Source: Flavobacterium microcysteis (GTDB taxonomy: Bacteria > Bacteroidota > Bacteroidia > Flavobacteriales > Flavobacteriaceae). From it: DNA of 64,000 nt. Made by a program: the position numbers and the translations under genes. Below, one piece after another: positions 1-64,000 of the stretch. The notes beneath the pieces were generated by a model, which saw only the letters and a list, made by a program, of their open reading frames with translations, searched no databases and was not told the origin of the DNA. Position 1 is the first letter of the stretch. Each line of letters opens with the position of its first letter. Where the stretch lies: assembly GCF_006385255.1 (NCBI RefSeq), contig NZ_VFJE01000053.1:124001-188000 (forward strand), written 5' to 3'.

Positions 1-33
1 CGGGAGTTGGGATATCAAAATTACTTTGGCCAT
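1..33 (-). CDS. Start of a truncated gene, possible glycosyltransferase (partial)
   Basis: A minus-strand ATG at 31-33 opens a frame that reads MAKVILISQLP and runs off the left edge of the window. It begins two bases after the stop of the neighbouring pyruvyl transferase gene, so the two are probably in one operon. A short beta strand (VILIS) at the extreme N-terminus is common in GT4-type glycosyltransferases and the neighbourhood is a glycan locus, but eleven residues cannot identify a family. The assignment is inference from position. Confidence 0.5.
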   Translation of the reverse strand, partial: MAKVILISQLP

Positions 34-35
34 AT

Positions 36-857
36 TTATTTTTTAAAAGGACATACGTCCATTAGGTTATTCTGTATTTCTTCAATTTTTTCGACTTTCG
101 GAAGTGAATTTGTTTGGCTAAAAAGTAATTCTGTCTGGCTATTGTCCAGTGCTTGCGTCAGAAATTGTGGCGTATAGTTTTCAAGACCTACTGATTCAAA
201 ATAATCCTGGTATTTGATTCCGTCTCCAAAAACATTTTCTGAAAACTTGACCCAAACAGCCGGAATCTGGTAAGCGTGGGCTATTATGACTCCGTGCAAG
301 GAAGACGATATTATTCTCCTACATTGCAAAATCTGGTCAGTTACACTTTCAACATCATTGGTCATCAAGTCAATAATCAGAACGTTTTTTTGGTCTTTAT
401 ATAGTTCTGTAACGATTTGGTAATCAGCATAATGCGGAATTATTCCCAAATCATATTGTATTTTCCTTTCAGGATTATAAAATCGTGGCATTAAAAGCGC
501 CGGATCTCCATAGATTTCAGGAACATCATATCCCTGTGCCATGAGATGCTTTCGTGTTTGTGGTCCACGAACAGCTAAAAATACGGCTTTTTTTATTTTA
601 TATTCTTTTGAAATGATACCACTTCCCCAAACCACACATTTTCCACTCACTTGCGTCAGAATGCTTCCTGCTGTGAAATACACGGTTTTGAAACTATCCA
701 AAAAAGAACGTTTTTTAGGATGTGTCCAAACTGCTTTCTTTCCGGAAATCTTTTCCACAAGATAATGGCCTACCAAATCGCCATAGTTTTCCTTTTTCTT
801 ACCGGCAAGCTGGATTTCGCTCCACCAAAAAAGTCTGATATTTCCGTTTTGGGACAT
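36..857 (-). CDS. Polysaccharide pyruvyl transferase family protein
   Basis: Predicted cytoplasmic enzyme that transfers a pyruvyl group from phosphoenolpyruvate to a sugar of a surface glycan, forming an acidic ketal. At 273 residues it is close to short members of the family. Recognisable features are the WGSGI segment around residue 77, the GDPALLMP loop near residue 118, and the SSSLHGVIIAHAY motif near residue 184, which is the hallmark Ser/His-Gly region of the pyruvyl transferase fold. No signal peptide or membrane segment is visible. It is followed two bases later by another minus-strand gene and preceded by a good promoter at 911-943. The acceptor sugar cannot be read from sequence. 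The family call is fairly sure, the substrate unknown. Confidence 0.82.
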   Translation of the reverse strand: MSQNGNIRLFWWSEIQLAGKKKENYGDLVGHYLVEKISGKKAVWTHPKKRSFLDSFKTVYFTAGSILTQVSGKCVVWGSGIISKEYKIKKAVFLAVRGPQTRKHLMAQGYDVPEIYGDPALLMPRFYNPERKIQYDLGIIPHYADYQIVTELYKDQKNVLIIDLMTNDVESVTDQILQCRRIISSSLHGVIIAHAYQIPAVWVKFSENVFGDGIKYQDYFESVGLENYTPQFLTQALDNSQTELLFSQTNSLPKVEKIEEIQNNLMDVCPFKK

Positions 858-910
858 AAACCGGTTACGTTGTTTTAAAAGTTTTTAGGAAAAGCTGTAT
901 CACTTGAATA

Positions 911-943
911 CAAATTTATAGAGAAGACAGGAACTATTTACAA
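911..943 (-). promoter_or_regulatory. Promoter for the pyruvyl transferase gene
   Basis: Read on the minus strand, TTG (941-943) is followed by 22 bases and then TAAATTTG (911-918). This matches the Bacteroidota consensus TTG-N17-23-TAnnTTTG. The predicted transcript starts near 904, leaving a leader of about 45 bases before the ATG at 857. Confidence 0.55.
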
Positions 944-1121
944 CGGTGCCTGTTGCACTATATTTTCAATCTGTTCCCCATTAGTTCAAAGCGAAAGTAG
1001 AAAATTTTATCTGATTTGCGAAAAGTAATTACGGTTTGGCACTCTATATTTTTTTACATTTGAGAATGTTAAATTGAAATCAGGGATAATTGCAAGAGAA
1101 TAAAGGCAAAACTTGTGGGCA

Positions 1122-1155
1122 TTCTAAATTTCTTCAAAATTGTATTTTTAATTTG
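1122..1155 (+). promoter_or_regulatory. Direct-repeat operator plus -7 element, copy 1 (autoregulation)
   Basis: TTCTAAAT at 1122-1129 and TTCAAAAT at 1133-1140 are direct repeats with an 11-bp period, the arrangement typical of PhoB/OmpR-family binding sites. A TTAATTTG element (-7-like, one mismatch to TAnnTTTG) ends at 1155, exactly 22 bases after the start of the second repeat. The same geometry recurs at 3177-3209 and 5593-5626. The box probably lets the response regulator control its own operon. Confidence 0.6.
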
Positions 1156-1176
1156 CAGAATGAAAGCACCGAAAAA

Positions 1177-1851
1177 ATGAAAATCCTGATAATAGAAGAC
1201 GAAAAGGAGCTTGCAAAAAGCATAGTAGAATATCTTTCTGAAGAAAGCTATTTATGTGAAGTTGCCCCTACTTTTACGGAAGCAATGAACAAAATAGAAA
1301 CGTTCAATTATGACTGTATTTTATTGGATATCACACTGCCGGATGGTAACGGACTGAAAATCTTAGAAGAATTAAAGAAAGAGAACAAACAGGACGGTGT
1401 TATTATTATTTCTGCCAAAAACTCTCTAGATGATAAGATAAAAGGATTGCAGATTGGTGCCGATGATTATCTGACCAAGCCTTTCCACTTGTCAGAACTC
1501 ACAGCCCGGATTTATTCTCTTATGCGTAGGAGGCAGTTTAACAACTCTAATATTATAACGCAGGATGAACTGGTTATTGACCTTTTGGCAAAAACCGTTT
1601 CTGTAAACTGTGAATCTATTGCGCTTACAAAAAAGGAATTCGATTTGCTTATTTACTTTATTGGGAATAAAAATCGTGTACTTTCCAAAAGTATTTTAGC
1701 AGAACATCTTTCAGGGGATTTTGCCGACATGCTTGACAATCACGATTTTGTATACGCCCATGTTAAGAACCTGAAGAAAAAACTAAGTGATGCTGGTTGT
1801 GAACAATATATAAAAACCGTTTACGGTACAGGCTATAAATGGGAAGGATGA
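1177..1851 (+). CDS. OmpR/PhoB-family response regulator
   Basis: Cytoplasmic transcription factor of a two-component system, 224 residues from the ATG at 1177. The receiver domain (about 1-115) shows the acidic pair in IIEDEKEL, the phosphoacceptor Asp51 in LLDITLPDG, and the conserved Lys in LTKPFH. The C-terminal winged-helix DNA-binding domain (about 125-222) ends with the characteristic VYGTGYKW. An upstream in-frame TTG at 1090 would add 29 residues with no receiver homology and would cover the operator at 1122-1140, so the ATG is preferred. The stop overlaps the kinase start (ATGA), implying translational coupling. It likely binds the TTCTAAAT repeats in front of itself, the PAP2 gene and the receptor gene; that link is inference. 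Confidence 0.93.
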   Translation: MKILIIEDEKELAKSIVEYLSEESYLCEVAPTFTEAMNKIETFNYDCILLDITLPDGNGLKILEELKKENKQDGVIIISAKNSLDDKIKGLQIGADDYLTKPFHLSELTARIYSLMRRRQFNNSNIITQDELVIDLLAKTVSVNCESIALTKKEFDLLIYFIGNKNRVLSKSILAEHLSGDFADMLDNHDFVYAHVKNLKKKLSDAGCEQYIKTVYGTGYKWEG

Positions 1852-3131
1852 AAAATTTATTACAGAAATCGCTTAGACAGCTTACCATCTTTGCATCTAT
1901 CGTATTTGCATTGAGTATTCCGTCCTATTTCTTTTTAGTCGATTGGATTTGGCTAAAAGAACTAGACGAAAACAATTATCTTATTGCTCAAAGAATAGAG
2001 AATGAATTTAATGAGCAAAACATCAGCGACGAAAAATTAGCTGAAAGTATTAAATTCTGGAATGAGATACAGCCGGTTAGTAAAATAAAATACTCCCTAC
2101 AGCCTTTATTGAAAGACAGCCTATACACCATCAAACGGCAAAATGTATATTCTAAAAAAGAAATCATAGACCGTTTTCGGGGTTTAAAAACCAATATTAA
2201 AATCAATAACAAAAACCATGTATTGATTGTCGAAACCAATGTGGAAGAAACCGAAGAAACCGTTGCTTATATTGCTATGGCAACAGTATTTTTCTTTCTT
2301 ATTTTAGTCATTGGATTTTGGGTTTTAAACAAAAGACTTTCGAAAAAAATATGGCAACCGTTTCAGGATACTTTACAGAAATTAAAGTCGTTCCAATTAA
2401 ACAGCCAGAAGTCAATTGACTTTCTGGAAACCGATACTATTGAATTTGCCGAACTGAATGCAACACTTGATAAATTACTTCAACATAGTATTGCTACTTA
2501 TAGAAACCAGAAGGAATTTACAGAGAACGCTTCCCATGAATTGCAGACACCATTGGCAATTTTAAAAAACAAAGTGGATATTTTACTGCAAAGCGATGAC
2601 CTGACCGAAAAACAATACCACATCGCAGAAGAAATGAACAAGGCGCTGTTAAGGAGTTCGCGCACAAATAAAAACCTCCTATTGTTAGCCAAAATCGAAA
2701 ACAGCCAGTTTGATAGTTCTGAGCTTATCAATTTCGATACGTTGGCTGCTCAAAGCATAGACGGACTGCTTGAACATTTTAAAGAGAAGAATCTAACGGT
2801 CAGTTCTGATATTCAACCAGGCATTGAAGTAAAAGGTAATAGTGCATTAACTGAAATCTTAATCAACAATCTTATCATTAATGCAATTCGCTATACTTCG
2901 CCAGGAGGTACAATAAAAGTAGGATTGTCAAAATCAGGTTTTGAGATTAGAAATTCTGGTGATGAGACTCTCAATCCCGATTTATTGTTTAAAAGATTTT
3001 CAAGAATTGCTACCGATGATAATGGCAGCGGATTAGGCCTGTCTATCGTTCAGGAAATATGCAGTTTTCACAGCTGGAAGACAACCTATAATTTTGAAAA
3101 TGGCGAGCATATTTTTAAAGTCCTATTTTGA
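1848..3131 (+). CDS. Two-component sensor histidine kinase
   Basis: Inner-membrane sensor of 427 residues, partner of the upstream regulator. One membrane helix lies near residues 10-32 and a second near 140-162, enclosing a periplasmic sensor segment of about 105 residues with no recognisable domain. The dimerisation/phosphoacceptor region carries His230 in ASHELQTPL. The ATPase domain shows the N box (NNLIINAIRYTSPGG), a G1-like segment in which NSG replaces the usual DxG, and the G2 box GSGLGLSIV. The start at 1848 overlaps the regulator stop by four bases; a start nine bases upstream is possible but adds only MGR. The signal sensed is unknown; cationic peptides or divalent cations would fit the target genes. 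Confidence 0.92.
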   Translation: MKNLLQKSLRQLTIFASIVFALSIPSYFFLVDWIWLKELDENNYLIAQRIENEFNEQNISDEKLAESIKFWNEIQPVSKIKYSLQPLLKDSLYTIKRQNVYSKKEIIDRFRGLKTNIKINNKNHVLIVETNVEETEETVAYIAMATVFFFLILVIGFWVLNKRLSKKIWQPFQDTLQKLKSFQLNSQKSIDFLETDTIEFAELNATLDKLLQHSIATYRNQKEFTENASHELQTPLAILKNKVDILLQSDDLTEKQYHIAEEMNKALLRSSRTNKNLLLLAKIENSQFDSSELINFDTLAAQSIDGLLEHFKEKNLTVSSDIQPGIEVKGNSALTEILINNLIINAIRYTSPGGTIKVGLSKSGFEIRNSGDETLNPDLLFKRFSRIATDDNGSGLGLSIVQEICSFHSWKTTYNFENGEHIFKVLF

Positions 3132-3176
3132 AATAGCTTTAACTGTTCCTGATAAAAATTCATTGCTTATATAGAA

Positions 3177-3209
3177 TTCTAAATTTCTTCTAAATTGATA
3201 ATGTTCTTT
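3177..3209 (+). promoter_or_regulatory. Direct-repeat operator, copy 2 (PAP2-eptA operon)
   Basis: TTCTAAAT occurs at 3177-3184 and again at 3188-3195, an 11-bp direct repeat identical to copy 3. A TTT triplet sits at 3207-3209, at the same distance as the TTTG of copies 1 and 3, although the G is an A here, so the -7 element is weak. The PAP2 start codon is 23 bases further on. A weak core promoter with an activator box over the -33 region suggests activation by the response regulator. Confidence 0.58.
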
Positions 3210-3231
3210 ACTCGTTTTTTAACGTGTAACT

Positions 3232-4065
3232 ATGGACACCAATGTTATCAATAATTATTCAAGACTTAAGGCAACTCTGTTTTTACTGCCACTGTTTCTG
3301 TTAGCTGCGATTGCCTTGTTTCTGTATAGCCAAAATGCTTTATGCGTTGAAGGTTATATACAAATCCAAAAGAATAGTTTCTTTTTTATCAATCAGCATC
3401 TTGGGCAATTTCCGAGCCTACAATATAACCTTACCCAATTCGGAGATGCTTTGGTTTTTCTGTCATTTTTAAGTATTTTCATAGTTTATGCTCCAAAAAT
3501 CTGGGAGGCGCTGCTGTCTGGCTCTCTGGTTTCTCTCCTGTTTTGCAGTTTCTTGAAGAAAATATTTGCTATACCAAGACCGCCTGTGGTGTTTGACAAC
3601 GAAAGCTTTACCATTGTCGGGAAAAGACTATCCGGGTGTACCAGTCTTCCTTCCGGGCATTCAATTACTATCTTTACCATCCTTACGGTGCTCTTGTTTT
3701 CCTTTTTGCCTCAAAGATTGAAGTATAAAACTTTATGGTGCTTGGCAATACTTATTATGGGATTGCTATTTGCTTTTACCAGGGTGGGTGTTGGAGCACA
3801 TTATCCACTTGATGTTATTGCAGGTTGTATTCTGGGATATATTTTTGGACTTACCGGAATATTTATCAGCCGAAACTATAAAATCTGGGGCTGGATAGGT
3901 AATAAAAAATACTACCCAGTTTTTATACTGCTATTTCTGGCTTGCTGTATTTTGCTGGTTTGCAGAATAATTAATGAAAATTTGATGATATTTTACATGG
4001 CTTTTGTTAGCTTAGCCATCTCACTGTATAAAATTATTTACGCCTATGTTAAAGATAAAAAATAA
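3232..4065 (+). CDS. PAP2-family membrane lipid phosphatase
   Basis: Integral inner-membrane phosphatase of 277 residues. The three catalytic motifs of the PAP2/phosphatidic acid phosphatase family are complete: Lys109 to Arg116-Pro117 (KX6RP), PSGH at 140-143 with catalytic His143, and Arg184 with His190 and Asp194 (the usual SRX5HX3D with Thr for Ser). Six or more membrane helices are apparent, with two extra ones at the C-terminus (about 225-272). The next gene, an EptA-like transferase, overlaps by 20 bases, so the two are coupled. Family members act on undecaprenyl pyrophosphate, phosphatidylglycerophosphate or lipid A phosphates (LpxE/LpxF). With this neighbour, a lipid A phosphatase role is the best inference, but PgpB-like activity cannot be excluded. 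Confidence 0.88.
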   Translation: MDTNVINNYSRLKATLFLLPLFLLAAIALFLYSQNALCVEGYIQIQKNSFFFINQHLGQFPSLQYNLTQFGDALVFLSFLSIFIVYAPKIWEALLSGSLVSLLFCSFLKKIFAIPRPPVVFDNESFTIVGKRLSGCTSLPSGHSITIFTILTVLLFSFLPQRLKYKTLWCLAILIMGLLFAFTRVGVGAHYPLDVIAGCILGYIFGLTGIFISRNYKIWGWIGNKKYYPVFILLFLACCILLVCRIINENLMIFYMAFVSLAISLYKIIYAYVKDKK

Positions 4066-5569
4066 CCTAAAGATAGCCCACTTCGCCTTACTGATGAGTT
4101 TATTGAACTTCTTGTTCTTTCATTTTCCATTCTTTGCCTATGTCTTTAATAATGTCGACTACAAAAGTCTAAACGGTATTATCCTGATTGCAAGCCTTGT
4201 AATCCTAATGATTATCGCCAATGCTTTTGCCTTCTATCTTATACTTTATCTCTTACGCAAAGTCGGGAAATTTTTATTGGTTTTATTTTTTATCATTAAT
4301 TCAATTGCAGTCTATTTTGTCAATACCTATAGCGTGATAATAGACGAAAGCATGATTGGTAACGTGTTCAACACCAATTATGAAGAATCCAGCAGCTTTT
4401 TTTCTTTTAAACTGGTGCTATACATAATTCTGTTTGGTATTATCCCAAGCATTTTTATCATTAGAACGAAGATAATAAGTGTGCCTCCAAAGAAGTTTTT
4501 GATTACTTCCTCGCTTACCTTACTTTTTATCGTGGCCATGGCCTTTGCCAACGCCAGCAACTGGCTTTGGATTGATAAGAATTCCAAGCGATTGGGCGGA
4601 CTTGCCATGCCTTGGTCATATTCCGTAAACACATCTTTATTCTATATTCACCAATACCAAAAAAACAGAAAAGAAATCCAGTTGCCGGATGCCACGATAA
4701 AAGACAATCGGAAATCAGTCGTAGTACTTGTTATTGGAGAATCCGCACGAAGCCAGAATTTTTCATTATACGGCTACGGAAGAGATACGAATCCGTTGCT
4801 TTCCAAAACGCCAAACGTATTCCATTTTGAGGCTTCTTCCTGTGCTACCTATACCACAGCAGGTGTGAAATGCATATTAGAACATGAGGATACCGGCGAT
4901 TTATATGAGATACTTCCTAATTACCTATACAGAAACAATGTGGAAGTTATCTGGAGAACCTCCAACTGGGGAGAACCTCCGGTTCATATAAAAAATTACC
5001 AGAAAAGAGATGACCTAAAGGCGAATTGTCAAGGCGAAGGATGTAATTATGACGAAGTTCTTCTGGCCGGTCTGAAAGACCAGATAGAAGCTAGTAAAAA
5101 GGACAAGATACTGGTAGTATTACATACCAGTACGAGCCACGGTCCTACCTATAGCAAGAAATATCCGCTCCAATTTGAGACTTTTAAACCTGTATGCAAC
5201 AGCGTTGAACTAGGAAACTGTTCTCAACAGGAATTAATCAATGCGTATGACAATACTATCGTTTATACAGACTATCTTCTGCACAGTGTGATTGAAGACC
5301 TGAAACAGCTAAAAGACTATCAAAGCACGATGCTTTTTGTTTCAGATCATGGAGAATCTTTGGGAGAAAAGAATTTGTACATGCACGGACTACCTAAAGG
5401 TATTGCTCCCAAAGAACAGTATGAGATTCCTTTCATTGTATGGGTTGACGGTTCAAGGCAGCTAAAGCCTAATACGACACTGTCTCAGAATCACGTGTTT
5501 CACAGCGTTCTGAACTTTTTAGGTATAGAAAGTCCTGTTTATAAAGAAGAAATGAATATTTATAAATAA
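4046..5569 (+). CDS. EptA/MCR-like phosphoethanolamine transferase
   Basis: Inner-membrane enzyme of 507 residues, predicted to transfer phosphoethanolamine from phosphatidylethanolamine to lipid A and so reduce negative surface charge. The first 170 residues hold about five membrane helices; the rest is a periplasmic sulfatase-fold domain. Visible signatures are VLVIGESARSQNFSLYGYGR (metal ligand Glu232), SCATYTTAGVKC with Thr268 aligned to the nucleophilic threonine of this family, and SDHGESLGE, which supplies C-terminal metal ligands. It overlaps the PAP2 gene by 20 bases and shares its promoter. The pair suggests that dephosphorylation and phosphoethanolamine addition are co-controlled. 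Exact acceptor position is unknown. Confidence 0.88.
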   Translation: MLKIKNNLKIAHFALLMSLLNFLFFHFPFFAYVFNNVDYKSLNGIILIASLVILMIIANAFAFYLILYLLRKVGKFLLVLFFIINSIAVYFVNTYSVIIDESMIGNVFNTNYEESSSFFSFKLVLYIILFGIIPSIFIIRTKIISVPPKKFLITSSLTLLFIVAMAFANASNWLWIDKNSKRLGGLAMPWSYSVNTSLFYIHQYQKNRKEIQLPDATIKDNRKSVVVLVIGESARSQNFSLYGYGRDTNPLLSKTPNVFHFEASSCATYTTAGVKCILEHEDTGDLYEILPNYLYRNNVEVIWRTSNWGEPPVHIKNYQKRDDLKANCQGEGCNYDEVLLAGLKDQIEASKKDKILVVLHTSTSHGPTYSKKYPLQFETFKPVCNSVELGNCSQQELINAYDNTIVYTDYLLHSVIEDLKQLKDYQSTMLFVSDHGESLGEKNLYMHGLPKGIAPKEQYEIPFIVWVDGSRQLKPNTTLSQNHVFHSVLNFLGIESPVYKEEMNIYK

Positions 5570-5592
5570 TTAACAACCAAAACTATTTAGTA

Positions 5593-5626
5593 TTCTAAAT
5601 TTCTTCTAAATCAGTTTGAAATTTTG
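5593..5626 (+). promoter_or_regulatory. Direct-repeat operator plus -7 element, copy 3 (receptor gene)
   Basis: TTCTAAAT at 5593-5600 and 5604-5611 form the same 11-bp direct repeat as at 3177. A TTTG ends at 5626, again 22 bases after the start of the second repeat. The receptor start codon lies 25 bases downstream. Conservation of both the repeat and its distance to the -7 TTTG is what makes the three copies convincing as functional sites. Confidence 0.6.
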
Positions 5627-5651
5627 TACCTGTAAATAAAAATTTCAGATT

Positions 5652-8066
5652 ATGGGTTTTAATAAAAAAATTTCAATCAGTTTTATCTCCTTGTTGTTGG
5701 GTGTTGTTTCGTTTGCACAAACAACATCTGTTACTATTTCAGGCGTTATAAAAAACAAAGCTGATAAATCGGCTATTGCTTATGCAAATGTTGTTGTAAA
5801 AAGTGAAAAGGACAATACTTTTGTAGCTGGTACGGTAACCAATGACGAAGGAAGATTTTCTATCGCCTCTATTAAGCCCGGAAACTATCACCTTGAAATT
5901 TCATTTATTGGATTTGAGAACAAAGAACAACCTTTATTTGTTGGTAGCCTTTCTGCTTTTTTAGATATTCCCGTCATAGAGCTGGATGAAACAGCGATGA
6001 ATTTGGAAAGCGTAGTTATTACTGGAGGAAGAAGTGATATAAGCAACAAACTGGACAAGAAAACCTACTCCGTTGCCGATAATATCAGCCAGAGCGGTGG
6101 TTCCGTCTTACAGAGTATGCAGAATTTGCCTGGTGTTACTGTACAGGATGGCAAAGTCCAATTACGAGGAAACGATAAAGTTACCGTTCTGATTGACGGC
6201 AAACAGACGGCATTAACCGGTTTTGGCAGTCAAACCGGACTCGACAATATTCCTTCTTCTGCCATTGATAAGATAGAGATTGTCAATAATCCATCTTCAA
6301 AATATGATGCTAATGGCAATGCCGGTATCATCAATATTGTCATGAAGAAAAACAAACAGGAAGGTTTTAATGGTAAAGTAGGTTTTACATCCGGTACGGG
6401 TTCGCTTTGGGTTCGAAAAGAAAATCTGCCAACTATCAGGCCGCAATATGTTTTTACGCCAAAAGCCAATCCTTCGTTATCGCTTAACTACAGAAAGGAA
6501 AATATAAATGTTTTTCTGCAGGCAGATAATCTTTATACCGAGACACTAAATAAGAATGAGTTCGTAACCCGAACTTATGACGATGGAACCGTTATCAACT
6601 CACAGCTAAAACGAAACCGAAACACCAACTTTTTCACGACAAAAGCAGGGATTGATTGGACAATTGACGAGCAGAATACCTTGACTGTTTCTGGAATGTA
6701 TGGCAACGAAAAAATTATTGACCGTGGCGACCAACCTTTTTTCAACGGCAATATGTCGCAACGTTTGCGTCTTTGGCAGTTTTTAGAAGATGAATTGAAA
6801 ACTACAGCCATGGCAACGGCAGCTTACCAATACAAATTTAAAGAGGCCGGCCATTTATTGAATGTTGGTTTTAATTACACCTTTCACAGAGAAGACGAGC
6901 AATATTTTTATGACAATTACCTACCGTCATCCATAGGAACAGACGCGTTTAAATTATTGTCTGATGAGCAGGTATATGATTTCAATATAGATTATATCAA
7001 ACCTTTGAAATATGGACGCATTGAAACCGGTGTCAAACTCCGCAACAGAAGCATTCCGACTAATATGCAGTTCAAACCCGGGGCTAATTCTGTTTTGGAT
7101 ATGGATGCCGGAGGTTGGGCAAACTATAAAGAACTAATTCCGGCAGTGTATGGTAATTATGTTTTTGAAAATGAAAAATGGGAAGCTGAATTGGGTTTGC
7201 GTATGGAATATGTAAAAATCAAGTATGATGTGAATCCCGATCATAGTACTTACAAAAGTGACGGTTACAATTATACGCAACCGTTTCCGAATATGAGATT
7301 GGCCTATAAACTCAATGACAACAATAAACTTTCGGTTTTCTATAATCGCAGAGTAGACAGGCCAAATGAAGTCGATATTCGTATTTTCCCTAAGTATGAT
7401 GATGCTGAGATTATCAAGGTTGGAAATCCCGCTTTGCGTCAGCAGTATACCAATTCTGTAGAACTCGGTTATAAAAACAGTTGGAGCAATGGTTATTTCT
7501 ATTCGGCATTGTACCATCGTTTTGCAAACGGAACCATTACTAGAATATCGAGCATTGTTCCGGGTAGTACGTTGATTTATGCTATATTTCAGAATGCGGG
7601 CAAAAGCTACAATACCGGTATAGAAGCTATTTTAAACCAAAAAGTTTCAGACATCTATTCATTTAATGTTAATGGAAATATTTACAGAAATCAGATCAAT
7701 GCTTTTACAGTGCAAAACTTGTATCCTGAGCCTAATACTTTTTCGGCTGATAAGCAAACTATCGTTTCAGGCAATTTGAAACTGAACAATACGTTCCGAT
7801 TTGCCAAAGGATGGGATGCGCAAATGACAGCAGTTTATTTAGCACCTGATATTATACCACAAGGAAAAATCCTATCCCGATTTTCAATGGATGCCGGATT
7901 GAAAAAGTCAGTTCAACAAGGCAAAGGAGAGATTTTCCTGAATGCAACCGACTTGCTGAATACAATGGTTATTAAAAGAAAAATAGACGGAGGCGGGTTT
8001 AATTATACCGCCAATGATTATTATGAAACACAGGTTATTCGATTGGGATATAGTTATAAGTTTTAA
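5652..8066 (+). CDS. Outer-membrane beta-barrel receptor (TonB-dependent receptor-like)
   Basis: Outer-membrane protein of 804 residues. A signal peptide (about 1-23, ending VVSFAQ) is followed by a carboxypeptidase-regulatory-like beta sandwich (about 28-110; IAYANVVVK, GRFSIASIKPGNY), a plug-like domain (about 120-215; VLQSMQNLPGVTVQDG, PSSAIDKIEIVNNPSSKYD), and a long beta-barrel ending in a terminal aromatic (RLGYSYKF). This layout matches the Bacteroidota 'outer membrane beta-barrel protein family' rather than SusC, and no SusD partner follows. Its own operator copy upstream ties it to the two-component system. The ligand is unknown; a role in envelope homeostasis or uptake of a metal or siderophore is possible but not shown. 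Confidence 0.86.
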   Translation: MGFNKKISISFISLLLGVVSFAQTTSVTISGVIKNKADKSAIAYANVVVKSEKDNTFVAGTVTNDEGRFSIASIKPGNYHLEISFIGFENKEQPLFVGSLSAFLDIPVIELDETAMNLESVVITGGRSDISNKLDKKTYSVADNISQSGGSVLQSMQNLPGVTVQDGKVQLRGNDKVTVLIDGKQTALTGFGSQTGLDNIPSSAIDKIEIVNNPSSKYDANGNAGIINIVMKKNKQEGFNGKVGFTSGTGSLWVRKENLPTIRPQYVFTPKANPSLSLNYRKENINVFLQADNLYTETLNKNEFVTRTYDDGTVINSQLKRNRNTNFFTTKAGIDWTIDEQNTLTVSGMYGNEKIIDRGDQPFFNGNMSQRLRLWQFLEDELKTTAMATAAYQYKFKEAGHLLNVGFNYTFHREDEQYFYDNYLPSSIGTDAFKLLSDEQVYDFNIDYIKPLKYGRIETGVKLRNRSIPTNMQFKPGANSVLDMDAGGWANYKELIPAVYGNYVFENEKWEAELGLRMEYVKIKYDVNPDHSTYKSDGYNYTQPFPNMRLAYKLNDNNKLSVFYNRRVDRPNEVDIRIFPKYDDAEIIKVGNPALRQQYTNSVELGYKNSWSNGYFYSALYHRFANGTITRISSIVPGSTLIYAIFQNAGKSYNTGIEAILNQKVSDIYSFNVNGNIYRNQINAFTVQNLYPEPNTFSADKQTIVSGNLKLNNTFRFAKGWDAQMTAVYLAPDIIPQGKILSRFSMDAGLKKSVQQGKGEIFLNATDLLNTMVIKRKIDGGGFNYTANDYYETQVIRLGYSYKF

Positions 8067-8163
8067 AAGAGGTGCTAAGGTTCTAAGGCACTAAGACGCT
8101 AAGGTTGTTTGTTTTACATGTAAGGTGAGATGGTTATTGAAAGTAAACTTTTTGTATTTTCTT
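8064..8163. repeat. Intergenic repeat copy A, built on an 8-bp CTAAGGNN unit
   Basis: About 100 bp that recur, imperfectly, at 8213-8312 with an offset of 149 bp. The core consists of four consecutive octamers: CTAAGGTT, CTAAGGCA, CTAAGACG, CTAAGGTT (8075-8106). The downstream part (GGTTATTGAAA and a T-rich tail) is also shared with copy B. It begins right at the receptor stop codon. No coding frame is apparent. Confidence 0.7.
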
Positions 8164-8212
8164 TCATCTGACATAAACTTCTTAAATCTGTGTAATCATT
8201 CAAATCTGTGGC

Positions 8213-8312
8213 TAAAAGAGGTGCTAAGGTTATGAGGTACTAAGGCGCTAAGGTTGGGTGTTTTGTATGTAAACGAGACAGTTATTGAAATTGAACTTTG
8301 TTGTTTTCTTTA
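8213..8312. repeat. Intergenic repeat copy B, built on an 8-bp CTAAGGNN unit
   Basis: Second copy of the element at 8064-8163. It keeps the GAGGTGCTAAGGTT head, the octamer periodicity (with one unit altered to ATGAGGTA) and the GTTATTGAA segment. It ends at the stop codon of the convergent glycosyltransferase gene, so the two copies fill nearly all of the 243-bp gap. Between them lie two AAATCTGTG motifs (8193 and 8202 region). Possible functions include bidirectional termination or an inactive mobile intergenic element. Confidence 0.68.
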
Positions 8313-9383
8313 AAGTTTAATTTTAAAAATGATACTTTTTAAATCTTCGCTAACCTGATAGCTATAGGGTTTTGTGTGATAAAAGGAAACGATGTGTCGT
8401 AGGATTTTATCATTGATTTTTTTTAGGTTGTAAAATTGCGGAACTTTTTTGCCTAATTTTTTCTTAAGTAGGTATTTTAATTCCTTTTGGATTGGGTTCT
8501 CTTTTATTTCTACAGCCAGAATCTGATTTTTGGAGTTAGGCAGTTGTTGATATAGAAAATAATTGATTAGCTTTTTTTCGTTGGACAATAGCGTAGCGGG
8601 AAAAGCTTGCAGTTCTTCCCATTCTGCTTTATCCATTATAGTGCCCCAGCCTTTTGGGTTAACCTGTGTAATGCCTGATTTTTGGTTGTGTAGCAAGTGT
8701 TGGTGATTGATTTCTACAATACCTGATAACTGTAATTCCCTGTTTAGTGTTTTGGTTTCTCTTTGGCGGTAATTCGGGTGCCATTGGTGCAGCATCAATA
8801 GCTTTTTATCATAATAATTCACTTTGCATCCTGCATTTTTCAGACGATTGTGAATGTCGGTATCTTCGGCTCCCCAAAAATGAAAAAACTCATCAAATCC
8901 GTTTATCTTTTTCAGATATGAAACTGGAAAGAGTGTCATTCCCGTGGCTTCTTCATTGGTTTTAAAATTAATCGGATAGGACTCAAAGGGTCCATCTTTC
9001 TTAGTATCATTTTCTGAAAGAAAACCTACTTGAAAATAGGTGGCCGTGTCAGCATCTGAACATTGTTCTAAAACCGAGGTAAACTCAGGATGAAAAATCA
9101 TATCAACATCGGCAACAAAACAATATCCTTCGTCTAGCTTTTTTATGGCATAGTTTAAGGCTTTGCATTTATTCCACGGTTGGTTTTTTGAATATAAGTA
9201 AGTATAGGAAGCAAAATCGTATTTTCCGACCAAAGACTTTGCTTCGGCTGCAATGGCATCTTCAGAACCATAATCTATAAACACAACTTTAAAGTTTTGT
9301 GCTTTTTGTTGTGCCAACGAATCCATAGAACGCTGTATGCGTTTTATTTCACGGTTTCGATAGGGATAGAGTAAGGTTATCAT
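8310..9383 (-). CDS. Glycosyltransferase, GT2/galactosyltransferase-like
   Basis: Cytoplasmic or membrane-peripheral glycosyltransferase of 357 residues. The GT-A nucleotide-binding half shows ITLLYPYRNRE at the N-terminus and the metal-binding VADVDMIFHPE near residue 92. The acceptor half has HFWGAEDTDIHNRLKNAG near residue 168, the pattern of the C-terminal galactosyltransferase (Glyco_transf_7C) domain. No membrane segment is visible. It is the last gene of the minus-strand block that starts with the ABC ATPase at 14375 and lies seven bases after another glycosyltransferase. The sugar donor cannot be assigned from sequence. Confidence 0.85.
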   Translation of the reverse strand: MITLLYPYRNREIKRIQRSMDSLAQQKAQNFKVVFIDYGSEDAIAAEAKSLVGKYDFASYTYLYSKNQPWNKCKALNYAIKKLDEGYCFVADVDMIFHPEFTSVLEQCSDADTATYFQVGFLSENDTKKDGPFESYPINFKTNEEATGMTLFPVSYLKKINGFDEFFHFWGAEDTDIHNRLKNAGCKVNYYDKKLLMLHQWHPNYRQRETKTLNRELQLSGIVEINHQHLLHNQKSGITQVNPKGWGTIMDKAEWEELQAFPATLLSNEKKLINYFLYQQLPNSKNQILAVEIKENPIQKELKYLLKKKLGKKVPQFYNLKKINDKILRHIVSFYHTKPYSYQVSEDLKSIIFKIKL

Positions 9384-9389
9384 TATTTG

Positions 9390-10340
9390 TTATTTTAAAA
9401 TCTTTTCGCCTTTTCCGATAATTTTCAGTGAAAAATAAGCCAAAAATACTTTAATCCAACGGATAAAAATTTCCAGATTCAAAAAAGATAGTTTTCTAAG
9501 CAGCCTGAATAAAGCTTTTAGATCTTGTTTGTTTGAAATTACAAATGGCAAATATTTCATCATTGCCTTGAAAAAATGCAACTTCAGGTCATTAGAAAGT
9601 CTGTTATTTTTCTCCAATAAGACTATCAATCGGATAACGCTGTGCAAATGCGAAATTTTTAGTCTTGCATTTTTCCTGTTATCAATATGCGATGTAATAT
9701 TCTGTGGATGTTTCCTGTAATAGGTCAGATACTCGTTTACAACTTCAAGTTTAGGCTGTTCGATAAGCATACGTGCATAAAAATCACTGTCCTGTCCGGC
9801 TAGAAGTTCTTCATCAAAAAGCTGCTTTTCTTTTAAAAAGGCACTATTCCACATAATATCCGGCAAATACCAGGAAATTTTTAGCTTTAAAAAATCTTCC
9901 AATACATTCTCAGTCAGGAATGTCCTGTTTTCGCGTCCCGTGATATTTTCTATGTTATTTTCAAACATCATTGTTTTAGAAATGATGCCATCGAGAGTGT
10001 TATTATTGCTTAGAGCAGCGACTTTCTTGCTGATAAATTCGGGATGCATAATGTCATCACTATCAAACCAGTTTACGAATTCGCCTTGTGACATTTCAAA
10101 CCCATAATTGCGGCAGGCATTGGCTCCTTTTAGCTTTTCAGAAGGTCTTTGATATAGCTTAAATCTGGAATCCTGACTGATAAATTCTGATATAACTCCA
10201 ACAGAATTATCTGTTGAATGATCGTCAACCAAAATGCATTCCCAATTTAAAAAGCTTTGCGACCTTATGCTTTCAAGGGTTTCTATAATCAGATGTTCCC
10301 GATTATAAACCGGAATTAGGATTGAGACTTGCGGCTTCAC
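9390..10340 (-). CDS. Glycosyltransferase family 2
   Basis: Glycosyltransferase of 316 residues with a clear GT-A fold: VSILIPVYNREHLI at the N-terminus, ILVDDHSTDNS near residue 36, the ANACRNYG segment that contacts the nucleotide sugar, and the DXD-type FDSDD near residue 94. The C-terminal third is basic and hydrophobic (around LEIFIRWIKVFLAYFSL), which may associate with the membrane. Its start overlaps the stop of the upstream GT4 gene by four bases, so they are translationally coupled. It probably adds one residue of the glycan repeat unit; donor and linkage are unknown. Confidence 0.88.
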   Translation of the reverse strand: MKPQVSILIPVYNREHLIIETLESIRSQSFLNWECILVDDHSTDNSVGVISEFISQDSRFKLYQRPSEKLKGANACRNYGFEMSQGEFVNWFDSDDIMHPEFISKKVAALSNNNTLDGIISKTMMFENNIENITGRENRTFLTENVLEDFLKLKISWYLPDIMWNSAFLKEKQLFDEELLAGQDSDFYARMLIEQPKLEVVNEYLTYYRKHPQNITSHIDNRKNARLKISHLHSVIRLIVLLEKNNRLSNDLKLHFFKAMMKYLPFVISNKQDLKALFRLLRKLSFLNLEIFIRWIKVFLAYFSLKIIGKGEKILK

Positions 10341-11455
10341 GAATTAGATGCTTTTAAAATCAAATCATTCAATACATCAATATGTCGTTTCATTGAAAAG
10401 TTAGCTTGTATGTTCAATCGGCCTTTTGCTCCTAATTCTTTTGCAAGCTGCTTATCTTTCAATACCGATTTCATATGTTCTGCCATTGCTTTGACATCAT
10501 GCTCGTCAAACAGAAGTCCTGTTTCACCATCAATAATAACTTCGGGAATTCCGGCGTGCCTTGAAGCAATAACCGGTAAACCGGCTGCGCTTGATTCTAA
10601 AACAGCCAGCGGTGTTCCTTCCATATCGCCATTTTTTGCCGTAATGGAATGTTGTACAAAAGCCAACGATTCTTTCAGATAGTTTTTAACTTCTTCTGGT
10701 GTTACTGCTCCAGTAAACTTAACCGAATTTTCTATTTGATAAAAACGACAGATGTTTTCACAGGTTTCTAAAAGATTACCGTCTCCACATAGTACCAAAG
10801 TCGCTTCGGGAAATTCTTTCAGCGTTTCGTTAAACGCAAGTAAGGTATAATAAGGTGCTTTTTTTCCGGTAAATCTGCCAATAGACAGAAACTGCGGTTT
10901 TGAAAAAGCGGGTTCCAAATCAAAGAATATTTCATTTGGGCCGTATATATTTTTTACTATTTTTTCTTTTGGACAGCCTAGTTCTAAAAGCTTTTTATGC
11001 ATCACTTCTGACACCACTATTACATAGGTAGCATAGGCAAACATGGCTGCGTATTGCTTTTCAAATTCTTTTAGGGTAGCATGTGCAGAAGCATCATAGC
11101 CATGAAAATGAATTATCAAGGGCAATCCGGATTCTTTTATGACATCAATAAATTGGGCTGCCGTTGTTCCATATTCAAAAAACAGTAAATCGATCTTATG
11201 TTTCTTCCAAGAATCAAGCAAAGCCTTTTTTTGTGAATGCAGTTTTTTAGAGGAAACAGCGTCCATTGCTTTACCAAGCAATTTTTTGGTACCGCTGAGC
11301 AACTCGCCTTCGCCTTCTAATTTGACATTAGAAACCGATCCATAATAATACTTGACATTTCCATCAAGCCAATTTTTATGGGCCTGAATAAACGTTTCAG
11401 AATAAGCATTCTGCGATGGTGCTACTATAGCAATATTTAGACTGTTGCTTTTCAA
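10337..11455 (-). CDS. Glycosyltransferase family 4 (GT-B)
   Basis: Retaining-type glycosyltransferase of 372 residues. The N-terminal Rossmann half includes IIHFHGYDASAH, and the C-terminal nucleotide-sugar-binding half includes SIGRFTGKKAPYYTLLAF and the EX7E-type motif EGTPLAVLESSAAGLPV followed by GIPEVIIDGETGLLF. No signal or membrane helix is visible. It lies three bases downstream of another glycosyltransferase and overlaps the next one by four bases, so these genes form a tight operon. Donor specificity is not predictable by reading. Confidence 0.9.
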   Translation of the reverse strand: MKSNSLNIAIVAPSQNAYSETFIQAHKNWLDGNVKYYYGSVSNVKLEGEGELLSGTKKLLGKAMDAVSSKKLHSQKKALLDSWKKHKIDLLFFEYGTTAAQFIDVIKESGLPLIIHFHGYDASAHATLKEFEKQYAAMFAYATYVIVVSEVMHKKLLELGCPKEKIVKNIYGPNEIFFDLEPAFSKPQFLSIGRFTGKKAPYYTLLAFNETLKEFPEATLVLCGDGNLLETCENICRFYQIENSVKFTGAVTPEEVKNYLKESLAFVQHSITAKNGDMEGTPLAVLESSAAGLPVIASRHAGIPEVIIDGETGLLFDEHDVKAMAEHMKSVLKDKQLAKELGAKGRLNIQANFSMKRHIDVLNDLILKASNS

Positions 11456-11458
11456 TGG

Positions 11459-12274
11459 TTATTTTATTTTAAAAATACTCAGTATTTTTTTCTTGTATGT
11501 TTTTATAATTTCACTGCGATGATAGGCTATAATGTCATCCAATTGGGTTAGATAAAGATTAAAATGGCCTTTAAAAAACCGCATTAATCGGATACGATTT
11601 TTATGGTAGTCTATTATTTTCTGGCCTGATGTAACACCTTTTTCATTTTTTCTATACACCGCCATTATTCCATCAATAAGCCTTAGCTTTCCTTTGGCAG
11701 CGATAAGAGAAAATAGTGCCATGTCGCCACTTTTCACCTTTTCAAACCAGGCCGGGAATTCTAAAAAACGTTGCCTGAAAACAAAAGAACAGGTATGAAA
11801 GAGCGCCACTTTTGAAAAAGTATCTGGCTGTGTAAAATCATGCTTGTCGTATGTACGCCATGGTTTGGGTTTAAAATCCGGCACCATTTCATTCACAACC
11901 AAAACATTATGAAAACAGCCTGCACAATCGTTATTAGTATCTAAAAAAGCAATCTGCTGTTGGAGCTTGTTTTCGTCTGTCCAATAATCATCACCTTCAC
12001 ATAGGGCTATATATTCGCCTACACATTGTTGCAATGTAAATATAAAATTAGGCATCATTCCTAAATTCTGCTTATGAGAGAAATATTTAATGAGCGAGCC
12101 TTTGGGATGTGATTCGATGATTTCTTTTATTATGTCATCAGTAGTATCAGTAGAGCAATCATTAGAAATTACCAACTCCATATCAAAGTCTATATTTTGC
12201 ATCAAAACACCTTCAATGGCTTCACGAATATAGTTTTCGTGATTGTATGTTATCATGCAAACGCTAACTTTCAT
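11459..12274 (-). CDS. Glycosyltransferase family 2
   Basis: Glycosyltransferase of 271 residues with GT-A signatures: VSVCMITYNHENYIREAIEG at the N-terminus, ISNDCSTDTTDDII near residue 36, and the catalytic-region motif LCEGDDYWTDENKL near residue 92. The C-terminal part is short and basic. It is separated from the methyltransferase gene by 57 bases that contain no obvious promoter. It likely contributes one linkage to the glycan handled by the ABC transporter ATPase encoded upstream; this is inference from the operon. Confidence 0.88.
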   Translation of the reverse strand: MKVSVCMITYNHENYIREAIEGVLMQNIDFDMELVISNDCSTDTTDDIIKEIIESHPKGSLIKYFSHKQNLGMMPNFIFTLQQCVGEYIALCEGDDYWTDENKLQQQIAFLDTNNDCAGCFHNVLVVNEMVPDFKPKPWRTYDKHDFTQPDTFSKVALFHTCSFVFRQRFLEFPAWFEKVKSGDMALFSLIAAKGKLRLIDGIMAVYRKNEKGVTSGQKIIDYHKNRIRLMRFFKGHFNLYLTQLDDIIAYHRSEIIKTYKKKILSIFKIK

Positions 12275-12331
12275 ATTTTAAATCTAATGATTTTAGATGA
12301 TAATTGCTGTATTTTATGAACTGCAATTCTT

Positions 12332-13105
12332 TTATTTCTTCCCGATATAAAGTACGCTTCCTGAGCTGACGCCATATTTTTTAAATACCGATTCTCCAAA
12401 GTAACTCTTATCTAGTTCTTCAAGATTGAATCCGACGGATTTGATTCTTTGGATAAAATCGTTTTTGCTATACAGTCGTTCATGGTCATCTTGCCCGAAA
12501 TATTTCCAGCGTTCAGAAATTGTATATTCCCTACCTTTTTCGGCTTCAAAACTTTTTTCCAGTCCTAAGTTTATTGGAGCCATCAGTATGGCTGTTCCTC
12601 CTTTTTTGAGCACTCGATAGATTTCACTTAACGCTTTGACATCATCAGGAACGTGTTCCAGAACATGAGAGCATATAATCAAATCCCAGGAATCATCCGG
12701 ATAAATATCCATGGCTTGAATGTCAACATTGTCATCGACATCTTTCATAAATAAATCTGCCGATCTGTAATTTTGTGGCGGCACCTGCCTATTTAAATAG
12801 TCTTTTAAATGTTCTGTTGGAGCAATATCCAAAACCTTTACATCTTTAGCCTTTGAGAAGAAATCATTCAGATATAAAGCATATAGTCTTGAACGGTCTG
12901 AAGCAGCACAATTGGCACAAGAATATTCAAAAAGGTTTAAGGTTTCGAATAAAAAAATGGAATGGATAAATCCTTCTTTGGCAAATGTCCTTAAGTATTT
13001 TTCCGGCAAAGGATTCATTCTGACATGATCCTTACCACAAACAGAACAGGAAAAATTGCCTTTGGGAGCTATTATTTTTTTTTTAATTTTTTTGAGAATG
13101 TTCAT
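12332..13105 (-). CDS. Class I SAM-dependent methyltransferase
   Basis: Predicted cytoplasmic methyltransferase of 257 residues from the ATG at 13105, which starts one base after the upstream stop; a longer frame from 13132 would overlap that gene and adds no homology. The N-terminus has two Cys pairs (CSVCGKDH and CANCAASDR) that may bind zinc. The Rossmann core follows with VLDIAPTEHLKDYL, then WDLIICSHVLEHVPDD and the late motif YRVLKKGGTAIL. Being next to a Wzt-like ATPase, it could methylate a sugar of the polysaccharide, for example to cap the chain; that role is inference. Confidence 0.82.
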   Translation of the reverse strand: MNILKKIKKKIIAPKGNFSCSVCGKDHVRMNPLPEKYLRTFAKEGFIHSIFLFETLNLFEYSCANCAASDRSRLYALYLNDFFSKAKDVKVLDIAPTEHLKDYLNRQVPPQNYRSADLFMKDVDDNVDIQAMDIYPDDSWDLIICSHVLEHVPDDVKALSEIYRVLKKGGTAILMAPINLGLEKSFEAEKGREYTISERWKYFGQDDHERLYSKNDFIQRIKSVGFNLEELDKSYFGESVFKKYGVSSGSVLYIGKK

Positions 13106-13106
13106 C

Positions 13107-14375
13107 TTACACTTTTTTGAAGTCCCAATCAATCAGGTTTTGTGGCCTTACTGCCCCAATCCATTTTCCATACCAGGAGACATCTCTTTTTTCTTCAAGA
13201 AAAGAAATGTTGAGGACGTTGTATTCATTGCATAAAGGCTTTGAAGAATCTTCAACAAGCAAAACCCTGATAGAGTACGTATCCGTATTCATCAAATTCT
13301 TAGGTATTACGGTACTGATAGAATATCTGCCTTTTTCACAATTATAGGAATCCGAAACTACATTAAAAACAGGAACTTCAGAGCTTGAATACACAACCAT
13401 GCTTATGTTCAGGTTTTTTGGTGTTTCACCAAGATTCTCAATTACAAACTCAATTTCTAAGTCTTTATTGATGAATATTGACTTTTCATCCGTCTTGGCT
13501 GTAACGCTGATAAGCTTACAAACGCTATCGCCTGGAGCTTTTTCTATAGGCCAAATTTTCTCTAAAACATTAGAGCTTTTTTCAGCTTTTAAGTATTCGT
13601 CTATGGTTCTTTCCGGTGTACCTGAAAAAACAAATCTTCCGTTGTCTATCAGAACTGCTCTTGTACATAAACTTTTGACAGCCGCCATATTATGACTAAC
13701 AAATAACACGGTTCTTCCTTCTCCTTTAGAAATATCCTGCATTTTGCCAATTGCCTTTTTTTGGAATTCGGCATCACCCACCGCCAATACTTCGTCAACA
13801 ACCAAAATTTCCGGTTCTAAGAATGCTGCTACGGCAAACGCCAAACGTACGGTCATTCCTGAACTGTATCTTTTTACGGGAGTATCGATATAGCGCTGGC
13901 ATCCGCTGAACTCTATGATTTCGTCTATTTTGGATCTGATTTCCTTTTTGGTCATTCCGAGAATGGCGCCATTCAAGTAAATATTTTCACGCCCAGTCAT
14001 TTCGCTATGGAATCCAGTCCCTACTTCAAGCAAAGAAGCAATACGTCCTTTTGTTTTTATGTTTCCTGTTGTAGGAGCTGTAACTCTTGAAAGGATTTTG
14101 AGCAGGGTTGATTTTCCGGCACCGTTTTTACCTATGATGCCTAAAACCTCACCTTTCTCCACTTCAAAATTTATATCCTGCAAAGCCCATACATAATCTG
14201 ACGAGCCTTTTGAAGTACGGTCATTGGTATCGCCTACTTTAAGATACGGGTCTTCTTTTCCACGAACGTTTGCCCACCAACGGTTAAGATCATGGCTGAG
14301 TGTTCCCGTACCCACTTTACCCAAACGGTATTGTTTTGAGATTCCTTCAACTTTCAGTATTATTTCTTTGTCCAT
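13107..14375 (-). CDS. Polysaccharide/O-antigen ABC transporter ATP-binding protein (Wzt-like)
   Basis: Cytoplasmic ATPase of 422 residues for ABC-type export of lipid-linked polysaccharide. Walker A is GKNGAGKST at 82-90, the signature is YSSGMTVRLA (about 167-176), and Walker B is EILVVDEVLAVGD. The long N-terminal stretch before the ATPase core (LGKVGTGTLSHDLNRWW) and a C-terminal domain of about 170 residues (about 250-422) match Wzt proteins whose C-terminal domain recognises the glycan end. Family members pair with a Wzm permease, but none is adjacent; the only ABC-2 permease in the window is at 56509-57405. A promoter lies at 14419-14426. Confidence 0.9.
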   Translation of the reverse strand: MDKEIILKVEGISKQYRLGKVGTGTLSHDLNRWWANVRGKEDPYLKVGDTNDRTSKGSSDYVWALQDINFEVEKGEVLGIIGKNGAGKSTLLKILSRVTAPTTGNIKTKGRIASLLEVGTGFHSEMTGRENIYLNGAILGMTKKEIRSKIDEIIEFSGCQRYIDTPVKRYSSGMTVRLAFAVAAFLEPEILVVDEVLAVGDAEFQKKAIGKMQDISKGEGRTVLFVSHNMAAVKSLCTRAVLIDNGRFVFSGTPERTIDEYLKAEKSSNVLEKIWPIEKAPGDSVCKLISVTAKTDEKSIFINKDLEIEFVIENLGETPKNLNISMVVYSSSEVPVFNVVSDSYNCEKGRYSISTVIPKNLMNTDTYSIRVLLVEDSSKPLCNEYNVLNISFLEEKRDVSWYGKWIGAVRPQNLIDWDFKKV

Positions 14376-14418
14376 TTTGTGGTAGAAGCTTAAAATATTG
14401 CGATATTGATATGCTTGC

Positions 14419-14426
14419 CAAATATA
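14419..14426 (-). promoter_or_regulatory. -7 element for the ABC ATPase/glycosyltransferase operon
   Basis: On the minus strand this reads TATATTTG, a perfect TAnnTTTG. No TTG is found at the usual distance upstream, so only the -7 element supports the call. The start codon is about 44 bases downstream. Confidence 0.4.
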
Positions 14427-14538
14427 GCAATAAGAAATTTAATTTTATGACAGCGAAACTTGCAAAAGCGCCTGATATAACAACTTTTTTACTGTTATAT
14501 TTTGTTTTAAAAAAGAAGAATTATTAAATATATGTTAT

Positions 14539-14546
14539 AAATTTGT
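14539..14546 (+). promoter_or_regulatory. -7 element for the PHP phosphatase gene
   Basis: TAAATTTG is a perfect match to TAnnTTTG and lies 24 bases before the TTG start codon at 14571, leaving a very short leader. No -33 TTG is visible at 17-23 bases. Confidence 0.35.
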
Positions 14547-14570
14547 TGCTAAATTTTCAAACACACAACT

Positions 14571-15305
14571 TTGCTTTTCTTTTCCAAAAAAAAACCGATT
14601 CTTAGGGATCTGATCGAGAATTATACCGATATCCATTCCCATTTACTACCGGGAATTGACGATGGTTCTAAAAGTTTCGAAACCACGCTTTCTCTAATCC
14701 AATCACTTCAGAAAATAGGGTTCGAACAGTTTGTCACCACTCCTCATATTATCAAAAATATCTGGGACAATTCGAGAGCTGATATTGAAACGCTTCATGC
14801 TGCTACTTCAGAAAAACTTGTCAAAGAAAATTTCAACCTGCCGTTTAAAGCGGCAGCGGAATATATGATGGATGATTCTTTTTCTAAATTGATGCAATCA
14901 GAAAAATTGCTTACACTGAAAGACAATTATCTGCTGGTAGAAATGTCGTATATCAATCCGCCAATGCAACTGTACGATATTATTTTTGACATTAGAATTG
15001 CCGGATATCAACCTGTATTGGCACATCCTGAACGCTACATTTTTTATCATTCTAATTTTGACGAGTACAAAAAACTGAAAAAAGCCGGATGTTTGTTTCA
15101 ATTGAATCTGTTATCGACTGTAGGTTATTATGGTTCTGGTGTAGCCAAAGTAGCTCAGAAACTTCTTGATACCGGAATGATTGATTTTACCGGTTCCGAT
15201 TTGCATCATGAAAATCACTTAAAAAGCTTTGACAAGAAATTGGCATTTTCTGATACTGCTGCTTTGAAGGAAGCAATCAGACGCAACGATTTTTTCCGAA
15301 TATAA
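14571..15305 (+). CDS. CpsB/YwqE-type tyrosine-protein phosphatase (PHP domain)
   Basis: Metal-dependent phosphatase of 244 residues, related to CpsB/YwqE, which dephosphorylates the tyrosine-rich tail of polysaccharide co-polymerase kinases. The PHP motif YTDIHSHLLPGIDDGS (residues about 18-33) supplies metal-binding His and Asp residues; further ligands are in TTPHI, AHPERY and GSDLHH. No ATG is present in a suitable place, so a TTG start at 14571 is used; upstream in-frame TTG codons at 14544 and 14547 are possible but less likely. It converges on the Wzc kinase gene at 15343-17694 with a shared terminator, the expected kinase-phosphatase pairing. Confidence 0.9.
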   Translation: MLFFSKKKPILRDLIENYTDIHSHLLPGIDDGSKSFETTLSLIQSLQKIGFEQFVTTPHIIKNIWDNSRADIETLHAATSEKLVKENFNLPFKAAAEYMMDDSFSKLMQSEKLLTLKDNYLLVEMSYINPPMQLYDIIFDIRIAGYQPVLAHPERYIFYHSNFDEYKKLKKAGCLFQLNLLSTVGYYGSGVAKVAQKLLDTGMIDFTGSDLHHENHLKSFDKKLAFSDTAALKEAIRRNDFFRI

Positions 15306-15312
15306 TTTTAAT

Positions 15313-15341
15313 AAAAAAGCCCTTTAAAAAAGGGCTTTTTT
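15313..15341. terminator. Bidirectional intrinsic terminator
   Basis: AAAAAAGCCCTTT and AAAGGGCTTTTTT form a hairpin with A- and T-tracts on both sides. It lies between the convergent phosphatase and Wzc genes and can serve both. Confidence 0.85.
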
Positions 15342-15342
15342 A

Positions 15343-17694
15343 TTATTTCTTGAATATAGTTTTATACCACGGTTTTACTTCCGTATCGGCTCCATAGCCG
15401 TAACCGTAACCATAGCCATAGCCTTTGTTAATTACTTCTGTTGCATTCAACACAAGAGACATATTAGGTAGTTTTTGTTGGTTATAGAACATTTCCGGTA
15501 CATGAAGCAGTCGCTTGTCAAGGTAATTTGCTCTTACAACATAGATAAATGCGTCCGCATTTTTAGCAATAAGCAAAGTATCAGTAACCACACTTACCGG
15601 AGCCGTATCAACAATGATGTAATCATACGTTTCTTTAAGTTCCGCAAACATCTTGTTTATCTTATCGTTCATCAAAAGCTCCACCGGGTTTGGAGGAATA
15701 ACTCCCGAAGACAATACATGGAAATTTTCAAAGTTGTCCAACTTAGTAATATAACTCGCCAAATCTTTGTCTTGTTTTGAAAGATAATTCGTAACACCTT
15801 CCGGTCTGATTGGAATATATTCTGCCAATTTCGGATTTCTGATATCCATTCCTACCAGCAATACTTTTTTTCCGGACAAAGCGATTGTTCCTGCCAAGTT
15901 CACAGAAATAAAAGTTTTTCCTTCACCCGGAATTGTCGAGGTAACGAAAATTGTTTTTCCTCTTTCGCCACTTGTTCCGGTTAGCATAAATTCCAGGTTG
16001 GTTCTGACAATTCGTATCGCTTCCGCAGAACCGGAACGGCTGTTGGTATTGATCATTTCTTCATGAGAATCCGATTTCGGAACATCTCCTAAGAAAGGAA
16101 TTGTTAAACGTTTTTCAATATCCAGTCTGCTTTTGATTTTAGTGTTTAGCAGTTCTTGCAAATAGATAATTGCTGCAGGAATAGCCAATCCTATTACCAA
16201 AGCAATAAGATAAATCATGCTTCTTTTAGGAGAAACCGGAACTCCTGAAAAATAACTGGAATCTATAACTTTCGCACTTTGCTCGGTTGCCGCCAAGGTC
16301 AAAGCTGTTTCTTCTCTTTTCTGAAGAAGATAAAGATATAAAGCTTCTTTTACTTTTTGCTGTCTGTCAATAATCCTGAATTCTCTTTCTAAGCGAGGCA
16401 CGTTAGCTTTTTTACTTCCTATAACCGATCCTTGCTGATCCAAATTCTTTTTAGTAATGGTTAAAGAAGACTGCATTCTGGCCAGGCTTTGGCTTATGTT
16501 TGATTTCATTGCCTGGATTTTTTTGGCAGCATTAACCACTACTGGGTTTTCAGCTGTCGCTCCGGCAGCGATTCGATTGTATTCAATTACAAGCCTATTG
16601 TATTCCATGATCAAGTCTGATGCTTCAGACTGAGTTGAAAGGAGATTACTAGGAATAAGATCTCCAGGCCCGCTTGAATTTAAAAACTGGCGCATTGACG
16701 AAACTACGTTCAATTGGATTTCTGTTTCTATCTGCTTCTTTTCATATTCGGACGCATTTTCAAGAAACATAGTAGCTTCCGTAGGAATATCAGTAAGATT
16801 GTTTTGCTTTTTAAAGCCTTCCACATCTTTTTCTACATCTGTAAGTTCTTCCGTTATGAGTCCGAGACGTGTAGAGATAAATTGCGAGGTCTTTTCTGCA
16901 ACTAAGTTTTTATCTTCAATAGCATCATTATTATAGATTTCTACCAAAGTATTTAAGAAATCGGCTGCTCTTTGTGAGTTTTGGTCTACTACAGACAGCT
17001 CGATTACACTTGTATTTTTCCCAACAGATACTATTCCTAAAGCTCCTCTGTAATAAGTCGTCATGGTTTCAACAGGGTAAATAGTACAATCTATTGAAAA
17101 TGAACTTTTATCTGCGATATCAACTTTTGTAACCGAAAGTGTTCCTTCCGGTATTTTAATCAGACTACCATAATTAAAGGTGCCCAGCTCTTTGTCTTCC
17201 CCTTTAAAAAGCTTAAATTTATTATCATTAACTGATTGAATTGTAAAAGCATGTGCTTCTCTTTTGTACTGGTCACTTGCCGGAGAATAGATTACGGTTA
17301 CAGGTGATGCCTTATATAATTCGGATGATTTGACACGACCATGGCTCAAATAATGAATATTCAGATGCAACTTATCTACGGCTTTTTCTGTCAGCGTACG
17401 AGACTTTAGAATTTCAACTTCGTTATCTACATTGCTTTTAGATGTTCCTACACCCAGATCAGACAAAACTGAAAGTTCAGAAGCCAAACCACCTTTCTTG
17501 TCGTCTTTCACCAGAATAGTTGCAGTAGCTCTATATAATGGCGTCGTATATCTTAAATATAAAAAAGCCAGGCATAAAACTACAATAACTGAAAGTGCAA
17601 ACCATTTCCAATGAACAAGATATTTTTCTACCTGTTCTCTTATATTAAAATCTGATTCGTGGTTTTCCTGTTGTATTTCTTGCTTATTACTCAT
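15343..17694 (-). CDS. Wzc-like polysaccharide co-polymerase / bacterial tyrosine kinase
   Basis: Inner-membrane protein of 783 residues that controls chain length and export of surface polysaccharide. A membrane helix near residues 30-50 and another near 495-515 flank a large periplasmic Wzz-type and coiled-coil region. The cytoplasmic BY-kinase domain has STIPGEGKTF (Walker A), VLLVGMDIRNP (Walker A') and YDYIIVDTAP (Walker B). The C-terminal tail carries an alternating Gly-Tyr run, the probable autophosphorylation cluster. The Wza-like gene lies six bases upstream, and the phosphatase gene converges on it. A second Wzc is at 57390-59831. Confidence 0.92.
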   Translation of the reverse strand: MSNKQEIQQENHESDFNIREQVEKYLVHWKWFALSVIVVLCLAFLYLRYTTPLYRATATILVKDDKKGGLASELSVLSDLGVGTSKSNVDNEVEILKSRTLTEKAVDKLHLNIHYLSHGRVKSSELYKASPVTVIYSPASDQYKREAHAFTIQSVNDNKFKLFKGEDKELGTFNYGSLIKIPEGTLSVTKVDIADKSSFSIDCTIYPVETMTTYYRGALGIVSVGKNTSVIELSVVDQNSQRAADFLNTLVEIYNNDAIEDKNLVAEKTSQFISTRLGLITEELTDVEKDVEGFKKQNNLTDIPTEATMFLENASEYEKKQIETEIQLNVVSSMRQFLNSSGPGDLIPSNLLSTQSEASDLIMEYNRLVIEYNRIAAGATAENPVVVNAAKKIQAMKSNISQSLARMQSSLTITKKNLDQQGSVIGSKKANVPRLEREFRIIDRQQKVKEALYLYLLQKREETALTLAATEQSAKVIDSSYFSGVPVSPKRSMIYLIALVIGLAIPAAIIYLQELLNTKIKSRLDIEKRLTIPFLGDVPKSDSHEEMINTNSRSGSAEAIRIVRTNLEFMLTGTSGERGKTIFVTSTIPGEGKTFISVNLAGTIALSGKKVLLVGMDIRNPKLAEYIPIRPEGVTNYLSKQDKDLASYITKLDNFENFHVLSSGVIPPNPVELLMNDKINKMFAELKETYDYIIVDTAPVSVVTDTLLIAKNADAFIYVVRANYLDKRLLHVPEMFYNQQKLPNMSLVLNATEVINKGYGYGYGYGYGADTEVKPWYKTIFKK

Positions 17695-17700
17695 TACTTA

Positions 17701-18480
17701 CTATCGTATTGTTAAGGCTATTATCGTTACAATTATGGAAATGGAGGAAAGAACAATCGCAGTATTCGGGCCAACCGCAGAAGAATTTACTTTAGTCTTA
17801 TTCGGTTCTACATATACCACGTCATTCTGTTTCAGGTAATAAAAAGGAGAATTTAAAAAATCTGCTTTTGTGATATCTACCCTGGTGGCTTGTTTTTTTC
17901 CATCCACCTCTCGAATGATCAGAATATTATCTCTTTTACCATAAACCGTAAGATCTCCTGACATGCTCAATGCTTCGGACAGTGTAATTCGTTCACTGGT
18001 AATATTGTGAATTCCAGGTTGCGTAACTTCACCCTGAACGGTAACCTTATAATTTAATATTCTAAGGTTTATGGAAGGTTTTTTGATATATTTCTCAAGC
18101 TCTTTGGTTATTTTAGCTATCGCTTGCGTTCTGGTAAGACCACCTATTTGGAGAGGTCCTAATATTGGAAATTGGATAAATCCTTTCGAATCTATCAAAT
18201 AACTATTCATGCGCATCTGCTGATTTTCAAGCTCAGTAGTTGATTGCATAATAACAGACGGTAAGTTAAAAGGTGCCGCCACTTCAGGATTTTCTGCCAT
18301 AACAATGATCATTAATAGATCATCTGGCTGCAGTATAGTTTCGTATGAGGATGCGCTTTCCAGGTTAGGAAGCTGGTCAATATTTTGATAATAAGCTACA
18401 TTCTTTCTCGAAGCACATGAGAAGATGAAAAGGGATAAAAAGAGTATGATTACAGGCCTAAAATAATTCAACTTTTTCAT
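17701..18480 (-). CDS. Wza-like outer-membrane polysaccharide export lipoprotein
   Basis: Outer-membrane lipoprotein of 259 residues. The signal peptide ends in a lipobox around FIFSCASRK, placing the acylated Cys near residue 22. The polysaccharide export domain begins at LQPDDLLMIIV, and an SLBB-like domain includes VTVQGEVTQPGIHNI. A hydrophobic helix closes the protein (TAIVLSSISIIVTIIALTI), as in other Bacteroidota Wza homologues. It lies directly upstream of the Wzc gene and likely forms the export channel with it. A -7 element at 18494-18501 may give the Wza-Wzc pair its own promoter. Confidence 0.9.
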   Translation of the reverse strand: MKKLNYFRPVIILFLSLFIFSCASRKNVAYYQNIDQLPNLESASSYETILQPDDLLMIIVMAENPEVAAPFNLPSVIMQSTTELENQQMRMNSYLIDSKGFIQFPILGPLQIGGLTRTQAIAKITKELEKYIKKPSINLRILNYKVTVQGEVTQPGIHNITSERITLSEALSMSGDLTVYGKRDNILIIREVDGKKQATRVDITKADFLNSPFYYLKQNDVVYVEPNKTKVNSSAVGPNTAIVLSSISIIVTIIALTIR

Positions 18481-18493
18481 ATGGTTTTTAATA

Positions 18494-18501
18494 CAAAGAT
18501 A
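18494..18501 (-). promoter_or_regulatory. Internal -7 element before the Wza-Wzc pair
   Basis: Minus-strand TATCTTTG matches TAnnTTTG exactly and lies 13 bases upstream of the Wza start, implying a very short leader. No clear -33 TTG was found, so the call is tentative. Confidence 0.33.
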
Positions 18502-18530
18502 CTATTTAACAATTAACAGACTAAAGAAAA

Positions 18531-20507
18531 CTAAATTTGACTTACGTGATTGTTGTCTAATGTTTCAAAAATAGAGTTCATGCTTTTAAATTCCGGAACA
18601 ATTAGCTTCATTTTTGTCACAATTTCCTCATTTGAAGTAATTTCTGAAATCTCGATAAGATCATGAATGGCCATCGTAACCGCTTCATAATCATCAAATA
18701 TTTCTTCTGCAATCATTATCTTTTCGTGATGCGTTGGCAATGTCTTGGCTGTATCATTTAGCAATTCTTCATATAGTTTTTCCCCAGGGCGAAGACCTAC
18801 TATTTTTATCTTTATCTGTTTGTCTGGTGTAAATCCTGCCAGCTTGATCATTTTTCTTGCCAAATCGATAATCTTAACTGGATCACCCATATCAAAGATA
18901 TAAATCTCACCTCCGTTACCCATCGCTCCTGCCTCAAGAACCAGCTGGCATGCTTCAGGAATTGTCATAAAATAACGGATAATGTCAGGATGCGTAATTG
19001 TAACCGGGCCTCCCTCTTCGATTTGCTTTTTGAAAAGTGGCACGACAGAACCATTAGAACCTAGAACGTTTCCGAATCGGGTTGTTATAAATTTGGTGCC
19101 ATTGTTTTCGGCATCATTTTTATATTTATAATTCAGAGACTGGACATATTTTTCTGCTATCCTTTTGCTCGCTCCCATAACGCTGCTTGGGTTTACTGCT
19201 TTATCTGTAGAAACCATAACAAATCGTTCTACTTTATGCTTGTGCGCCAAATCAGCCAGAATTTTTGTTCCCAAAATATTTGTAAATATGGCTTGGGATG
19301 GATTTTCTTCCATTAACGGCACATGTTTGTATGCTGCAGCATGGTATACGACTTGCGGCTGGTAGAGCTTAAATACTTGCTTCAATATTTGTTTGTTTCT
19401 GACATCTGCCAAAACATTATGTATTCTGATATTAGGATTGCAATTGGCTATTTCAAGTGAAAGATTGTGCAAAGGTGTTTCGGCCTGATCAAGAATCACG
19501 ATTGTTTTCGGGTTAAATCCAATTACCTGCCTTACTATCTCACTCCCTATCGAGCCAGCAGCGCCAGTCACCATAATTGTCTTGTCACACAATTGTGAAG
19601 AAATAGAATGCATATCAAGAACAATAGGCTTTCTTTCCAACAAATCCTGGATTTCGAAACTCTTGATATTCTTGGAAATTTCCTCTTGATTTTCCCAATC
19701 GGTAATCAGAGATATGGTATATACTTTATAGTTGTATTCTAAACATTCATCAACAATGGCGAGCCTTTCTTCTTTTGTCAATGATTTGTCGGCAATAATA
19801 AGCGCTTCAGCTCCTACGGAACGCATCACTACTGGCACACGTCTTTTGAGCTGTAAGATTGGCAAGTCGAGAATCCTTTTTGAACTATTCTGATTGAATT
19901 TATCAATAAAACCTAGCAGTTTGAATCGGCTTGGATTTTCTGATCTCAATGCATTTGCAACAGCTATCGCATTATTATCAAAACCATAAATCAAAGCACG
20001 CATTTGGCCTTCTTTTCTTGAAATACTGAGATATTTTTCAAAAGTCTGCTTAACGACTATCCTGTAAAAGAACAGAAAACAGAAAGAAAATACGCCATTA
20101 AAAAATATTCCCGTGTTCAAAAATATCTTGTAGTCATGATCCAGCAGGAATACAAAATTGATAAACACAAGTGTAATTAAGGCACAGAACTGCGCAAAGA
20201 AAATCTTAACTGCATCAATATAGGAAGAGTGCCGTATAATTCCTGAATAGGTTCGAAAAACCCAAAAGAAGAAAATGTTTACTGAAAAATATAACATGAC
20301 CCCATAAAAGAGGTAACCATCAGGAATGTAGGTTAACTTCATTCCTTTTAGCAGAAGATAGGTTATTAGCCCAGAAGCAAATACAATCCCCAAATCTAAC
20401 AGCAAAACTACCCACCTGGGAAGGTATCCCAAATTTTTAAAACTAAAATTCAATTTTAGTCCTGACATTGCTGTTAACAAATCAGTTCTAAAAGATTTCT
20501 TGTCCAA
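18531..20507 (-). CDS. Membrane-bound UDP-GlcNAc 4,6-dehydratase (PglF/WbpM/CapD-like)
   Basis: Inner-membrane nucleotide-sugar dehydratase of 658 residues. Four membrane helices occupy roughly residues 25-165, then a CoA-binding-like Rossmann region, then the SDR catalytic domain with the NAD motif TGAAGSIGSEI near residue 313. The active-site segment reads VMGASKRIAEK, with Met where most SDR enzymes have Tyr, as known for WbpM/PglF enzymes. HPDIIRYFMTIPEA is also typical. With the aminotransferase, acetyltransferase and PglC-like genes upstream, it probably supplies the 4-keto intermediate for UDP-diNAc-bacillosamine. Separated from that group by 208 bp, it has its own promoter. Confidence 0.9.
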   Translation of the reverse strand: MDKKSFRTDLLTAMSGLKLNFSFKNLGYLPRWVVLLLDLGIVFASGLITYLLLKGMKLTYIPDGYLFYGVMLYFSVNIFFFWVFRTYSGIIRHSSYIDAVKIFFAQFCALITLVFINFVFLLDHDYKIFLNTGIFFNGVFSFCFLFFYRIVVKQTFEKYLSISRKEGQMRALIYGFDNNAIAVANALRSENPSRFKLLGFIDKFNQNSSKRILDLPILQLKRRVPVVMRSVGAEALIIADKSLTKEERLAIVDECLEYNYKVYTISLITDWENQEEISKNIKSFEIQDLLERKPIVLDMHSISSQLCDKTIMVTGAAGSIGSEIVRQVIGFNPKTIVILDQAETPLHNLSLEIANCNPNIRIHNVLADVRNKQILKQVFKLYQPQVVYHAAAYKHVPLMEENPSQAIFTNILGTKILADLAHKHKVERFVMVSTDKAVNPSSVMGASKRIAEKYVQSLNYKYKNDAENNGTKFITTRFGNVLGSNGSVVPLFKKQIEEGGPVTITHPDIIRYFMTIPEACQLVLEAGAMGNGGEIYIFDMGDPVKIIDLARKMIKLAGFTPDKQIKIKIVGLRPGEKLYEELLNDTAKTLPTHHEKIMIAEEIFDDYEAVTMAIHDLIEISEITSNEEIVTKMKLIVPEFKSMNSIFETLDNNHVSQI

Positions 20508-20572
20508 TTCTTCTCAATTTTTACTTGGTTAAAACTTTTGGGGGGTTTTAATAGTCTGGTCTATTTATTTGG

Positions 20573-20605
20573 CAAAGTTATATAAAAAACAACTATGTTA
20601 AGCAA
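20573..20605 (-). promoter_or_regulatory. Promoter for the dehydratase-Wza-Wzc unit
   Basis: Read on the minus strand, TTG (20603-20605) is followed by 22 bases and then TAACTTTG (20573-20580), matching TTG-N17-23-TAnnTTTG. The start codon is about 65 bases downstream. Confidence 0.55.
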
Positions 20606-20715
20606 ATACTAAAATTTTAAGGCTTTATTAACTTTTTTTGTTAAACAATTATCCCATTACAGCCTTTACCACAACTATATAACAATTGTTTTTTAAAATT
20701 CTGATAATTTTCTAT

Positions 20716-21864
20716 TTATATTTTTTTGTTAAAAAACTGATTTAAAACGGTTCTGATTCTGTTTTTATCTTCTTCCGTTAAATTTGAACCTGATGGCATG
20801 CAAAGTCCGTCATCAAACAGCTTTTCCGAAACATTTTTACCGTAGTAAGGATAGCTTTCAAAAACGGGCTGTAAATGCATCGGTTTCCATAACGGACGAC
20901 TTTCTATATTGGCTTGCTCTAAGGCCAATCTTAAATCTTCACGAGTCTTTCCTCCTGTTTTTGAAGGATCTAGCACAATAGCAGATAGCCAATGATTTGA
21001 AAAATAATTGCTATCCGGCTCGCTAAATACTGTTACTCCTTCAACGTCTTTGAAATAATCCTTATAGAATTCGTGCATTTTTCTCCTTAGACCAACATGA
21101 TCTTCAAGAACTTCCATCTGACCTCGTCCAATTCCGGCGCAGATATTGCTCATTCTGTAATTATAGCCTACTTCGCTATGTTGGTAATGTGGAGCGTTGT
21201 CTCTCGCTTGAGTGGAGAGAAATATCACTTTATCTTTAGATTCTTTATTTTTCGTTACTATAGCACCTCCACCAGAAGTAGTAATGATTTTATTTCCGTT
21301 AAATGAAAGGACACCAATTTCTCCGAAAGTACCGCATTTCTGATTTTTGTAATGACTACCTAATGCTTCAGCACTATCTTCCAAAACCGGAATTTCATAT
21401 TTTTTAGCAATCGCATGGATTTCATCTACTTTATAAGGCATTCCATAAAGATGTACCGCTATGATAGCCTTAGGCTTTTTCCCTTTGGAAATCCTGTCGG
21501 TTATAGCTTCTTCTAAAGCAATTGGGCAAAGGTTCCAGGTTTCTTTTTCGCTATCAATAAAAATCGGAGTAGCACCCTGATACATTATTGGATTAGCAGA
21601 AGCTGAAAAAGTCATACTCTGACAAATAACCTCATCGCCTGCTTTTACGCCTAAGAGTATCAATCCTAAGTGCAAGGCAGCAGTTCCGGAACTCAAAGCT
21701 CCTACATGAGAATCCTGTCCGATAAATTTTTCTAAATCTTGTTCAAATCCGGTCACATTAGGCCCAAGTGGTGCCACCCAGTTTGATTCAAAAGCTTCAT
21801 TTACATAATTTTGCTCGGTACCTCCCATGTGCGGGGAAGAAAGCCATATTTTTTGATTGCTCAT
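20716..21864 (-). CDS. DegT/DnrJ/EryC1-family sugar aminotransferase (PglE-like)
   Basis: PLP-dependent aminotransferase of 382 residues, predicted to aminate the 4-keto group of UDP-2-acetamido-4-keto-2,4,6-trideoxyglucose. PLP-site residues are visible as SSGTAALHLGL (58-68), the Asp in LEDSAEALGS, and the Schiff-base Lys192 in FNGNKIITTSGGG. Downstream elements such as GYNYRMSNICAGIG and ESRPLWKPMHLQP fit PglE and related enzymes. It lies ten bases after the PglD-like acetyltransferase, and a PglF-like dehydratase follows at 18531-20507. The order dehydratase, aminotransferase, acetyltransferase, phosphosugar transferase supports bacillosamine synthesis. Confidence 0.9.
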   Translation of the reverse strand: MSNQKIWLSSPHMGGTEQNYVNEAFESNWVAPLGPNVTGFEQDLEKFIGQDSHVGALSSGTAALHLGLILLGVKAGDEVICQSMTFSASANPIMYQGATPIFIDSEKETWNLCPIALEEAITDRISKGKKPKAIIAVHLYGMPYKVDEIHAIAKKYEIPVLEDSAEALGSHYKNQKCGTFGEIGVLSFNGNKIITTSGGGAIVTKNKESKDKVIFLSTQARDNAPHYQHSEVGYNYRMSNICAGIGRGQMEVLEDHVGLRRKMHEFYKDYFKDVEGVTVFSEPDSNYFSNHWLSAIVLDPSKTGGKTREDLRLALEQANIESRPLWKPMHLQPVFESYPYYGKNVSEKLFDDGLCMPSGSNLTEEDKNRIRTVLNQFFNKKI

Positions 21865-21874
21865 TTTATCTTAT

Positions 21875-22489
21875 CTATTTTTCTGTATATTTTATAATTT
21901 TGCCCGGGTTCCCAACAACAACGGCATAATCTTCAACGTCTTTCAGCACTACTGATCCGGCTCCTATAATAGCCCATTTCCCAATCGTGACACCCTGTAT
22001 TACAGAAGCACCAATACCAACATGTGTCCCTTCACCTACTTTGACATCTCCGGCCAATGAGGCATTTGGAGAAATATGGGCATAGTCGCCTATATTGCAA
22101 TCATGATCTATTACGGCACCTGTATTAATAATACAATGTTTTCCAATAACCGAATCCGGATTTACAATAGCTCCAGCCATCACTACTGTTCCTTCTCCAA
22201 TAGAAGAATATTCAGACAGTATTGCTTTTGGATGTATTACTGTATGAAATTTTGCACTGACTTTTTCAGATATCATTTTGCGAACCTTATTATCGCCAAT
22301 AGAAATGGTCAAAAGAGTGTCGCTGCTCACTTTAAAATCTCCTGCTTTAACGATGGGAATTTCATAAAGATGCTTTTTCTTCGGACTATCGTCCAAAATA
22401 GCTTCTATAGTATCGCCTTGCAAAAAAATGGAATCCATAATTACTTTGCAGTGCCCACTTGCTCCATATAATACAATATTATTCTCCAT
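21875..22489 (-). CDS. Left-handed beta-helix acetyltransferase (PglD-like)
   Basis: Sugar N-acetyltransferase of 204 residues. The N-terminal Rossmann-like domain (about 1-75; IVLYGASGHCKVIMDSI) and the C-terminal hexapeptide-repeat helix (about 85-195) match PglD. The catalytic His is in GAVIDHDCNIGDYAHISPN, and the CoA-binding turns are in GEGTHVGIGASVIQG. It overlaps the PglC-like gene by eleven bases. The likely reaction is acetylation of the C4 amine of UDP-4-amino-trideoxy-GlcNAc to give UDP-diNAc-bacillosamine. A related role in another 4-acetamido sugar is possible. Confidence 0.9.
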   Translation of the reverse strand: MENNIVLYGASGHCKVIMDSIFLQGDTIEAILDDSPKKKHLYEIPIVKAGDFKVSSDTLLTISIGDNKVRKMISEKVSAKFHTVIHPKAILSEYSSIGEGTVVMAGAIVNPDSVIGKHCIINTGAVIDHDCNIGDYAHISPNASLAGDVKVGEGTHVGIGASVIQGVTIGKWAIIGAGSVVLKDVEDYAVVVGNPGKIIKYTEK

Positions 22490-23084
22490 TAAAAGGTTCT
22501 ATTGTGGCAGCATCTGCTGCATTTATTCCTTCGCTTATTATCACTTTTTTCACTGTCATAAAAAGTATTTTCATATCTAATTTAAAAGAGATGTTATCAA
22601 CATACCAAACATCCAGTTCAAATTTTTTATCCCAGCTAATGGCGTTTCTGCCATTTACTTGAGCCCAACCCGTGATTCCTGGCTTTACTTCGTGCCTTCT
22701 GTTCTGAAAATCAGAATATAAATGCAGATAGTGTACCAATAACGGCCTAGGGCCTATAAGACTCATATCTCCTTTTATAACGTTTATCAACTGCGGAATC
22801 TCATCAAGTGAAGTCTTACGGACAAAAGCACCAATTTTGGTCAAGCGATCAGCGTCAGGAAGCAGCTTCCCTTGCTTGTCCTTCCTATCGTTCATCGTCT
22901 TAAACTTGACTATTTTGAAAATCTCGCCATTTTTTCCCGGCCGTTTCTGTACAAAAAACGGTTTTCCCTGATTGGCAAAAAACAAAAAGATCGTTATCAC
23001 CAGAAATATGGGTAACAAGCATATAAATCCCAACAGGGACAAACTAAAGTCGATTATTCTTTTTATATATTTTTTATATATCAT
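22479..23084 (-). CDS. Initiating undecaprenyl-phosphate phosphosugar transferase (PglC-like)
   Basis: Monotopic membrane enzyme of 201 residues that transfers a phosphosugar to undecaprenyl phosphate and starts repeat-unit assembly. Only one hydrophobic segment is present (about 10-33, FSLSLLGFICLLPIFLVITI), as in the short PglC type rather than the long WbaP type. Conserved features are FKIVKFKTM, the catalytic pair in TSLDEIPQL, and GDMSLIGPRPLL. It sits beside PglD/PglE-like genes, so diNAc-bacillosamine phosphate is the probable first sugar. The neighbouring GT4 gene is a good candidate for the second step. Confidence 0.92.
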   Translation of the reverse strand: MIYKKYIKRIIDFSLSLLGFICLLPIFLVITIFLFFANQGKPFFVQKRPGKNGEIFKIVKFKTMNDRKDKQGKLLPDADRLTKIGAFVRKTSLDEIPQLINVIKGDMSLIGPRPLLVHYLHLYSDFQNRRHEVKPGITGWAQVNGRNAISWDKKFELDVWYVDNISFKLDMKILFMTVKKVIISEGINAADAATIEPFNGE

Positions 23085-23092
23085 GTACTAAA

Positions 23093-24229
23093 TCAGTTTT
23101 TTAGCAACGAATTATAATATTCAAGCCATAGTCCTGTCAAGATGTTTTTTGAAAAATGCTCTTCAACATACTTCCTGCCATTTATCCCAAGATTTTGTCT
23201 TAAGGCACTATCTTTTATCAAAACCTCCATCTGGTTATAGATGGAATCTACATCATGAGCCTTATGTCTTAAACCTGTAACATTTTCTACAATAGTATCT
23301 TTAAGTCCATAGGTATCACTGCACAATATTGGTCTTCCACAAGCCGAAGCTTCAATTATACTTAAGCCGAATGCTTCTCTATGGCTAGGCAGGCAAAAAA
23401 CATCACCTACTTGCATCAGGTTTTCGGGCTTATCCGTAGAACCATACAAAGTGTAAGTTCCCTCATCTAATTCCGCAGTGATTTTTGCATTTATATTCTC
23501 TTCATCCGGCCCAATTACCAAAAGCTTTGCTTCCGGATACTTTGCATTGATTTTTTTAAAAGCCTGAACTAAATCCATTATGCCTTTGTCGGTATTCAAT
23601 CTTCCGAGAAACATAAAAACGAAGTCTTCCTGAGAATAGTTCAATTCTAATCGGATTTTTTCTCTGATTTCATTTTTCAACGAAAATCTTGAAATATCAA
23701 TACCGCTTATTGTTCCTTTCCCCAACACGATTGATCTGTTGGGTTTGATAATTTTATTTTCTATTAAAAAATTTCTTTGTGGCTCTCCATCAACAATTAT
23801 ATCTGTACTTAAAGCCACCACAAACTTATCCAAAGTCATCAGAAATTTTTTAAAAACTCCTTTTTTAGTGTGCCAAACCTGTCCGGTAAAAAAATAAACC
23901 CTCTTCTTTACGCCTACTATCTTACTGGCAAGAATACCTATAAGTCCTGCTTTGGGTGTAAAAGTCGTCGTTACATCAAAGTTGCTTTTATTGAGATAAC
24001 GAATTAACAGAAACAATGCTTTGATATCTTTTAACAGACTAATTTTTCTAAAAATTGGTATGTGCTTTACTTCCTGTAAGTAGCCATTCGAATAATTTTT
24101 AATTTCCGAATCATCCAAATTAGCGACAAGGTAAACATCATAATCTTTGGAAAGCACTTCAAAATGGTTTTCCAGAAAGGCTTTTGCGGTATATGGAGTA
24201 GACACTATAAAACAGATTTTCTTTTTCAT
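23093..24229 (-). CDS. Glycosyltransferase family 4 (possible PglA-like second-sugar transferase)
   Basis: GT-B glycosyltransferase of 378 residues. The N-terminal half begins KKICFIVSTPYTAKAFL and includes KVYFFTGQVW-type strands with basic residues; the C-terminal half shows FMFLGRLNTDKGIMDLVQAF and the EX7E region HREAFGLSIIEASACGRPI, then GLKDTIVENVTGL. It is eight bases upstream of the PglC-like gene, and by analogy with PglA it may add the second residue to the undecaprenyl-linked bacillosamine. That step is inference; other donors are possible. Confidence 0.87.
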   Translation of the reverse strand: MKKKICFIVSTPYTAKAFLENHFEVLSKDYDVYLVANLDDSEIKNYSNGYLQEVKHIPIFRKISLLKDIKALFLLIRYLNKSNFDVTTTFTPKAGLIGILASKIVGVKKRVYFFTGQVWHTKKGVFKKFLMTLDKFVVALSTDIIVDGEPQRNFLIENKIIKPNRSIVLGKGTISGIDISRFSLKNEIREKIRLELNYSQEDFVFMFLGRLNTDKGIMDLVQAFKKINAKYPEAKLLVIGPDEENINAKITAELDEGTYTLYGSTDKPENLMQVGDVFCLPSHREAFGLSIIEASACGRPILCSDTYGLKDTIVENVTGLRHKAHDVDSIYNQMEVLIKDSALRQNLGINGRKYVEEHFSKNILTGLWLEYYNSLLKN

Positions 24230-24233
24230 AGCG

Positions 24234-25541
24234 CTATTCCTTTTTTAGGGCTTCCAGATTATCCTCAAAATTCTTTAGCACGTCTTTTTTATTATGCTTT
24301 TCTTTTCCAAAACTCCATGCTTTTAAGCCTTTATCATTTAAGCTTTCTGTATGGTCAATCAGATCCTTTAACTTATCTTGAACTTCTTGATTGTTGTTTG
24401 CCGTAACGCCAATATCATTATCATGAAGGTATTTGATTGATGCCGCTTCTTTCCAACCCATTGCAAAGATAGGTTTTCCAGCCTCTAAATAATCTACTAT
24501 TTTGGTAGAGAATGACAGCGAAGTGGCTAACATCTGCTGTTTTTCAAAAGACTCCACATGTACGAGTATGTCGCCATCATTTAAAATTCCCGGAATTTGA
24601 GAATACGGAACTTTGCCCATTATTTCAACCGAACCGGAACTTTCTAATCTGTGCTTTACCTCTGGAGTAATTTCATTTGCGGTATACAAATATAATTTTG
24701 CCTTAATTCCATCTGAATTAATCATCTTTAAAGCATCAGCAATAGAAAAAAGGCTGTGAATCCTGCCGTAAATTATATTACCGGTATAGATTAGCTTTAA
24801 AGGGACATTTGGAGAATGTGTTTGTGGAAAATTTGTAAAATCTCCTGTTTTATATAAGATATCAAAATCGAGATTATAGATTTTTTTATAAACTCTGGAT
24901 TGCTCATCAATGATGCAATAGTTTTTAGCTGCCAACTGTATGCTTTTGTCCATATGTTTCCGAAGGACAAATCTGTTTACCCAATACAAAGGCGACCAGG
25001 AATATTGCCTGTAAGTAACCAAATCATCACAGTGAAAATATACGACTTTTACACCTGATTCCTTTTGGACAAATTTTAAAATATCATGCATGTAAAAGGA
25101 ATCATAGGAAGGCGAATAGATAACATCAGGATTAAAGTCTTTAATAAAATCTTTTAACTCTTTGCTTTTCCAATTTACCATTTTCCAAAGCAGTTCCCTG
25201 CCCCATAAAAATATATGGAATCTGTTTTTTCTAAAAAAGTCGTAGATTTTCTTCTCATTCTGCTCATCTTTGACTTCAGATGTGGCTAGGACAGCTTCTT
25301 GCTTCTGAACCTTTATGCCTGCCACGGGAGTTTTCCGCAGGAGTTTTTTCAGAAGAAGACTTTCTGAGATTTTGAAATAATTTGAACAAATCTTGTTGTT
25401 TGGAATTTCGTCTCTACAGTATATATTGGCAATATTCTCCGCATCCCAATTTTGGAAGAGATTGGACAAAGTATTCCCGCTATTGTTCGTGTCATTCCAG
25501 GAGTCACGACTTATTACTAAAACTTTTGGCTGTTTTTTCAT
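24234..25541 (-). CDS. Glycosyltransferase, GT4-like
   Basis: Probable glycosyltransferase of 435 residues from the ATG at 25541. An extended frame from 25574 would overlap the upstream gene by 23 bases and adds residues unrelated to the expected first strand, whereas QPKVLVISRDSW looks like a natural GT-B N-terminus. The donor-binding half includes LIYTGNIIYGR, PYSQIPGILNDGDILVHVES and STKIVDYLEAGKPIFAMG, the latter typical of GT4. No membrane segment is visible. It lies four bases before the GT4 gene at 24229. Specificity is unknown. Confidence 0.8.
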   Translation of the reverse strand: MKKQPKVLVISRDSWNDTNNSGNTLSNLFQNWDAENIANIYCRDEIPNNKICSNYFKISESLLLKKLLRKTPVAGIKVQKQEAVLATSEVKDEQNEKKIYDFFRKNRFHIFLWGRELLWKMVNWKSKELKDFIKDFNPDVIYSPSYDSFYMHDILKFVQKESGVKVVYFHCDDLVTYRQYSWSPLYWVNRFVLRKHMDKSIQLAAKNYCIIDEQSRVYKKIYNLDFDILYKTGDFTNFPQTHSPNVPLKLIYTGNIIYGRIHSLFSIADALKMINSDGIKAKLYLYTANEITPEVKHRLESSGSVEIMGKVPYSQIPGILNDGDILVHVESFEKQQMLATSLSFSTKIVDYLEAGKPIFAMGWKEAASIKYLHDNDIGVTANNNQEVQDKLKDLIDHTESLNDKGLKAWSFGKEKHNKKDVLKNFEDNLEALKKE

Positions 25542-25551
25542 TCCTTGAGAT

Positions 25552-26496
25552 TTACCAGTAACAAGCACCTTCAATAGCTTCTGCTTTCTTAGGCTTTTCA
25601 GTTTCTAAAGGGCGAATCCAATTTTCGTTGAAAATTTTTTCAAATATCGGCTTGTAATTTCCTTGTTCCCAACGACTGCCTTTAATACCAAATAACAATT
25701 GCGTAGCTCCTGCCAAATGGATTGCCTGCTTGTTCATCTTTTTCACTCTTGCTGCCAAAGGAAAACCATAAGCTCCACATCCAATAATGGCTATATCAAA
25801 ATCAATCTTTTCAATTTCTCTTGTCATATAATCCAATGCGTCAAACCATGTGTCAAATCCTTCCGGCTGATTGCCTGCTATTGACTGAACTGCTTTGAAT
25901 GTCTTTAATTCGAATTCCGGTAAAATATCAGAGCCTGGGAATAGCAGTTCTCTTTTTTTATACTGCAGTTCGATCGAATCCTGAAACGGATGCACAACCA
26001 GTACTTTCTTTCCTTTTAAAGCTGCGCTCCATGGTTTTTCAGAAAACCAGGGCTCCAAATTTCCTAGTGTCGTAATTTGTGATTGAGGGGCAAAAGTCCC
26101 GATGATATAGTCTTCTAAAAACCAATTCCAGGCACCAAGAATATCAACCTGTGTAGCTGCAGTTTCCATTTCATTTACATATCCTTGCAAAAGAGAAATG
26201 TCCTTAGGAAAAAATCCAGCATTAGAACACAAATAATTGAACTTTAATTTGGATATAGGAGCCCCTAACTTTTTGTGCAGGTAATAACTCGCCAAAATAT
26301 CATTTTCACACCCTCCGTATCTGCCTGCCATAAATGGTTTGCCAGATAGAATTCCTTCGTAGATAATCTTATTTGCCTGTTGGATATCTAAAACTTTTTT
26401 ACCTGCCACAACTTGTCCTTGCGGAACGCTTTTCTTTAAAAACCGTACCGTGGAGTATTTGTAAACTGTTTTAAAAAGGCTTTTTATAAAAATCAT
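25552..26496 (-). CDS. GT-D fold domain glycosyltransferase-like protein
   Basis: Protein of 314 residues that does not match the common GT-A or GT-B patterns. It resembles GT-D fold glycosyltransferases (formerly DUF1792 type): AGRYGGCENDIL near residue 57 corresponds to the GRYGxxE loop of that fold, and IIGCGAYGFPLAARVKKM with LAGATQLLFGIKGSRW near residue 238 fits the C-terminal conserved region. A Trp-rich middle part (GAWNWFLEDYIIG) follows. It is three bases downstream of the flippase gene and ten bases before the next transferase, so it belongs to the glycan operon. Function beyond 'probable sugar transfer' is not established. Confidence 0.62.
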   Translation of the reverse strand: MIFIKSLFKTVYKYSTVRFLKKSVPQGQVVAGKKVLDIQQANKIIYEGILSGKPFMAGRYGGCENDILASYYLHKKLGAPISKLKFNYLCSNAGFFPKDISLLQGYVNEMETAATQVDILGAWNWFLEDYIIGTFAPQSQITTLGNLEPWFSEKPWSAALKGKKVLVVHPFQDSIELQYKKRELLFPGSDILPEFELKTFKAVQSIAGNQPEGFDTWFDALDYMTREIEKIDFDIAIIGCGAYGFPLAARVKKMNKQAIHLAGATQLLFGIKGSRWEQGNYKPIFEKIFNENWIRPLETEKPKKAEAIEGACYW

Positions 26497-26498
26497 GA

Positions 26499-28025
26499 TT
26501 ATTTGTTTTTAAATTTTGCTGCCAGCTTTAAAAGTACCGATTTAAAAAGTTCTTTTTCGTCAGCACGCAGTCCCGTAAACCATACCGAAATTATATAAAA
26601 AAGAGATAACAGAACAACTTTACAGGAAAAACGAATCAAAGTTTCTGCGGGCAGAAAATAATTCAATAAAAATCCGACAGAAAGCGTCAATACAAAAGCT
26701 CCAATCAGACTGTAATAGCATTCTTTAAAAAATCGTGGTATCTCTAATTTTATTTTTTTCCAGTAAATGAAATTCATACCTATGACATGGCAAAGCATGG
26801 TACCAGAAAAGATTCCTATAGCGCATCCCATAGCTCCATAATGAGGTGCTAAAATAAAAGAGATTATAACGCTGAGAATAGAGGCACCTACAAATATCAC
26901 GGCTCTATATCGCAATTCGTTTATAACAAACAAATAGGTATAGGCAATTTCCTGAGTTAGCGTTATAAATCCTGGCAAGATTAATAGGAGGATGACATAA
27001 TACGACTCACTAAAACCACTTCCCATCCATAGAACTACAAATTCTTGTCCAAGAACCACAAGTCCGATCATTAATAGTCCCATCACTATCAATTGAATCC
27101 TGCCAACCCGAATCATCAGATTGGTGATCTCATGAAGATTATTCTTTTGTGTATCAAGCTGTGATACTTTAGGCAAGAACAAACCATTCAAGGCATGTGC
27201 CAATGTCCATGTATAGCCTTCAATAATGATTCCGATTGAGAAAATGGCTATTTGCTCTGTCCCGGAAACTATACCCAAAATAAACGGGGCAATATTGATT
27301 AAAAGTCTTTGTGCAATTCCGATAATTGATACCCAGAAAGAAAACTTGACCAACTCTCCTAAGAGTTTTTTGCTTTTAAACCCGAAGTCAATCTTAATGG
27401 GTGTTTTCTTTGAGAGATAGAAAAATTTTATACCTATAATAAGTATACCAATAGCTGCATTTATGGCGACCAAGGCATATAGCTTATAGCCTAATAGTAA
27501 TGCTATAATCATTAAGATTACGATTCCTACCTTACTGATGATATCGCATAATTTCAAAAGAACAAAGCGTTCATAGGCAATCAGAACTCCGTCCAACGGC
27601 ATAAACGGAAAAGAAATCAAACTAAAACCGCCAGCAATCAAATAGACTATTTTAAATTTTTCAATTTCAACTGGACTTAGCTCTATGAATATGTTCTCTA
27701 TAAAAAAATAAACAACGATTAGCGTAATCAGGATCAAGCCATTAATCAGCAGATAAAATTTTGAGGTAAGCCCCAGCATCTGGTTTATTTTTTCAGGCTC
27801 ATTATTTGCCTTGTATTTGGATAAAAAGCGTGCAATTGTTTGTCCCAAACCAAAATCCATCACAAAATAAGACAGAAATGCAGTAACTAAAATATACAAA
27901 CCATAATCTGATTTGCCTATTTGCTTAATCATCCAGGGTGTGTATAGGAAACCTACAATAATATTAAATACTATTGCTATGTAGGAGATGATGGCTCCTA
28001 ATTTAATCTGTTGAGAACTATTCAT
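26499..28025 (-). CDS. Wzx-type oligosaccharide flippase
   Basis: Integral inner-membrane protein of 508 residues with about 12-14 hydrophobic helices, belonging to the MATE/MOP polysaccharide flippase superfamily. It is predicted to move the undecaprenyl-linked repeat unit to the periplasmic face. Typical features are the N-terminal VGFLYTPWMIKQIGKSDYG and YFVMDFGLGQTIARFLSKY motifs. With the EpsG-like polymerase (30354-31466) and Wzc/Wza it defines a Wzx/Wzy-dependent pathway. A 181-bp gap lies upstream in which no convincing promoter was found. Confidence 0.92.
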   Translation of the reverse strand: MNSSQQIKLGAIISYIAIVFNIIVGFLYTPWMIKQIGKSDYGLYILVTAFLSYFVMDFGLGQTIARFLSKYKANNEPEKINQMLGLTSKFYLLINGLILITLIVVYFFIENIFIELSPVEIEKFKIVYLIAGGFSLISFPFMPLDGVLIAYERFVLLKLCDIISKVGIVILMIIALLLGYKLYALVAINAAIGILIIGIKFFYLSKKTPIKIDFGFKSKKLLGELVKFSFWVSIIGIAQRLLINIAPFILGIVSGTEQIAIFSIGIIIEGYTWTLAHALNGLFLPKVSQLDTQKNNLHEITNLMIRVGRIQLIVMGLLMIGLVVLGQEFVVLWMGSGFSESYYVILLLILPGFITLTQEIAYTYLFVINELRYRAVIFVGASILSVIISFILAPHYGAMGCAIGIFSGTMLCHVIGMNFIYWKKIKLEIPRFFKECYYSLIGAFVLTLSVGFLLNYFLPAETLIRFSCKVVLLSLFYIISVWFTGLRADEKELFKSVLLKLAAKFKNK

Positions 28026-28206
28026 TACTATATACTTCCTGTTAATGTGCTGTACACTCTATTTAATCCCAACTTGTTAGATTGTATATTTTCCTATAAT
28101 TTTTAATAGTTCACAAACCAGCATATATATTACTGGATTTATAAATTATGTCAAGAATTCTGAAGTAAAAATTGAACTAAGCTCAGTATTCGTTAGATTG
28201 CAATCC

Positions 28207-29217
28207 CTATTTTTTAAACCTTCTTTTTGCTCCGTTTAAAATACTTTTAAAATCTCCATCCAAAGCTCTGTAAGTTATAGATTCAACAAAACGGTACATT
28301 TTTACAAATGGATGTCCATGCGCCATAATCCTATCTATTCTTTTTTTATAGTTCACGTCTTCAATGACATACTTGGGGTGTTTTAAAGGAAATTCAATTT
28401 CATGAGGTTTCATGTAGAATATTTTTTTAATTCCTTTGGGAAGTATGTGCATAGAAGTAGCTCCATGTGTGGCATTAGAATCAATTCCAATATTAGAAAT
28501 CAGGTTATATTTAGGAACAATATTTAATCTGCTGTTCAAAATTGCTGCAGAACCAAAAATAGACTCATAATGTGCCTTACCGCTATTCTTGTGGTTTGTG
28601 GCATTTTGGACAAAATGTTTATAGGCTTTATTTCCCAAAACGCCTTTTGCACTTTTCAGGGCATATTCGTCTTTTAAAAAGTCATAATGTTCCTCCCATT
28701 TATCAAAAACTCTTCGCCATGAAGCCCAGCCTGTAATTGAGCCAGATTTTGAGAATGTATAACTATAGGGCGTGTCTTCATAAACCTCCATCTGATTCAT
28801 TCCGCAAATCATATTGATACGCTCGTCATTTTTATAAAATTCCAAAAGTTCAAGACAATATCTAAAAAAGCTTTGAGAAGGCACATCATCATCTTCAAGG
28901 ACAATTCCGTGTTCTTCGTTCGTAAAAAGCCATTTTTGAGAGATAAATTCTGATGGGTCACATCCAAAATTTTCTTCCTGATACATATGCTTTACCTCAC
29001 AATCCCAATCTATATCTGCCACTATTTCACGACAGAGTCTTATATTTTCAATATCATCTTCCCTGTTTGCTCTTGGTCCATCCTGATATAAATATAACTT
29101 CGAAGGCCTTGCAATTTTTATTTGTTCAAAAACCTTTTCCAATGGTCTTGGACGTGCAAAGAAAAGGATCAAAACGGGTATATCAATTAAATATGGTTTT
29201 TTATCATTCTGCATCAT
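28207..29217 (-). CDS. Glycosyltransferase, GNT-I-like GT-A fold
   Basis: Probable glycosyltransferase of 336 residues. It opens with VLILFFARPRPLEKVFEQI, then YLYQDGPR and the long acidic motif GIVLEDDDVPSQSFFRYC near residue 103, which resembles the metal-binding EDD of GNT-I (GT13)-like and related bacterial enzymes. SGSITGWASWRRVFDKW in the centre is also conserved in this group. The gene overlaps the upstream one by four bases (ATGA). It is followed by a 181-bp gap before the flippase gene. Donor and acceptor are unknown. Confidence 0.78.
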   Translation of the reverse strand: MMQNDKKPYLIDIPVLILFFARPRPLEKVFEQIKIARPSKLYLYQDGPRANREDDIENIRLCREIVADIDWDCEVKHMYQEENFGCDPSEFISQKWLFTNEEHGIVLEDDDVPSQSFFRYCLELLEFYKNDERINMICGMNQMEVYEDTPYSYTFSKSGSITGWASWRRVFDKWEEHYDFLKDEYALKSAKGVLGNKAYKHFVQNATNHKNSGKAHYESIFGSAAILNSRLNIVPKYNLISNIGIDSNATHGATSMHILPKGIKKIFYMKPHEIEFPLKHPKYVIEDVNYKKRIDRIMAHGHPFVKMYRFVESITYRALDGDFKSILNGAKRRFKK

Positions 29218-30350
29218 TTCAGTATATTTGTTCTTAACTCATTTATAAATTGTTCATCTAATAATTTGATTGTTTCTCTGCTATTATAAGGCAAATTAAC
29301 GTCTATTTTTTGTATTGCCCCTGCTATCTCTTCAGGAAAATCATTTTCATAAAAATAAATCTGATTTCCTATTTTCGATTTTTCAACACAGTCAACCTTG
29401 CCAGACACTACCCTGAGACCAAGGCCCATATAGGATAATATTTTACTAGGAAATGAGGTTTCTAAATATTTACCTTCCATTTTTTGGGTACTTAGCCCTA
29501 TATGGCATTGTTGTGCATACCGGATATAATCATCTCCATAATAAGCCCCATCAAAAATAATCTTACAAGCAGAAACCGGACTTACTTCTTCAATTCTTTT
29601 TTTCAAAATATCTACTTCTCCAAAGCCAATAATATGAAGGACGTAATTTTCATTTAAGAATAACGCACTTTCAATCGCATTAAATGCTCCTGCTTTAATC
29701 TGGTCAATAATCCCGGCATAAAGTATATGGATTTTACCATCCTGTACTGGCTCAGCAAATATCTCATTTACAGTATAGCTTCCATATATTACATAACCAG
29801 GTCTGCCTTTTGCTATTTTATCAACGAGAAGATCTGTGGAAAACAGAAATGAATCTGCAGCATTAAATATTTTTATCTCAAGTTTATCAAAGAAAGAATG
29901 CAAAGACGAAACATCCGAATAAATTTCTTCCACTTCCAAAACCAGATAGAATCCTTTTATTTTTTTTGCCAATAAAACAGGAAGACATAGCCAAGGAGAA
30001 TGGTATACAATTATCTTTTCATTCTTTTTTGCATTTTTGAGAAGAAAGAAAAACAGCCATGATAAAGAAAAAAATATTTTGATAAATTTTGTAATTCTCC
30101 CTGAAAACGCAATACTTGGCGAAAAAGTTATTTGCTTTTTGCTATTTACTTTTAAAACAGTTTTTCTAAGAAGCGGTTTATTTTTTACCTCATCATAAAA
30201 CCACGAAGGAGATATCAAATGCAACTTATATCCTGCATTTAAGATTGAACTACAAATATAATCCATCTTACTAATTGCTGCTGGCGATGAAACTCTTAAC
30301 CCATTTCCGGCAATATCATATAATCCGATATACTTTATTTCCCTTTCCAT
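29214..30350 (-). CDS. Glycosyltransferase, GT-B/GT4-like
   Basis: Probable GT-B glycosyltransferase of 378 residues. The N-terminal half has GNGLRVSSPAAISKMDYIC and a hydrophobic strand pair around IIVYHSPWLCLPVLLA; the C-terminal half has IHILYAGIIDQIKAGAFNA and YLETSFPSKILSYMGLGLRV, a degenerate form of the GT4 donor-site motif. The stretch IKIFFSLSWLFFFLL near residue 90 may associate with the membrane. It lies three bases after the polymerase gene and overlaps the next transferase by four bases, so it is tightly coupled in the operon. Confidence 0.75.
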   Translation of the reverse strand: MEREIKYIGLYDIAGNGLRVSSPAAISKMDYICSSILNAGYKLHLISPSWFYDEVKNKPLLRKTVLKVNSKKQITFSPSIAFSGRITKFIKIFFSLSWLFFFLLKNAKKNEKIIVYHSPWLCLPVLLAKKIKGFYLVLEVEEIYSDVSSLHSFFDKLEIKIFNAADSFLFSTDLLVDKIAKGRPGYVIYGSYTVNEIFAEPVQDGKIHILYAGIIDQIKAGAFNAIESALFLNENYVLHIIGFGEVDILKKRIEEVSPVSACKIIFDGAYYGDDYIRYAQQCHIGLSTQKMEGKYLETSFPSKILSYMGLGLRVVSGKVDCVEKSKIGNQIYFYENDFPEEIAGAIQKIDVNLPYNSRETIKLLDEQFINELRTNILK

Positions 30351-30353
30351 AAA

Positions 30354-31466
30354 TTATAGATAAACTTCTTGGAGTCGCATTTCTTGCCAAAAAAACCTAT
30401 ACTGCATATCCATATTTGATTTTAAGAAAAAGAAAAGTAATATGGCTATAGTATAGAAATACGCTAATCGTTCTATCTTCTTACTCGAAGAGCCAAATGA
30501 CCTTAAAATTAAAGGGATGATCAGCATAATAAATATTGAGAAATATTGCACTATTCTCATATATCCGTGTATGGCAAAAACTAATGAGAGAAATACTATT
30601 CCAATCATTAAAGCAAAATAGTAAAATGTCGATTCAGAATTAAGTTTAATAATCCTTTTATACCGTATTAAAGCCATAATTGATACTAAGAGCATCAAAC
30701 ATACAAACGTTACTGGTCTCAATTCTTCCATATGCTGGTATTCTTCATATGAATTAGTCAAGCTAAAGATATATAAGGCAATACTGTTACTGATTAGCAA
30801 CAGGACAGGAAATAATGCTATAACTATCCAAAAATAATAGTTGGGTTTCCTCAGATATGAAATAAAATAAAGAGGTATAAATACAAGGCAGGTTTTATGA
30901 ATTGTTGATGCAATCAAAATAATTAGGAGAAAATAGAATAGTTTTCTTTTCTTTAAAAACTCAAAAGCAAAAAGTGTTCCTGCTGTTGCTATAGTCTGCC
31001 GATGCCCTGTAATTGAAAAAAAACTATAAAATAAAACTGAGTAGATCACAAAAGCAACCATCGCTTCACTGAGTTGATGGGTATTCTTATAAATAAAACG
31101 ACCTAATGCTGAAAAAAACAATATGGCAATTCCAAAAAGGAAAAGCTGATATTCGCCAAAAACTGAGGACACTACTTTTTCTAAAACCGTAAACCCCGGG
31201 TCTTTCCCCAAATTATATTTATAATAATCTATAACGACTTGCCAAACTCTGTCCCATGACATTGTTTTTGTTTCCTCAAAAGACAAAAAATAGTTATAGG
31301 TATCTGTACCGACAGCAACATTTCGTAGTCCGGATTGAAGTATTAAAATAAAACATATTGTTTTTATATATCTTTTTCTATTAAAGTCGCTATCCTTATT
31401 CCTTTTTCTGGAATAATGAAATCCTACTAATAGAATAAGCGCTATAACGATCAAATTAACTATCAT
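30354..31466 (-). CDS. EpsG-family polysaccharide polymerase (Wzy)
   Basis: Integral membrane protein of 370 residues with roughly ten hydrophobic helices, matching the EpsG group of repeat-unit polymerases. Supporting features are the early LRNVAVGTDTYNYFLSFEE segment, where RNxxVGTDTxxY is characteristic of EpsG proteins, and the ITGHRQTIATAGTLFAFEFL loop. It is predicted to join lipid-linked repeat units in the periplasm after flipping by the Wzx protein at 26499-28025. The start overlaps the stop of the upstream GT4 gene by eleven bases. Confidence 0.88.
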   Translation of the reverse strand: MIVNLIVIALILLVGFHYSRKRNKDSDFNRKRYIKTICFILILQSGLRNVAVGTDTYNYFLSFEETKTMSWDRVWQVVIDYYKYNLGKDPGFTVLEKVVSSVFGEYQLFLFGIAILFFSALGRFIYKNTHQLSEAMVAFVIYSVLFYSFFSITGHRQTIATAGTLFAFEFLKKRKLFYFLLIILIASTIHKTCLVFIPLYFISYLRKPNYYFWIVIALFPVLLLISNSIALYIFSLTNSYEEYQHMEELRPVTFVCLMLLVSIMALIRYKRIIKLNSESTFYYFALMIGIVFLSLVFAIHGYMRIVQYFSIFIMLIIPLILRSFGSSSKKIERLAYFYTIAILLFFFLKSNMDMQYRFFWQEMRLQEVYL

Positions 31467-32673
31467 AGCCTAAAATATCTTTATATACACCAATCGTCTG
31501 ATTTATATTGGTATAATAATCAAAATTTTCAATTACCCTTTTTCTACAGCTATCAGAAAAATAGTTCCTGCCCTTTTCTTTAACCTTATCAATAGCTCCA
31601 GATAATTGCTCAACATTTCTTTTTTCTACAACATAGCCGCAATTTTCTCCCAGTACTTCCGGACAGGCGGTTGAATCATAAACTATTGCCGGAGTTCCAC
31701 AACTTAAAGCTTCTGCTATTACTTTCCCGAACGTATCTTCGGTTGAAAGATGAACATATACATCTGAAAAAGAATAAGCTTTAGCCAACTCTTCTTTTCC
31801 ATGCACATAAGGAATATGCTTTATGTTATGTGGCAGCAACTTCTTATCGTCTATATTTCCAATCATCACGATTTGCATATCATCAGAGATAATTTTTGAC
31901 AATTTTAAGGCATCCTGAAATTTCGGATCATTGGAATGCCAACTGGCGCTAACCAATAAAATTGTAAACTTCCCGGAATCTACATCATACGTGGTTGAAA
32001 AATTCTGCTCTCCAAAATCTTTAAAAGTAGCATGGTCTATCCAGTTGTATATCGGGTTGATAGTATACTTATTCAGAAAAGATTTTTGTACCTCGCCTGC
32101 CAGCCAGTTTGAAACCGGAATAACAGTCATTTGTGATACGTTCGTAAACCATTTCTTTTTGTCATCATACATTTCGCTCGATCGGTCAAAAAACAAGCTT
32201 GGCGGGTATTTTTTTACTTGCGGACATTCATAACAATGAGTCTGCCATTTATAACATTGAACATCTGTATAATGGGCGCATTTTCCGGTAAAAGCCCAAC
32301 AATCATGAAGCGTCCACGCCAATGGAGTTCCAGATTCAATCAAATATTCAAACAAAATCTGAAGATTCAGGTAATTTCCATGAAGATTGTGAAGATGGAT
32401 AACATCTGGCTTTATTTCCTTAATATAGGAAACCAGCTTGTGGGTGCCTTTTTTTGTAAAATAGCCTTGCTTTCCCAACAATCTTGAACCCACATTATGC
32501 AGATGATTTTCGATAACTGTACCAACTTTATAACTTCTGGCATAATCTGTCGTCAGTTGTCCATAAGCAATAAAGCATTCGTGTCCTTGATGCTCCAAGA
32601 CACTTGCAATATCTTCACAGATAGAGCCTGTACTTCCGTAACCGGAAACGGTATTAATCATCAGGACCCTCAC
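31456..32673 (-). CDS. Glycosyltransferase family 4 (colanic-acid WcaC-like)
   Basis: GT-B glycosyltransferase of 405 residues. The N-terminal half has MINTVSGYGSTGSICEDIA, PDVIHLHNLHGNYLN and LHDCWAFTGKCAHY with a Cys-rich stretch (CYKWQTHCYECPQ), a combination I associate with WcaC-like enzymes of exopolysaccharide clusters. The donor half has STEDTFGKVIAEALSCGTPAI with the EX7E-type arrangement. Seven bases separate it from the upstream epimerase gene and it overlaps the polymerase start. Its donor may be one of the sugars made by the operon, but which one cannot be read. Confidence 0.88.
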   Translation of the reverse strand: MRVLMINTVSGYGSTGSICEDIASVLEHQGHECFIAYGQLTTDYARSYKVGTVIENHLHNVGSRLLGKQGYFTKKGTHKLVSYIKEIKPDVIHLHNLHGNYLNLQILFEYLIESGTPLAWTLHDCWAFTGKCAHYTDVQCYKWQTHCYECPQVKKYPPSLFFDRSSEMYDDKKKWFTNVSQMTVIPVSNWLAGEVQKSFLNKYTINPIYNWIDHATFKDFGEQNFSTTYDVDSGKFTILLVSASWHSNDPKFQDALKLSKIISDDMQIVMIGNIDDKKLLPHNIKHIPYVHGKEELAKAYSFSDVYVHLSTEDTFGKVIAEALSCGTPAIVYDSTACPEVLGENCGYVVEKRNVEQLSGAIDKVKEKGRNYFSDSCRKRVIENFDYYTNINQTIGVYKDILGYDS

Positions 32674-32680
32674 GCCTTTC

Positions 32681-33820
32681 TTAGTTTTTTTTCCAAACAG
32701 TACGATTCACATAATCGGTATAGCTCAGTATAATGCGAACCATTTTCTCAGACACATTTGGCATTGAATAGTCTGCAACAGGTCTGAAATTGCGTTCATC
32801 ACCTGTTTTTTGATACTGAAGCTGCACTAATCCCTGCATTATTCTTTCCGGACTTAGCCCTACCATCATTACTGATGCTTCTTCCATTGCTTCTGGCCTT
32901 TCGTGAGCTTCACGGATATTTAATGCCCTGAAATTCAAAACAGAAGATTCCTCTGAAATGGTTCCGCTATCAGAAAGCACTGCAAACGATTTCATTTGCA
33001 AAGCATTATAATCATTGAATCCTAATGGTTTTAAAAACTGAACATTAGGATGCATCTGTATGTTTTTTTTCTCGATCATATTTCGTGTACGTGGGTGTGT
33101 ACTTACGATAATCGGATAATTATATTTTTCTGCAATGAGATTCAAACTCTCCATTAAGCCATTAAAGTTCTTTTCGCTGTTGATGTTTTCTTCACGGTGT
33201 GAAGACACAACAAAAAACTTTCCTTCCTGCAATCCTAATCTTTCCAAAACATCAGAAGATTTGATTGATGGAAGGTAATGGTTTAAGACCTCAAACATTG
33301 GAGATCCCGTTTTTATAATCCTGTCTGCAGGCAATCCTTCTCTTAAAAGATATTCTCTTGCAATGTCACTATAGGTCAGATTGATATCTGAAATATGATC
33401 TACTATTTTTCTGTTAGTTTCTTCAGGAACTCTCTGGTCAAAGCAGCGGTTTCCTGCTTCCATATGAAAGATAGGAATTTGTCTTTTCTTAGCCGGAATA
33501 GCGCAAAGACAGCTATTCGTGTCTCCTAATACCAAAAAAGCATCAGGATTTTCGCTTTCTAATAACGGATCTATTTTAATTAAAATCTGTCCAACGGTTT
33601 CGGTAGCTGTTGCACCGGCTGCATTTAAGAAAAAATCAGGTTTGCGAATACCCAAATCATCAAAGAAAATCTGATTTAATTCATAATCATAATTTTGTCC
33701 AGTATGAACAATAATATGCTCAATTGCTTCTGATTTATCTAAAGCGGCCATAACACAAGAAAGACGGATAATCTCCGGCCTTGTCCCAACCACTGTCATT
33801 ACTTTTAGTCTTGATTTCAT
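32681..33820 (-). CDS. capG: Non-hydrolysing UDP-GlcNAc 2-epimerase family (CapG/FnlC-like)
   Basis: Cytoplasmic epimerase of 379 residues of the WecB/FnlC family. Conserved landmarks are VVGTRPEIIRLSCV at the N-terminus, VHTGQNYDYELNQIFFDDL, VLGDTNSCLCAI, HMEAGNRCFDQRVPEETNR, SSHREENI and SDSGTISEESS. In the presence of CapE- and CapF-like genes (36035-37072 and 34467-35585) it most likely performs the final C2 epimerisation to UDP-N-acetyl-L-fucosamine. HMEAGNRCFD, rather than HVEAGLR, is the variant I associate with the FnlC/CapG branch. A WecB role making UDP-ManNAc is the alternative. Confidence 0.9.
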   Translation of the reverse strand: MKSRLKVMTVVGTRPEIIRLSCVMAALDKSEAIEHIIVHTGQNYDYELNQIFFDDLGIRKPDFFLNAAGATATETVGQILIKIDPLLESENPDAFLVLGDTNSCLCAIPAKKRQIPIFHMEAGNRCFDQRVPEETNRKIVDHISDINLTYSDIAREYLLREGLPADRIIKTGSPMFEVLNHYLPSIKSSDVLERLGLQEGKFFVVSSHREENINSEKNFNGLMESLNLIAEKYNYPIIVSTHPRTRNMIEKKNIQMHPNVQFLKPLGFNDYNALQMKSFAVLSDSGTISEESSVLNFRALNIREAHERPEAMEEASVMMVGLSPERIMQGLVQLQYQKTGDERNFRPVADYSMPNVSEKMVRIILSYTDYVNRTVWKKN

Positions 33821-34470
33821 TATAATCTTTCTCTGGTCCAGTTAATTTTTTCCTTTAGTATTTTTGCTGGTGTTCCTGCAATCAATAAATTTTCATCAAA
33901 AGTTTTGCTTACTAATGAACGAATTCCTATTACGCAATTATCCCCAATTGTTGTGTTTTTTAGCACAATAACATCTTGTCCTATCCAGACATGGTTTCCT
34001 ATATAAATATTCCCCGCCGGGTTTATTCTTATATTTTTCTCAGCATCAATTATGCTATGGGAATCTCCTGTTTTAAATTTAACTCCCGAAGAAAGCATAC
34101 AATCTTTTCCTATATAAACTTTGCTGTTATTTTCTGAAACTCCAAAATCAACAGATTCTATTGTTGTTTTGCTATCTATAAATATCTCACAGTTATTATC
34201 TTCTATCCAAAAAACTCCAGATTTAATGACACAATTATCTGCTATCGTAATCTTATTATCATTTCCATAAATAAAAATGGTAATGTCTCCTAAAAAACTA
34301 TTTGACTCAAATTTTATTTGATTATTATTTCCTCTTATTTCAACTTTTAAGTTTCTCGGAAAAGATTTTTTAGTAAAGCTATTATTAACTCCGTTTATTT
34401 TTTTTCTGAAAACATTATAAACAGGAATTATTAATCTCTTTACATTCGATATTAATCTACTTTGTCTCAT
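33820..34470 (-). CDS. Hexapeptide-repeat O-acyltransferase
   Basis: Predicted left-handed beta-helix acyltransferase of 216 residues. The N-terminus is basic; the middle has an irregular series of NDNKITI-like turns, and the C-terminal third is the recognisable catalytic helix with GNIYIGNHVWIGQDVIVLKN and GIRSLVSKTF, followed by AGTPAKILKEKINW. The likely catalytic His is in NHVWIG. It is sandwiched between capF (four-base overlap) and capG (one-base overlap), so it is co-translated with L-FucNAc genes and may O-acetylate the glycan. The acceptor is unknown. Confidence 0.85.
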   Translation of the reverse strand: MRQSRLISNVKRLIIPVYNVFRKKINGVNNSFTKKSFPRNLKVEIRGNNNQIKFESNSFLGDITIFIYGNDNKITIADNCVIKSGVFWIEDNNCEIFIDSKTTIESVDFGVSENNSKVYIGKDCMLSSGVKFKTGDSHSIIDAEKNIRINPAGNIYIGNHVWIGQDVIVLKNTTIGDNCVIGIRSLVSKTFDENLLIAGTPAKILKEKINWTRERL

Positions 34471-35585
34471 ACATTTTCAAAATAAGTATCAGGATCATTT
34501 GGATCATAAAATTCATTTATCCAAAAAATCGTATATAATTCCTCATCGCCTACGTTCTTGATGTTATGCGTATACCAGATAGGCATGTCTACATAAGCCG
34601 GTTCATTACCATCTAAATAAAAATCGAGTACTTCATCTGTACCAATTTGTCTCAGTTGGATTAGCGCCTTACCTTTAATTACAGCAAAACGTTCAATTTT
34701 TCGGGTATGGAAATGATTTCCTCTTGTTATGCCGGGAACGGTCGTAGAAAACGAAACCTGGCCGCCAACATTCAAACGTATTACTTCTACAAAAGCACCT
34801 CTAGGGTCTGTATGTTGTGTGAATTTAACCGGGAAATAATTTGGAATATCAATATAACAACGAAACGTATTGAAAAGGTTGGTTTCAAATTTGTTTTCTA
34901 ATTGAGGGATAATTCCCTTGTCTTGATATTCTGACTTATACCTTTCCAGCAAAGCCAGCAAATTTGAAACTTTGGATTCTGCTGTATGAGGTACTATAAG
35001 CGATTCATTACTTTCGCCTTTTTTAATAACTTTTAAAATTTCATCGACTAACTCTCCTACATAAATTAGCTTCAAATCTCCATCAACTTCAATAGTTGGT
35101 GTTTCATTTCGAGCTATTTTATGGGAAAAAGTAGCAACTACAGAATTGTAGTTGGGGTGACCAAAAGGACCAAAAACATTAGGAATAATCATGCCTGTGA
35201 ATTTTCCTCCGGAAGTTTTAGCCCATTGAGCCATTAATTCCCTGCCTTCCTTTTTGGATTTCCCATACAGATTGTCTCTTTCTTCTTGAGTTGAAGAAGA
35301 AAAAATGACATGGGCTTTACTGTTTGTTTTGTTTAAAGCATTGATTAGCTTTTGAACCAATCCTAAATTGGTATCATAAATTACCTGAGGATCATTATGC
35401 CTGTTCATAGCAGCCAAATGTACAATTACATCGCATTGCGAAACAAAATCGGATAGTTTTGCTTCGTCTTCAAAGAAATCTTTTTCAAATTCAATTCTTT
35501 CAAATTCCTCTTGAAAAAGTCCGATTGTATTATACAAATGTTTCCCTACAAATCCGGCCTGGCCAGTAACTCCTATTCTTAGCAT
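34467..35585 (-). CDS. capF: CapF-like bifunctional UDP-sugar reductase/epimerase with cupin domain
   Basis: Two-domain enzyme of 372 residues. The N-terminal SDR reductase domain (about 1-245) shows VTGQAGFVGKHL, IVHLAAMNRH and a YGKSKKEGREL active-site Tyr/Lys pair. The C-terminal cupin (about 255-372) shows FTQHTDPRGAFVEVIR and RGNHFHTRKIERFAVIKGKA with metal-binding His residues. This fusion is the architecture of Staphylococcus aureus CapF, which acts between CapE and CapG in UDP-L-FucNAc synthesis. The gene order capE, cupin gene, capF, acyltransferase, capG supports this. It starts 17 bases after the cupin gene. Confidence 0.93.
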   Translation of the reverse strand: MLRIGVTGQAGFVGKHLYNTIGLFQEEFERIEFEKDFFEDEAKLSDFVSQCDVIVHLAAMNRHNDPQVIYDTNLGLVQKLINALNKTNSKAHVIFSSSTQEERDNLYGKSKKEGRELMAQWAKTSGGKFTGMIIPNVFGPFGHPNYNSVVATFSHKIARNETPTIEVDGDLKLIYVGELVDEILKVIKKGESNESLIVPHTAESKVSNLLALLERYKSEYQDKGIIPQLENKFETNLFNTFRCYIDIPNYFPVKFTQHTDPRGAFVEVIRLNVGGQVSFSTTVPGITRGNHFHTRKIERFAVIKGKALIQLRQIGTDEVLDFYLDGNEPAYVDMPIWYTHNIKNVGDEELYTIFWINEFYDPNDPDTYFENV

Positions 35586-35601
35586 CTTTATTTATATGTT
35601 T

Positions 35602-36033
35602 TTAATTCCAGTCAAACCACAGTTTGCCGTCAAATCTAAAGTTATCTTTTGACGATTCTTCTAATGAAAAATCAGAGAAAACAATCATTCTTGAGTTTTT
35701 TTCCAAGGCTTTAAATCCATTTGCAAAATTACCCGGAATATGCAAAATCTGATTTTCATTAGCATTCAAAACAAATTTTCTGACTTCTAGTTTCTCAGAA
35801 GGTTTTCCCCAATTATCCGGCTGGACAACTGCTACTAAAAAGCTTCCTGAAATGACCTGAAACCATTTCTGTTCTTTTTGATGTGCCTGCCATGCCCTGA
35901 TTATCTTAGTATCCGGATGTTCTATGATGTAATAACGCTTAACATCTGAAAGGTCAAATTCATTGGCATAAAACAATTTTCCTCTTTCATCCTCGTGGAT
36001 ATTACCTTGAATTATTTGAGGCTCTTCCTTCAT
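35602..36033 (-). CDS. WxcM/FdtA-like cupin, sugar isomerase or epimerase of unknown step
   Basis: Small cytoplasmic cupin of 143 residues, resembling the dTDP-4-keto-sugar isomerase/epimerase (WxcM-like, RmlC-like) group. It begins IIQGNIHEDERGKLFYANEF, has KRYYIIEHPDTKIIRAWQAHQKEQKWFQVISG split here as a cupin core, and later LHIPGNFANGFKAL, which matches the second cupin motif. The gene lies between capE (one-base gap) and capF. The canonical L-FucNAc pathway does not need a separate cupin, so it may be a helper for the same pathway or make a different 4-keto-derived sugar. Its function is not established. Confidence 0.7.
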   Translation of the reverse strand: MKEEPQIIQGNIHEDERGKLFYANEFDLSDVKRYYIIEHPDTKIIRAWQAHQKEQKWFQVISGSFLVAVVQPDNWGKPSEKLEVRKFVLNANENQILHIPGNFANGFKALEKNSRMIVFSDFSLEESSKDNFRFDGKLWFDWN

Positions 36034-36034
36034 C

Positions 36035-37072
36035 TTAACTTGGCAATTGGGCTACATCTTCTCCAAAAACTTCTTTTCTTACCAAAGGCAATTTGACTAA
36101 TAATTTTTTCATGCCTTCCACACCAAGTTGTTCCGTGTTGTGAGAATGGTAATCTTCGATAATTGAAATGTCTTTTTCGCCTTCAGAAAAGTATTGAGCA
36201 TAATTCAAATCTCTATTGTCTGCCGGAATTCTATAAAACTCTCCCATATCTTCCGCTTTTGCCATTTCTTCACGAGTACACAATGTTTCGTATAATTTCT
36301 CACCATGGCGGGTTCCTATGACTTTGATTTCATTATCTGACTGGCACAAGTCTTTTAAAGCTAAAGCCAAGTCATTAATGGTTCCTGCCGGAGCTTTATT
36401 TACAAAAAGATCGCCTTGATTTCCATGTTCAAACGCAAAAAGAACTAATTCTACAGCCTCATCAAGCGACATTAAAAATCGTGTCATTTTTGGGTCTGTT
36501 ATCGTAATTTGATTTCCTGCTTTGATCTGACTCAAGAACAAAGGAATTACTGATCCTCGCGACGCCATCACGTTTCCATATCTTGTCAAACAGACAACTG
36601 TTTTGTTTTCGTGTATGTTTCTGGATGCTGCAATTGCTACTTTTTCCATCAATGCTTTTGAAATTCCCATAGCGTTTATAGGATAAGCAGCCTTATCAGT
36701 ACTCAAACAAATTATCTTTTTTACTCCGTTTGCCACAGCAGCATCAATTGTATTTTGCGTTCCAAAAACATTAGTTTTGGTAGCTTCAATCGGGAAAAAT
36801 TCGCAAGATGGAACCTGTTTTAAAGCGGCAGCATGAAAAACATAATCCACACCATGCATGGCTTTTTCAATACTGCTATAATCACGGACATCTCCGATAT
36901 AGAATTTCAGCTTATCGTTTTTAAGCTGATTTCTCATATCATCTTGTTTTTTCTCATCTCTGGAAAAAATCCTAATTTCTTTAAAATGGTCAGTATGCAG
37001 AAAACGATGTAATACTGCATTTCCAAATGAACCTGTTCCTCCCGTTATTAAAAGCGTTTTATTTTTCAACAT
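36035..37072 (-). CDS. capE: CapE-like UDP-GlcNAc 4,6-dehydratase/5-epimerase
   Basis: Cytoplasmic SDR enzyme of 345 residues, first step of UDP-N-acetyl-L-fucosamine synthesis. It shows the NAD motif TGGTGSFGNAVLHRFL, the strand FSRDEKKQDDMR, HAAALKQVPSCEFFP and the active-site segment STDKAAYPINAMGISKALMEK, in which Met-x3-Lys is characteristic of the CapE/FlaA1 inverting dehydratases. TITDPKMTRFLMSLDEAV is also typical. It lacks the membrane domain of the other dehydratase at 18531-20507, so the window encodes two distinct UDP-GlcNAc 4,6-dehydratases feeding different sugars. Confidence 0.93.
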   Translation of the reverse strand: MLKNKTLLITGGTGSFGNAVLHRFLHTDHFKEIRIFSRDEKKQDDMRNQLKNDKLKFYIGDVRDYSSIEKAMHGVDYVFHAAALKQVPSCEFFPIEATKTNVFGTQNTIDAAVANGVKKIICLSTDKAAYPINAMGISKALMEKVAIAASRNIHENKTVVCLTRYGNVMASRGSVIPLFLSQIKAGNQITITDPKMTRFLMSLDEAVELVLFAFEHGNQGDLFVNKAPAGTINDLALALKDLCQSDNEIKVIGTRHGEKLYETLCTREEMAKAEDMGEFYRIPADNRDLNYAQYFSEGEKDISIIEDYHSHNTEQLGVEGMKKLLVKLPLVRKEVFGEDVAQLPS

Positions 37073-37111
37073 ATCTATTTTGACTTTTGCTTCTTCTCGT
37101 ATTTTTTTTAT

Positions 37112-38392
37112 TTATAACCTTCCGTCTGCGTTATCCAAAACTCCTTTTACGTCATATACCAATCCATTTTCTTTGCTTAAGGACGCCATATCCAGATTTA
37201 AAAATTCTTTATGTGCTACTCCTAAAACTACTGAATCAAATCGCTTATTTGGTAATGATTTTGTAGTGACCAGGTCATATTCGTATCTGACTTCTTCCGG
37301 ATTTGCCCATGGGTCGTAGATCGTAATTTTCATAGAGTATTCTTCTAAAGCCTTAATGACATCAATAATCTTTGTATTGCGCACATCCGGACAATTTTCT
37401 TTAAAAGTAATTCCCAACATTAGTAATTCTGCACCGTTGACTGTGATTCCTTTTTTGATCATCAGCTTTACGATCTGCGAAGCTACATATTCTCCCATAC
37501 TGTCATTGAGCCTTCTTCCAGCCAGGATAATTTCCGGATGATAGCCTGCTTCCTGTGCTTTTTGTGCCAGATAATATGGGTCGACACCTATGCAGTGACC
37601 CCCAACCAATCCTGGCTTAAATGCCAAGAAATTCCATTTTGTACCTGCTGCTTTAAGCACATCATGCGTATCAATACCTAACAGATTAAAAATTTTTGCC
37701 AATTCGTTTACAAAAGCAATATTAATATCTCTTTGTGAATTCTCTATTACTTTTGCTGCTTCTGCTACTTTAATTGTAGGTGCCAAATGTGTTCCGGCCG
37801 TAATTACCGATTTGTATAATTCATTTACTTTTTGTCCAATTTCAGGCGTTGATCCTGCCGTTACTTTTAGGATTTTTTCTACAGTATGTTCCTTATCGCC
37901 GGGATTGATCCTTTCAGGGGAATAGCCTGCATAAAAATCTATATTAAATTTTAAGCCTGATATTTTTTCTAAAACAGGTACGCATTCTTCTTCAGTAACT
38001 CCCGGATAAACCGTAGATTCATAAATAACAATATCTCCTTTTTTCAGTACTTTTCCCACTGTCTCACTTGCTTTATAAAGCGGAGTCAGATCAGGGCGGT
38101 TATTTTTATCAACAGGTGTAGGAACAGTGACTATATAATAATTGCAGTTGGCTATATCCTCTAAGTTAGATGAACAAAACAATCCATTCTCCTGCCCATC
38201 AAGATTAACAGTCAGGACTTCTTGCAGTTCAACATCAGAAACTTCAAGAGTAGTATCTATACCTGAACGCAGTTCCTTTATCCTATTTTGGTTAATATCA
38301 AATCCTACTACCGGATATTTTGTAGAAAACAGCCTTGCTAAAGGCAATCCCACATAACCCAGGCCTATTACAGCTATTTTTTTTAAACTCAT
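37112..38392 (-). CDS. UDP-N-acetylhexosamine 6-dehydrogenase (TviB/WbpO-like)
   Basis: NAD-dependent nucleotide-sugar dehydrogenase of 426 residues. The N-terminal Rossmann motif is [15 protein letters not shown], the central region has [16 protein letters not shown], and the catalytic Cys is in [20 protein letters not shown]. The [12 protein letters not shown] stretch and the overall pattern follow TviB/WbpO rather than UDP-glucose dehydrogenase. The next upstream gene encodes a TviC/WbpP-like 4-epimerase, so the pair should make UDP-GalNAcA from UDP-GlcNAc. The true substrate (UDP-GalNAc or UDP-GlcNAc) needs biochemical evidence. Confidence 0.9.
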
Positions 38393-38441
38393 TGAAGTTT
38401 ATTTAGTTATTCTGTCATCATTATTTAAAAACCTGCAGGTA

Positions 38442-39410
38442 TCATTTCAAATTTTCCCAATACCAGCCTACAGCTTCTTCTAAACCTTCTTTTATCCTAT
38501 GTGTTGGTTCATACCCTAATAATTTCTTGGCTTTATCAATACTTGCCAATGAATGCGGTATATCCCCTTTTCTGTTAGGTCCGTGTTTTATTTCTACAGC
38601 ATCAATCTTTGAATCTAATACGGTCAAAAATTGCTTCAAATAGTTTACCAATTCATTCAGTGTCGTTCGGTCACCAACAGCCGTATTGTAAACGGTGTTT
38701 ATTGCTTCCGGATTTTCCGTTAGGATTGCCTTTTCATTCATCTGAATCACATTGTCAATATACGTAAAATCTCGGGAAAAATCTCCTGACCCATTTATTA
38801 CCGGGCTTTCATAATTCATAAATTGCTTTACGAACAACGGTATAACGGCTGCATAGGCTCCATTTGGATCCTGCCGTCTACCAAAAACATTAAAATATCG
38901 TAAGCCTATTGTTTCTAATCCGTAAGTCCTGCTAAAAACATCTGCATACAGCTCGTTGACATATTTAGTGATGGCATATGGAGATAACGGCTTTCCTATT
39001 TTATCTTCTACTTTTGGCAAGGCTTCCGAATCACCATAGGTAGATGAACTGGCAGCATATATAAAACGTTTTACATTAGCATCACGAGAAGCGACAAGCA
39101 TGTTCAAAAAGCCTGAAACATTGACTTCATTGCTTGTTATCGGATCGTTTATAGAACGGGGAACCGACCCTAAAGCGGCTTGATGTAAAACGTAATCGAC
39201 TCCTTGCACTGCTTCTTTGCAGGTATCAAGGTTTCGAATATCGCCTTCTATCAATGTAAAATTAGGATTGCTGAAAAACGGCGCAATATTATACCTATGA
39301 CCTGTGGCAAAATTGTCCAGACAAACAATCTGGTGTCCTTTTTCTAGGAAATGTTCGCACAAATTGGATCCAATAAATCCTGCCCCTCCTGTAATAAGTA
39401 TTTTCGACAT
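38442..39410 (-). CDS. UDP-N-acetylglucosamine 4-epimerase (TviC/WbpP-like)
   Basis: SDR epimerase of 322 residues. It has the NAD motif TGGAGFIGSNLCEHFL, the HQAALGSVPRSINDP segment, the catalytic SSSTYGDS and YAITKYVNELYADVF (Tyr-x3-Lys), and NVFGRRQDPNGAYAAVIP, a signature of the WbpP/TviC/GalE-like group that accepts N-acetylated substrates. The gene is next to the TviB/WbpO-like dehydrogenase, and together they should produce UDP-GalNAcA, an acidic sugar for the surface glycan. Confidence 0.9.
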   Translation of the reverse strand: MSKILITGGAGFIGSNLCEHFLEKGHQIVCLDNFATGHRYNIAPFFSNPNFTLIEGDIRNLDTCKEAVQGVDYVLHQAALGSVPRSINDPITSNEVNVSGFLNMLVASRDANVKRFIYAASSSTYGDSEALPKVEDKIGKPLSPYAITKYVNELYADVFSRTYGLETIGLRYFNVFGRRQDPNGAYAAVIPLFVKQFMNYESPVINGSGDFSRDFTYIDNVIQMNEKAILTENPEAINTVYNTAVGDRTTLNELVNYLKQFLTVLDSKIDAVEIKHGPNRKGDIPHSLASIDKAKKLLGYEPTHRIKEGLEEAVGWYWENLK

Positions 39411-39451
39411 TTCTTTCTACCTCGCTTAGGTTATATGCAACACTAAAGTAC

Positions 39452-40330
39452 TTATTTTCTATTCGCCAATCGTAACAAATACTGTCCGTATTCGTTTTTT
39501 TGCAGTGGGGTTGCCAATTCAATCAGTTTTTCTTTTGAAATATATCCCATCTCAAAAGCGATTTCTTCTAAACAGGCAACCTTAAGTCCTTGTCTTTTTT
39601 CAATAGTCTGAATAAAGTTTGAAGCTTCTAATAACGATTCGTGAGTTCCTGTATCCAGCCACGCATAACCACGCCCCATCAATTCTACTTTTAAATTTTT
39701 CGAATGCAGGTATTCCTGGTTAACTGTAGTAATTTCCAGCTCTCCTCTATAGCTTGGTTTTATACTTTTTGCTATTTCAACAACCGAATTTGGATAAAAA
39801 TAAAGTCCTACAACGACATAATTGCTTTTTGGTTCTTTCGGTTTTTCTTCAATCGAAATTACGCTTCCTGTTTTGTCAAATTCGGCAACGCCATAACGTT
39901 CCGGATCCTGTACATAGTATCCAAAAACCGTTGCTTTTCTATCAACTACCACGTTGTTCACCGCTGTTTTAAGCAGGTCTGTGAGTCCGTGTCCGTAAAA
40001 GATATTGTCTCCTAAAATAAGACATACATCATCAGAGCCGATAAATTCTTCTCCAATTATAAAAGCTTGTGCTAATCCGTCAGGACTTGGCTGTTCTGCA
40101 TATTGTATTTTGATTCCGAAATCATCTCCGTTTCCTAAAAGATTCCTGAAATTAGGTAGGTCATGTGGTGTAGATATTACCAAAACCTCATCGATTCCTG
40201 CAAGCATCAAAACCGATAACGGATAATAAATCATTGGCTTGTCATAAATAGCCATTAATTGCTTCGATATCGATCGGGTTAGCGGGTATAACCTTGTTCC
40301 CGAACCTCCGGCTAATATTATACCTTTCAT
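39452..40330 (-). CDS. rfbA: Glucose-1-phosphate thymidylyltransferase
   Basis: Nucleotidyltransferase of 292 residues that makes dTDP-glucose, the first step to dTDP-L-rhamnose. The start at 40330 gives [19 protein letters not shown], the canonical N-terminus and nucleotide-binding loop; a longer frame from 40357 adds only nine unrelated residues inside rfbD. Other signatures are [48 protein letters not shown] and [13 protein letters not shown]. The ATG overlaps the rfbD stop (ATGA). It is the last gene of the contiguous rhamnose set rfbB-C-D-A. Confidence 0.97.
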
Positions 40331-41190
40331 ATGTTTTTGCTTAGGTTGTTTAAACATTTTTCCAGACTGGATTTATAATCTGAAATCTTGATTTTATAAA
40401 CTTCTTTAATTTTTGTCTTATCTAATAATGAATATGCCGGCCTTTTGGCAGGAGTAGGATATGCTTCTGAAGGAATTCCTTTCACATCACAATTACTTCC
40501 GGAAATTTCTTTTATAGCCAAAGCAAATTCAAACCAGCTTATTTTTCCCTCATTTGAAAAATTATAGATTCCAGGATACCAGCCTTCTGTTTCAATGATT
40601 TTAAAGATGGCTTCTGCCAAATCTTTTGCATAGGTTGGACTTCCAATTTGGTCATTTACAACACTTATCGACTCTCTTTCATTCATCAAACGCAACATTG
40701 TCTTAACAAAATTAGCACCGAATTCAGAATATACCCACGCAGTCCTGATAATAATGCTGTCGGGATTGTTTTCCTGGCAAGCAATCTCACCCAACAGTTT
40801 AGTCCTGCCATATTCATTTTGGGGATTGGTCCGGTCGTTTTCTTTTAGAGGAATTTCAGAAGTGCCATCAAAAACATAATCGGTAGATATATGAAGGAAC
40901 TTACAGTTGTTTTCAAAACTCCATTTTGCCAGTATTGCTACTGCTTTATGATTGACCAAATCAGCCAATTCGATTTCTGTTTCTGCTTTATCAACAGCAG
41001 TATAGGCTGCGCAATTAACCAGATAATCGGCTTTAGTTTCTTCTAAAAACGATAGTGTTTCTGACTCGCTTTCAAGTGAAAATTCAGATCGGTCAGCAAA
41101 AACAAAATCAAAATCAGGGAAAAGCGGAGACAGAACTCTTATTTCACTTCCTAATTGTCCGTTGGCACCAGTTATAAGTATTTTTTTCAT
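40327..41190 (-). CDS. rfbD: dTDP-4-dehydrorhamnose reductase
   Basis: SDR reductase of 287 residues, last step of dTDP-L-rhamnose synthesis. It has [19 protein letters not shown] at the N-terminus, the [14 protein letters not shown] segment, STDYVFDG, the active-site pair in YGRTKLLGE (Tyr-x3-Lys) and [18 protein letters not shown]. It begins nine bases after rfbC, and its stop overlaps the rfbA start by four bases. Confidence 0.96.
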
Positions 41191-41199
41191 AGATTATGA

Positions 41200-41739
41200 C
41201 TACACTAAATCTTTTAGTTCTCCCAGAATTTGATCTTTCGCAGAAACGATACTTTCTTCACGATTGATTTTCCAGTCGATATTTAGCGATGGGTCGTCAA
41301 AACGGATCCCCCTTTCGCTATTCTTATCATACAGCTGGTCTACTTTATATGAAACCATAGCTGTTGGACTCAAAACTGAAAAACCATGTGCAAATCCCTG
41401 TGGGATCAACAATTGTTTTTTATTTTCTGCAGATAGTACAATGCTAAAATGCTGGCCATAGGTTTTAGAATCCTTACGGATATCTACAGCAACATCAAGG
41501 ATTTCACCTTGCAGTACGCGAACTAACTTTGTCTGAGCAAAAGGGGGAACTTGCAGATGAAGTCCGCGTATAACGCCATATTTTGAAAATGACTGGTTGT
41601 CTTGTATAAATTTTATATTAATGCCGTTTTCTCTAAACAATGTTTCATTGTAAGATTCAAAAAAGTATCCTCTTTCATCTTCAAACACTCTTGGAGTAAT
41701 GACGAGCAAATCTTCTATCGGCGCATTTTCAATTTTCAT
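41200..41739 (-). CDS. rfbC: dTDP-4-dehydrorhamnose 3,5-epimerase
   Basis: Cupin-fold epimerase of 179 residues. Family signatures are TPRVFEDERGYFFESYN, the catalytic His in VIRGLHLQVPPFAQTKLV, the GEILDVAVDIRKDS strand, QGFAHGFSVLS and the C-terminal Tyr region YKVDQLYDKNSERGIRFDDP. Length is usual for RfbC. It is 59 bases downstream of rfbB and upstream of rfbD in the rhamnose set. Confidence 0.96.
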   Translation of the reverse strand: MKIENAPIEDLLVITPRVFEDERGYFFESYNETLFRENGINIKFIQDNQSFSKYGVIRGLHLQVPPFAQTKLVRVLQGEILDVAVDIRKDSKTYGQHFSIVLSAENKKQLLIPQGFAHGFSVLSPTAMVSYKVDQLYDKNSERGIRFDDPSLNIDWKINREESIVSAKDQILGELKDLV

Positions 41740-41798
41740 TTCAATTTTATTTTGTCAGGTTGGTTTTGGAATGTGAATTTTATTTGCAGATCAACCGA

Positions 41799-42845
41799 TT
41801 AGCTGTATTGCTTTTCGTAATATTTGCTATACTCTCCGCTGGTTACGTTTTTGAGCCAATCTTCATTAGATAAATACCAGTCGATTGTTCTTTCCAGTCC
41901 TTGTTCAAAAGTAACAGAAGGTTTCCAACCCAGTTCTTTATTAATTTTTGAAGCATCAATAGCATATCGCAAATCATGGCCAGGACGGTCTTTTACATAG
42001 GTAATCAGTTTTTCAGATGTTCCTTCTTCTCTTCCTAGCTTGCTGTCCATAATCTTGCAAAGCAATCGTACTAAATCAATATTCTTCCATTCGTTGAAAC
42101 CGCCAATATTGTAGGTTTCATGATTATTTCCTTTATGGAAAACCAAATCAATAGCCACAGCATGATCTTCTACAAAAAGCCAATCACGGGTATAATTTCC
42201 ATCGCCATAAACCGGCAAGGCCTTATTATTGATGATATTATTTATGAAAAGCGGAATTAGTTTTTCCGGAAAATGATTTGGTCCATAATTATTTGAACAG
42301 TTTGTCAAGACATAAGGCAACCCATAGGTTTCACCATAAGCACGGACAAAATGATCAGAACTTGCTTTTGATGCCGAATAAGGCGAATTCGGATCGTAAG
42401 GTGTAGTTTCAGTAAAAAGTCCTTCAGCTCCTAAACTTCCATAAACCTCATCGGTACTGATATGATAAAAACGCTTTCCTTCAAAATTTCCTTTCCATTT
42501 CTCTTTAAAAGCATTCAACAAGTTCATGGTTCCGATGACATTTGTCTTTACGAATGCTAACGGGTCTGTTATGGAACGATCTACATGAGATTCTGCCGCC
42601 AGGTGCAATACGCCTTCAAACTGGTGTTTTGCAAACAAATCGTTTATAAAATCAGCATCAACAATATCGCCTTTTATAAAAGTATAATTAGGTTCTTTCT
42701 CTATGTCGGCTATATTTTCAAGATTTCCCGCATAGGTCAATGCATCTAAATTAAAAATATGATAGTTCGGATATTTTTTTACAAATCTCCTGACAACATG
42801 TGACCCTATAAAGCCTGCACCGCCTGTGATTAATATTTGTTTCAT
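41799..42845 (-). CDS. rfbB: dTDP-glucose 4,6-dehydratase
   Basis: SDR dehydratase of 348 residues, second step of dTDP-L-rhamnose synthesis. Visible are the NAD motif TGGAGFIGSHVVRRF, HLAAESHVDRSI, the catalytic DEVYGSLG segment with SASKASSDHFVRAYGETYGL (Tyr-x3-Lys region), NCSNNYGPNHFPEKLIP and GNYTRDWLFVEDHA. These are diagnostic for RfbB. It lies ten bases after the UDP-glucose dehydrogenase gene. Confidence 0.97.
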   Translation of the reverse strand: MKQILITGGAGFIGSHVVRRFVKKYPNYHIFNLDALTYAGNLENIADIEKEPNYTFIKGDIVDADFINDLFAKHQFEGVLHLAAESHVDRSITDPLAFVKTNVIGTMNLLNAFKEKWKGNFEGKRFYHISTDEVYGSLGAEGLFTETTPYDPNSPYSASKASSDHFVRAYGETYGLPYVLTNCSNNYGPNHFPEKLIPLFINNIINNKALPVYGDGNYTRDWLFVEDHAVAIDLVFHKGNNHETYNIGGFNEWKNIDLVRLLCKIMDSKLGREEGTSEKLITYVKDRPGHDLRYAIDASKINKELGWKPSVTFEQGLERTIDWYLSNEDWLKNVTSGEYSKYYEKQYS

Positions 42846-42855
42846 CTTTTAAATT

Positions 42856-44247
42856 TTATGATCCGATCCCTTTATATACAAATCCAATTTCTGTCAGTTT
42901 TTTGGCATCCAGAATATTTCTTCCGTCAAATACAAAAGCTGGTTTCATCATATTGTCATAGATTTTTTTCCAGTCATAGTTTCTAAACTCATCCCATTCT
43001 GTCAAAACCGCAATTGCATGCGCTCCTTTGCAGGCTTCATATGGATTTTCAGCAACGGTCATTTGTTTTCTGTTTTCTTCCGGAGTTCGAGAATCCAAAT
43101 AATTCAGATCTGAAAGAATCTGATTTTCTCCTACTTTAGGATCAAAAACATGCAACTCTGCCTGTTCGTTAATCAAGTCATCAGCTACATAAATAGCTGC
43201 AGACTCCCGCGTATCATTGGTATCTTTTTTGAAAGCCCAACCTAGAAATGCTATTTTTTTCCCTGAAACTGTATTATAAAGTGTCGTAACTATCTTGTGT
43301 GCGAACCTTCTTTTTTGATGGTCGTTCATGATAATTACCTGCCCCCAATAATCCGCCACTTCATTAAGGCCGTAGGCTTTGGCAATATAAACCAGATTTA
43401 ATATATCTTTTTGGAAACAGGATCCTCCAAAACCAACTGATGCTTTTAGGAATTTTGGTCCGATACGACTGTCCATTCCTATAGCCTTGGCTACTTCATT
43501 TACATCTGCTCCAGTTTTTTCACAAAGTTCTGAAAGTGCATTTATTGAAGAAACTCGTTGAGCCAAAAATGCATTAGCGGTGAGCTTCGACAATTCTGAA
43601 GACCAAAGGTTTGTGGTCAATATACGTGCTCTGTCTACCCAATTGGCATAAACATCTACAAGAGCATTTATAGCATGCTGTCCTTCTTCTGTAGTATCAC
43701 CACCAATTAATATTCTGTCCGGATTCAGCAAGTCCTGCACGGCAGTTCCTTCAGCTAAAAATTCTGGATTGGATAGAATCTGGAAACGTACACCGTTTCC
43801 AGTATTGTCTAAAATATTTTTAATTGCTTCGGCTGTTCGTACCGGAAGTGTTGATTTTTCAACAACAATTTTATTGGATTTGGAGACTCGGGCAATCTGT
43901 CTGGCGCATAATTCAATATATTTCAAATCAGCCGCCATTCCTTTTCCGGAACCATATGTTTTTGTAGGTGTATTAACCGAGATGAAAATCATTTCTGCTT
44001 CATCAATTGCCTTTTCAACTTCGGTAGAAAAAAACAGGTTTCTTCCTCTTGCTTCGGCAACAACATCAGATAATCCGGGTTCATATATTGGAATATTGTT
44101 AGTATCAGGGTCGTTCCATGCTGCAATTCTTGCCTCATTCAGATCGACAACAGTTACTTTTATATCTGGACATTTTTGTGCGATGACAGCCATAGTCGGA
44201 CCTCCGACATATCCTGCACCGATACAGCAAATCTTTGTTATCTTCAT
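42856..44247 (-). CDS. UDP-glucose 6-dehydrogenase (eukaryote-like UGDH type)
   Basis: NAD-dependent dehydrogenase of 463 residues producing UDP-glucuronic acid. It begins [19 protein letters not shown] and has [53 protein letters not shown], and the catalytic Cys in [19 protein letters not shown]. The GGPTMAVIA and TYGxGKGxAADL patterns are those of the long UGDH type shared with animals and plants, rather than the shorter Ugd of E. coli. It is the first gene of the 29-kb glycan operon, with a promoter element 63-70 bases upstream. Confidence 0.95.
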
Positions 44248-44309
44248 TTTTATTTTTGAACTAATTTACTACTGAATCGTAAAATTATTCACTACGATAC
44301 AGATTTTGG

Positions 44310-44317
44310 CAAAAGTA
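44310..44317 (-). promoter_or_regulatory. -7 element for the 29-kb glycan operon
   Basis: Minus-strand TACTTTTG is a perfect match to TAnnTTTG. No TTG is found 17-23 bases upstream, so the promoter may need an activator or have a degenerate -33 element. It leaves a leader of about 56 bases before the UGDH start. Confidence 0.45.
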
Positions 44318-44477
44318 AGGCTTTTAACATTATAACTCATTATAGTGACATCCATTTTCTAAATTATAAAAGTAAAATTCTCATTGCAAAAAACAATAGC
44401 TACATAAAACTCTTTTTATTATGCTTTTACGATTTAATTCAAATTTATAAACAATTTATTAGGTGTCTTTTAATGGT

Positions 44478-44495
44478 ATTAGAATTAATTCTAAT
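44478..44495. promoter_or_regulatory. Perfect 18-bp palindrome upstream of the TPR-HTH gene
   Basis: ATTAGAATTAATTCTAAT is a perfect palindrome, 54 bases before the start codon at 44550. Position and symmetry suggest a regulator-binding site. An AT-rich background makes chance occurrence possible. Confidence 0.35.
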
Positions 44496-44549
44496 TTTAC
44501 CACCCCTATTTTAATTTACACACGAACATATTTTATTACTACCACTACT

Positions 44550-46400
44550 ATGCTAAAAAAGGTAATTTTTCTTCTCATCCCCATGGGAATTTTTGCACAA
44601 AACAAACCTTTTGATCCTGTTAAAACTCAGGAACGTATTACTCAGTATATTTTTTCTAAGCCGGATAGCGCTCGAATTTATCTTGAGATAATGCTTAAAA
44701 ACAACCATCTGCTTCATGACACGGTTATTTCTAAAAACTACAATAATTACGGCATTTATTACAGCCTGACCTCCAAGCACGATTCGGCTAAGATATTTTT
44801 TAACAAAGCCGTACTGAAATCGGCTAAATATCCTAAAAGCAAGGCCGGAAGTCTTGTCAATCTTTCTATTGCTTATAGAAACTCTGGCGATTATAAAACT
44901 TCATTAGATTATCAGGATGATGCCTTGAAGTTATATGAGTCTATAGATTATGAAAAAGGAAAAGCCATAGTATATGGCGAAATGGCTTCCAACTATGCTT
45001 ATATGATTGATAATAAAAGTGCTACCAAATACTTATTGAAAGGCATTGAAATCTTAAGCAAATCAACAGATAAAACGGACCGAAGAAACCTGGTCGTACA
45101 AAAGCAGAAGCTTGCGAATATCTATTTCAAATTAGAAAACTTCAAATTTGCTATTGATTTATATGAAGAATGCCTGCCTGCCATGAAGGAAGTCAAGGAT
45201 TTGAAGAATTACTATCTGACTCTTATCAATTATGGCGACTGCCTGACATATGTCAAAAACAATTCCAAGGCAAAAAAAGTGCTTATGGAAGCAGCAAAAG
45301 GCCTTGAAGACTTTCATAATGCAGAATTCATAAGCCTTGCCTATAGCAAATTGGGAAAAATAGCACTCCATGAAAAAAGACACGATCTCTCAAGTGCTTA
45401 CTATAAAAAAGCATTCGATGGAATCAAAAACACGAATTCTTTCCGGTTCATGCTTATTGGAGCAGAGTATATCCAACTTTTGAATCAGATTGGAGATTTT
45501 GAAAAAGCATTGGGTATTATCAAACTCGTTGAAAATTCTCCAAACCGAAAAACCTTCAATGCCGAAGATCAGATGTTTTTTTATGAGGTTTCTGCCATTA
45601 CTTTTAAGAACACCAATATCAAGGATAAAGGAATCGAAGCCCTTGAAAAAGCTATAATCATTAAAGATTCTTTAGCTAAAGTCTATAAAGAAACTACTAC
45701 TGAAGAACTTCAAGCAAAATTCCAAACCGAAATACAGCACAAAAAGAACACATCCCTAAAACAAAAAAATGAGCTTCTAAGTCAAAAAGTAAGTGCCCAA
45801 AGACGCAACTATATGCTTATTGGTTCAGGAATAATAGTCATTTGCATTTTAGGTTTTGCTATCTCAAGAGCTTATTGGCTTAAACATAAACTAGAAAAAG
45901 CCAAACTAAAAGAAGCTGAAGTTGAAAAGATGACTCTCTTGGAAAGAAACGCTTACAAGAAAAGAATTACTGAAGACCAACAACAAATCATACAGTTAAG
46001 AGAGCAGGAACTAACTTCAATGACTTTGCAGCTGGCCAATTTACAGGACCAGATTTCTTCAATTATCGAAAATGAATCTTCCAACAATGATCCGAAATCA
46101 AATTCTGTGAAGTCCTCCTTACAGCAAATCATCAAGCAAAAAGATTATTGGAAAGAGTTTTCGATTAAGTTCGGACAGATACATCCGGACTTCAACGACA
46201 AGCTGCAGGAACGGTTTCCAGTACTGACCAAAAACGATATCAATTTCTGTTCGTTGTTAAAGCTAAATCTTTCCAATAAGGAAATCGCAACCCTACTTCA
46301 GATTTCGCATGAAAGCGTGATTACGAAAAAGTATCGTATCAAGAAAAAAATACACATCCAGGACGACAATGAATTTCAAAAAATAATTTCAGAAATCTAG
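44550..46400 (+). CDS. Membrane-anchored TPR protein with C-terminal LuxR-type HTH
   Basis: Single-chain regulator of 616 residues from the ATG at 44550 (an upstream frame from 44463 would hide the signal peptide MLKKVIFLLIPMGIFAQ). About 10 helical repeats of TPR type fill residues 20-390, expected to be periplasmic. A membrane helix near 424-444 (YMLIGSGIIVICILGFAIS) is followed by a coiled coil (about 450-515) and a C-terminal HTH (about 560-605; LTKNDINFCSLLKLNLSNKE, then ATLLQISHESVITKKYRIKK). This layout is known in Bacteroidetes transcriptional regulators. It precedes the adhesin locus and is a candidate controller. Ligand and targets are unknown. Confidence 0.85.
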   Translation: MLKKVIFLLIPMGIFAQNKPFDPVKTQERITQYIFSKPDSARIYLEIMLKNNHLLHDTVISKNYNNYGIYYSLTSKHDSAKIFFNKAVLKSAKYPKSKAGSLVNLSIAYRNSGDYKTSLDYQDDALKLYESIDYEKGKAIVYGEMASNYAYMIDNKSATKYLLKGIEILSKSTDKTDRRNLVVQKQKLANIYFKLENFKFAIDLYEECLPAMKEVKDLKNYYLTLINYGDCLTYVKNNSKAKKVLMEAAKGLEDFHNAEFISLAYSKLGKIALHEKRHDLSSAYYKKAFDGIKNTNSFRFMLIGAEYIQLLNQIGDFEKALGIIKLVENSPNRKTFNAEDQMFFYEVSAITFKNTNIKDKGIEALEKAIIIKDSLAKVYKETTTEELQAKFQTEIQHKKNTSLKQKNELLSQKVSAQRRNYMLIGSGIIVICILGFAISRAYWLKHKLEKAKLKEAEVEKMTLLERNAYKKRITEDQQQIIQLREQELTSMTLQLANLQDQISSIIENESSNNDPKSNSVKSSLQQIIKQKDYWKEFSIKFGQIHPDFNDKLQERFPVLTKNDINFCSLLKLNLSNKEIATLLQISHESVITKKYRIKKKIHIQDDNEFQKIISEI

Positions 46401-46412
46401 TTCGATATCTTA

Positions 46413-46445
46413 AAAAAAAGACCCGCTTGAAGCGGGTCTTTTTTT
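46413..46445 (+). terminator. Intrinsic terminator after the TPR-HTH gene
   Basis: GACCCGCTT and AAGCGGGTC form a perfect stem with a tiny loop, followed by a run of T and preceded by a run of A. Strong rho-independent terminator 13 bases after the stop codon. Confidence 0.9.
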
Positions 46446-46552
46446 GCCCATTCCACACCATCAATTCTTCCTCTTTTTATTCCTAAAAAGAAAATAAACG
46501 ACCAACTGACCTATTTATCCGATGAAGTGCATAAAATTGAAGGAAAATGAGT

Positions 46553-46580
46553 TTTAAAAAGCTGATTTCAGCTTTTTAAA
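46553..46580. repeat. Perfect 13-bp inverted repeat, 2-bp centre
   Basis: TTTAAAAAGCTGA and TCAGCTTTTTAAA are exact complements separated by TT. It could be a second, weaker terminator or an operator. No paired copy was noticed elsewhere in the window. Confidence 0.6.
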
Positions 46581-46609
46581 TACGCAAAAACGGCCTTGTC
46601 GGATTTAGC

Positions 46610-46632
46610 AATCTATAGACAAAATATAGATT
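46610..46632. promoter_or_regulatory. Dyad 1: AATCTATA-N7-TATAGATT
   Basis: Perfect 8-bp inverted repeat with a 7-bp spacer. The overlapping segment TATAGACAAAATATAGA (46614-46630) recurs inverted with one mismatch at 46698-46714. Possible protein-binding site upstream of the adhesin locus. Confidence 0.42.
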
Positions 46633-46671
46633 AATATATAACTTACTGAATTGCAACAAATTAACACCCTT

Positions 46672-46705
46672 AATATAGACACTCAAAAACACGTTTGTCT
46701 ATATT
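46672..46705. promoter_or_regulatory. Dyad 2: AATATAGACA-N14-TGTCTATATT
   Basis: Perfect 10-bp inverted repeat with a 14-bp spacer. It shares the TATAGACA half-site with dyad 1, 60 bp away. The spacing is wide for a simple homodimer site but could suit looping or an RNA hairpin. Confidence 0.42.
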
Positions 46706-46875
46706 TTATCTATACCATTTCCTCCTTTTTCAGTCTACTTATGGGCTTAATTTGTAACAACATTAACAAATACCACGCCCCAAATCTAATTTATTAATTG
46801 TGCACTCACACTTCCATTACTCATGGAAGAATGATATGTCGAGAGCAAAAACTAAAAAATTAATTCTTTAATTCA

Positions 46876-46977
46876 ATGACTATCTATGCTAAAAAAATCC
46901 CCTATCGACTTCGTGTCATGCTGTACTTTTTTGCGGGCCTGATTCTATTTACAGTAATCAGATTACTGCTCTCTTAA
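46876..46977 (+). CDS. Possible 33-residue single-span membrane peptide
   Basis: ATG at 46876 to TAA at 46977 encodes 33 residues. The first half is basic (AKKIPYRLRV) and the second is a hydrophobic helix (LYFFAGLILFTVI), the profile of small membrane proteins. It lies alone in the spacer upstream of the adhesin operon. No homology is claimed and there is no recognisable ribosome-binding site, so it may be chance; the coherent membrane-peptide composition is the only evidence. Confidence 0.3.
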   Translation: MTIYAKKIPYRLRVMLYFFAGLILFTVIRLLLS

Positions 46978-47071
46978 AAAAGCTTTATGATTTCAATAAA
47001 CAAAATGTCATGAACAATGATCTTTTGTTTCTGTCCCACATTTCAATAATCGTTAACCAATTAATTTAGAT

Positions 47072-47500
47072 ATGAGAAAATTATCACTAATTCTCTTCAT
47101 GGTCATCTTGTGCATTAGCCAAACCTATGCACAATCCCCCGATGACCAAATTAAGGTGCTACAAAAATGCATCGATCTTAAAGAACTCCAGGATTATCTG
47201 CCTGGAAAATCTACCCAGCCCCTATATGTTATGCAACATGGCGTTTCTTTTAACAAAGACATAAAGGTTTCAAAAAACGGAAAACCTTTAGTTTTTTTAT
47301 CTAAACAAGAAGTCAAATCACAGCATTTGGAAGCTTATTTCCTGTTTTGGACATTTGAAATAAATGAAAAAACAGCCCGTGTGTCATTTGTTTATAATTA
47401 TGACCAGAATAAGAGCCCAAAAGCAGTTCGAACAGATCTGGAACTTAGCAAGCAAGGTTCTGAATGGACTGTCACTACTGTAGCAATCAATAAAGTCTAA
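47072..47500 (+). CDS. Small secreted protein of unknown function
   Basis: Protein of 142 residues with a signal peptide (about 1-20, [10 protein letters not shown]). The mature part has no domain I recognise; it contains [18 protein letters not shown], a strand-rich middle ([13 protein letters not shown]) and a [18 protein letters not shown] stretch, and looks like a compact beta-rich fold with one cysteine. The stop is two bases before the start of the giant adhesin, so the two are almost certainly co-transcribed and perhaps coupled. A periplasmic or surface helper of the adhesin is a plausible inference, not evidence. Confidence 0.75.
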
Positions 47501-47502
47501 TC

Positions 47503-50500
47503 ATGGGAAATAGTAAAAAATACTTTCGAAAATTATCCCTGGCTATTGTATTGATTGTTCCTGTCCTTATGCTACTGATGCCTTCTTTCGCAGAAGCTCA
47601 GACAAGGGTCATCAACAACAATAAATTGCGAGTTGGAAATGGATCTGAAAATTCCATCAACAACTCGGGAAATATGCAGCAGCCTTTTTATTATAATGCA
47701 ATTGCTGCGCAATGGAGAAAATTAACCTATAGCAATTATGCTCTTGACAATGCATATGCTGTAGGGGGTGATGGAACCAATGAATGGAACACAAACGGAG
47801 TTACAGTTCAAAATCCGGCATTGACCAACCAAACTATCGATTATTCAGGATTCACTTTTACGACCGCTCCAAACGGATATGGAAAGGTGGTTTCTAAAGG
47901 AAATATAAATGTTGGAGGCTCTCTTCTTGAAGTCGAAAATACCTTCACACTTTTACAAAGTGCCGGTTATATTGAGGTAAAAGTAAAAGTTAAGAACGTT
48001 AGCGCTGCTCCTATTAGCAATGTCAGAATTTGGGTAGGAACCCGGGACGACTTTGTTGGTTTGACAGATAGCAACATCAAACAAAAAGGAAATCTTGTAA
48101 ACGGAGCTTTTGTATTAAACACTTTGCCTTCGCAGCCTTCTGCCGCTTTAAAAATTTATAATAATGATGAGGCTATTCTTTTCTATTCTAATTCTCCAAG
48201 AGGAAATACAATCGTAAATGCTTGTTGCGATTGGACTAATGTCATCGGCCAAAATCCAGCAACTTCTGTTGTAAACTCCGGAACTACCGATGGATCTTAT
48301 GGCTTTTATGTACGTTTCAATAACTTAGCCGTAAATGCAAGTGATGATTTTACCTGGTATTATGCTGCAGGTACTCTTGCAGATATTGACGATATTATTG
48401 AAGATGTAGCCCAGGCAAGCGGTGCTGTAAACAACATTACTTATACATCTGCTGTTTTTAACTCAACTTCACAAAACCCTGTAAATGGTTATTATGTTGT
48501 TGTTCCGCAAGGTTCAGCAGCACCAACAGAGGCTCAAATCCAAGCAGGTACTGCCTATGGAGCTGTTACACCTGTGGCACATGGCTCATCTGCAATGGCA
48601 GCCAATGTTGAAGTACCTTTCCCTATCACAGGACTGACGCCAAATACAACTTATGAATTGTATTTTGTAACTCGCGATGCAGTTCCTGCCTATTCAACGA
48701 TTTATCATACCTCATTTACTACACTGGCATATACTGTTCCTAATGTTACTGCTACAACAGCCGCTAGTGCCATTACAGCAAATTCTGCATCTTCAGGAGG
48801 AACTGTAGGTTCAGACGGTGGACAAGCTGTTACTGAAAGAGGTATTTGCTGGAGCACTACTGCAAATCCATCCATTGCAAACAGTAGGACTACAGATGGT
48901 TCTGGTTTGGGCACTTTTACAAGTGCAATGGCAGGATTAAATGCAGGAACTACTTATTATGTTAGGGCTTATGCTACTAACTCTGTGGGTACTGCTTATG
49001 GGCCACAAGTTACATTTACTACTGTAGCTAACAACAACCCTACTATTTCGACTATTGCTAATCAGTCAGTTTGCGCCAATGCAGCAACCTCAGCTCTTAC
49101 CTTTACGGTTGCAGATGTGGAAACTCCGGCAGCAAGCTTAACTGTAACAAGAAGCTCTTCTAATACGACTTTGGTTCCAAATGCGAACATAGTGGTATCG
49201 GGTACGGGTGCCAACAGAACAGTTACTGTTACACCGGCTGCCAACCAACACGGAACGGCTACAATTACACTAACCGTTACGGATCAATTAGGAGCTACTG
49301 CCACCACTACTTTTACAGTAACAGTTAATCAGTTTCCTGTAATAGCGTATACATCAGCTACGTATAATTTATACCAAAGCCAGACGATCACTCCAATTAT
49401 TGTTAGCAATACTGGCGGAGCAAGCACAAATTGGAGCATTACTCCTGCTTTACCGGCTGGATTGATTTTTAACCCATTAAACGGAACCATTACCGGAACT
49501 CCAACAGGTTCACAGTCTACTGCGAGCTACACAGTTACGGCAAACAATAACGGTTGTACGGCAACGACAAGTTTCTCAATTTACATCACACCATGTAACA
49601 CCTTTAATGCCTCTGACGTTATTACAAACGGAAATGCGTTATTGACCGGAAATGAAGTACGTCTTACAGAAAGCCTTGGTAACCTATTTGGTACGGTTTG
49701 GGGTAAAGCGAGACTTGATTTGAATGAAAACTTCAAAATCAGTACTCAATTATATTTTGGTGCATCTGACGCAGGTGCAGATGGATTGGCTTTCGTATTA
49801 CAACCTTTATCTTCTAATCAGGGAGTTGCAGGCGGTGGTCTTGGATACCAGGGAATCTCACCTTCTCTTGCTGTAGAATTTGATACGTTTTATAACTCTG
49901 GTGCAGATCCTATTTCGAATGACCATATCGCTATTGTAAAAAATGGATTGGCATTAAGTACTTCTGCACATTCAGAATTTGTTCCTTATTACAATGCTGG
50001 CCAAATAGAAGATGGCAATTGGCATGATGCCGTTTTTGAATGGATTGCTTCTTCAAAAACATTTAAGGTGACTTATGAAGGTACGGTAATTTTCAATACC
50101 GTAATCGACATCCCGAATACGATTTTAGGAAACCAATATGCTTATTGGGGCTTTACGGCTGCAACAGGCGGTTCTGTAAACGAGCACAGAGTACGTTTTA
50201 ACGGTAACTGTTTGACATCAATCGTAAGCACTCCTCCTACTATTTCAACTGTAGCCAACCAAAGCTATTGCTACAATACTTCAGGTTCTGTGAATGTTAC
50301 CGTAGCAGATAGCGAATCTCCTGTGGCGAACATTTCGCTTCAAGCAACAGGTTCAACAAACACGGCTTTGCTTCCTTTGGCAAACATTTCAGTTACAGGT
50401 GCCGGAGCAACAAGAACAGTAAGCTTCACGCCGGTAGCAGGACAATTTGGAACTTCATCTGTAACTTTGAGAGCTACAGACGGTGATGGTACGACATCAA

Positions 50501-53500
50501 CGAGAACATTCACTGTTACTTTTGACGATACTGTAAATCCAATTGCTGTTGCACAAAACCTTACTTTATATTTAGGTACAAACGGACAGGCTACTACAAC
50601 CGCTGCTGCTATCAACAACGGTTCGTCTGACAATTGCGGTATTGCAAGCATTACAGCTTCTCCATTAACTTTCAATGGAACAAACCTGGGTACAAACACT
50701 GTAACCTTGACTGTAACCGATGTTAAAGGAAATGTTGGCACAACAACCTCAACAATTACAGTTATTGACAATATTGCTCCAACGGTAATCACTCAAAACG
50801 CAACCGTGTCTATTGGTGCTAACGGACAGGTATCAATAACTCCTGCACAAGTAAACAATGGTTCTTTTGATAACGTAGGAATCACTTCTTTGACAGTAAG
50901 TCCAAGTACATTCAACTGTTCTAACCTTGGCCCAAATACGGTAACATTAACAGCTGTAGATGCTAGCGGAAATACTTCTTCTTCAACAGCAGTGGTAACG
51001 GTTCAGGATACTACAAACCCGACTATCATTACCAGAAACATCACTGTAAACTTGAATGCAGCCGGAATTTACAATCTGGTTCCTTCTGAGGTTAATAATG
51101 GTTCTTATGACAATTGTGGTATTTCTAACCTTGGAATCACCAGAGCTTTATTTACCTGCGCTGATGTAGGGCAAAGTTTTACAATTACGCTTTTCGGAAA
51201 TGATCCAACAGGCAACTTAGGTGCTGCAACGGCAGTAGTTACTGTAGCCGATGTTATGGCTCCAACTGTAATCACACAAAACCTTACCGTACAGCTAAAC
51301 GCAAGCGGACAGGCTACGATTACTCCTGCACAAATCAATAACGGTTCAACAGACAATTGCGGTATTGCTTCTTATGCTTTAAGCAAAACTACTTTTAATT
51401 GTTCTGAAACCGGAGCGAATACGGTAACACTTTCTGTAACCGATATTCATGGAAATACAGGAACAGCAACTGCTGTAGTAACCGTTCAGGACACTACAAA
51501 TCCGACTATCATTACTCAAAACATCACAGTACAACTGGATGCTAACGGACAAGTAACAATAACTCCTGCACAAGTAAATAATGGCTCTTTTGACAATTGT
51601 GCTATTACTGCTTATGCACTTGATATCACTTCTTTTAACTGTACTAATGTTGGTGCCAATACGGTGACTTTAACCGGAACGGATGCCAGTGGAAACTCGG
51701 CTTCAAATACGGCTATCGTAACTGTAGAAGATGTTATTGCTCCAATCGTACTTACGCAGAATATCACAGTACAATTAGATGCTAACGGACAGGCTACAAT
51801 AACGCCTGCACAAATCAACAATGCTTCGACTGACAACTGTGCGATTGCTACGTATGCGCTTGACATAACAGCTTTCGACTGTACTGATATTGGTGCAAAC
51901 ACGGTAACACTGACCGTAACTGACGTAAACGGAAATTCAGCTTCGAATACGGCAGTCGTAACAGTACAAGACGTTATCGCTCCAACTGTACTTACACAGA
52001 ATATTACGATTCAGCTTGATGCTAACGGACAGGCAACTATCACAGCTGCTCAAATCAACAATGCTTCGACTGACAACTGTGCGATTGCGACTTATGTTCT
52101 TGACATAACAGCTTTCGACTGTACTGATATTGGTGCAAACACGGTAACGTTGACAGTAACTGATGTAAATGGAAATTCAGCTTCGAATACGGCTATCGTA
52201 ACCGTAGAAGATGTTATTGCTCCAATCGTTCTTACGCAGAATATTACTGTACAATTAGATGCTAACGGTCAGGCAACTATTACGCCGGCTCAAATCAACA
52301 ATGCTTCGACTGACAACTGTGCGATTGCTACTTATGTTCTTGACATAACGGCTTTCGATTGTACAAACGTTGGAACAAACACGGTAACATTGACTGTAAC
52401 TGACGTAAATGGAAATTCAGCTTCAAATACGGCTATAGTAACCGTAGAAGATGTTATTGCTCCAACTGTGCTTACGCAGAATATCACGGTTCAGTTAGAT
52501 GCTAACGGGCAGGTAACTATTACGCCAGCACAAATCAATAATGCATCAACTGACAACTGTACGATTGCTACTTATGTTCTTGACATAACTTCTTTTGACT
52601 GTACAAACGTTGGCACCAATACGGTAACACTTACTGTAACTGATGTAAACGGAAACACGGCTTCTAACACGGCAGTAGTAACTGTTGAAGATACCCTGGC
52701 TCCTATTGTTCTTACGCAGAACATCACTGTTGAATTGGATGCTAACGGACAGGCTACAATTACGCCTGCTCAGATCAACAATGCATCGACAGACAATTGT
52801 GCTATTGCTACCTACACTTTAGACATTACAAGCTTTAGCTGTGCTAATGTAGGCCCGAATACTGTAGTATTGACTGTAACTGATATCCACGGAAATTCAG
52901 CTTCAAATACAGCTATAGTAACGGTAGAAGACAACATCAATCCAACTGTACTTACTCAGAATATTACAGTTCAGTTAGATACTAACGGACAGGCTACAAT
53001 CACACCGGCTCAAATCAACAATGGTTCGTTTGACAACTGTACGATTGCTACTTATGTTCTTGATACAACTGCTTTCACATGCGAAAATGTTGGGGTAAAT
53101 ACGGTAACATTAACTGTAACAGACGTAAACGGAAATTCAGCTTCAAATACAGCTGTAGTTACTGTTGAAGACAACATCCTTCCAACGATGATTGCTCAAA
53201 ACGTAACCGTTCATCTAAACATCAATGGTGAATATACATTGACAACAGCTGATGTGGATAATGGTTCTTTTGACAACTGTGCTATCGAAACGATGGGTAT
53301 TTCCCGTACTTTCTTTAACTGTTCTGATATAGGAACTACCAATACAATCACATTGTTTGGTGTTGATGTTAACGGAAATTATGCTTCAACAACTGCTATA
53401 ATAACTGTTGCTGATATGATGGCTCCAACTGTAAGAACACAAAACATCACAGTTGAATTGGATGCTAACGGACAGGCTACAATTACTCCTGCCCAGATTA

Positions 53501-55392
53501 ACAATGGTTCGACAGACAATTGCGGAATTGCAACGTATGCACTTGACATTACAAGCTTCAATTGTACAAACATGGGTGCTAACACAGTAACTCTGATTGT
53601 AACTGACAATTATGGAAATTCGGCTTCGAATACGGCTATCGTAACCGTAGAAGATGTTATTGCTCCTATCGTTCTTACGCAGAATATTACTGTACAATTA
53701 GATGCTAACGGTCAGGCAACTATTACGCCTGCTCAAATCAATAATGCATCGACTGACAACTGCGGAATTGCAACGTATGCACTTGATATCACAAATTTCA
53801 ATTGTACAAATACAGGTGCTAACACTGTAACGTTGACAGTAACTGATGTGAATGGAAACACAGCTTCAAACACAGCAATTGTAACTGTAGAAGATGTTAT
53901 AGCTCCAACAGTTCTTACGCAGAATATCACAGTACAATTGGGTGCTAACGGACAAGCTACAATTACGCCTGCACAAATCAATAACGGTTCGACAGACAAT
54001 TGTGCTATTGCAACATATGCATTAGATATCACAGAGTTCAACTGTACTAATGTAGGTGCCAATACGGTAATGCTTACAGCAACTGACGCTAGCGGAAATG
54101 CTTCTTCAGCAACCGCTGTAGTAACTGTAGAAGACACTAGTGCTCCAACAGTAATCACACAGAACATTACGGTTCAGCTTGATACTAACGGACAAGCTAC
54201 AATCACAACAGCTCAAATTGATAATGGTTCAGCAGACAGTTGTGGAATTGCAACGTATGCTCTTGACATAACCGAGTTCAACTGTACTAATGTAGGTGCT
54301 AATACAGTAACCTTAACGATAACTGATGTGAATGGAAACACAGCTTCCAATACCGCTATCGTAACTGTGGCTGACACAATTGCTCCAACGGTAATCACTC
54401 AGAACATTACAGTTCAATTGGATATCAACGGACAGGTTACAATCACGCCTGCACAGATCAACAATGGTTCGACAGACAATTGCGGTATCGCAAGCTACAC
54501 ACTTGACAAGATAGATTTCTCTTGTTCAAATGTTGGAAACAACACCGTAATCTTAAGTGTAACTGATGTTAACGGAAATGTTGCTACTCAAACAGCAATA
54601 GTAACGGTTCAGGATGCAATGGCTCCATATGCTATCACACGTGATGTGACTGTTTCTCTTGATGCTGATGGAATGGCGTATATAACAGCTACAGAAATCA
54701 ACGATGGTTCTTCAGACAACTGTGGTATTGCTTCTATTGCGTTAAGCCAGACAGCTTTCAACTGTGGCGAAACCGGAGCTAATTTCGTGACTATGACGGT
54801 TACGGATATTCATGGAAATGTTTCATCAGCAGGGGCTGTAGTAACAGTTATCAATACGTTTGGAGATAATGACAATGATGGAATTCCTGACAATTGTGAT
54901 CCAGATGATGATAATGACGGTGTAGAAGACACTATCGATAACTGTCCGTTTACTTACAACCCAGATCAGACTGATACTGACAATGACGGATTGGGCGATG
55001 CTTGTGACGACGATTATGATAACGACGGTGTACCGAACGAATCAGACAACTGTCCTTACACATACAACCCAGGTCAGGAAGATATCGACAAAGACGGAAT
55101 CGGAGATGTTTGCGACTTGACAGAAATCAACATCTCTCAAGCGTTTACGCCAAACAACGACGGAATCAACGATACATGGCAAATTATCAACATCACCAAC
55201 TATCCAAATTCTGTAGTAAAAGTGTTTAACCGTTGGGGATCTGAAGTATTCAGTGCCAAAGGATACAAAAATGATTGGAATGGTCATTATAAAGGTTCTA
55301 GCAATCCGCTGCCTGAATCCTCATACTATTACCAAATTGATTTAGGAAACGGAACTCCTGTTTATGAAGGATGGATTTACCTAACCCGATAA
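47503..55392 (+). CDS. Giant T9SS-secreted adhesin with lectin domain and 18 tandem repeats
   Basis: Surface protein of 2629 residues. Order: signal peptide (1-32); N-terminal domain of unknown type (about 33-305); two fibronectin-III-like domains (about 306-507); two Ig/cadherin-like domains (about 510-695); an L-type lectin-like domain (about 697-904; [31 protein letters not shown]); another Ig-like domain (about 908-1005); eighteen 80-residue HYR-like repeats (about 1007-2449), mostly with two cysteines each; thrombospondin type-3 calcium-binding repeats (about 2455-2540; [19 protein letters not shown]); and a gliding-motility-type C-terminal domain (about 2544-2629; [22 protein letters not shown]). 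That terminal domain is the type B T9SS signal, which in known systems needs a SprF-like partner; one follows. Likely role: adhesion or gliding, resembling SprB in plan. Confidence 0.92.
50523..54849 (+). repeat. Eighteen tandem 240-bp units inside the adhesin gene
   Basis: The coding sequence is periodic at exactly 240 bp (80 codons), except that one unit is 243 bp. Anchors (the codons before GCT AAC GGA CAG) recur at about 50578, 50818, 51058, 51298, 51538, 51778, 52018, 52258, 52498, 52738, 52978, 53218, 53461, 53701, 53941, 54181, 54421 and 54661. Units 6-9 are the most similar at DNA level, a sign of recent expansion or conversion. Confidence 0.88.
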
Positions 55393-55420
55393 TCAGCAAC
55401 AAATAAAAATGACAATCATT

Positions 55421-56320
55421 ATGAAAACATTCAATAAATTAAGCACTGTACTGTTATTTTTCTTTGCCGCTTATGCATACGGGCAACAGGAAACGAGCTT
55501 TACATTTTACAGAAATAATATGAACATCATCAACCCTGCTTATGCAGGGGCTGATGGTGAAACCATAATCTCAAGCAATTTCAAGACACAATGGGCAGGA
55601 GTAAAAGATGCTCCGGAAACCCAGGCTGTATCTTTTGGAACGCCAACAGGGAAAAAATTGGGAATCGGACTTTCTATTATCAACGATAAGACATTCGTTG
55701 AAAAACAGACTTCGGTTTTTGCAGATTTCTCTTATTTGGTTCCTATAAACGAAACTCTTGACCTGTACCTGGGAGTTAAGGCGGGCGGAAATTTTTACGA
55801 TGTAAACGTGAACGGATTACAAACTTACAATGTAGAATCTGACCCGTCTTTGGTAAACATCAACCGATTTAATCCTAACTTTGGTATTGGAGCTTATTTA
55901 AAGCACAAGAAATTTTATGTTTCGCTTTCTACTCCAAAAATGCTTAGTACCCAACGTGCTAAAAATGAAGACGGAGTGGCAACAGTGGCTTCAGACAGGC
56001 CTCATATTTACCTCAGCGGCGGTTATGACATCAAGCTAAATGAAGACTTTATGCTAAAGCCTTCTACCCTGCTTCGTTATGTAAACGGTGCTCCGGTTTC
56101 TATGGATATCACAGGTCTTGTGAGCTACAAACAGCAATTTGGACTTGGTGTGGCTTACAGAACAGACAAAGCCATCAACGGATTGGCAACTATAAAAGTT
56201 AACGATTGGTTTGATTTTGGGTATGCTTATGAGCATTCTTTACGTGATGAAATTGCAAACGTAACTAGTGGGACACATGAATTTTATTTGAGATTTAACT
56301 TGACGCCAAAAGCAAATTAA
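55421..56320 (+). CDS. PorP/SprF-family type IX secretion membrane protein
   Basis: Outer-membrane beta-barrel of 299 residues from the ATG at 55421; a start twelve bases upstream adds MTII and is less likely. The signal peptide ends FFAAYAYGQ. The mature protein opens with the family motif FTFYRNNMNIINPAYAGADG, followed by WAGVKDAPETQAVSFGTP and GLGIGLSIINDK-type strands, and ends FYLRFNL. In Flavobacterium johnsoniae SprF is needed to secrete SprB and binds its type B C-terminal domain. Here the gene lies 28 bases after the adhesin gene whose product has that domain, so it is the cognate secretion/anchoring partner by family and position. Confidence 0.93.
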   Translation: MKTFNKLSTVLLFFFAAYAYGQQETSFTFYRNNMNIINPAYAGADGETIISSNFKTQWAGVKDAPETQAVSFGTPTGKKLGIGLSIINDKTFVEKQTSVFADFSYLVPINETLDLYLGVKAGGNFYDVNVNGLQTYNVESDPSLVNINRFNPNFGIGAYLKHKKFYVSLSTPKMLSTQRAKNEDGVATVASDRPHIYLSGGYDIKLNEDFMLKPSTLLRYVNGAPVSMDITGLVSYKQQFGLGVAYRTDKAINGLATIKVNDWFDFGYAYEHSLRDEIANVTSGTHEFYLRFNLTPKAN

Positions 56321-56340
56321 GAGTCGGATTCAATCCAACT

Positions 56341-56370
56341 AAAAAGCGGGGACAATGTCCCCGCTTTTTT
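56341..56370. terminator. Terminator after the adhesin operon
   Basis: AAAAAGCGGGGAC and GTCCCCGCTTTTTT form a strong GC-rich stem flanked by A and T tracts, 20 bases after the SprF-like gene. Symmetry allows function in both directions; the convergent permease gene ends at 56509. Confidence 0.9.
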
Positions 56371-56439
56371 ATTTATGTTCTTTATGATTCCCAAAAACTT
56401 TGTGCTAGAATATGTCTCGGAATATCTATCTGTTAATTG

Positions 56440-56467
56440 CTTTGCGGCTCTGCGCCTTTGCGTGAAA
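56440..56467. repeat. Intergenic octamer repeat CTTTGCGG / CTCTGCGC / CTTTGCGT
   Basis: Three consecutive octamers followed by GAAA. The period and the CTTNGCGN pattern parallel the complement of the CTAAGGNN octamers at 8064-8312 (CTTAGCGT, CTTAGTGC on the other strand), so both may be one element family. The element lies between convergent genes in both places. Confidence 0.55.
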
Positions 56468-56508
56468 TAATGGCTCGCAAAGATTCTGAGAGCATCTTTT
56501 AAGCTTAT

Positions 56509-57405
56509 TTAAACCGTATCGATAAAATTCTTTTCTGTTCTATTAAAAACGATAAGTCCCAATAAAAAGATAACGATTGAAAATACAACAGAATAAACAA
56601 GACCAAATGTTGTAAACTCACCTTTGCCCAGATAAGAATATTTGAAAAACTCAAAAAGGCTGGTCAGTGGATTTAGATACACCAGGTTTTCATAACCGTA
56701 AGGCTTTAATTTTTTTACTACTAAAGAAGTAGGATACACCACCGGAGTAAGATACATATAAAGCTGTACGCCAAAACCAATTAAAAAAGTCAGGTCTCTG
56801 TATTTTGTTGTCATGGAAGAAATAATCATTCCGAATCCAAGCGAAATCAAGGCCATCAGAATCAAAAGAATCGGTGTAAATACAATTTCCCAATTTGGCA
56901 TAACAGCTTTGCCTTGCATGATAAAATAAGTCATCATGCAGATAAAAAACAGAAACTGTATACCAAACTTTAAAAGATTGGATATCGTTATGGATATGGG
57001 CATGATAACCCTTGGAAAATAGACTTTCCCGAAAATATTCTGATTGGTTTTGAAAGTATCTGAAGTCGATTTAAAACAATCTGAAAAATAAAACCAAAGC
57101 GTATTTCCTGCTAATGCAAACAAGAAATAATTAATCCCGTCTGATTCAATCTGCGCTATTTTATTAAAAATCACAAACTGTATAATGGAAGTCAGCAAAG
57201 GCTGAATCAAAAACCATAACGGTCCTAAAACGGTCTGCTTATAATAGGTTACTATGTCTCTTTTGACAAATAACATCAGCAAATCACGATACCTCCAGAT
57301 TTCTTCAAAATTAAAAGCTACCAGCTTTCTTTTGGGAGATATTTCATAAAGCCATTGCTGGTCATTGAGGCTGATTCCTGTTTGTCTTGCTATTTTTTCA
57401 GCCAT
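56509..57405 (-). CDS. ABC-2 type polysaccharide exporter permease (Wzm-like)
   Basis: Inner-membrane permease of 298 residues with six predicted helices. It has the Wzm/TagG N-terminal segment LLMLFVKRDIVTYYKQTVLG, then LWFLIQPLLTSIIQFVIF, and a middle region NTLWFYFSDCFKSTSDTFKTNQNI, LRxxxFP-like KVYFPRVIMPIS, and YLNPLTSLFEFFKYSYLG near the C-terminus. Such permeases work with a Wzt ATPase, but no ATPase gene is adjacent; the only candidate in the window is at 13107-14375. It overlaps the second Wzc gene by 16 bases and is the last gene of the unit that begins with the second Wza. Confidence 0.92.
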   Translation of the reverse strand: MAEKIARQTGISLNDQQWLYEISPKRKLVAFNFEEIWRYRDLLMLFVKRDIVTYYKQTVLGPLWFLIQPLLTSIIQFVIFNKIAQIESDGINYFLFALAGNTLWFYFSDCFKSTSDTFKTNQNIFGKVYFPRVIMPISITISNLLKFGIQFLFFICMMTYFIMQGKAVMPNWEIVFTPILLILMALISLGFGMIISSMTTKYRDLTFLIGFGVQLYMYLTPVVYPTSLVVKKLKPYGYENLVYLNPLTSLFEFFKYSYLGKGEFTTFGLVYSVVFSIVIFLLGLIVFNRTEKNFIDTV

Positions 57406-59831
57406 TTGTTTAGAAGTCTTTTAAAACGATTTTCTGATTCGCCTTCATCGTGATAGCCATTGCTGTAATCGCCATAACCATAGCCGTAGCCATAACCATA
57501 TCTGGCTTTACTTTCGTAGCCGTTAAATACAATGCTTATGTTGGTCAGTTCGCCTCTCTTATGTTTGTCATTTACCAAAGCCAGCATTCCTTTTTTGGTA
57601 ACGTTCTGGCGAACCACATAAAGCGTGGCATCGCAAAACTGTGCTAATTCCAAAGCATCAGAAACCAATCCAACCGGAGGCGTATCTAAAATGATATAAT
57701 CGTATTTTCTTTTTAAGTCATCCAGCAAATCTTTCATGCTATCTCCCAGGATAAGTTCAGCCGGATTAGGCGGAATTGGTCCTGAAGTGATGACATCCAG
57801 ATGCTGTATTTTTGTTTTTTGGATGATTTCATCTGCAGTTTTTTGTCCAATCAGATAATTCACTACTCCAAAAGTATTGTCAAGATCAAAGTCTCCAAAA
57901 ATTTTAGGCTTTCTTAAATCCAATCCTACAATTACGGTTTTCTTTTCGCTTAATGCAAAAACAGTAGCAATGTTTATGGAACAGAATGTCTTTCCTTCTC
58001 CACTGATTGACGATGTCAACATCAGCGTTTTTGCTCCGGAAAGCTTTTGTTTTTTATATAGGAACTGAAGTGATGACCTAATGGCACGGAAAGATTCTGC
58101 CAATGCTGATTTTGGTTTTTCAAGTACCGCCAAATTGCTAGGCGTTTTCTTTTTCCCGATGACACCTAACAATGGAATTTTGGTCAGCTTGCCAATATCT
58201 TCTACCGTATTGATGCTGTTATCCATAAACGTAATGACAAACACAATAACCAACGGAATCATTAATCCCAGAAATAAAGCAAGCACATAATTTACACTGG
58301 TTTTTGGACCTAATAATCCACCTCCTGTATCTTTAGCCGAATCAATAAAATGGATATCAGAAAGGTTCGCTGCCTTGACAATGTTGGCTTCATTTCTTTT
58401 GGCAAGAAATGTATTAAATATGCTTTCCGCCAAATCGTATTTTCTGGTAATTTTCAATAAATCCTGCTGATCATCCGGCAATCTCTTGATAGTGCTTTCT
58501 GCCTGGCCCATTTTAGCATTGACTAATGCCAGATCATTCTGGATAACCGCTTTTGCTGATGTAATATTTTCTAAAAGAACCTTTTTGACCGATTCCATTT
58601 CGTTATCAAAATCTCTGAAAAACCGCTCATTCTTTACGGCGTATGCCTTTTCAGAACGTTGGATTGAAAGTGCGATTAATCGGGAAACGTTTCCTACAAT
58701 GTTAGGATCGTCGATTCCGGCAACAGCAGGTGCTGGCAATTTTGAATAATCGACACTGTTGTTCAGATAAGAACGCAACGTATTGTAATAGGCTATTTTA
58801 CGGTTGATTGCGTCTTTTTCAACATCAAGTCCCGCTAACTTCTCTGAAATCTTTTCGCCTCCGTCTCCCAGTTCAAGAACATTTTTGCCTCTGCGGAAAT
58901 CTTTCAGTTGGCCTTCTGTTCCTTTTAGCTGGTCTTCCATCTGGATGAGCGTGCTGTCAATAAAAGCAATGGTGTTAATAGCAAATTGGTTCTTGCTGTC
59001 TAACTGATTCTTTCTCAATACCTGAACTGTAGTATTTAGATAGTCAACCATGCGGGCCTTATTGGTTCCCTGCATGGAAAGCTTTAAGATAGAACTACCT
59101 TTGCTGTCGCTATCTACACTAATGCCTTGATACTGGTTCACGACACTATTGAAATTGTCAAATCTCACAAAGTATTCCTTGCCGGCATACGAGCTTGCAT
59201 CAGACTTTAATTCCAGTTTCCAGTTCAGATAAGGCAGCTTGACCTGTTCTCCCACCTTAAACTTTTTACTATAGTTTCCAATTGCAACGGCTATCTGGCT
59301 TTTGCTGTCATTATAATAATTGATAAGGCTTGCACTTTCATTTTCAAAAGCAACCGAAAGTTCATATTCGGAAGCGTTTAAGAATTTTATTTTTATCGGA
59401 ATTCCAGACAGCTGTCCTTTGGATTTGTCGATTACTACTTTAAACGGAGCTTCACCATACGCATCAATCAGATTGTATTTTCCTTGCGTGAAATATTTAA
59501 TATAATATTCGAGCTTGGCAACCACAATTTCATTGTGAGAGCGTGATTTTAGTGTAGTTATGATGGTCTGAACCTTATCAGACGTACCTCCCCAGTTAAA
59601 AACAAGGCTGGTATTGGAAGTAAAAAAAGGATTGCTCTCTTCACGAATAGCGATAAGGCTCTCCATTCCGTAAATTTTCTCTTTACGGATGTTTACCTGA
59701 TAGGCTATGGCAAAACATATAATAAGGCTCACCAAAAACCATTTCCAGTAACTCAATATTTTTATCAAGAAACCTTTGAAATCGAAATTGTTCTGATTTT
59801 CAAAAAATGAAAAGTCCTTCGGATCAAGCAT
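57390..59831 (-). CDS. Second Wzc-like polysaccharide co-polymerase / tyrosine kinase
   Basis: Inner-membrane protein of 813 residues, paralogue of 15343-17694. A helix near residues 30-50 and another near 505-525 bound a periplasmic domain with long coiled coils. The kinase domain shows SSISGEGKTF (Walker A), VIVGLDLRKPK (Walker A') and YDYIILDTPPVG (Walker B). The tail again has alternating Gly-Tyr residues followed by more Tyr, then a basic end (RFKRLLNKWLKK). It lies eight bases after Wza and overlaps the permease gene, a joint use of Wza/Wzc and ABC-2 permease that is unusual for a canonical Wzx/Wzy system. Confidence 0.91.
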   Translation of the reverse strand: MLDPKDFSFFENQNNFDFKGFLIKILSYWKWFLVSLIICFAIAYQVNIRKEKIYGMESLIAIREESNPFFTSNTSLVFNWGGTSDKVQTIITTLKSRSHNEIVVAKLEYYIKYFTQGKYNLIDAYGEAPFKVVIDKSKGQLSGIPIKIKFLNASEYELSVAFENESASLINYYNDSKSQIAVAIGNYSKKFKVGEQVKLPYLNWKLELKSDASSYAGKEYFVRFDNFNSVVNQYQGISVDSDSKGSSILKLSMQGTNKARMVDYLNTTVQVLRKNQLDSKNQFAINTIAFIDSTLIQMEDQLKGTEGQLKDFRRGKNVLELGDGGEKISEKLAGLDVEKDAINRKIAYYNTLRSYLNNSVDYSKLPAPAVAGIDDPNIVGNVSRLIALSIQRSEKAYAVKNERFFRDFDNEMESVKKVLLENITSAKAVIQNDLALVNAKMGQAESTIKRLPDDQQDLLKITRKYDLAESIFNTFLAKRNEANIVKAANLSDIHFIDSAKDTGGGLLGPKTSVNYVLALFLGLMIPLVIVFVITFMDNSINTVEDIGKLTKIPLLGVIGKKKTPSNLAVLEKPKSALAESFRAIRSSLQFLYKKQKLSGAKTLMLTSSISGEGKTFCSINIATVFALSEKKTVIVGLDLRKPKIFGDFDLDNTFGVVNYLIGQKTADEIIQKTKIQHLDVITSGPIPPNPAELILGDSMKDLLDDLKRKYDYIILDTPPVGLVSDALELAQFCDATLYVVRQNVTKKGMLALVNDKHKRGELTNISIVFNGYESKARYGYGYGYGYGDYSNGYHDEGESENRFKRLLNKWLKK

Positions 59832-59839
59832 GGTATAGA

Positions 59840-60628
59840 TTATCTGTTAATGAGCACTATTGCTGTGGTAACTAGAGAAATCAGCGTAAGGACGGTTGCC
59901 AACGATTGAATTCCTGTTGTTCCGGTTCCCCATGATTTTTGTTTTAAAGGCTTAACATAAATATAGTCGTTTGGCTGGATATAGTAATAAGGGGAATTTA
60001 TGACACTAGCATCCGTAAGGTCTAACGTATGCATTTCGGTTCCGTGAGGATATTGACGAATAATGGTTACTTCTTTTCGGTTTCCTACCATGGTTATATC
60101 ACCTGAATTCGCAAGGGCTTCCATGACGTTAGCTCTGTCCTGAAACAATACCTTTGTTCCCGGCGATGCGACTTCTCCATTTACGGTATAACGAAGACCA
60201 GTCAGTTTTACATTTACAAAAATATTGGCCTCTTTATGGAAATATTCGTCTAATAGTTGTTTTTCAATTTTAATCCTGATTTCTTCTAATGTCAGGCCAA
60301 CGACCTTGACTTCACCAAGAACCGGAATCCTGATGTTTCCGTGGTCATCTACAGAATATCCGTTAAAGTATAGATTTTGTTCATTCAGGTTATTTACATT
60401 CCCGTCTGCAGCATTAAACATTTCTACCAAAGCGGCATCCAATGCTTTGATCTTAATGCTCATGATATCATTTGTTTGCACCCGATAAGGCTTTGCTACA
60501 ACAGGATTTACAGAAGAAGTCGTTTCAGAGTTATTCTTGTTCTGAAGATATATCAAATCCTGGTTAGGAACACATGAGGCAAAAATAATAGCTATCACTA
60601 TTGAAAGAAACGGGAGTGATTTCTTCAT
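59840..60628 (-). CDS. Second Wza-like outer-membrane polysaccharide export lipoprotein
   Basis: Outer-membrane lipoprotein of 262 residues from the ATG at 60628. A longer frame from 60769 would run into recR and place the signal peptide inside the protein, so it is rejected. The signal ends in the lipobox IIFASCVPNQ. The export domain starts YRVQTNDIMSIKIKA, the SLBB-like part has YTVNGEVASPGTKVLF, and a terminal hydrophobic helix (SLATVLTLISLVTTAIVLI) closes the protein. It is the first gene of the Wza-Wzc-Wzm unit; a promoter lies within the recR coding end. Confidence 0.9.
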   Translation of the reverse strand: MKKSLPFLSIVIAIIFASCVPNQDLIYLQNKNNSETTSSVNPVVAKPYRVQTNDIMSIKIKALDAALVEMFNAADGNVNNLNEQNLYFNGYSVDDHGNIRIPVLGEVKVVGLTLEEIRIKIEKQLLDEYFHKEANIFVNVKLTGLRYTVNGEVASPGTKVLFQDRANVMEALANSGDITMVGNRKEVTIIRQYPHGTEMHTLDLTDASVINSPYYYIQPNDYIYVKPLKQKSWGTGTTGIQSLATVLTLISLVTTAIVLINR

Positions 60629-60646
60629 TATCAATTTTTTAGTAAA

Positions 60647-60681
60647 CAAATATAGTTTTTCATTTAGAATATGATAAACAA
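60647..60681 (-). promoter_or_regulatory. Promoter for the second Wza-Wzc-Wzm unit
   Basis: Minus-strand TTG (60679-60681), 24 bases, then TATATTTG (60647-60654), a perfect TAnnTTTG. The spacer is one base longer than the usual range. It lies between recR and the ATG at 60628 and supports that start. Confidence 0.45.
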
Positions 60682-60683
60682 TT

Positions 60684-61304
60684 CTAAGTATTTTTAAATG
60701 AATTTTCAAAGGGAACTCGCTGCAGGATACTTCTTCCAAGCGTGACTTCGTCTGCATATTCCAATTCATCGCCTACAGAAATTCCTCGTGCAATTGTAGA
60801 CGTTATTACATCACAGTCTTTAATCTGTTTGTAAATATAAAAATTAGTGGTATCGCCTTCCATGGTTGAGCTCAGTGCAAAAATCAGCTCCCGGATGTTT
60901 CCTGTCTTGACTTTTTCTACTAAAGTTGGAATATTCAGTTGGCTTGGGCCAATGCCATCGATAGGCGATATTTTCCCTCCCAAAACATGATAGATTCCTC
61001 TAAATTGTCCTGTATTTTCGATAGCCATTACATCACGGATATCTTCTACAACGCAAATTAGTTGATGATCCCGATTGGAATTTGAGCAGATTTCACAAAC
61101 TGTAACGTCAGAAATATTATGGCAGCTTTGGCAAAATTTAATTTCTTCACGCATGGTCAAAAGTGCCTGAGACAGTAAACTTGTCTGTTCTTTTGGCTGT
61201 TTCAGCAAATGCAATACCAATCGCAATGCCGTGCGCTTGCCAATTCCCGGTAATTGAGACATTTCATAAACTGCCTTTTCTAAAAGTTTCGAAGAAAATT
61301 CCAT
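60684..61304 (-). CDS. recR: Recombination mediator protein RecR
   Basis: Cytoplasmic DNA-repair protein of 206 residues that acts with RecO and RecF to load RecA. The start at 61304 gives the canonical [20 protein letters not shown]; an ATG nine bases upstream is less conserved. It has the helix-hairpin-helix [17 protein letters not shown], a four-Cys zinc finger (CQSCHN and CEICSN), and the Toprim segment [20 protein letters not shown] with [17 protein letters not shown] -7 element TATATTTG lies at 61311-61318 immediately upstream. Housekeeping gene between two glycan or unknown genes. Confidence 0.97.
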
Positions 61305-61310
61305 AGAGTG

Positions 61311-61318
61311 CAAATATA
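61311..61318 (-). promoter_or_regulatory. -7 element for recR
   Basis: Minus-strand TATATTTG, a perfect TAnnTTTG, only seven bases before the recR start codon. No convincing -33 TTG was found; the transcript would be nearly leaderless. Confidence 0.35.
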
Positions 61319-61363
61319 CTAAACGGAGGCTGGATTTTTAACAGAGATAGAAACTGTTTTAAA

Positions 61364-61399
61364 CAAAAAAAGCTTCCTGAAGAACCGGAAGCTTTTGTT
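61364..61399. terminator. Terminator between the secreted-protein gene and recR
   Basis: AAAAGCTTCC and GGAAGCTTTT form a perfect stem with a nine-base loop and T/A-rich flanks on both sides. It lies 13 bases after the stop of the minus-strand gene at 61413. Confidence 0.8.
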
Positions 61400-61412
61400 T
61401 GTTTTGTGTTAG

Positions 61413-61877
61413 CTATTTTATAGCTTTTGCAGATAGGGCTGCTTTTTTTATTTCATCTTTGAATGTCTCTTTGGCTTTTAAATCATAACCGCCGGAAATC
61501 ATAATCGTATTCTGCTTATCCACTTTTACGACATAAATTTCCATAACGAGATCTTGTCCATCATCGTTCTTGATTAAAGCAGTCTGATAAAGAACATCTT
61601 TTCCTTTTTCTTTCAGCTCTCCTTTTTTCACATTGGTAAGATCCTTATCTTCTGAAATAGCCTGCATTTCTGCTTTTGCTTCTTCATAAGTCTGCGCCAT
61701 CATGTTTGCCATAATAAAGGCAACCGGTTCTGTTGACATGTACATGTTTCCTTCTGCCATCGGAAAAAGCGATTTATTGAAATTCATGTCAATCTTGACA
61801 TCAGAAGCCGCATCTTCTTGGGCAAATCCTGCATATGAAACTAAAAACAGGGCAATTGCAATAACGATTTTTCTCAT
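61413..61877 (-). CDS. Secreted protein of unknown function
   Basis: Protein of 154 residues with a signal peptide (about 1-19, LFLVSYAGFAQ). The mature part is acidic-basic mixed, with an Ala/Glu-rich helix (TYEEAKAEMQAISEDKD), then two beta strands (KDVLYQTALIKNDDGQDLVM and YVVKVDKQNTIMISGGYD). No catalytic motif or named domain was recognised; similar small proteins are common among flavobacteria in my knowledge. A -7 element TAAATTTG at 61901-61908 lies upstream and a terminator follows, so it is a one-gene unit divergent from the symporter. Confidence 0.75.
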   Translation of the reverse strand: MRKIVIAIALFLVSYAGFAQEDAASDVKIDMNFNKSLFPMAEGNMYMSTEPVAFIMANMMAQTYEEAKAEMQAISEDKDLTNVKKGELKEKGKDVLYQTALIKNDDGQDLVMEIYVVKVDKQNTIMISGGYDLKAKETFKDEIKKAALSAKAIK

Positions 61878-61900
61878 CTAATTTTCTTTTTGATTTATTC

Positions 61901-61938
61901 CAAATTTAGAATAAAACTGCGATTAATTGCTATTTTTG
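61901..61938. promoter_or_regulatory. Divergent -7 elements for the secreted protein and symporter genes
   Basis: Minus-strand TAAATTTG (61901-61908) for the gene at 61877 and plus-strand TATTTTTG (61931-61938) for the gene at 61977. Both match TAnnTTTG exactly. Neither has a clear -33 TTG. Confidence 0.42.
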
Positions 61939-61976
61939 GGTAAATTTTATTTGCTTTGCAATAAACTCAAACACAG

Positions 61977-63479
61977 ATGCAACCACTTACCATCCTCCTC
62001 ATAATCATTATTTATTTCGGAATATTGATATTGATTTCCAACAGGGTCAGCAAAAAAGATTCAGGAAATGATGCCTTTTTTAAAGCGAATAAAAATTCCA
62101 AATGGTATCTGGTGGCTTTCGGGATGATTGGAACAGCACTGTCTGGCGTGACTTTTATTTCTGTTCCGGGGCAAGTTGGTTCTCCTGATATACAGTTTAA
62201 ATACTTTCAGTTTATTTTAGGAAATGCGATTGGTTTTATACTTATTGCCAAAGTACTGCTCCCGCTGTACTACAGGATGAACCTGACTTCGATTTATGGC
62301 TATATCGAGCAGCGTTTAGGACATGTTTCCTATAAAACGGCAGCCACAATATTTCTGATAAGCAGAACTATTGGTTCCGCAGCAAGGCTTTATCTTGTTG
62401 TTATCGTACTGCAACGTTATGTTTTTGATGCTTTTGGTATTCCTTTCTGGGTTACAGTACTGATTTCCTTAGGGCTGATTTTTGCCTATACTTATCGAGG
62501 CGGACTTAAAACAATTATTATTACCGATACGTTGCAAACATTATTTCTGGTTTCTTCTGTTATTTTCACTATTTATTTTATTTGCAGCAGTCTGGATTAC
62601 AATCTCCCAGAGGCCTTTGAGGCTGTAAAAAATAGCAATTACTCAAAAATATTTTTCTTTGAAGACTGGCTGAAAAGCAATTATTTCTGGAAACAGATTT
62701 TGGGAGGTATATTCGTAACATTGGCTATGGTTGGACTTGACCAGGATCTGATGCAGAAAAACCTGAGTTGTAAAAACATTGGCGAAGCCCAAAAGAACAT
62801 GTTTACTTTTACGGGGATTTTTGTAATTATCAATATCTTTTTCCTGAGCGTGGGTGCTTTGCTGTATATGTATGCTGAGAAAAACGGAATCAGCGTTCCT
62901 TTGGATACTGTAACAGGAAAACCAAGAACCGATTTACTTTTCCCTGAAATTGCCTTCAATTACCTGACATTGGTTCCTGCAATCGTATTTTTATTAGGAT
63001 TGACCGCAGCAACATTCGCAACCACTGACTCGGCATTGACAGCACTTACTACTTCTTTTTGCGTCGACTTTTTAGGGATGGATAAGGCCGAAAACGCTGC
63101 GAACCCGAATATGGTCCGCACCCGCCACCTTGTCCATATCGGATTTTCATTGTTGATGTTTTTGGTGATTATTGTAATTTATCTTCTGAACAGTGATGCC
63201 GTCGTCGGATTAATTTTCAAAGTCGCAGCCTATACTTATGGGCCACTGCTGGGATTGTATTCTTTCGGGTTATTTATGAAAACCAAAACTGTCAACGACC
63301 GCTTTGTTCCGATTATATGCATCCTGGCGCCAAGTATCACTTTTTTGATCAGTTCTTATTCTACCGAACTTTTTGGAAATTATCAATTCGCAGAAGAATT
63401 GATTATAGTAAACGGCGGATTGACTTTTCTGGGATTATTGCTGATTAGTAAAAAAGCAACTACACAAACCCGATTCTGA
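61977..63479 (+). CDS. Sodium:solute symporter family protein
   Basis: Inner-membrane transporter of 500 residues with about 13 helices, of the SSS (SLC5-like) family. Early features are the YFGILILISNRVSK helix, then GNDAFFKANKNSKWYLVAFGM and GTALSGVTFISVPGQVG, which match the TM1 sodium-site region of the family. FAYTYRGGLKTIIITDTLQT and ATFATTDSALTALTTSF (with conserved Thr/Ser sodium ligands of TM8) are diagnostic. The solute is unknown; sugars such as sialic acid, myo-inositol or galactose and amino acids are all possible. A lipoprotein gene follows 15 bases later. Confidence 0.92.
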   Translation: MQPLTILLIIIIYFGILILISNRVSKKDSGNDAFFKANKNSKWYLVAFGMIGTALSGVTFISVPGQVGSPDIQFKYFQFILGNAIGFILIAKVLLPLYYRMNLTSIYGYIEQRLGHVSYKTAATIFLISRTIGSAARLYLVVIVLQRYVFDAFGIPFWVTVLISLGLIFAYTYRGGLKTIIITDTLQTLFLVSSVIFTIYFICSSLDYNLPEAFEAVKNSNYSKIFFFEDWLKSNYFWKQILGGIFVTLAMVGLDQDLMQKNLSCKNIGEAQKNMFTFTGIFVIINIFFLSVGALLYMYAEKNGISVPLDTVTGKPRTDLLFPEIAFNYLTLVPAIVFLLGLTAATFATTDSALTALTTSFCVDFLGMDKAENAANPNMVRTRHLVHIGFSLLMFLVIIVIYLLNSDAVVGLIFKVAAYTYGPLLGLYSFGLFMKTKTVNDRFVPIICILAPSITFLISSYSTELFGNYQFAEELIIVNGGLTFLGLLLISKKATTQTRF

Positions 63480-63494
63480 TTTAAAAGAAACTAA

Positions 63495-64000
63495 ATGAAA
63501 CCCAACCCTAAATTTTTCATGTTGTTTCTCAACATGTTTTTATTAGTTGCATGTAAAAACAAAAATACATCTGAAACAGTAAATAATTCGGATATAACTA
63601 CAGTAGCTGACATTGAAAAAATTAATGATACGATACAAGAAACACTAAAAAAAACAGTACAAAAAGACACAATAATTCAGGACTTTAAGGTTCATTATAC
63701 GCTTACCGAAACTAGCGAGAAAATTTATTTTTTTCAGTATGATGAAAGTGGCAAAAAGGAAAAAACATATTCATTTGATAAAATCGTAGAATTAGATATA
63801 ACCAAAAGTAGCTCTCCTATTTTTAGCAAAAGAATATCCAAATATGATTTTAAAAAATACATCCCAAATGAATTTCAAAATTATCAATTGTCAGTTTTCC
63901 AAATTGAGCAGGTAGATGCCCGGGGTATTGTGTTTTTTATTAATATCTGCAAACCTGATTCAGATGAATGTTATACTTTCAATCTGACCGTTAAGAATAA
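63495..64000 (+). CDS. Lipoprotein of unknown function (truncated by window edge)
   Basis: An ATG at 63495, 15 bases after the symporter stop, opens a frame of 168 complete codons that continues past the window end. The signal peptide ends in a lipobox at FLLVACKNKN, so the mature protein starts at Cys near residue 20. The mature part is rich in Lys, Thr and Asp, begins with a low-complexity linker, and later has strand-forming stretches (KIYFFQYDESGK, QLSVFQIEQVDARGIVFFIN). Two further Cys residues (about 154 and 160) may form a disulfide. No domain was recognised. The gene may be co-transcribed with the symporter. Confidence 0.78.
   Translation, partial: MKPNPKFFMLFLNMFLLVACKNKNTSETVNNSDITTVADIEKINDTIQETLKKTVQKDTIIQDFKVHYTLTETSEKIYFFQYDESGKKEKTYSFDKIVELDITKSSSPIFSKRISKYDFKKYIPNEFQNYQLSVFQIEQVDARGIVFFINICKPDSDECYTFNLTVKN

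Follow-up and report, generated by a model that had tools for sequence, protein, structure and literature searches.

The locus and its proteins

The window, by which we mean the whole 64,000 nt that were analysed (positions 124,001-188,000 of the forward strand of contig NZ_VFJE01000053.1, assembly GCF_006385255.1), comes from Flavobacterium microcysteis and contains three closely spaced genes on the + strand that form a putative operon. The first (47072..47500), absent from an earlier note on this DNA, encodes a protein of 142 residues that is predicted to be exported. It lies 2 bases 5' of the ORF for an adhesin of 2629 residues (47503..55392; 171503-179392 on the whole contig), assigned to type B of the T9SS by Pfam and NCBIfam. 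The ORF for a PorP/SprF-family carrier of 303 residues (55409..56320; PF11751, E 8.1e-68; TIGR03519, 231.1 bits) lies 16 bases 3' of the adhesin ORF, and the gene beyond it, on the opposite strand, encodes an ABC-2 membrane protein. Wza/Wzc-type export genes flank the adhesin locus on both sides, and the earlier note was right to place it between two polysaccharide export regions. That note had also proposed the cell's own glycan as a possible target. The polysaccharide genes are indeed nearby, location being the one basis of that proposal, but their relatives adjoin just two (L032 and L034) of the nine head-domain loci L032-L040, several of which are short, and there is little support for polysaccharide genes as a general companion of such loci.

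From its N terminus the adhesin comprises a head domain (residues 34-305, 47602..48417), recognised from alignment A1, a structure model, VIA-align and a Pfam scan; Fn3-like modules (306-505, 48418..49017), assigned by eye, with an fn3 match of 0.0014 in one A1 member; the Ig-like modules Big_9 (510-607) and He_PIG (612-695), found by Pfam (49030..49587); an L-type lectin domain (708-900, 49624..50202); a second Big_9-like module (906-1006, 50218..50520), with approximate limits, Big_9 matching the adhesin in two stretches; a rod of 18 repeats (1007-2448, 50521..54846); TSP3 calcium-type repeats (2449-2541, 54847..55125; TSP_3, E 7e-21); and a type B T9SS sorting domain (2542-2629, 55126..55389), where CHU_C (PF13585) matches residues 2542-2627 with E 9.2e-26 and TIGR04131 scores 72.9 bits (cut-off 35). 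Counted from their S-x-D-N core, the rod repeats are of 80 residues each, two being of 81, and Tandem Repeats Finder independently reported a 240-bp array of 12.4 copies (score 2294). The architecture described in the earlier note, with its lectin, 18 repeats, TSP3 repeats, type B domain and adjacent SprF-like partner, is thus borne out. However, the lectin is internal, with about 670 residues N-terminal to it, and is not the head or fibre tip for which it had been taken.

The adhesin of Flavobacterium endophyticum is an ortholog that aligns without gaps across all of these domains and all 18 repeats, from a locus with the same gene order. Identity between the two genes at codon positions 1, 2 and 3 is 0.89, 0.93 and 0.52 in the rod and 0.91, 0.93 and 0.57 in the lectin, a pattern that marks the adhesin gene as one under purifying selection and not a chance frame.

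The locus had been called SprB-like, which holds for the general plan of a giant type B substrate beside its carrier gene but not for SprB itself. SprB repeats (PF13573) are not among the Pfam families reported for the adhesin at E 0.05, none of the 50 matches listed in a PF13573 search of the genome lies inside the adhesin's place, and SprB repeats do occur in other genes of the genome, including a separate SprB-like operon whose SprF is of the CXC type. We can therefore rule out that the locus is SprB itself.

The lectin, the head domain and the small protein

The lectin domain matches Lectin_L-type_dom (PF18483) with E 1e-42, and its structure model (pLDDT 88.3) superposes on 7elv with a TM of 0.91 and on SraP and YwfG with a TM, normalised by query, of about 0.75-0.79. 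With the metal- and sugar-site roles of D760, E792, D794, N798, D802 and H808 taken from phytohaemagglutinin-L, the window protein has the expected residue at all six positions, and among 17 lectin rows the residue is kept in 17, 16, 17, 17, 7 and 15, respectively. Asp802, kept in only seven, is one of the metal positions and counts against the model proposed below. The domain is 87.7% identical to that of the F. endophyticum ortholog, about as conserved as the neighbouring parts. Sequence and modelled fold thus support sugar binding by the adhesin, and with it the earlier description of a sugar-binding surface system. A literature search, thin on subscription journals, returned no paper joining L-type lectin, type IX secretion and gliding, none joining legume lectin, Bacteroidetes and type IX secretion, and none on a legume lectin domain and M. 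jannaschii; for the entry codes 7ELV and 7EXO it returned unrelated papers only.

No Pfam family was found for the head domain in the scan of alignment A1. Its structure model, of modest pLDDT (71.2), matched the N-terminal domains of several glycoside hydrolases in VIA-align with Z 11.6-13.9 over 188-217 residues, the best match having Z 13.9 over 211 residues, at 5-14% identity. Foldseek was less clear, giving 67 matches with E <= 0.001 of which the top rows had a large rmsd and a TM by query of about 0.3. The predicted fold is beta-supersandwich-like, supersandwich being the name of the fold found at the N terminus of GH116, GH94 and related enzymes. The head also occurs where no lectin was detected, in L033-L040, although contig ends truncate L036 and L038.

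The small protein has no significant Pfam or PDB relative. Of 18 loci with the head, 13 also have this small protein, its homologs in relatives lying directly upstream of head genes; it is linked with the head and not with the lectin. At loci that are related and not independent, it was present in all ten with no-motif carriers or type A proteins, versus none of five with Cys-tailed or PorE carriers. RemZ, a RemA homologue according to the part of PMC10994853 available, is no precedent for a small bound partner.

Carrier tails and the attachment of the adhesin

In SprF, the C-terminal Cys-X-Cys binds the moving track, and loss of the cysteines abolished gliding, with sporadic track contact and movement remaining (PMC12635249, available in part). 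The window carrier has no cysteine in its whole sequence; it therefore has no Cys-X-Cys tail and could not form a disulfide adduct with GldK, so that movement would need another link. Nor does it have a PRFF tail, and no PorE-like gene lies 3' of it.

Among 100 other carriers of the genus, a PorE gene accompanies 69 of the 70 with PRFF-type tails and was seen beside none of the 26 with Cys tails (counting L247, with one tail cysteine, L201, with C-A-S-C, and L141, 221 bases from a contig end and with its downstream gene beyond view); three have neither tail type nor PorE. The first sample, 80 regions from 14 genomes, was hand-picked among places listed for 25 genomes and omitted frames that were partial or were long and SprD-like, together with half of the eight places listed for genome G018 and two full-length weaker matches. 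The second comprised 20 further regions and included those two matches, which have no tail motif. L245 has a PRYF tail and no PorE was found there, the tail of L254, where PorE is present, is odd and probably frameshifted, and L212 is not PRFF under the strict form of the pattern that was used. The available portions of PMC9143113, PMC12618676 and PMC12635249 were not seen to connect PorE with the type of carrier tail.

In trees, which PRFF carriers entered as random samples only and from which L033, L040 and L175 (and L214, in one) were later left out as long branches, the window carrier groups with other tail-less carriers. The tails of L033, L040 and L041 are longer and without either motif, and the term tail-less fits these less well. 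Where the carrier of a lectin-bearing type B protein was seen (the window, L032, L041, L042, L045 and L214), it was in no case Cys-tailed.

Since the carrier lacks both the Cys tail that belongs to the gliding track and the PRFF tail and PorE that belong to wall anchoring, we lean, with modest confidence, towards a T9SS-exported lectin adhesin that is held by its carrier and not driven along the track, as the best explanation of the whole. A signal peptide would take the 2629-residue protein across the inner membrane, and its type B domain would direct it through the outer membrane via the T9SS, to be collected by the adjacent PorP/SprF-type barrel, which alone would hold it, undriven by the motor. 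The rod of TSP3 repeats and 18 Ig-like repeats, perhaps stiffened by calcium and disulfides, would bear an internal calcium-dependent lectin and, at its tip, the supersandwich-like head. The lectin, and possibly the head, would bind glycans of a surface, of another cell or of the cell's own matrix, and the small upstream protein may be an exported partner of the head, either chaperone or subunit.

The gliding function suggested in the earlier note is disfavoured by the cysteine-free carrier. A gliding adhesin, its lectin gripping the substratum in a RemA-like manner, would need a non-disulfide contact with the track or a borrowed Cys-tailed carrier. The genome encodes GldL (TIGR03513), and so a T9SS/gliding motor protein, as well as the SprB operon, and two other carriers are Cys-tailed, one of them adjoining an SprB-repeat protein; carrier cross-talk has been reported for closely related CTDs (PMC12618676, available in part). 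As for the SprB pair, no PorE gene lies downstream, and the available part of PMC9143113 puts forward the rule that mobility belongs to those type B proteins that have no PorE; Fjoh_4750, a mobile protein, is likewise without PorE. That rule would make the window pair mobile and thus counts against a barrel-held adhesin, as do the sporadic movement of cysteine-less SprF and the Cys-tailed carriers of four head-family relatives (L236, L237, L239 and L240), which show that the head does not imply immobility. However, given that SprF requires its cysteines for gliding and that the adhesin gene adjoins a carrier of its own, we consider gliding unlikely. Less probable still is a static, wall-anchored adhesin with a PorE partner from another locus: other operons of the genome encode six PorE-like proteins, one of which could serve a PRFF-less carrier, and the lectin relatives L042, L045 and L214 do have PorE operons, but the window carrier lacks the very tail that PorE accompanies in 69 of 70 cases in the genus. 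That the head does the work, the lectin being a structural remnant, is very improbable, since the lectin keeps all six site positions and is conserved like its neighbours, even though the head occurs where no lectin was detected and the small protein tracks the head.

Implications and relation to known systems

For the window pair, two published ideas, as worded in the available parts of PMC9143113 and PMC12635249, make opposite predictions: without PorE it should be mobile, and without Cys-X-Cys it should not be motor-driven. Extending the barrel-held reading, we tentatively suggest, as a possibility with the weight of probability against it, a third fate of type B adhesins, in which tail-less carriers, tied neither to the track nor to peptidoglycan, hold glycan-binding rods in the outer membrane, while a dedicated small exported protein, from a family not described before, serves to complete or protect the tip. 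Such rods could diffuse, cluster or be shed, and the carrier tail would be an exchangeable address, with Cys leading to the motor, PRFF to the wall and no motif leaving the rod free. The match between tail and PorE in the 100 sampled carriers offers a simple sequence test by which uncharacterised Bacteroidota adhesins can be sorted as motor-linked, wall-linked or unlinked. The operon itself combines a legume-type lectin with a T9SS rod and adds two conserved families that Pfam does not list, the head domain and its small partner.

The head, whose modestly modelled fold resembles that of the N-terminal domain of GH116/GH94-type enzymes, is not followed by a catalytic barrel as in these. Similarly, the lectin has its fold and site residues in common with the archaeal protein 7elv of M. 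jannaschii and with SraP and YwfG, surface proteins of Gram-positive bacteria, whereas the window lectin is embedded in a T9SS type B rod. RemA, the mobile lectin of F. johnsoniae, is likewise a surface protein exported by the T9SS, as the window adhesin would be; it has a type A CTD (PMC12618676, in the part available), in contrast to the type B CTD, own carrier and L-type lectin of the latter. The static adhesin operon Fjoh_3952-Fjoh_3951-Fjoh_3950 encodes a type B protein, a carrier and a PorE homolog (same source). It shares with the window pair a type B adhesin and a cognate PorP/SprF-like carrier, but the window pair has neither a PorE-like gene nor a PRFF tail. The SprB-SprF pair of F. 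johnsoniae is also alike, with a very long repeat protein, a type B domain, an adjacent carrier and no PorE gene. In contrast to that pair, the window adhesin has no reported SprB repeats, its carrier has no Cys-X-Cys tail, and the genome holds a separate SprB-type operon.

Architecture of the adhesin and its lectin

The pair in the window is a T9SS type B adhesin and its carrier. The adhesin is an open frame of 2629 residues on the forward strand (47503-55392), and the carrier, a PorP/SprF-family protein of 303 residues, lies on the same strand (55409-56320). After the signal peptide comes a domain without a Pfam family (residues 34-305), then Fn3-like modules, Big_9, He_PIG and an L-type lectin (708-900), followed by a second Big_9-like module, a rod of 18 repeats of 80-81 residues each (1007-2448), TSP3 and the type B T9SS domain (2542-2629). 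Frame reading and domain searches thus bear out the domain list and repeat count of an earlier note. However, that note placed the lectin at the head, whereas the lectin is internal and the fibre tip is formed by another domain. Its observation therefore stands with one correction and one addition, while its interpretation, a gliding or sugar-binding surface system, is only partly supported. In the rod, repeats 1 and 2 (window 50521-51000) have one cysteine each (C1045 and C1139) and each of the other 16 has two, with identical counts in Flavobacterium endophyticum; a disulfide joining repeats 1 and 2 is possible.

The lectin matches PF18483 (E 1e-42, 146.9 bits against a cut-off of 78.3), and, when modelled with AlphaFold from 17 sequences (mean pLDDT 88.3), comes closest to a legume lectin domain from Methanocaldococcus jannaschii (7elv, TM 0.91), followed by plant lectins and the bacterial SraP and YwfG. 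In phytohaemagglutinin-L, we take Asp86 to serve the sugar, and Glu122, Asp124, Asn128, Asp132 and His137 the metals. These positions align with Asp760 and with Glu792, Asp794, Asn798, Asp802 and His808 of the adhesin, respectively. Asp760, Asp794 and Asn798 are conserved in 17/17 rows, Glu792 in 16/17, His808 in 15/17 and Asp802 in 7/17, the last in a gappy stretch of the alignment. Since the site is intact, the lectin is likely, judging by its sequence, to bind sugar. The adhesin might attach to the surface of plants or algae, to other cells or to the matrix of the strain itself. PF18483 exceeds its cut-off in five of 199 genus genomes, including the window's own, which has one match, and reaches E <= 0.001 in 19. 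Two other Flavobacterium genomes have paired L-type lectin frames about 2 kb apart (L061 and L079 in G129, L063 and L078 in G024), with the lectin close to the N-terminus.

Head domain, small protein and ortholog

Eight more loci (L033-L040) share the head unit (residues 34-415) at 48-56% identity; they come from Flavobacteriaceae, from Aquiflexum and from a number of Bacteroidota bins. The lectin profile matched none of these eight, two of which (L036, L038) are interrupted by contig ends. Full-length heads are patchily distributed, being found in 10/398 genus genomes, in 3/397 family genomes (plus one without the last third) and in 1/395 phylum-drawn genomes, the window's own. In another genus, a 2364-aa frame (L214:5604-12698) joins a more distant head to a lectin, and so places both modules of the window on a different anchor. 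The modest head model (pLDDT 71.2; residues 1-59 below 50) resembles dextran dextrinase (VIA-align Z 13.9 over 211 residues), GH116 enzymes (12.5-13.5) and cellobiose and related phosphorylases (11.8-12.5), in each of these rows through an N-terminal part of the enzyme, which we take to be the supersandwich; this is a likeness of predicted fold and says nothing on function.

A small protein of 142 residues with a signal-like start (47072-47500) is encoded 2 bases before the adhesin. Both in the window and at all nine loci L032-L040, its gene immediately precedes the head gene; BLAST identified seven of the nine, and a profile made from the other sequences picked up the remaining two (L036, L037). 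Adding L212, L213 and a weak match at L238 (2.6e-4) brings the total to 13 of the 18 head loci; none was found at the remaining five, L236, L237, L239, L240 and L214. Searched for on its own, it occurs in 5/397 family genomes, three of which have the head. In G493, its relative makes up the C-terminal half of a protein of 239 residues (L223:3494-4213) preceding another large gene, which leaves the contig; in G491 the match is weak (6.6e-8) and, by eye, no adhesin adjoins it. Because two loci with the small protein have type A signals, L034 (TIGR04183, 33.1 bits, cut-off 23) and L241 (by eye, the head unit being present only in part), it seems to go with the adhesin rather than the carrier. Neither Pfam nor PDB gave a significant relative.

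The ortholog of the adhesin is found in F. endophyticum DSM 29537 (L032) in unchanged gene order, with the small protein, carrier, regulator and sugar-nucleotide genes as neighbours. The non-repeat domains are 84-97% identical, except the signal peptide (51.5%), and the rod repeats 73.8-95.0%, without a gap in any domain or repeat. For 10 of the 18 window repeats the best F. endophyticum DNA match is at the equivalent position. Since repeats 6-9 and 14 are nearer to another window repeat (0.85-0.88) than to any F. endophyticum repeat (0.77-0.81), the repeats are undergoing homogenisation at a constant number of 18. A divergent upstream gene (44463-46400), also beside the operon in F. endophyticum, encodes a TPR protein whose C-terminal helix-turn-helix is LuxR-like, a candidate regulator. 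The flanking polysaccharide export genes are likewise retained there, and across the neighbourhoods of head loci compared they are no general companion of the head.

Carrier tails and their lineages

The window's genome has ten PorP/SprF matches and 20 type B signals, and nine of the ten matches adjoin such a signal. Six carriers combine a PRFF/PRYF/QRFF tail with a PorE-like gene, two have a Cys tail without PorE (one beside an SprB-repeat protein, one an orphan), and one match lies inside a 635-residue protein. The window carrier has no cysteines, ends in ..EFYLRFNLTPKAN and is without a PorE gene. The genome's sprB-like operon, whose gene names are our assignment, appears split between contig ends C37:498861 and C33:303186 (L083, L091); the two end frames have an identical stretch of SprB-type frame in common.

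Among 100 carriers from largely hand-chosen regions of 17 other genus genomes, classed by tail and PorE gene, 70 have a PRFF-type tail, 69 of them with PorE, and 26 have tail cysteines, none seen with PorE (one at a contig end). One further tail is probably frameshifted, with PorE, and three carriers (L171, L242, L243) have neither motif nor PorE. At L254 (2565-3470) a frameshifted-looking tail keeps its PorE gene, and near-copies in the same genome end in PRFF. Motif-less carriers stand at the head or lectin loci L032, L033, L035, L039, L040, L041, L212, L213 and L238; the lectin-bearing L042, L045 and L214 have PRFF carriers with PorE.

In trees omitting the last 22 residues and the long-branched L033 and L040, which a first tree placed elsewhere, the motif-less carriers, including the window's, form one group (eight rows, support 99/98, 100% of 200 bootstrap trees; nine rows, 97/83, 98%). 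When L242 (2568-3485) and L243 (2554-3471) are added, carriers of other Flavobacterium genomes whose upstream frames have type B-like ends by eye, both fall outside the window's nine (91/87; firm core of seven, 100/100), so at least two lineages within the sampled trees show the tail-less state. A second twin-cysteine lineage (tail RR[ED]CGCS; CASC in L201) comprises L236:221-1180, L237:7924-8892, L239:3136-4095, L240:10627-11586 and L201. As it groups apart from the SprF-type carriers (100/100), the Cys tail could have two separate origins.

Gliding or held

According to Liu et al., 2025 (PMC12635249), the Cys-X-Cys of the SprF tail forms a disulfide to GldK of the moving track, and SprF without these cysteines continues to export SprB while gliding stops. 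We consider it unlikely that the gliding motor drives the adhesin, although three points leave some room for it: sporadic movement remains with cysteine-less SprF in the same paper, the published rules disagree on the window pair, and four head-family adhesins (L236, L237, L239, L240) are served by Cys-tail carriers. Nor do the data support an anchorage in the wall through PorE. For these two reasons, we favour the view that the barrel would be the only thing that keeps the adhesin in the outer membrane. Type B substrates may be mobile, as SprB and Fjoh_4750 are, or static like Fjoh_3952, whose carrier adjoins a PorE-like gene (Paillat et al., 2025, PMC12618676); the mobile ones were postulated to be retained just by PorP-like proteins, and the immobile ones by PorE in addition (Gorasia et al., 2022, PMC9143113). 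What sets the fate of type B proteins, the question raised by these 2022-2025 papers, could be tested directly with the window pair.
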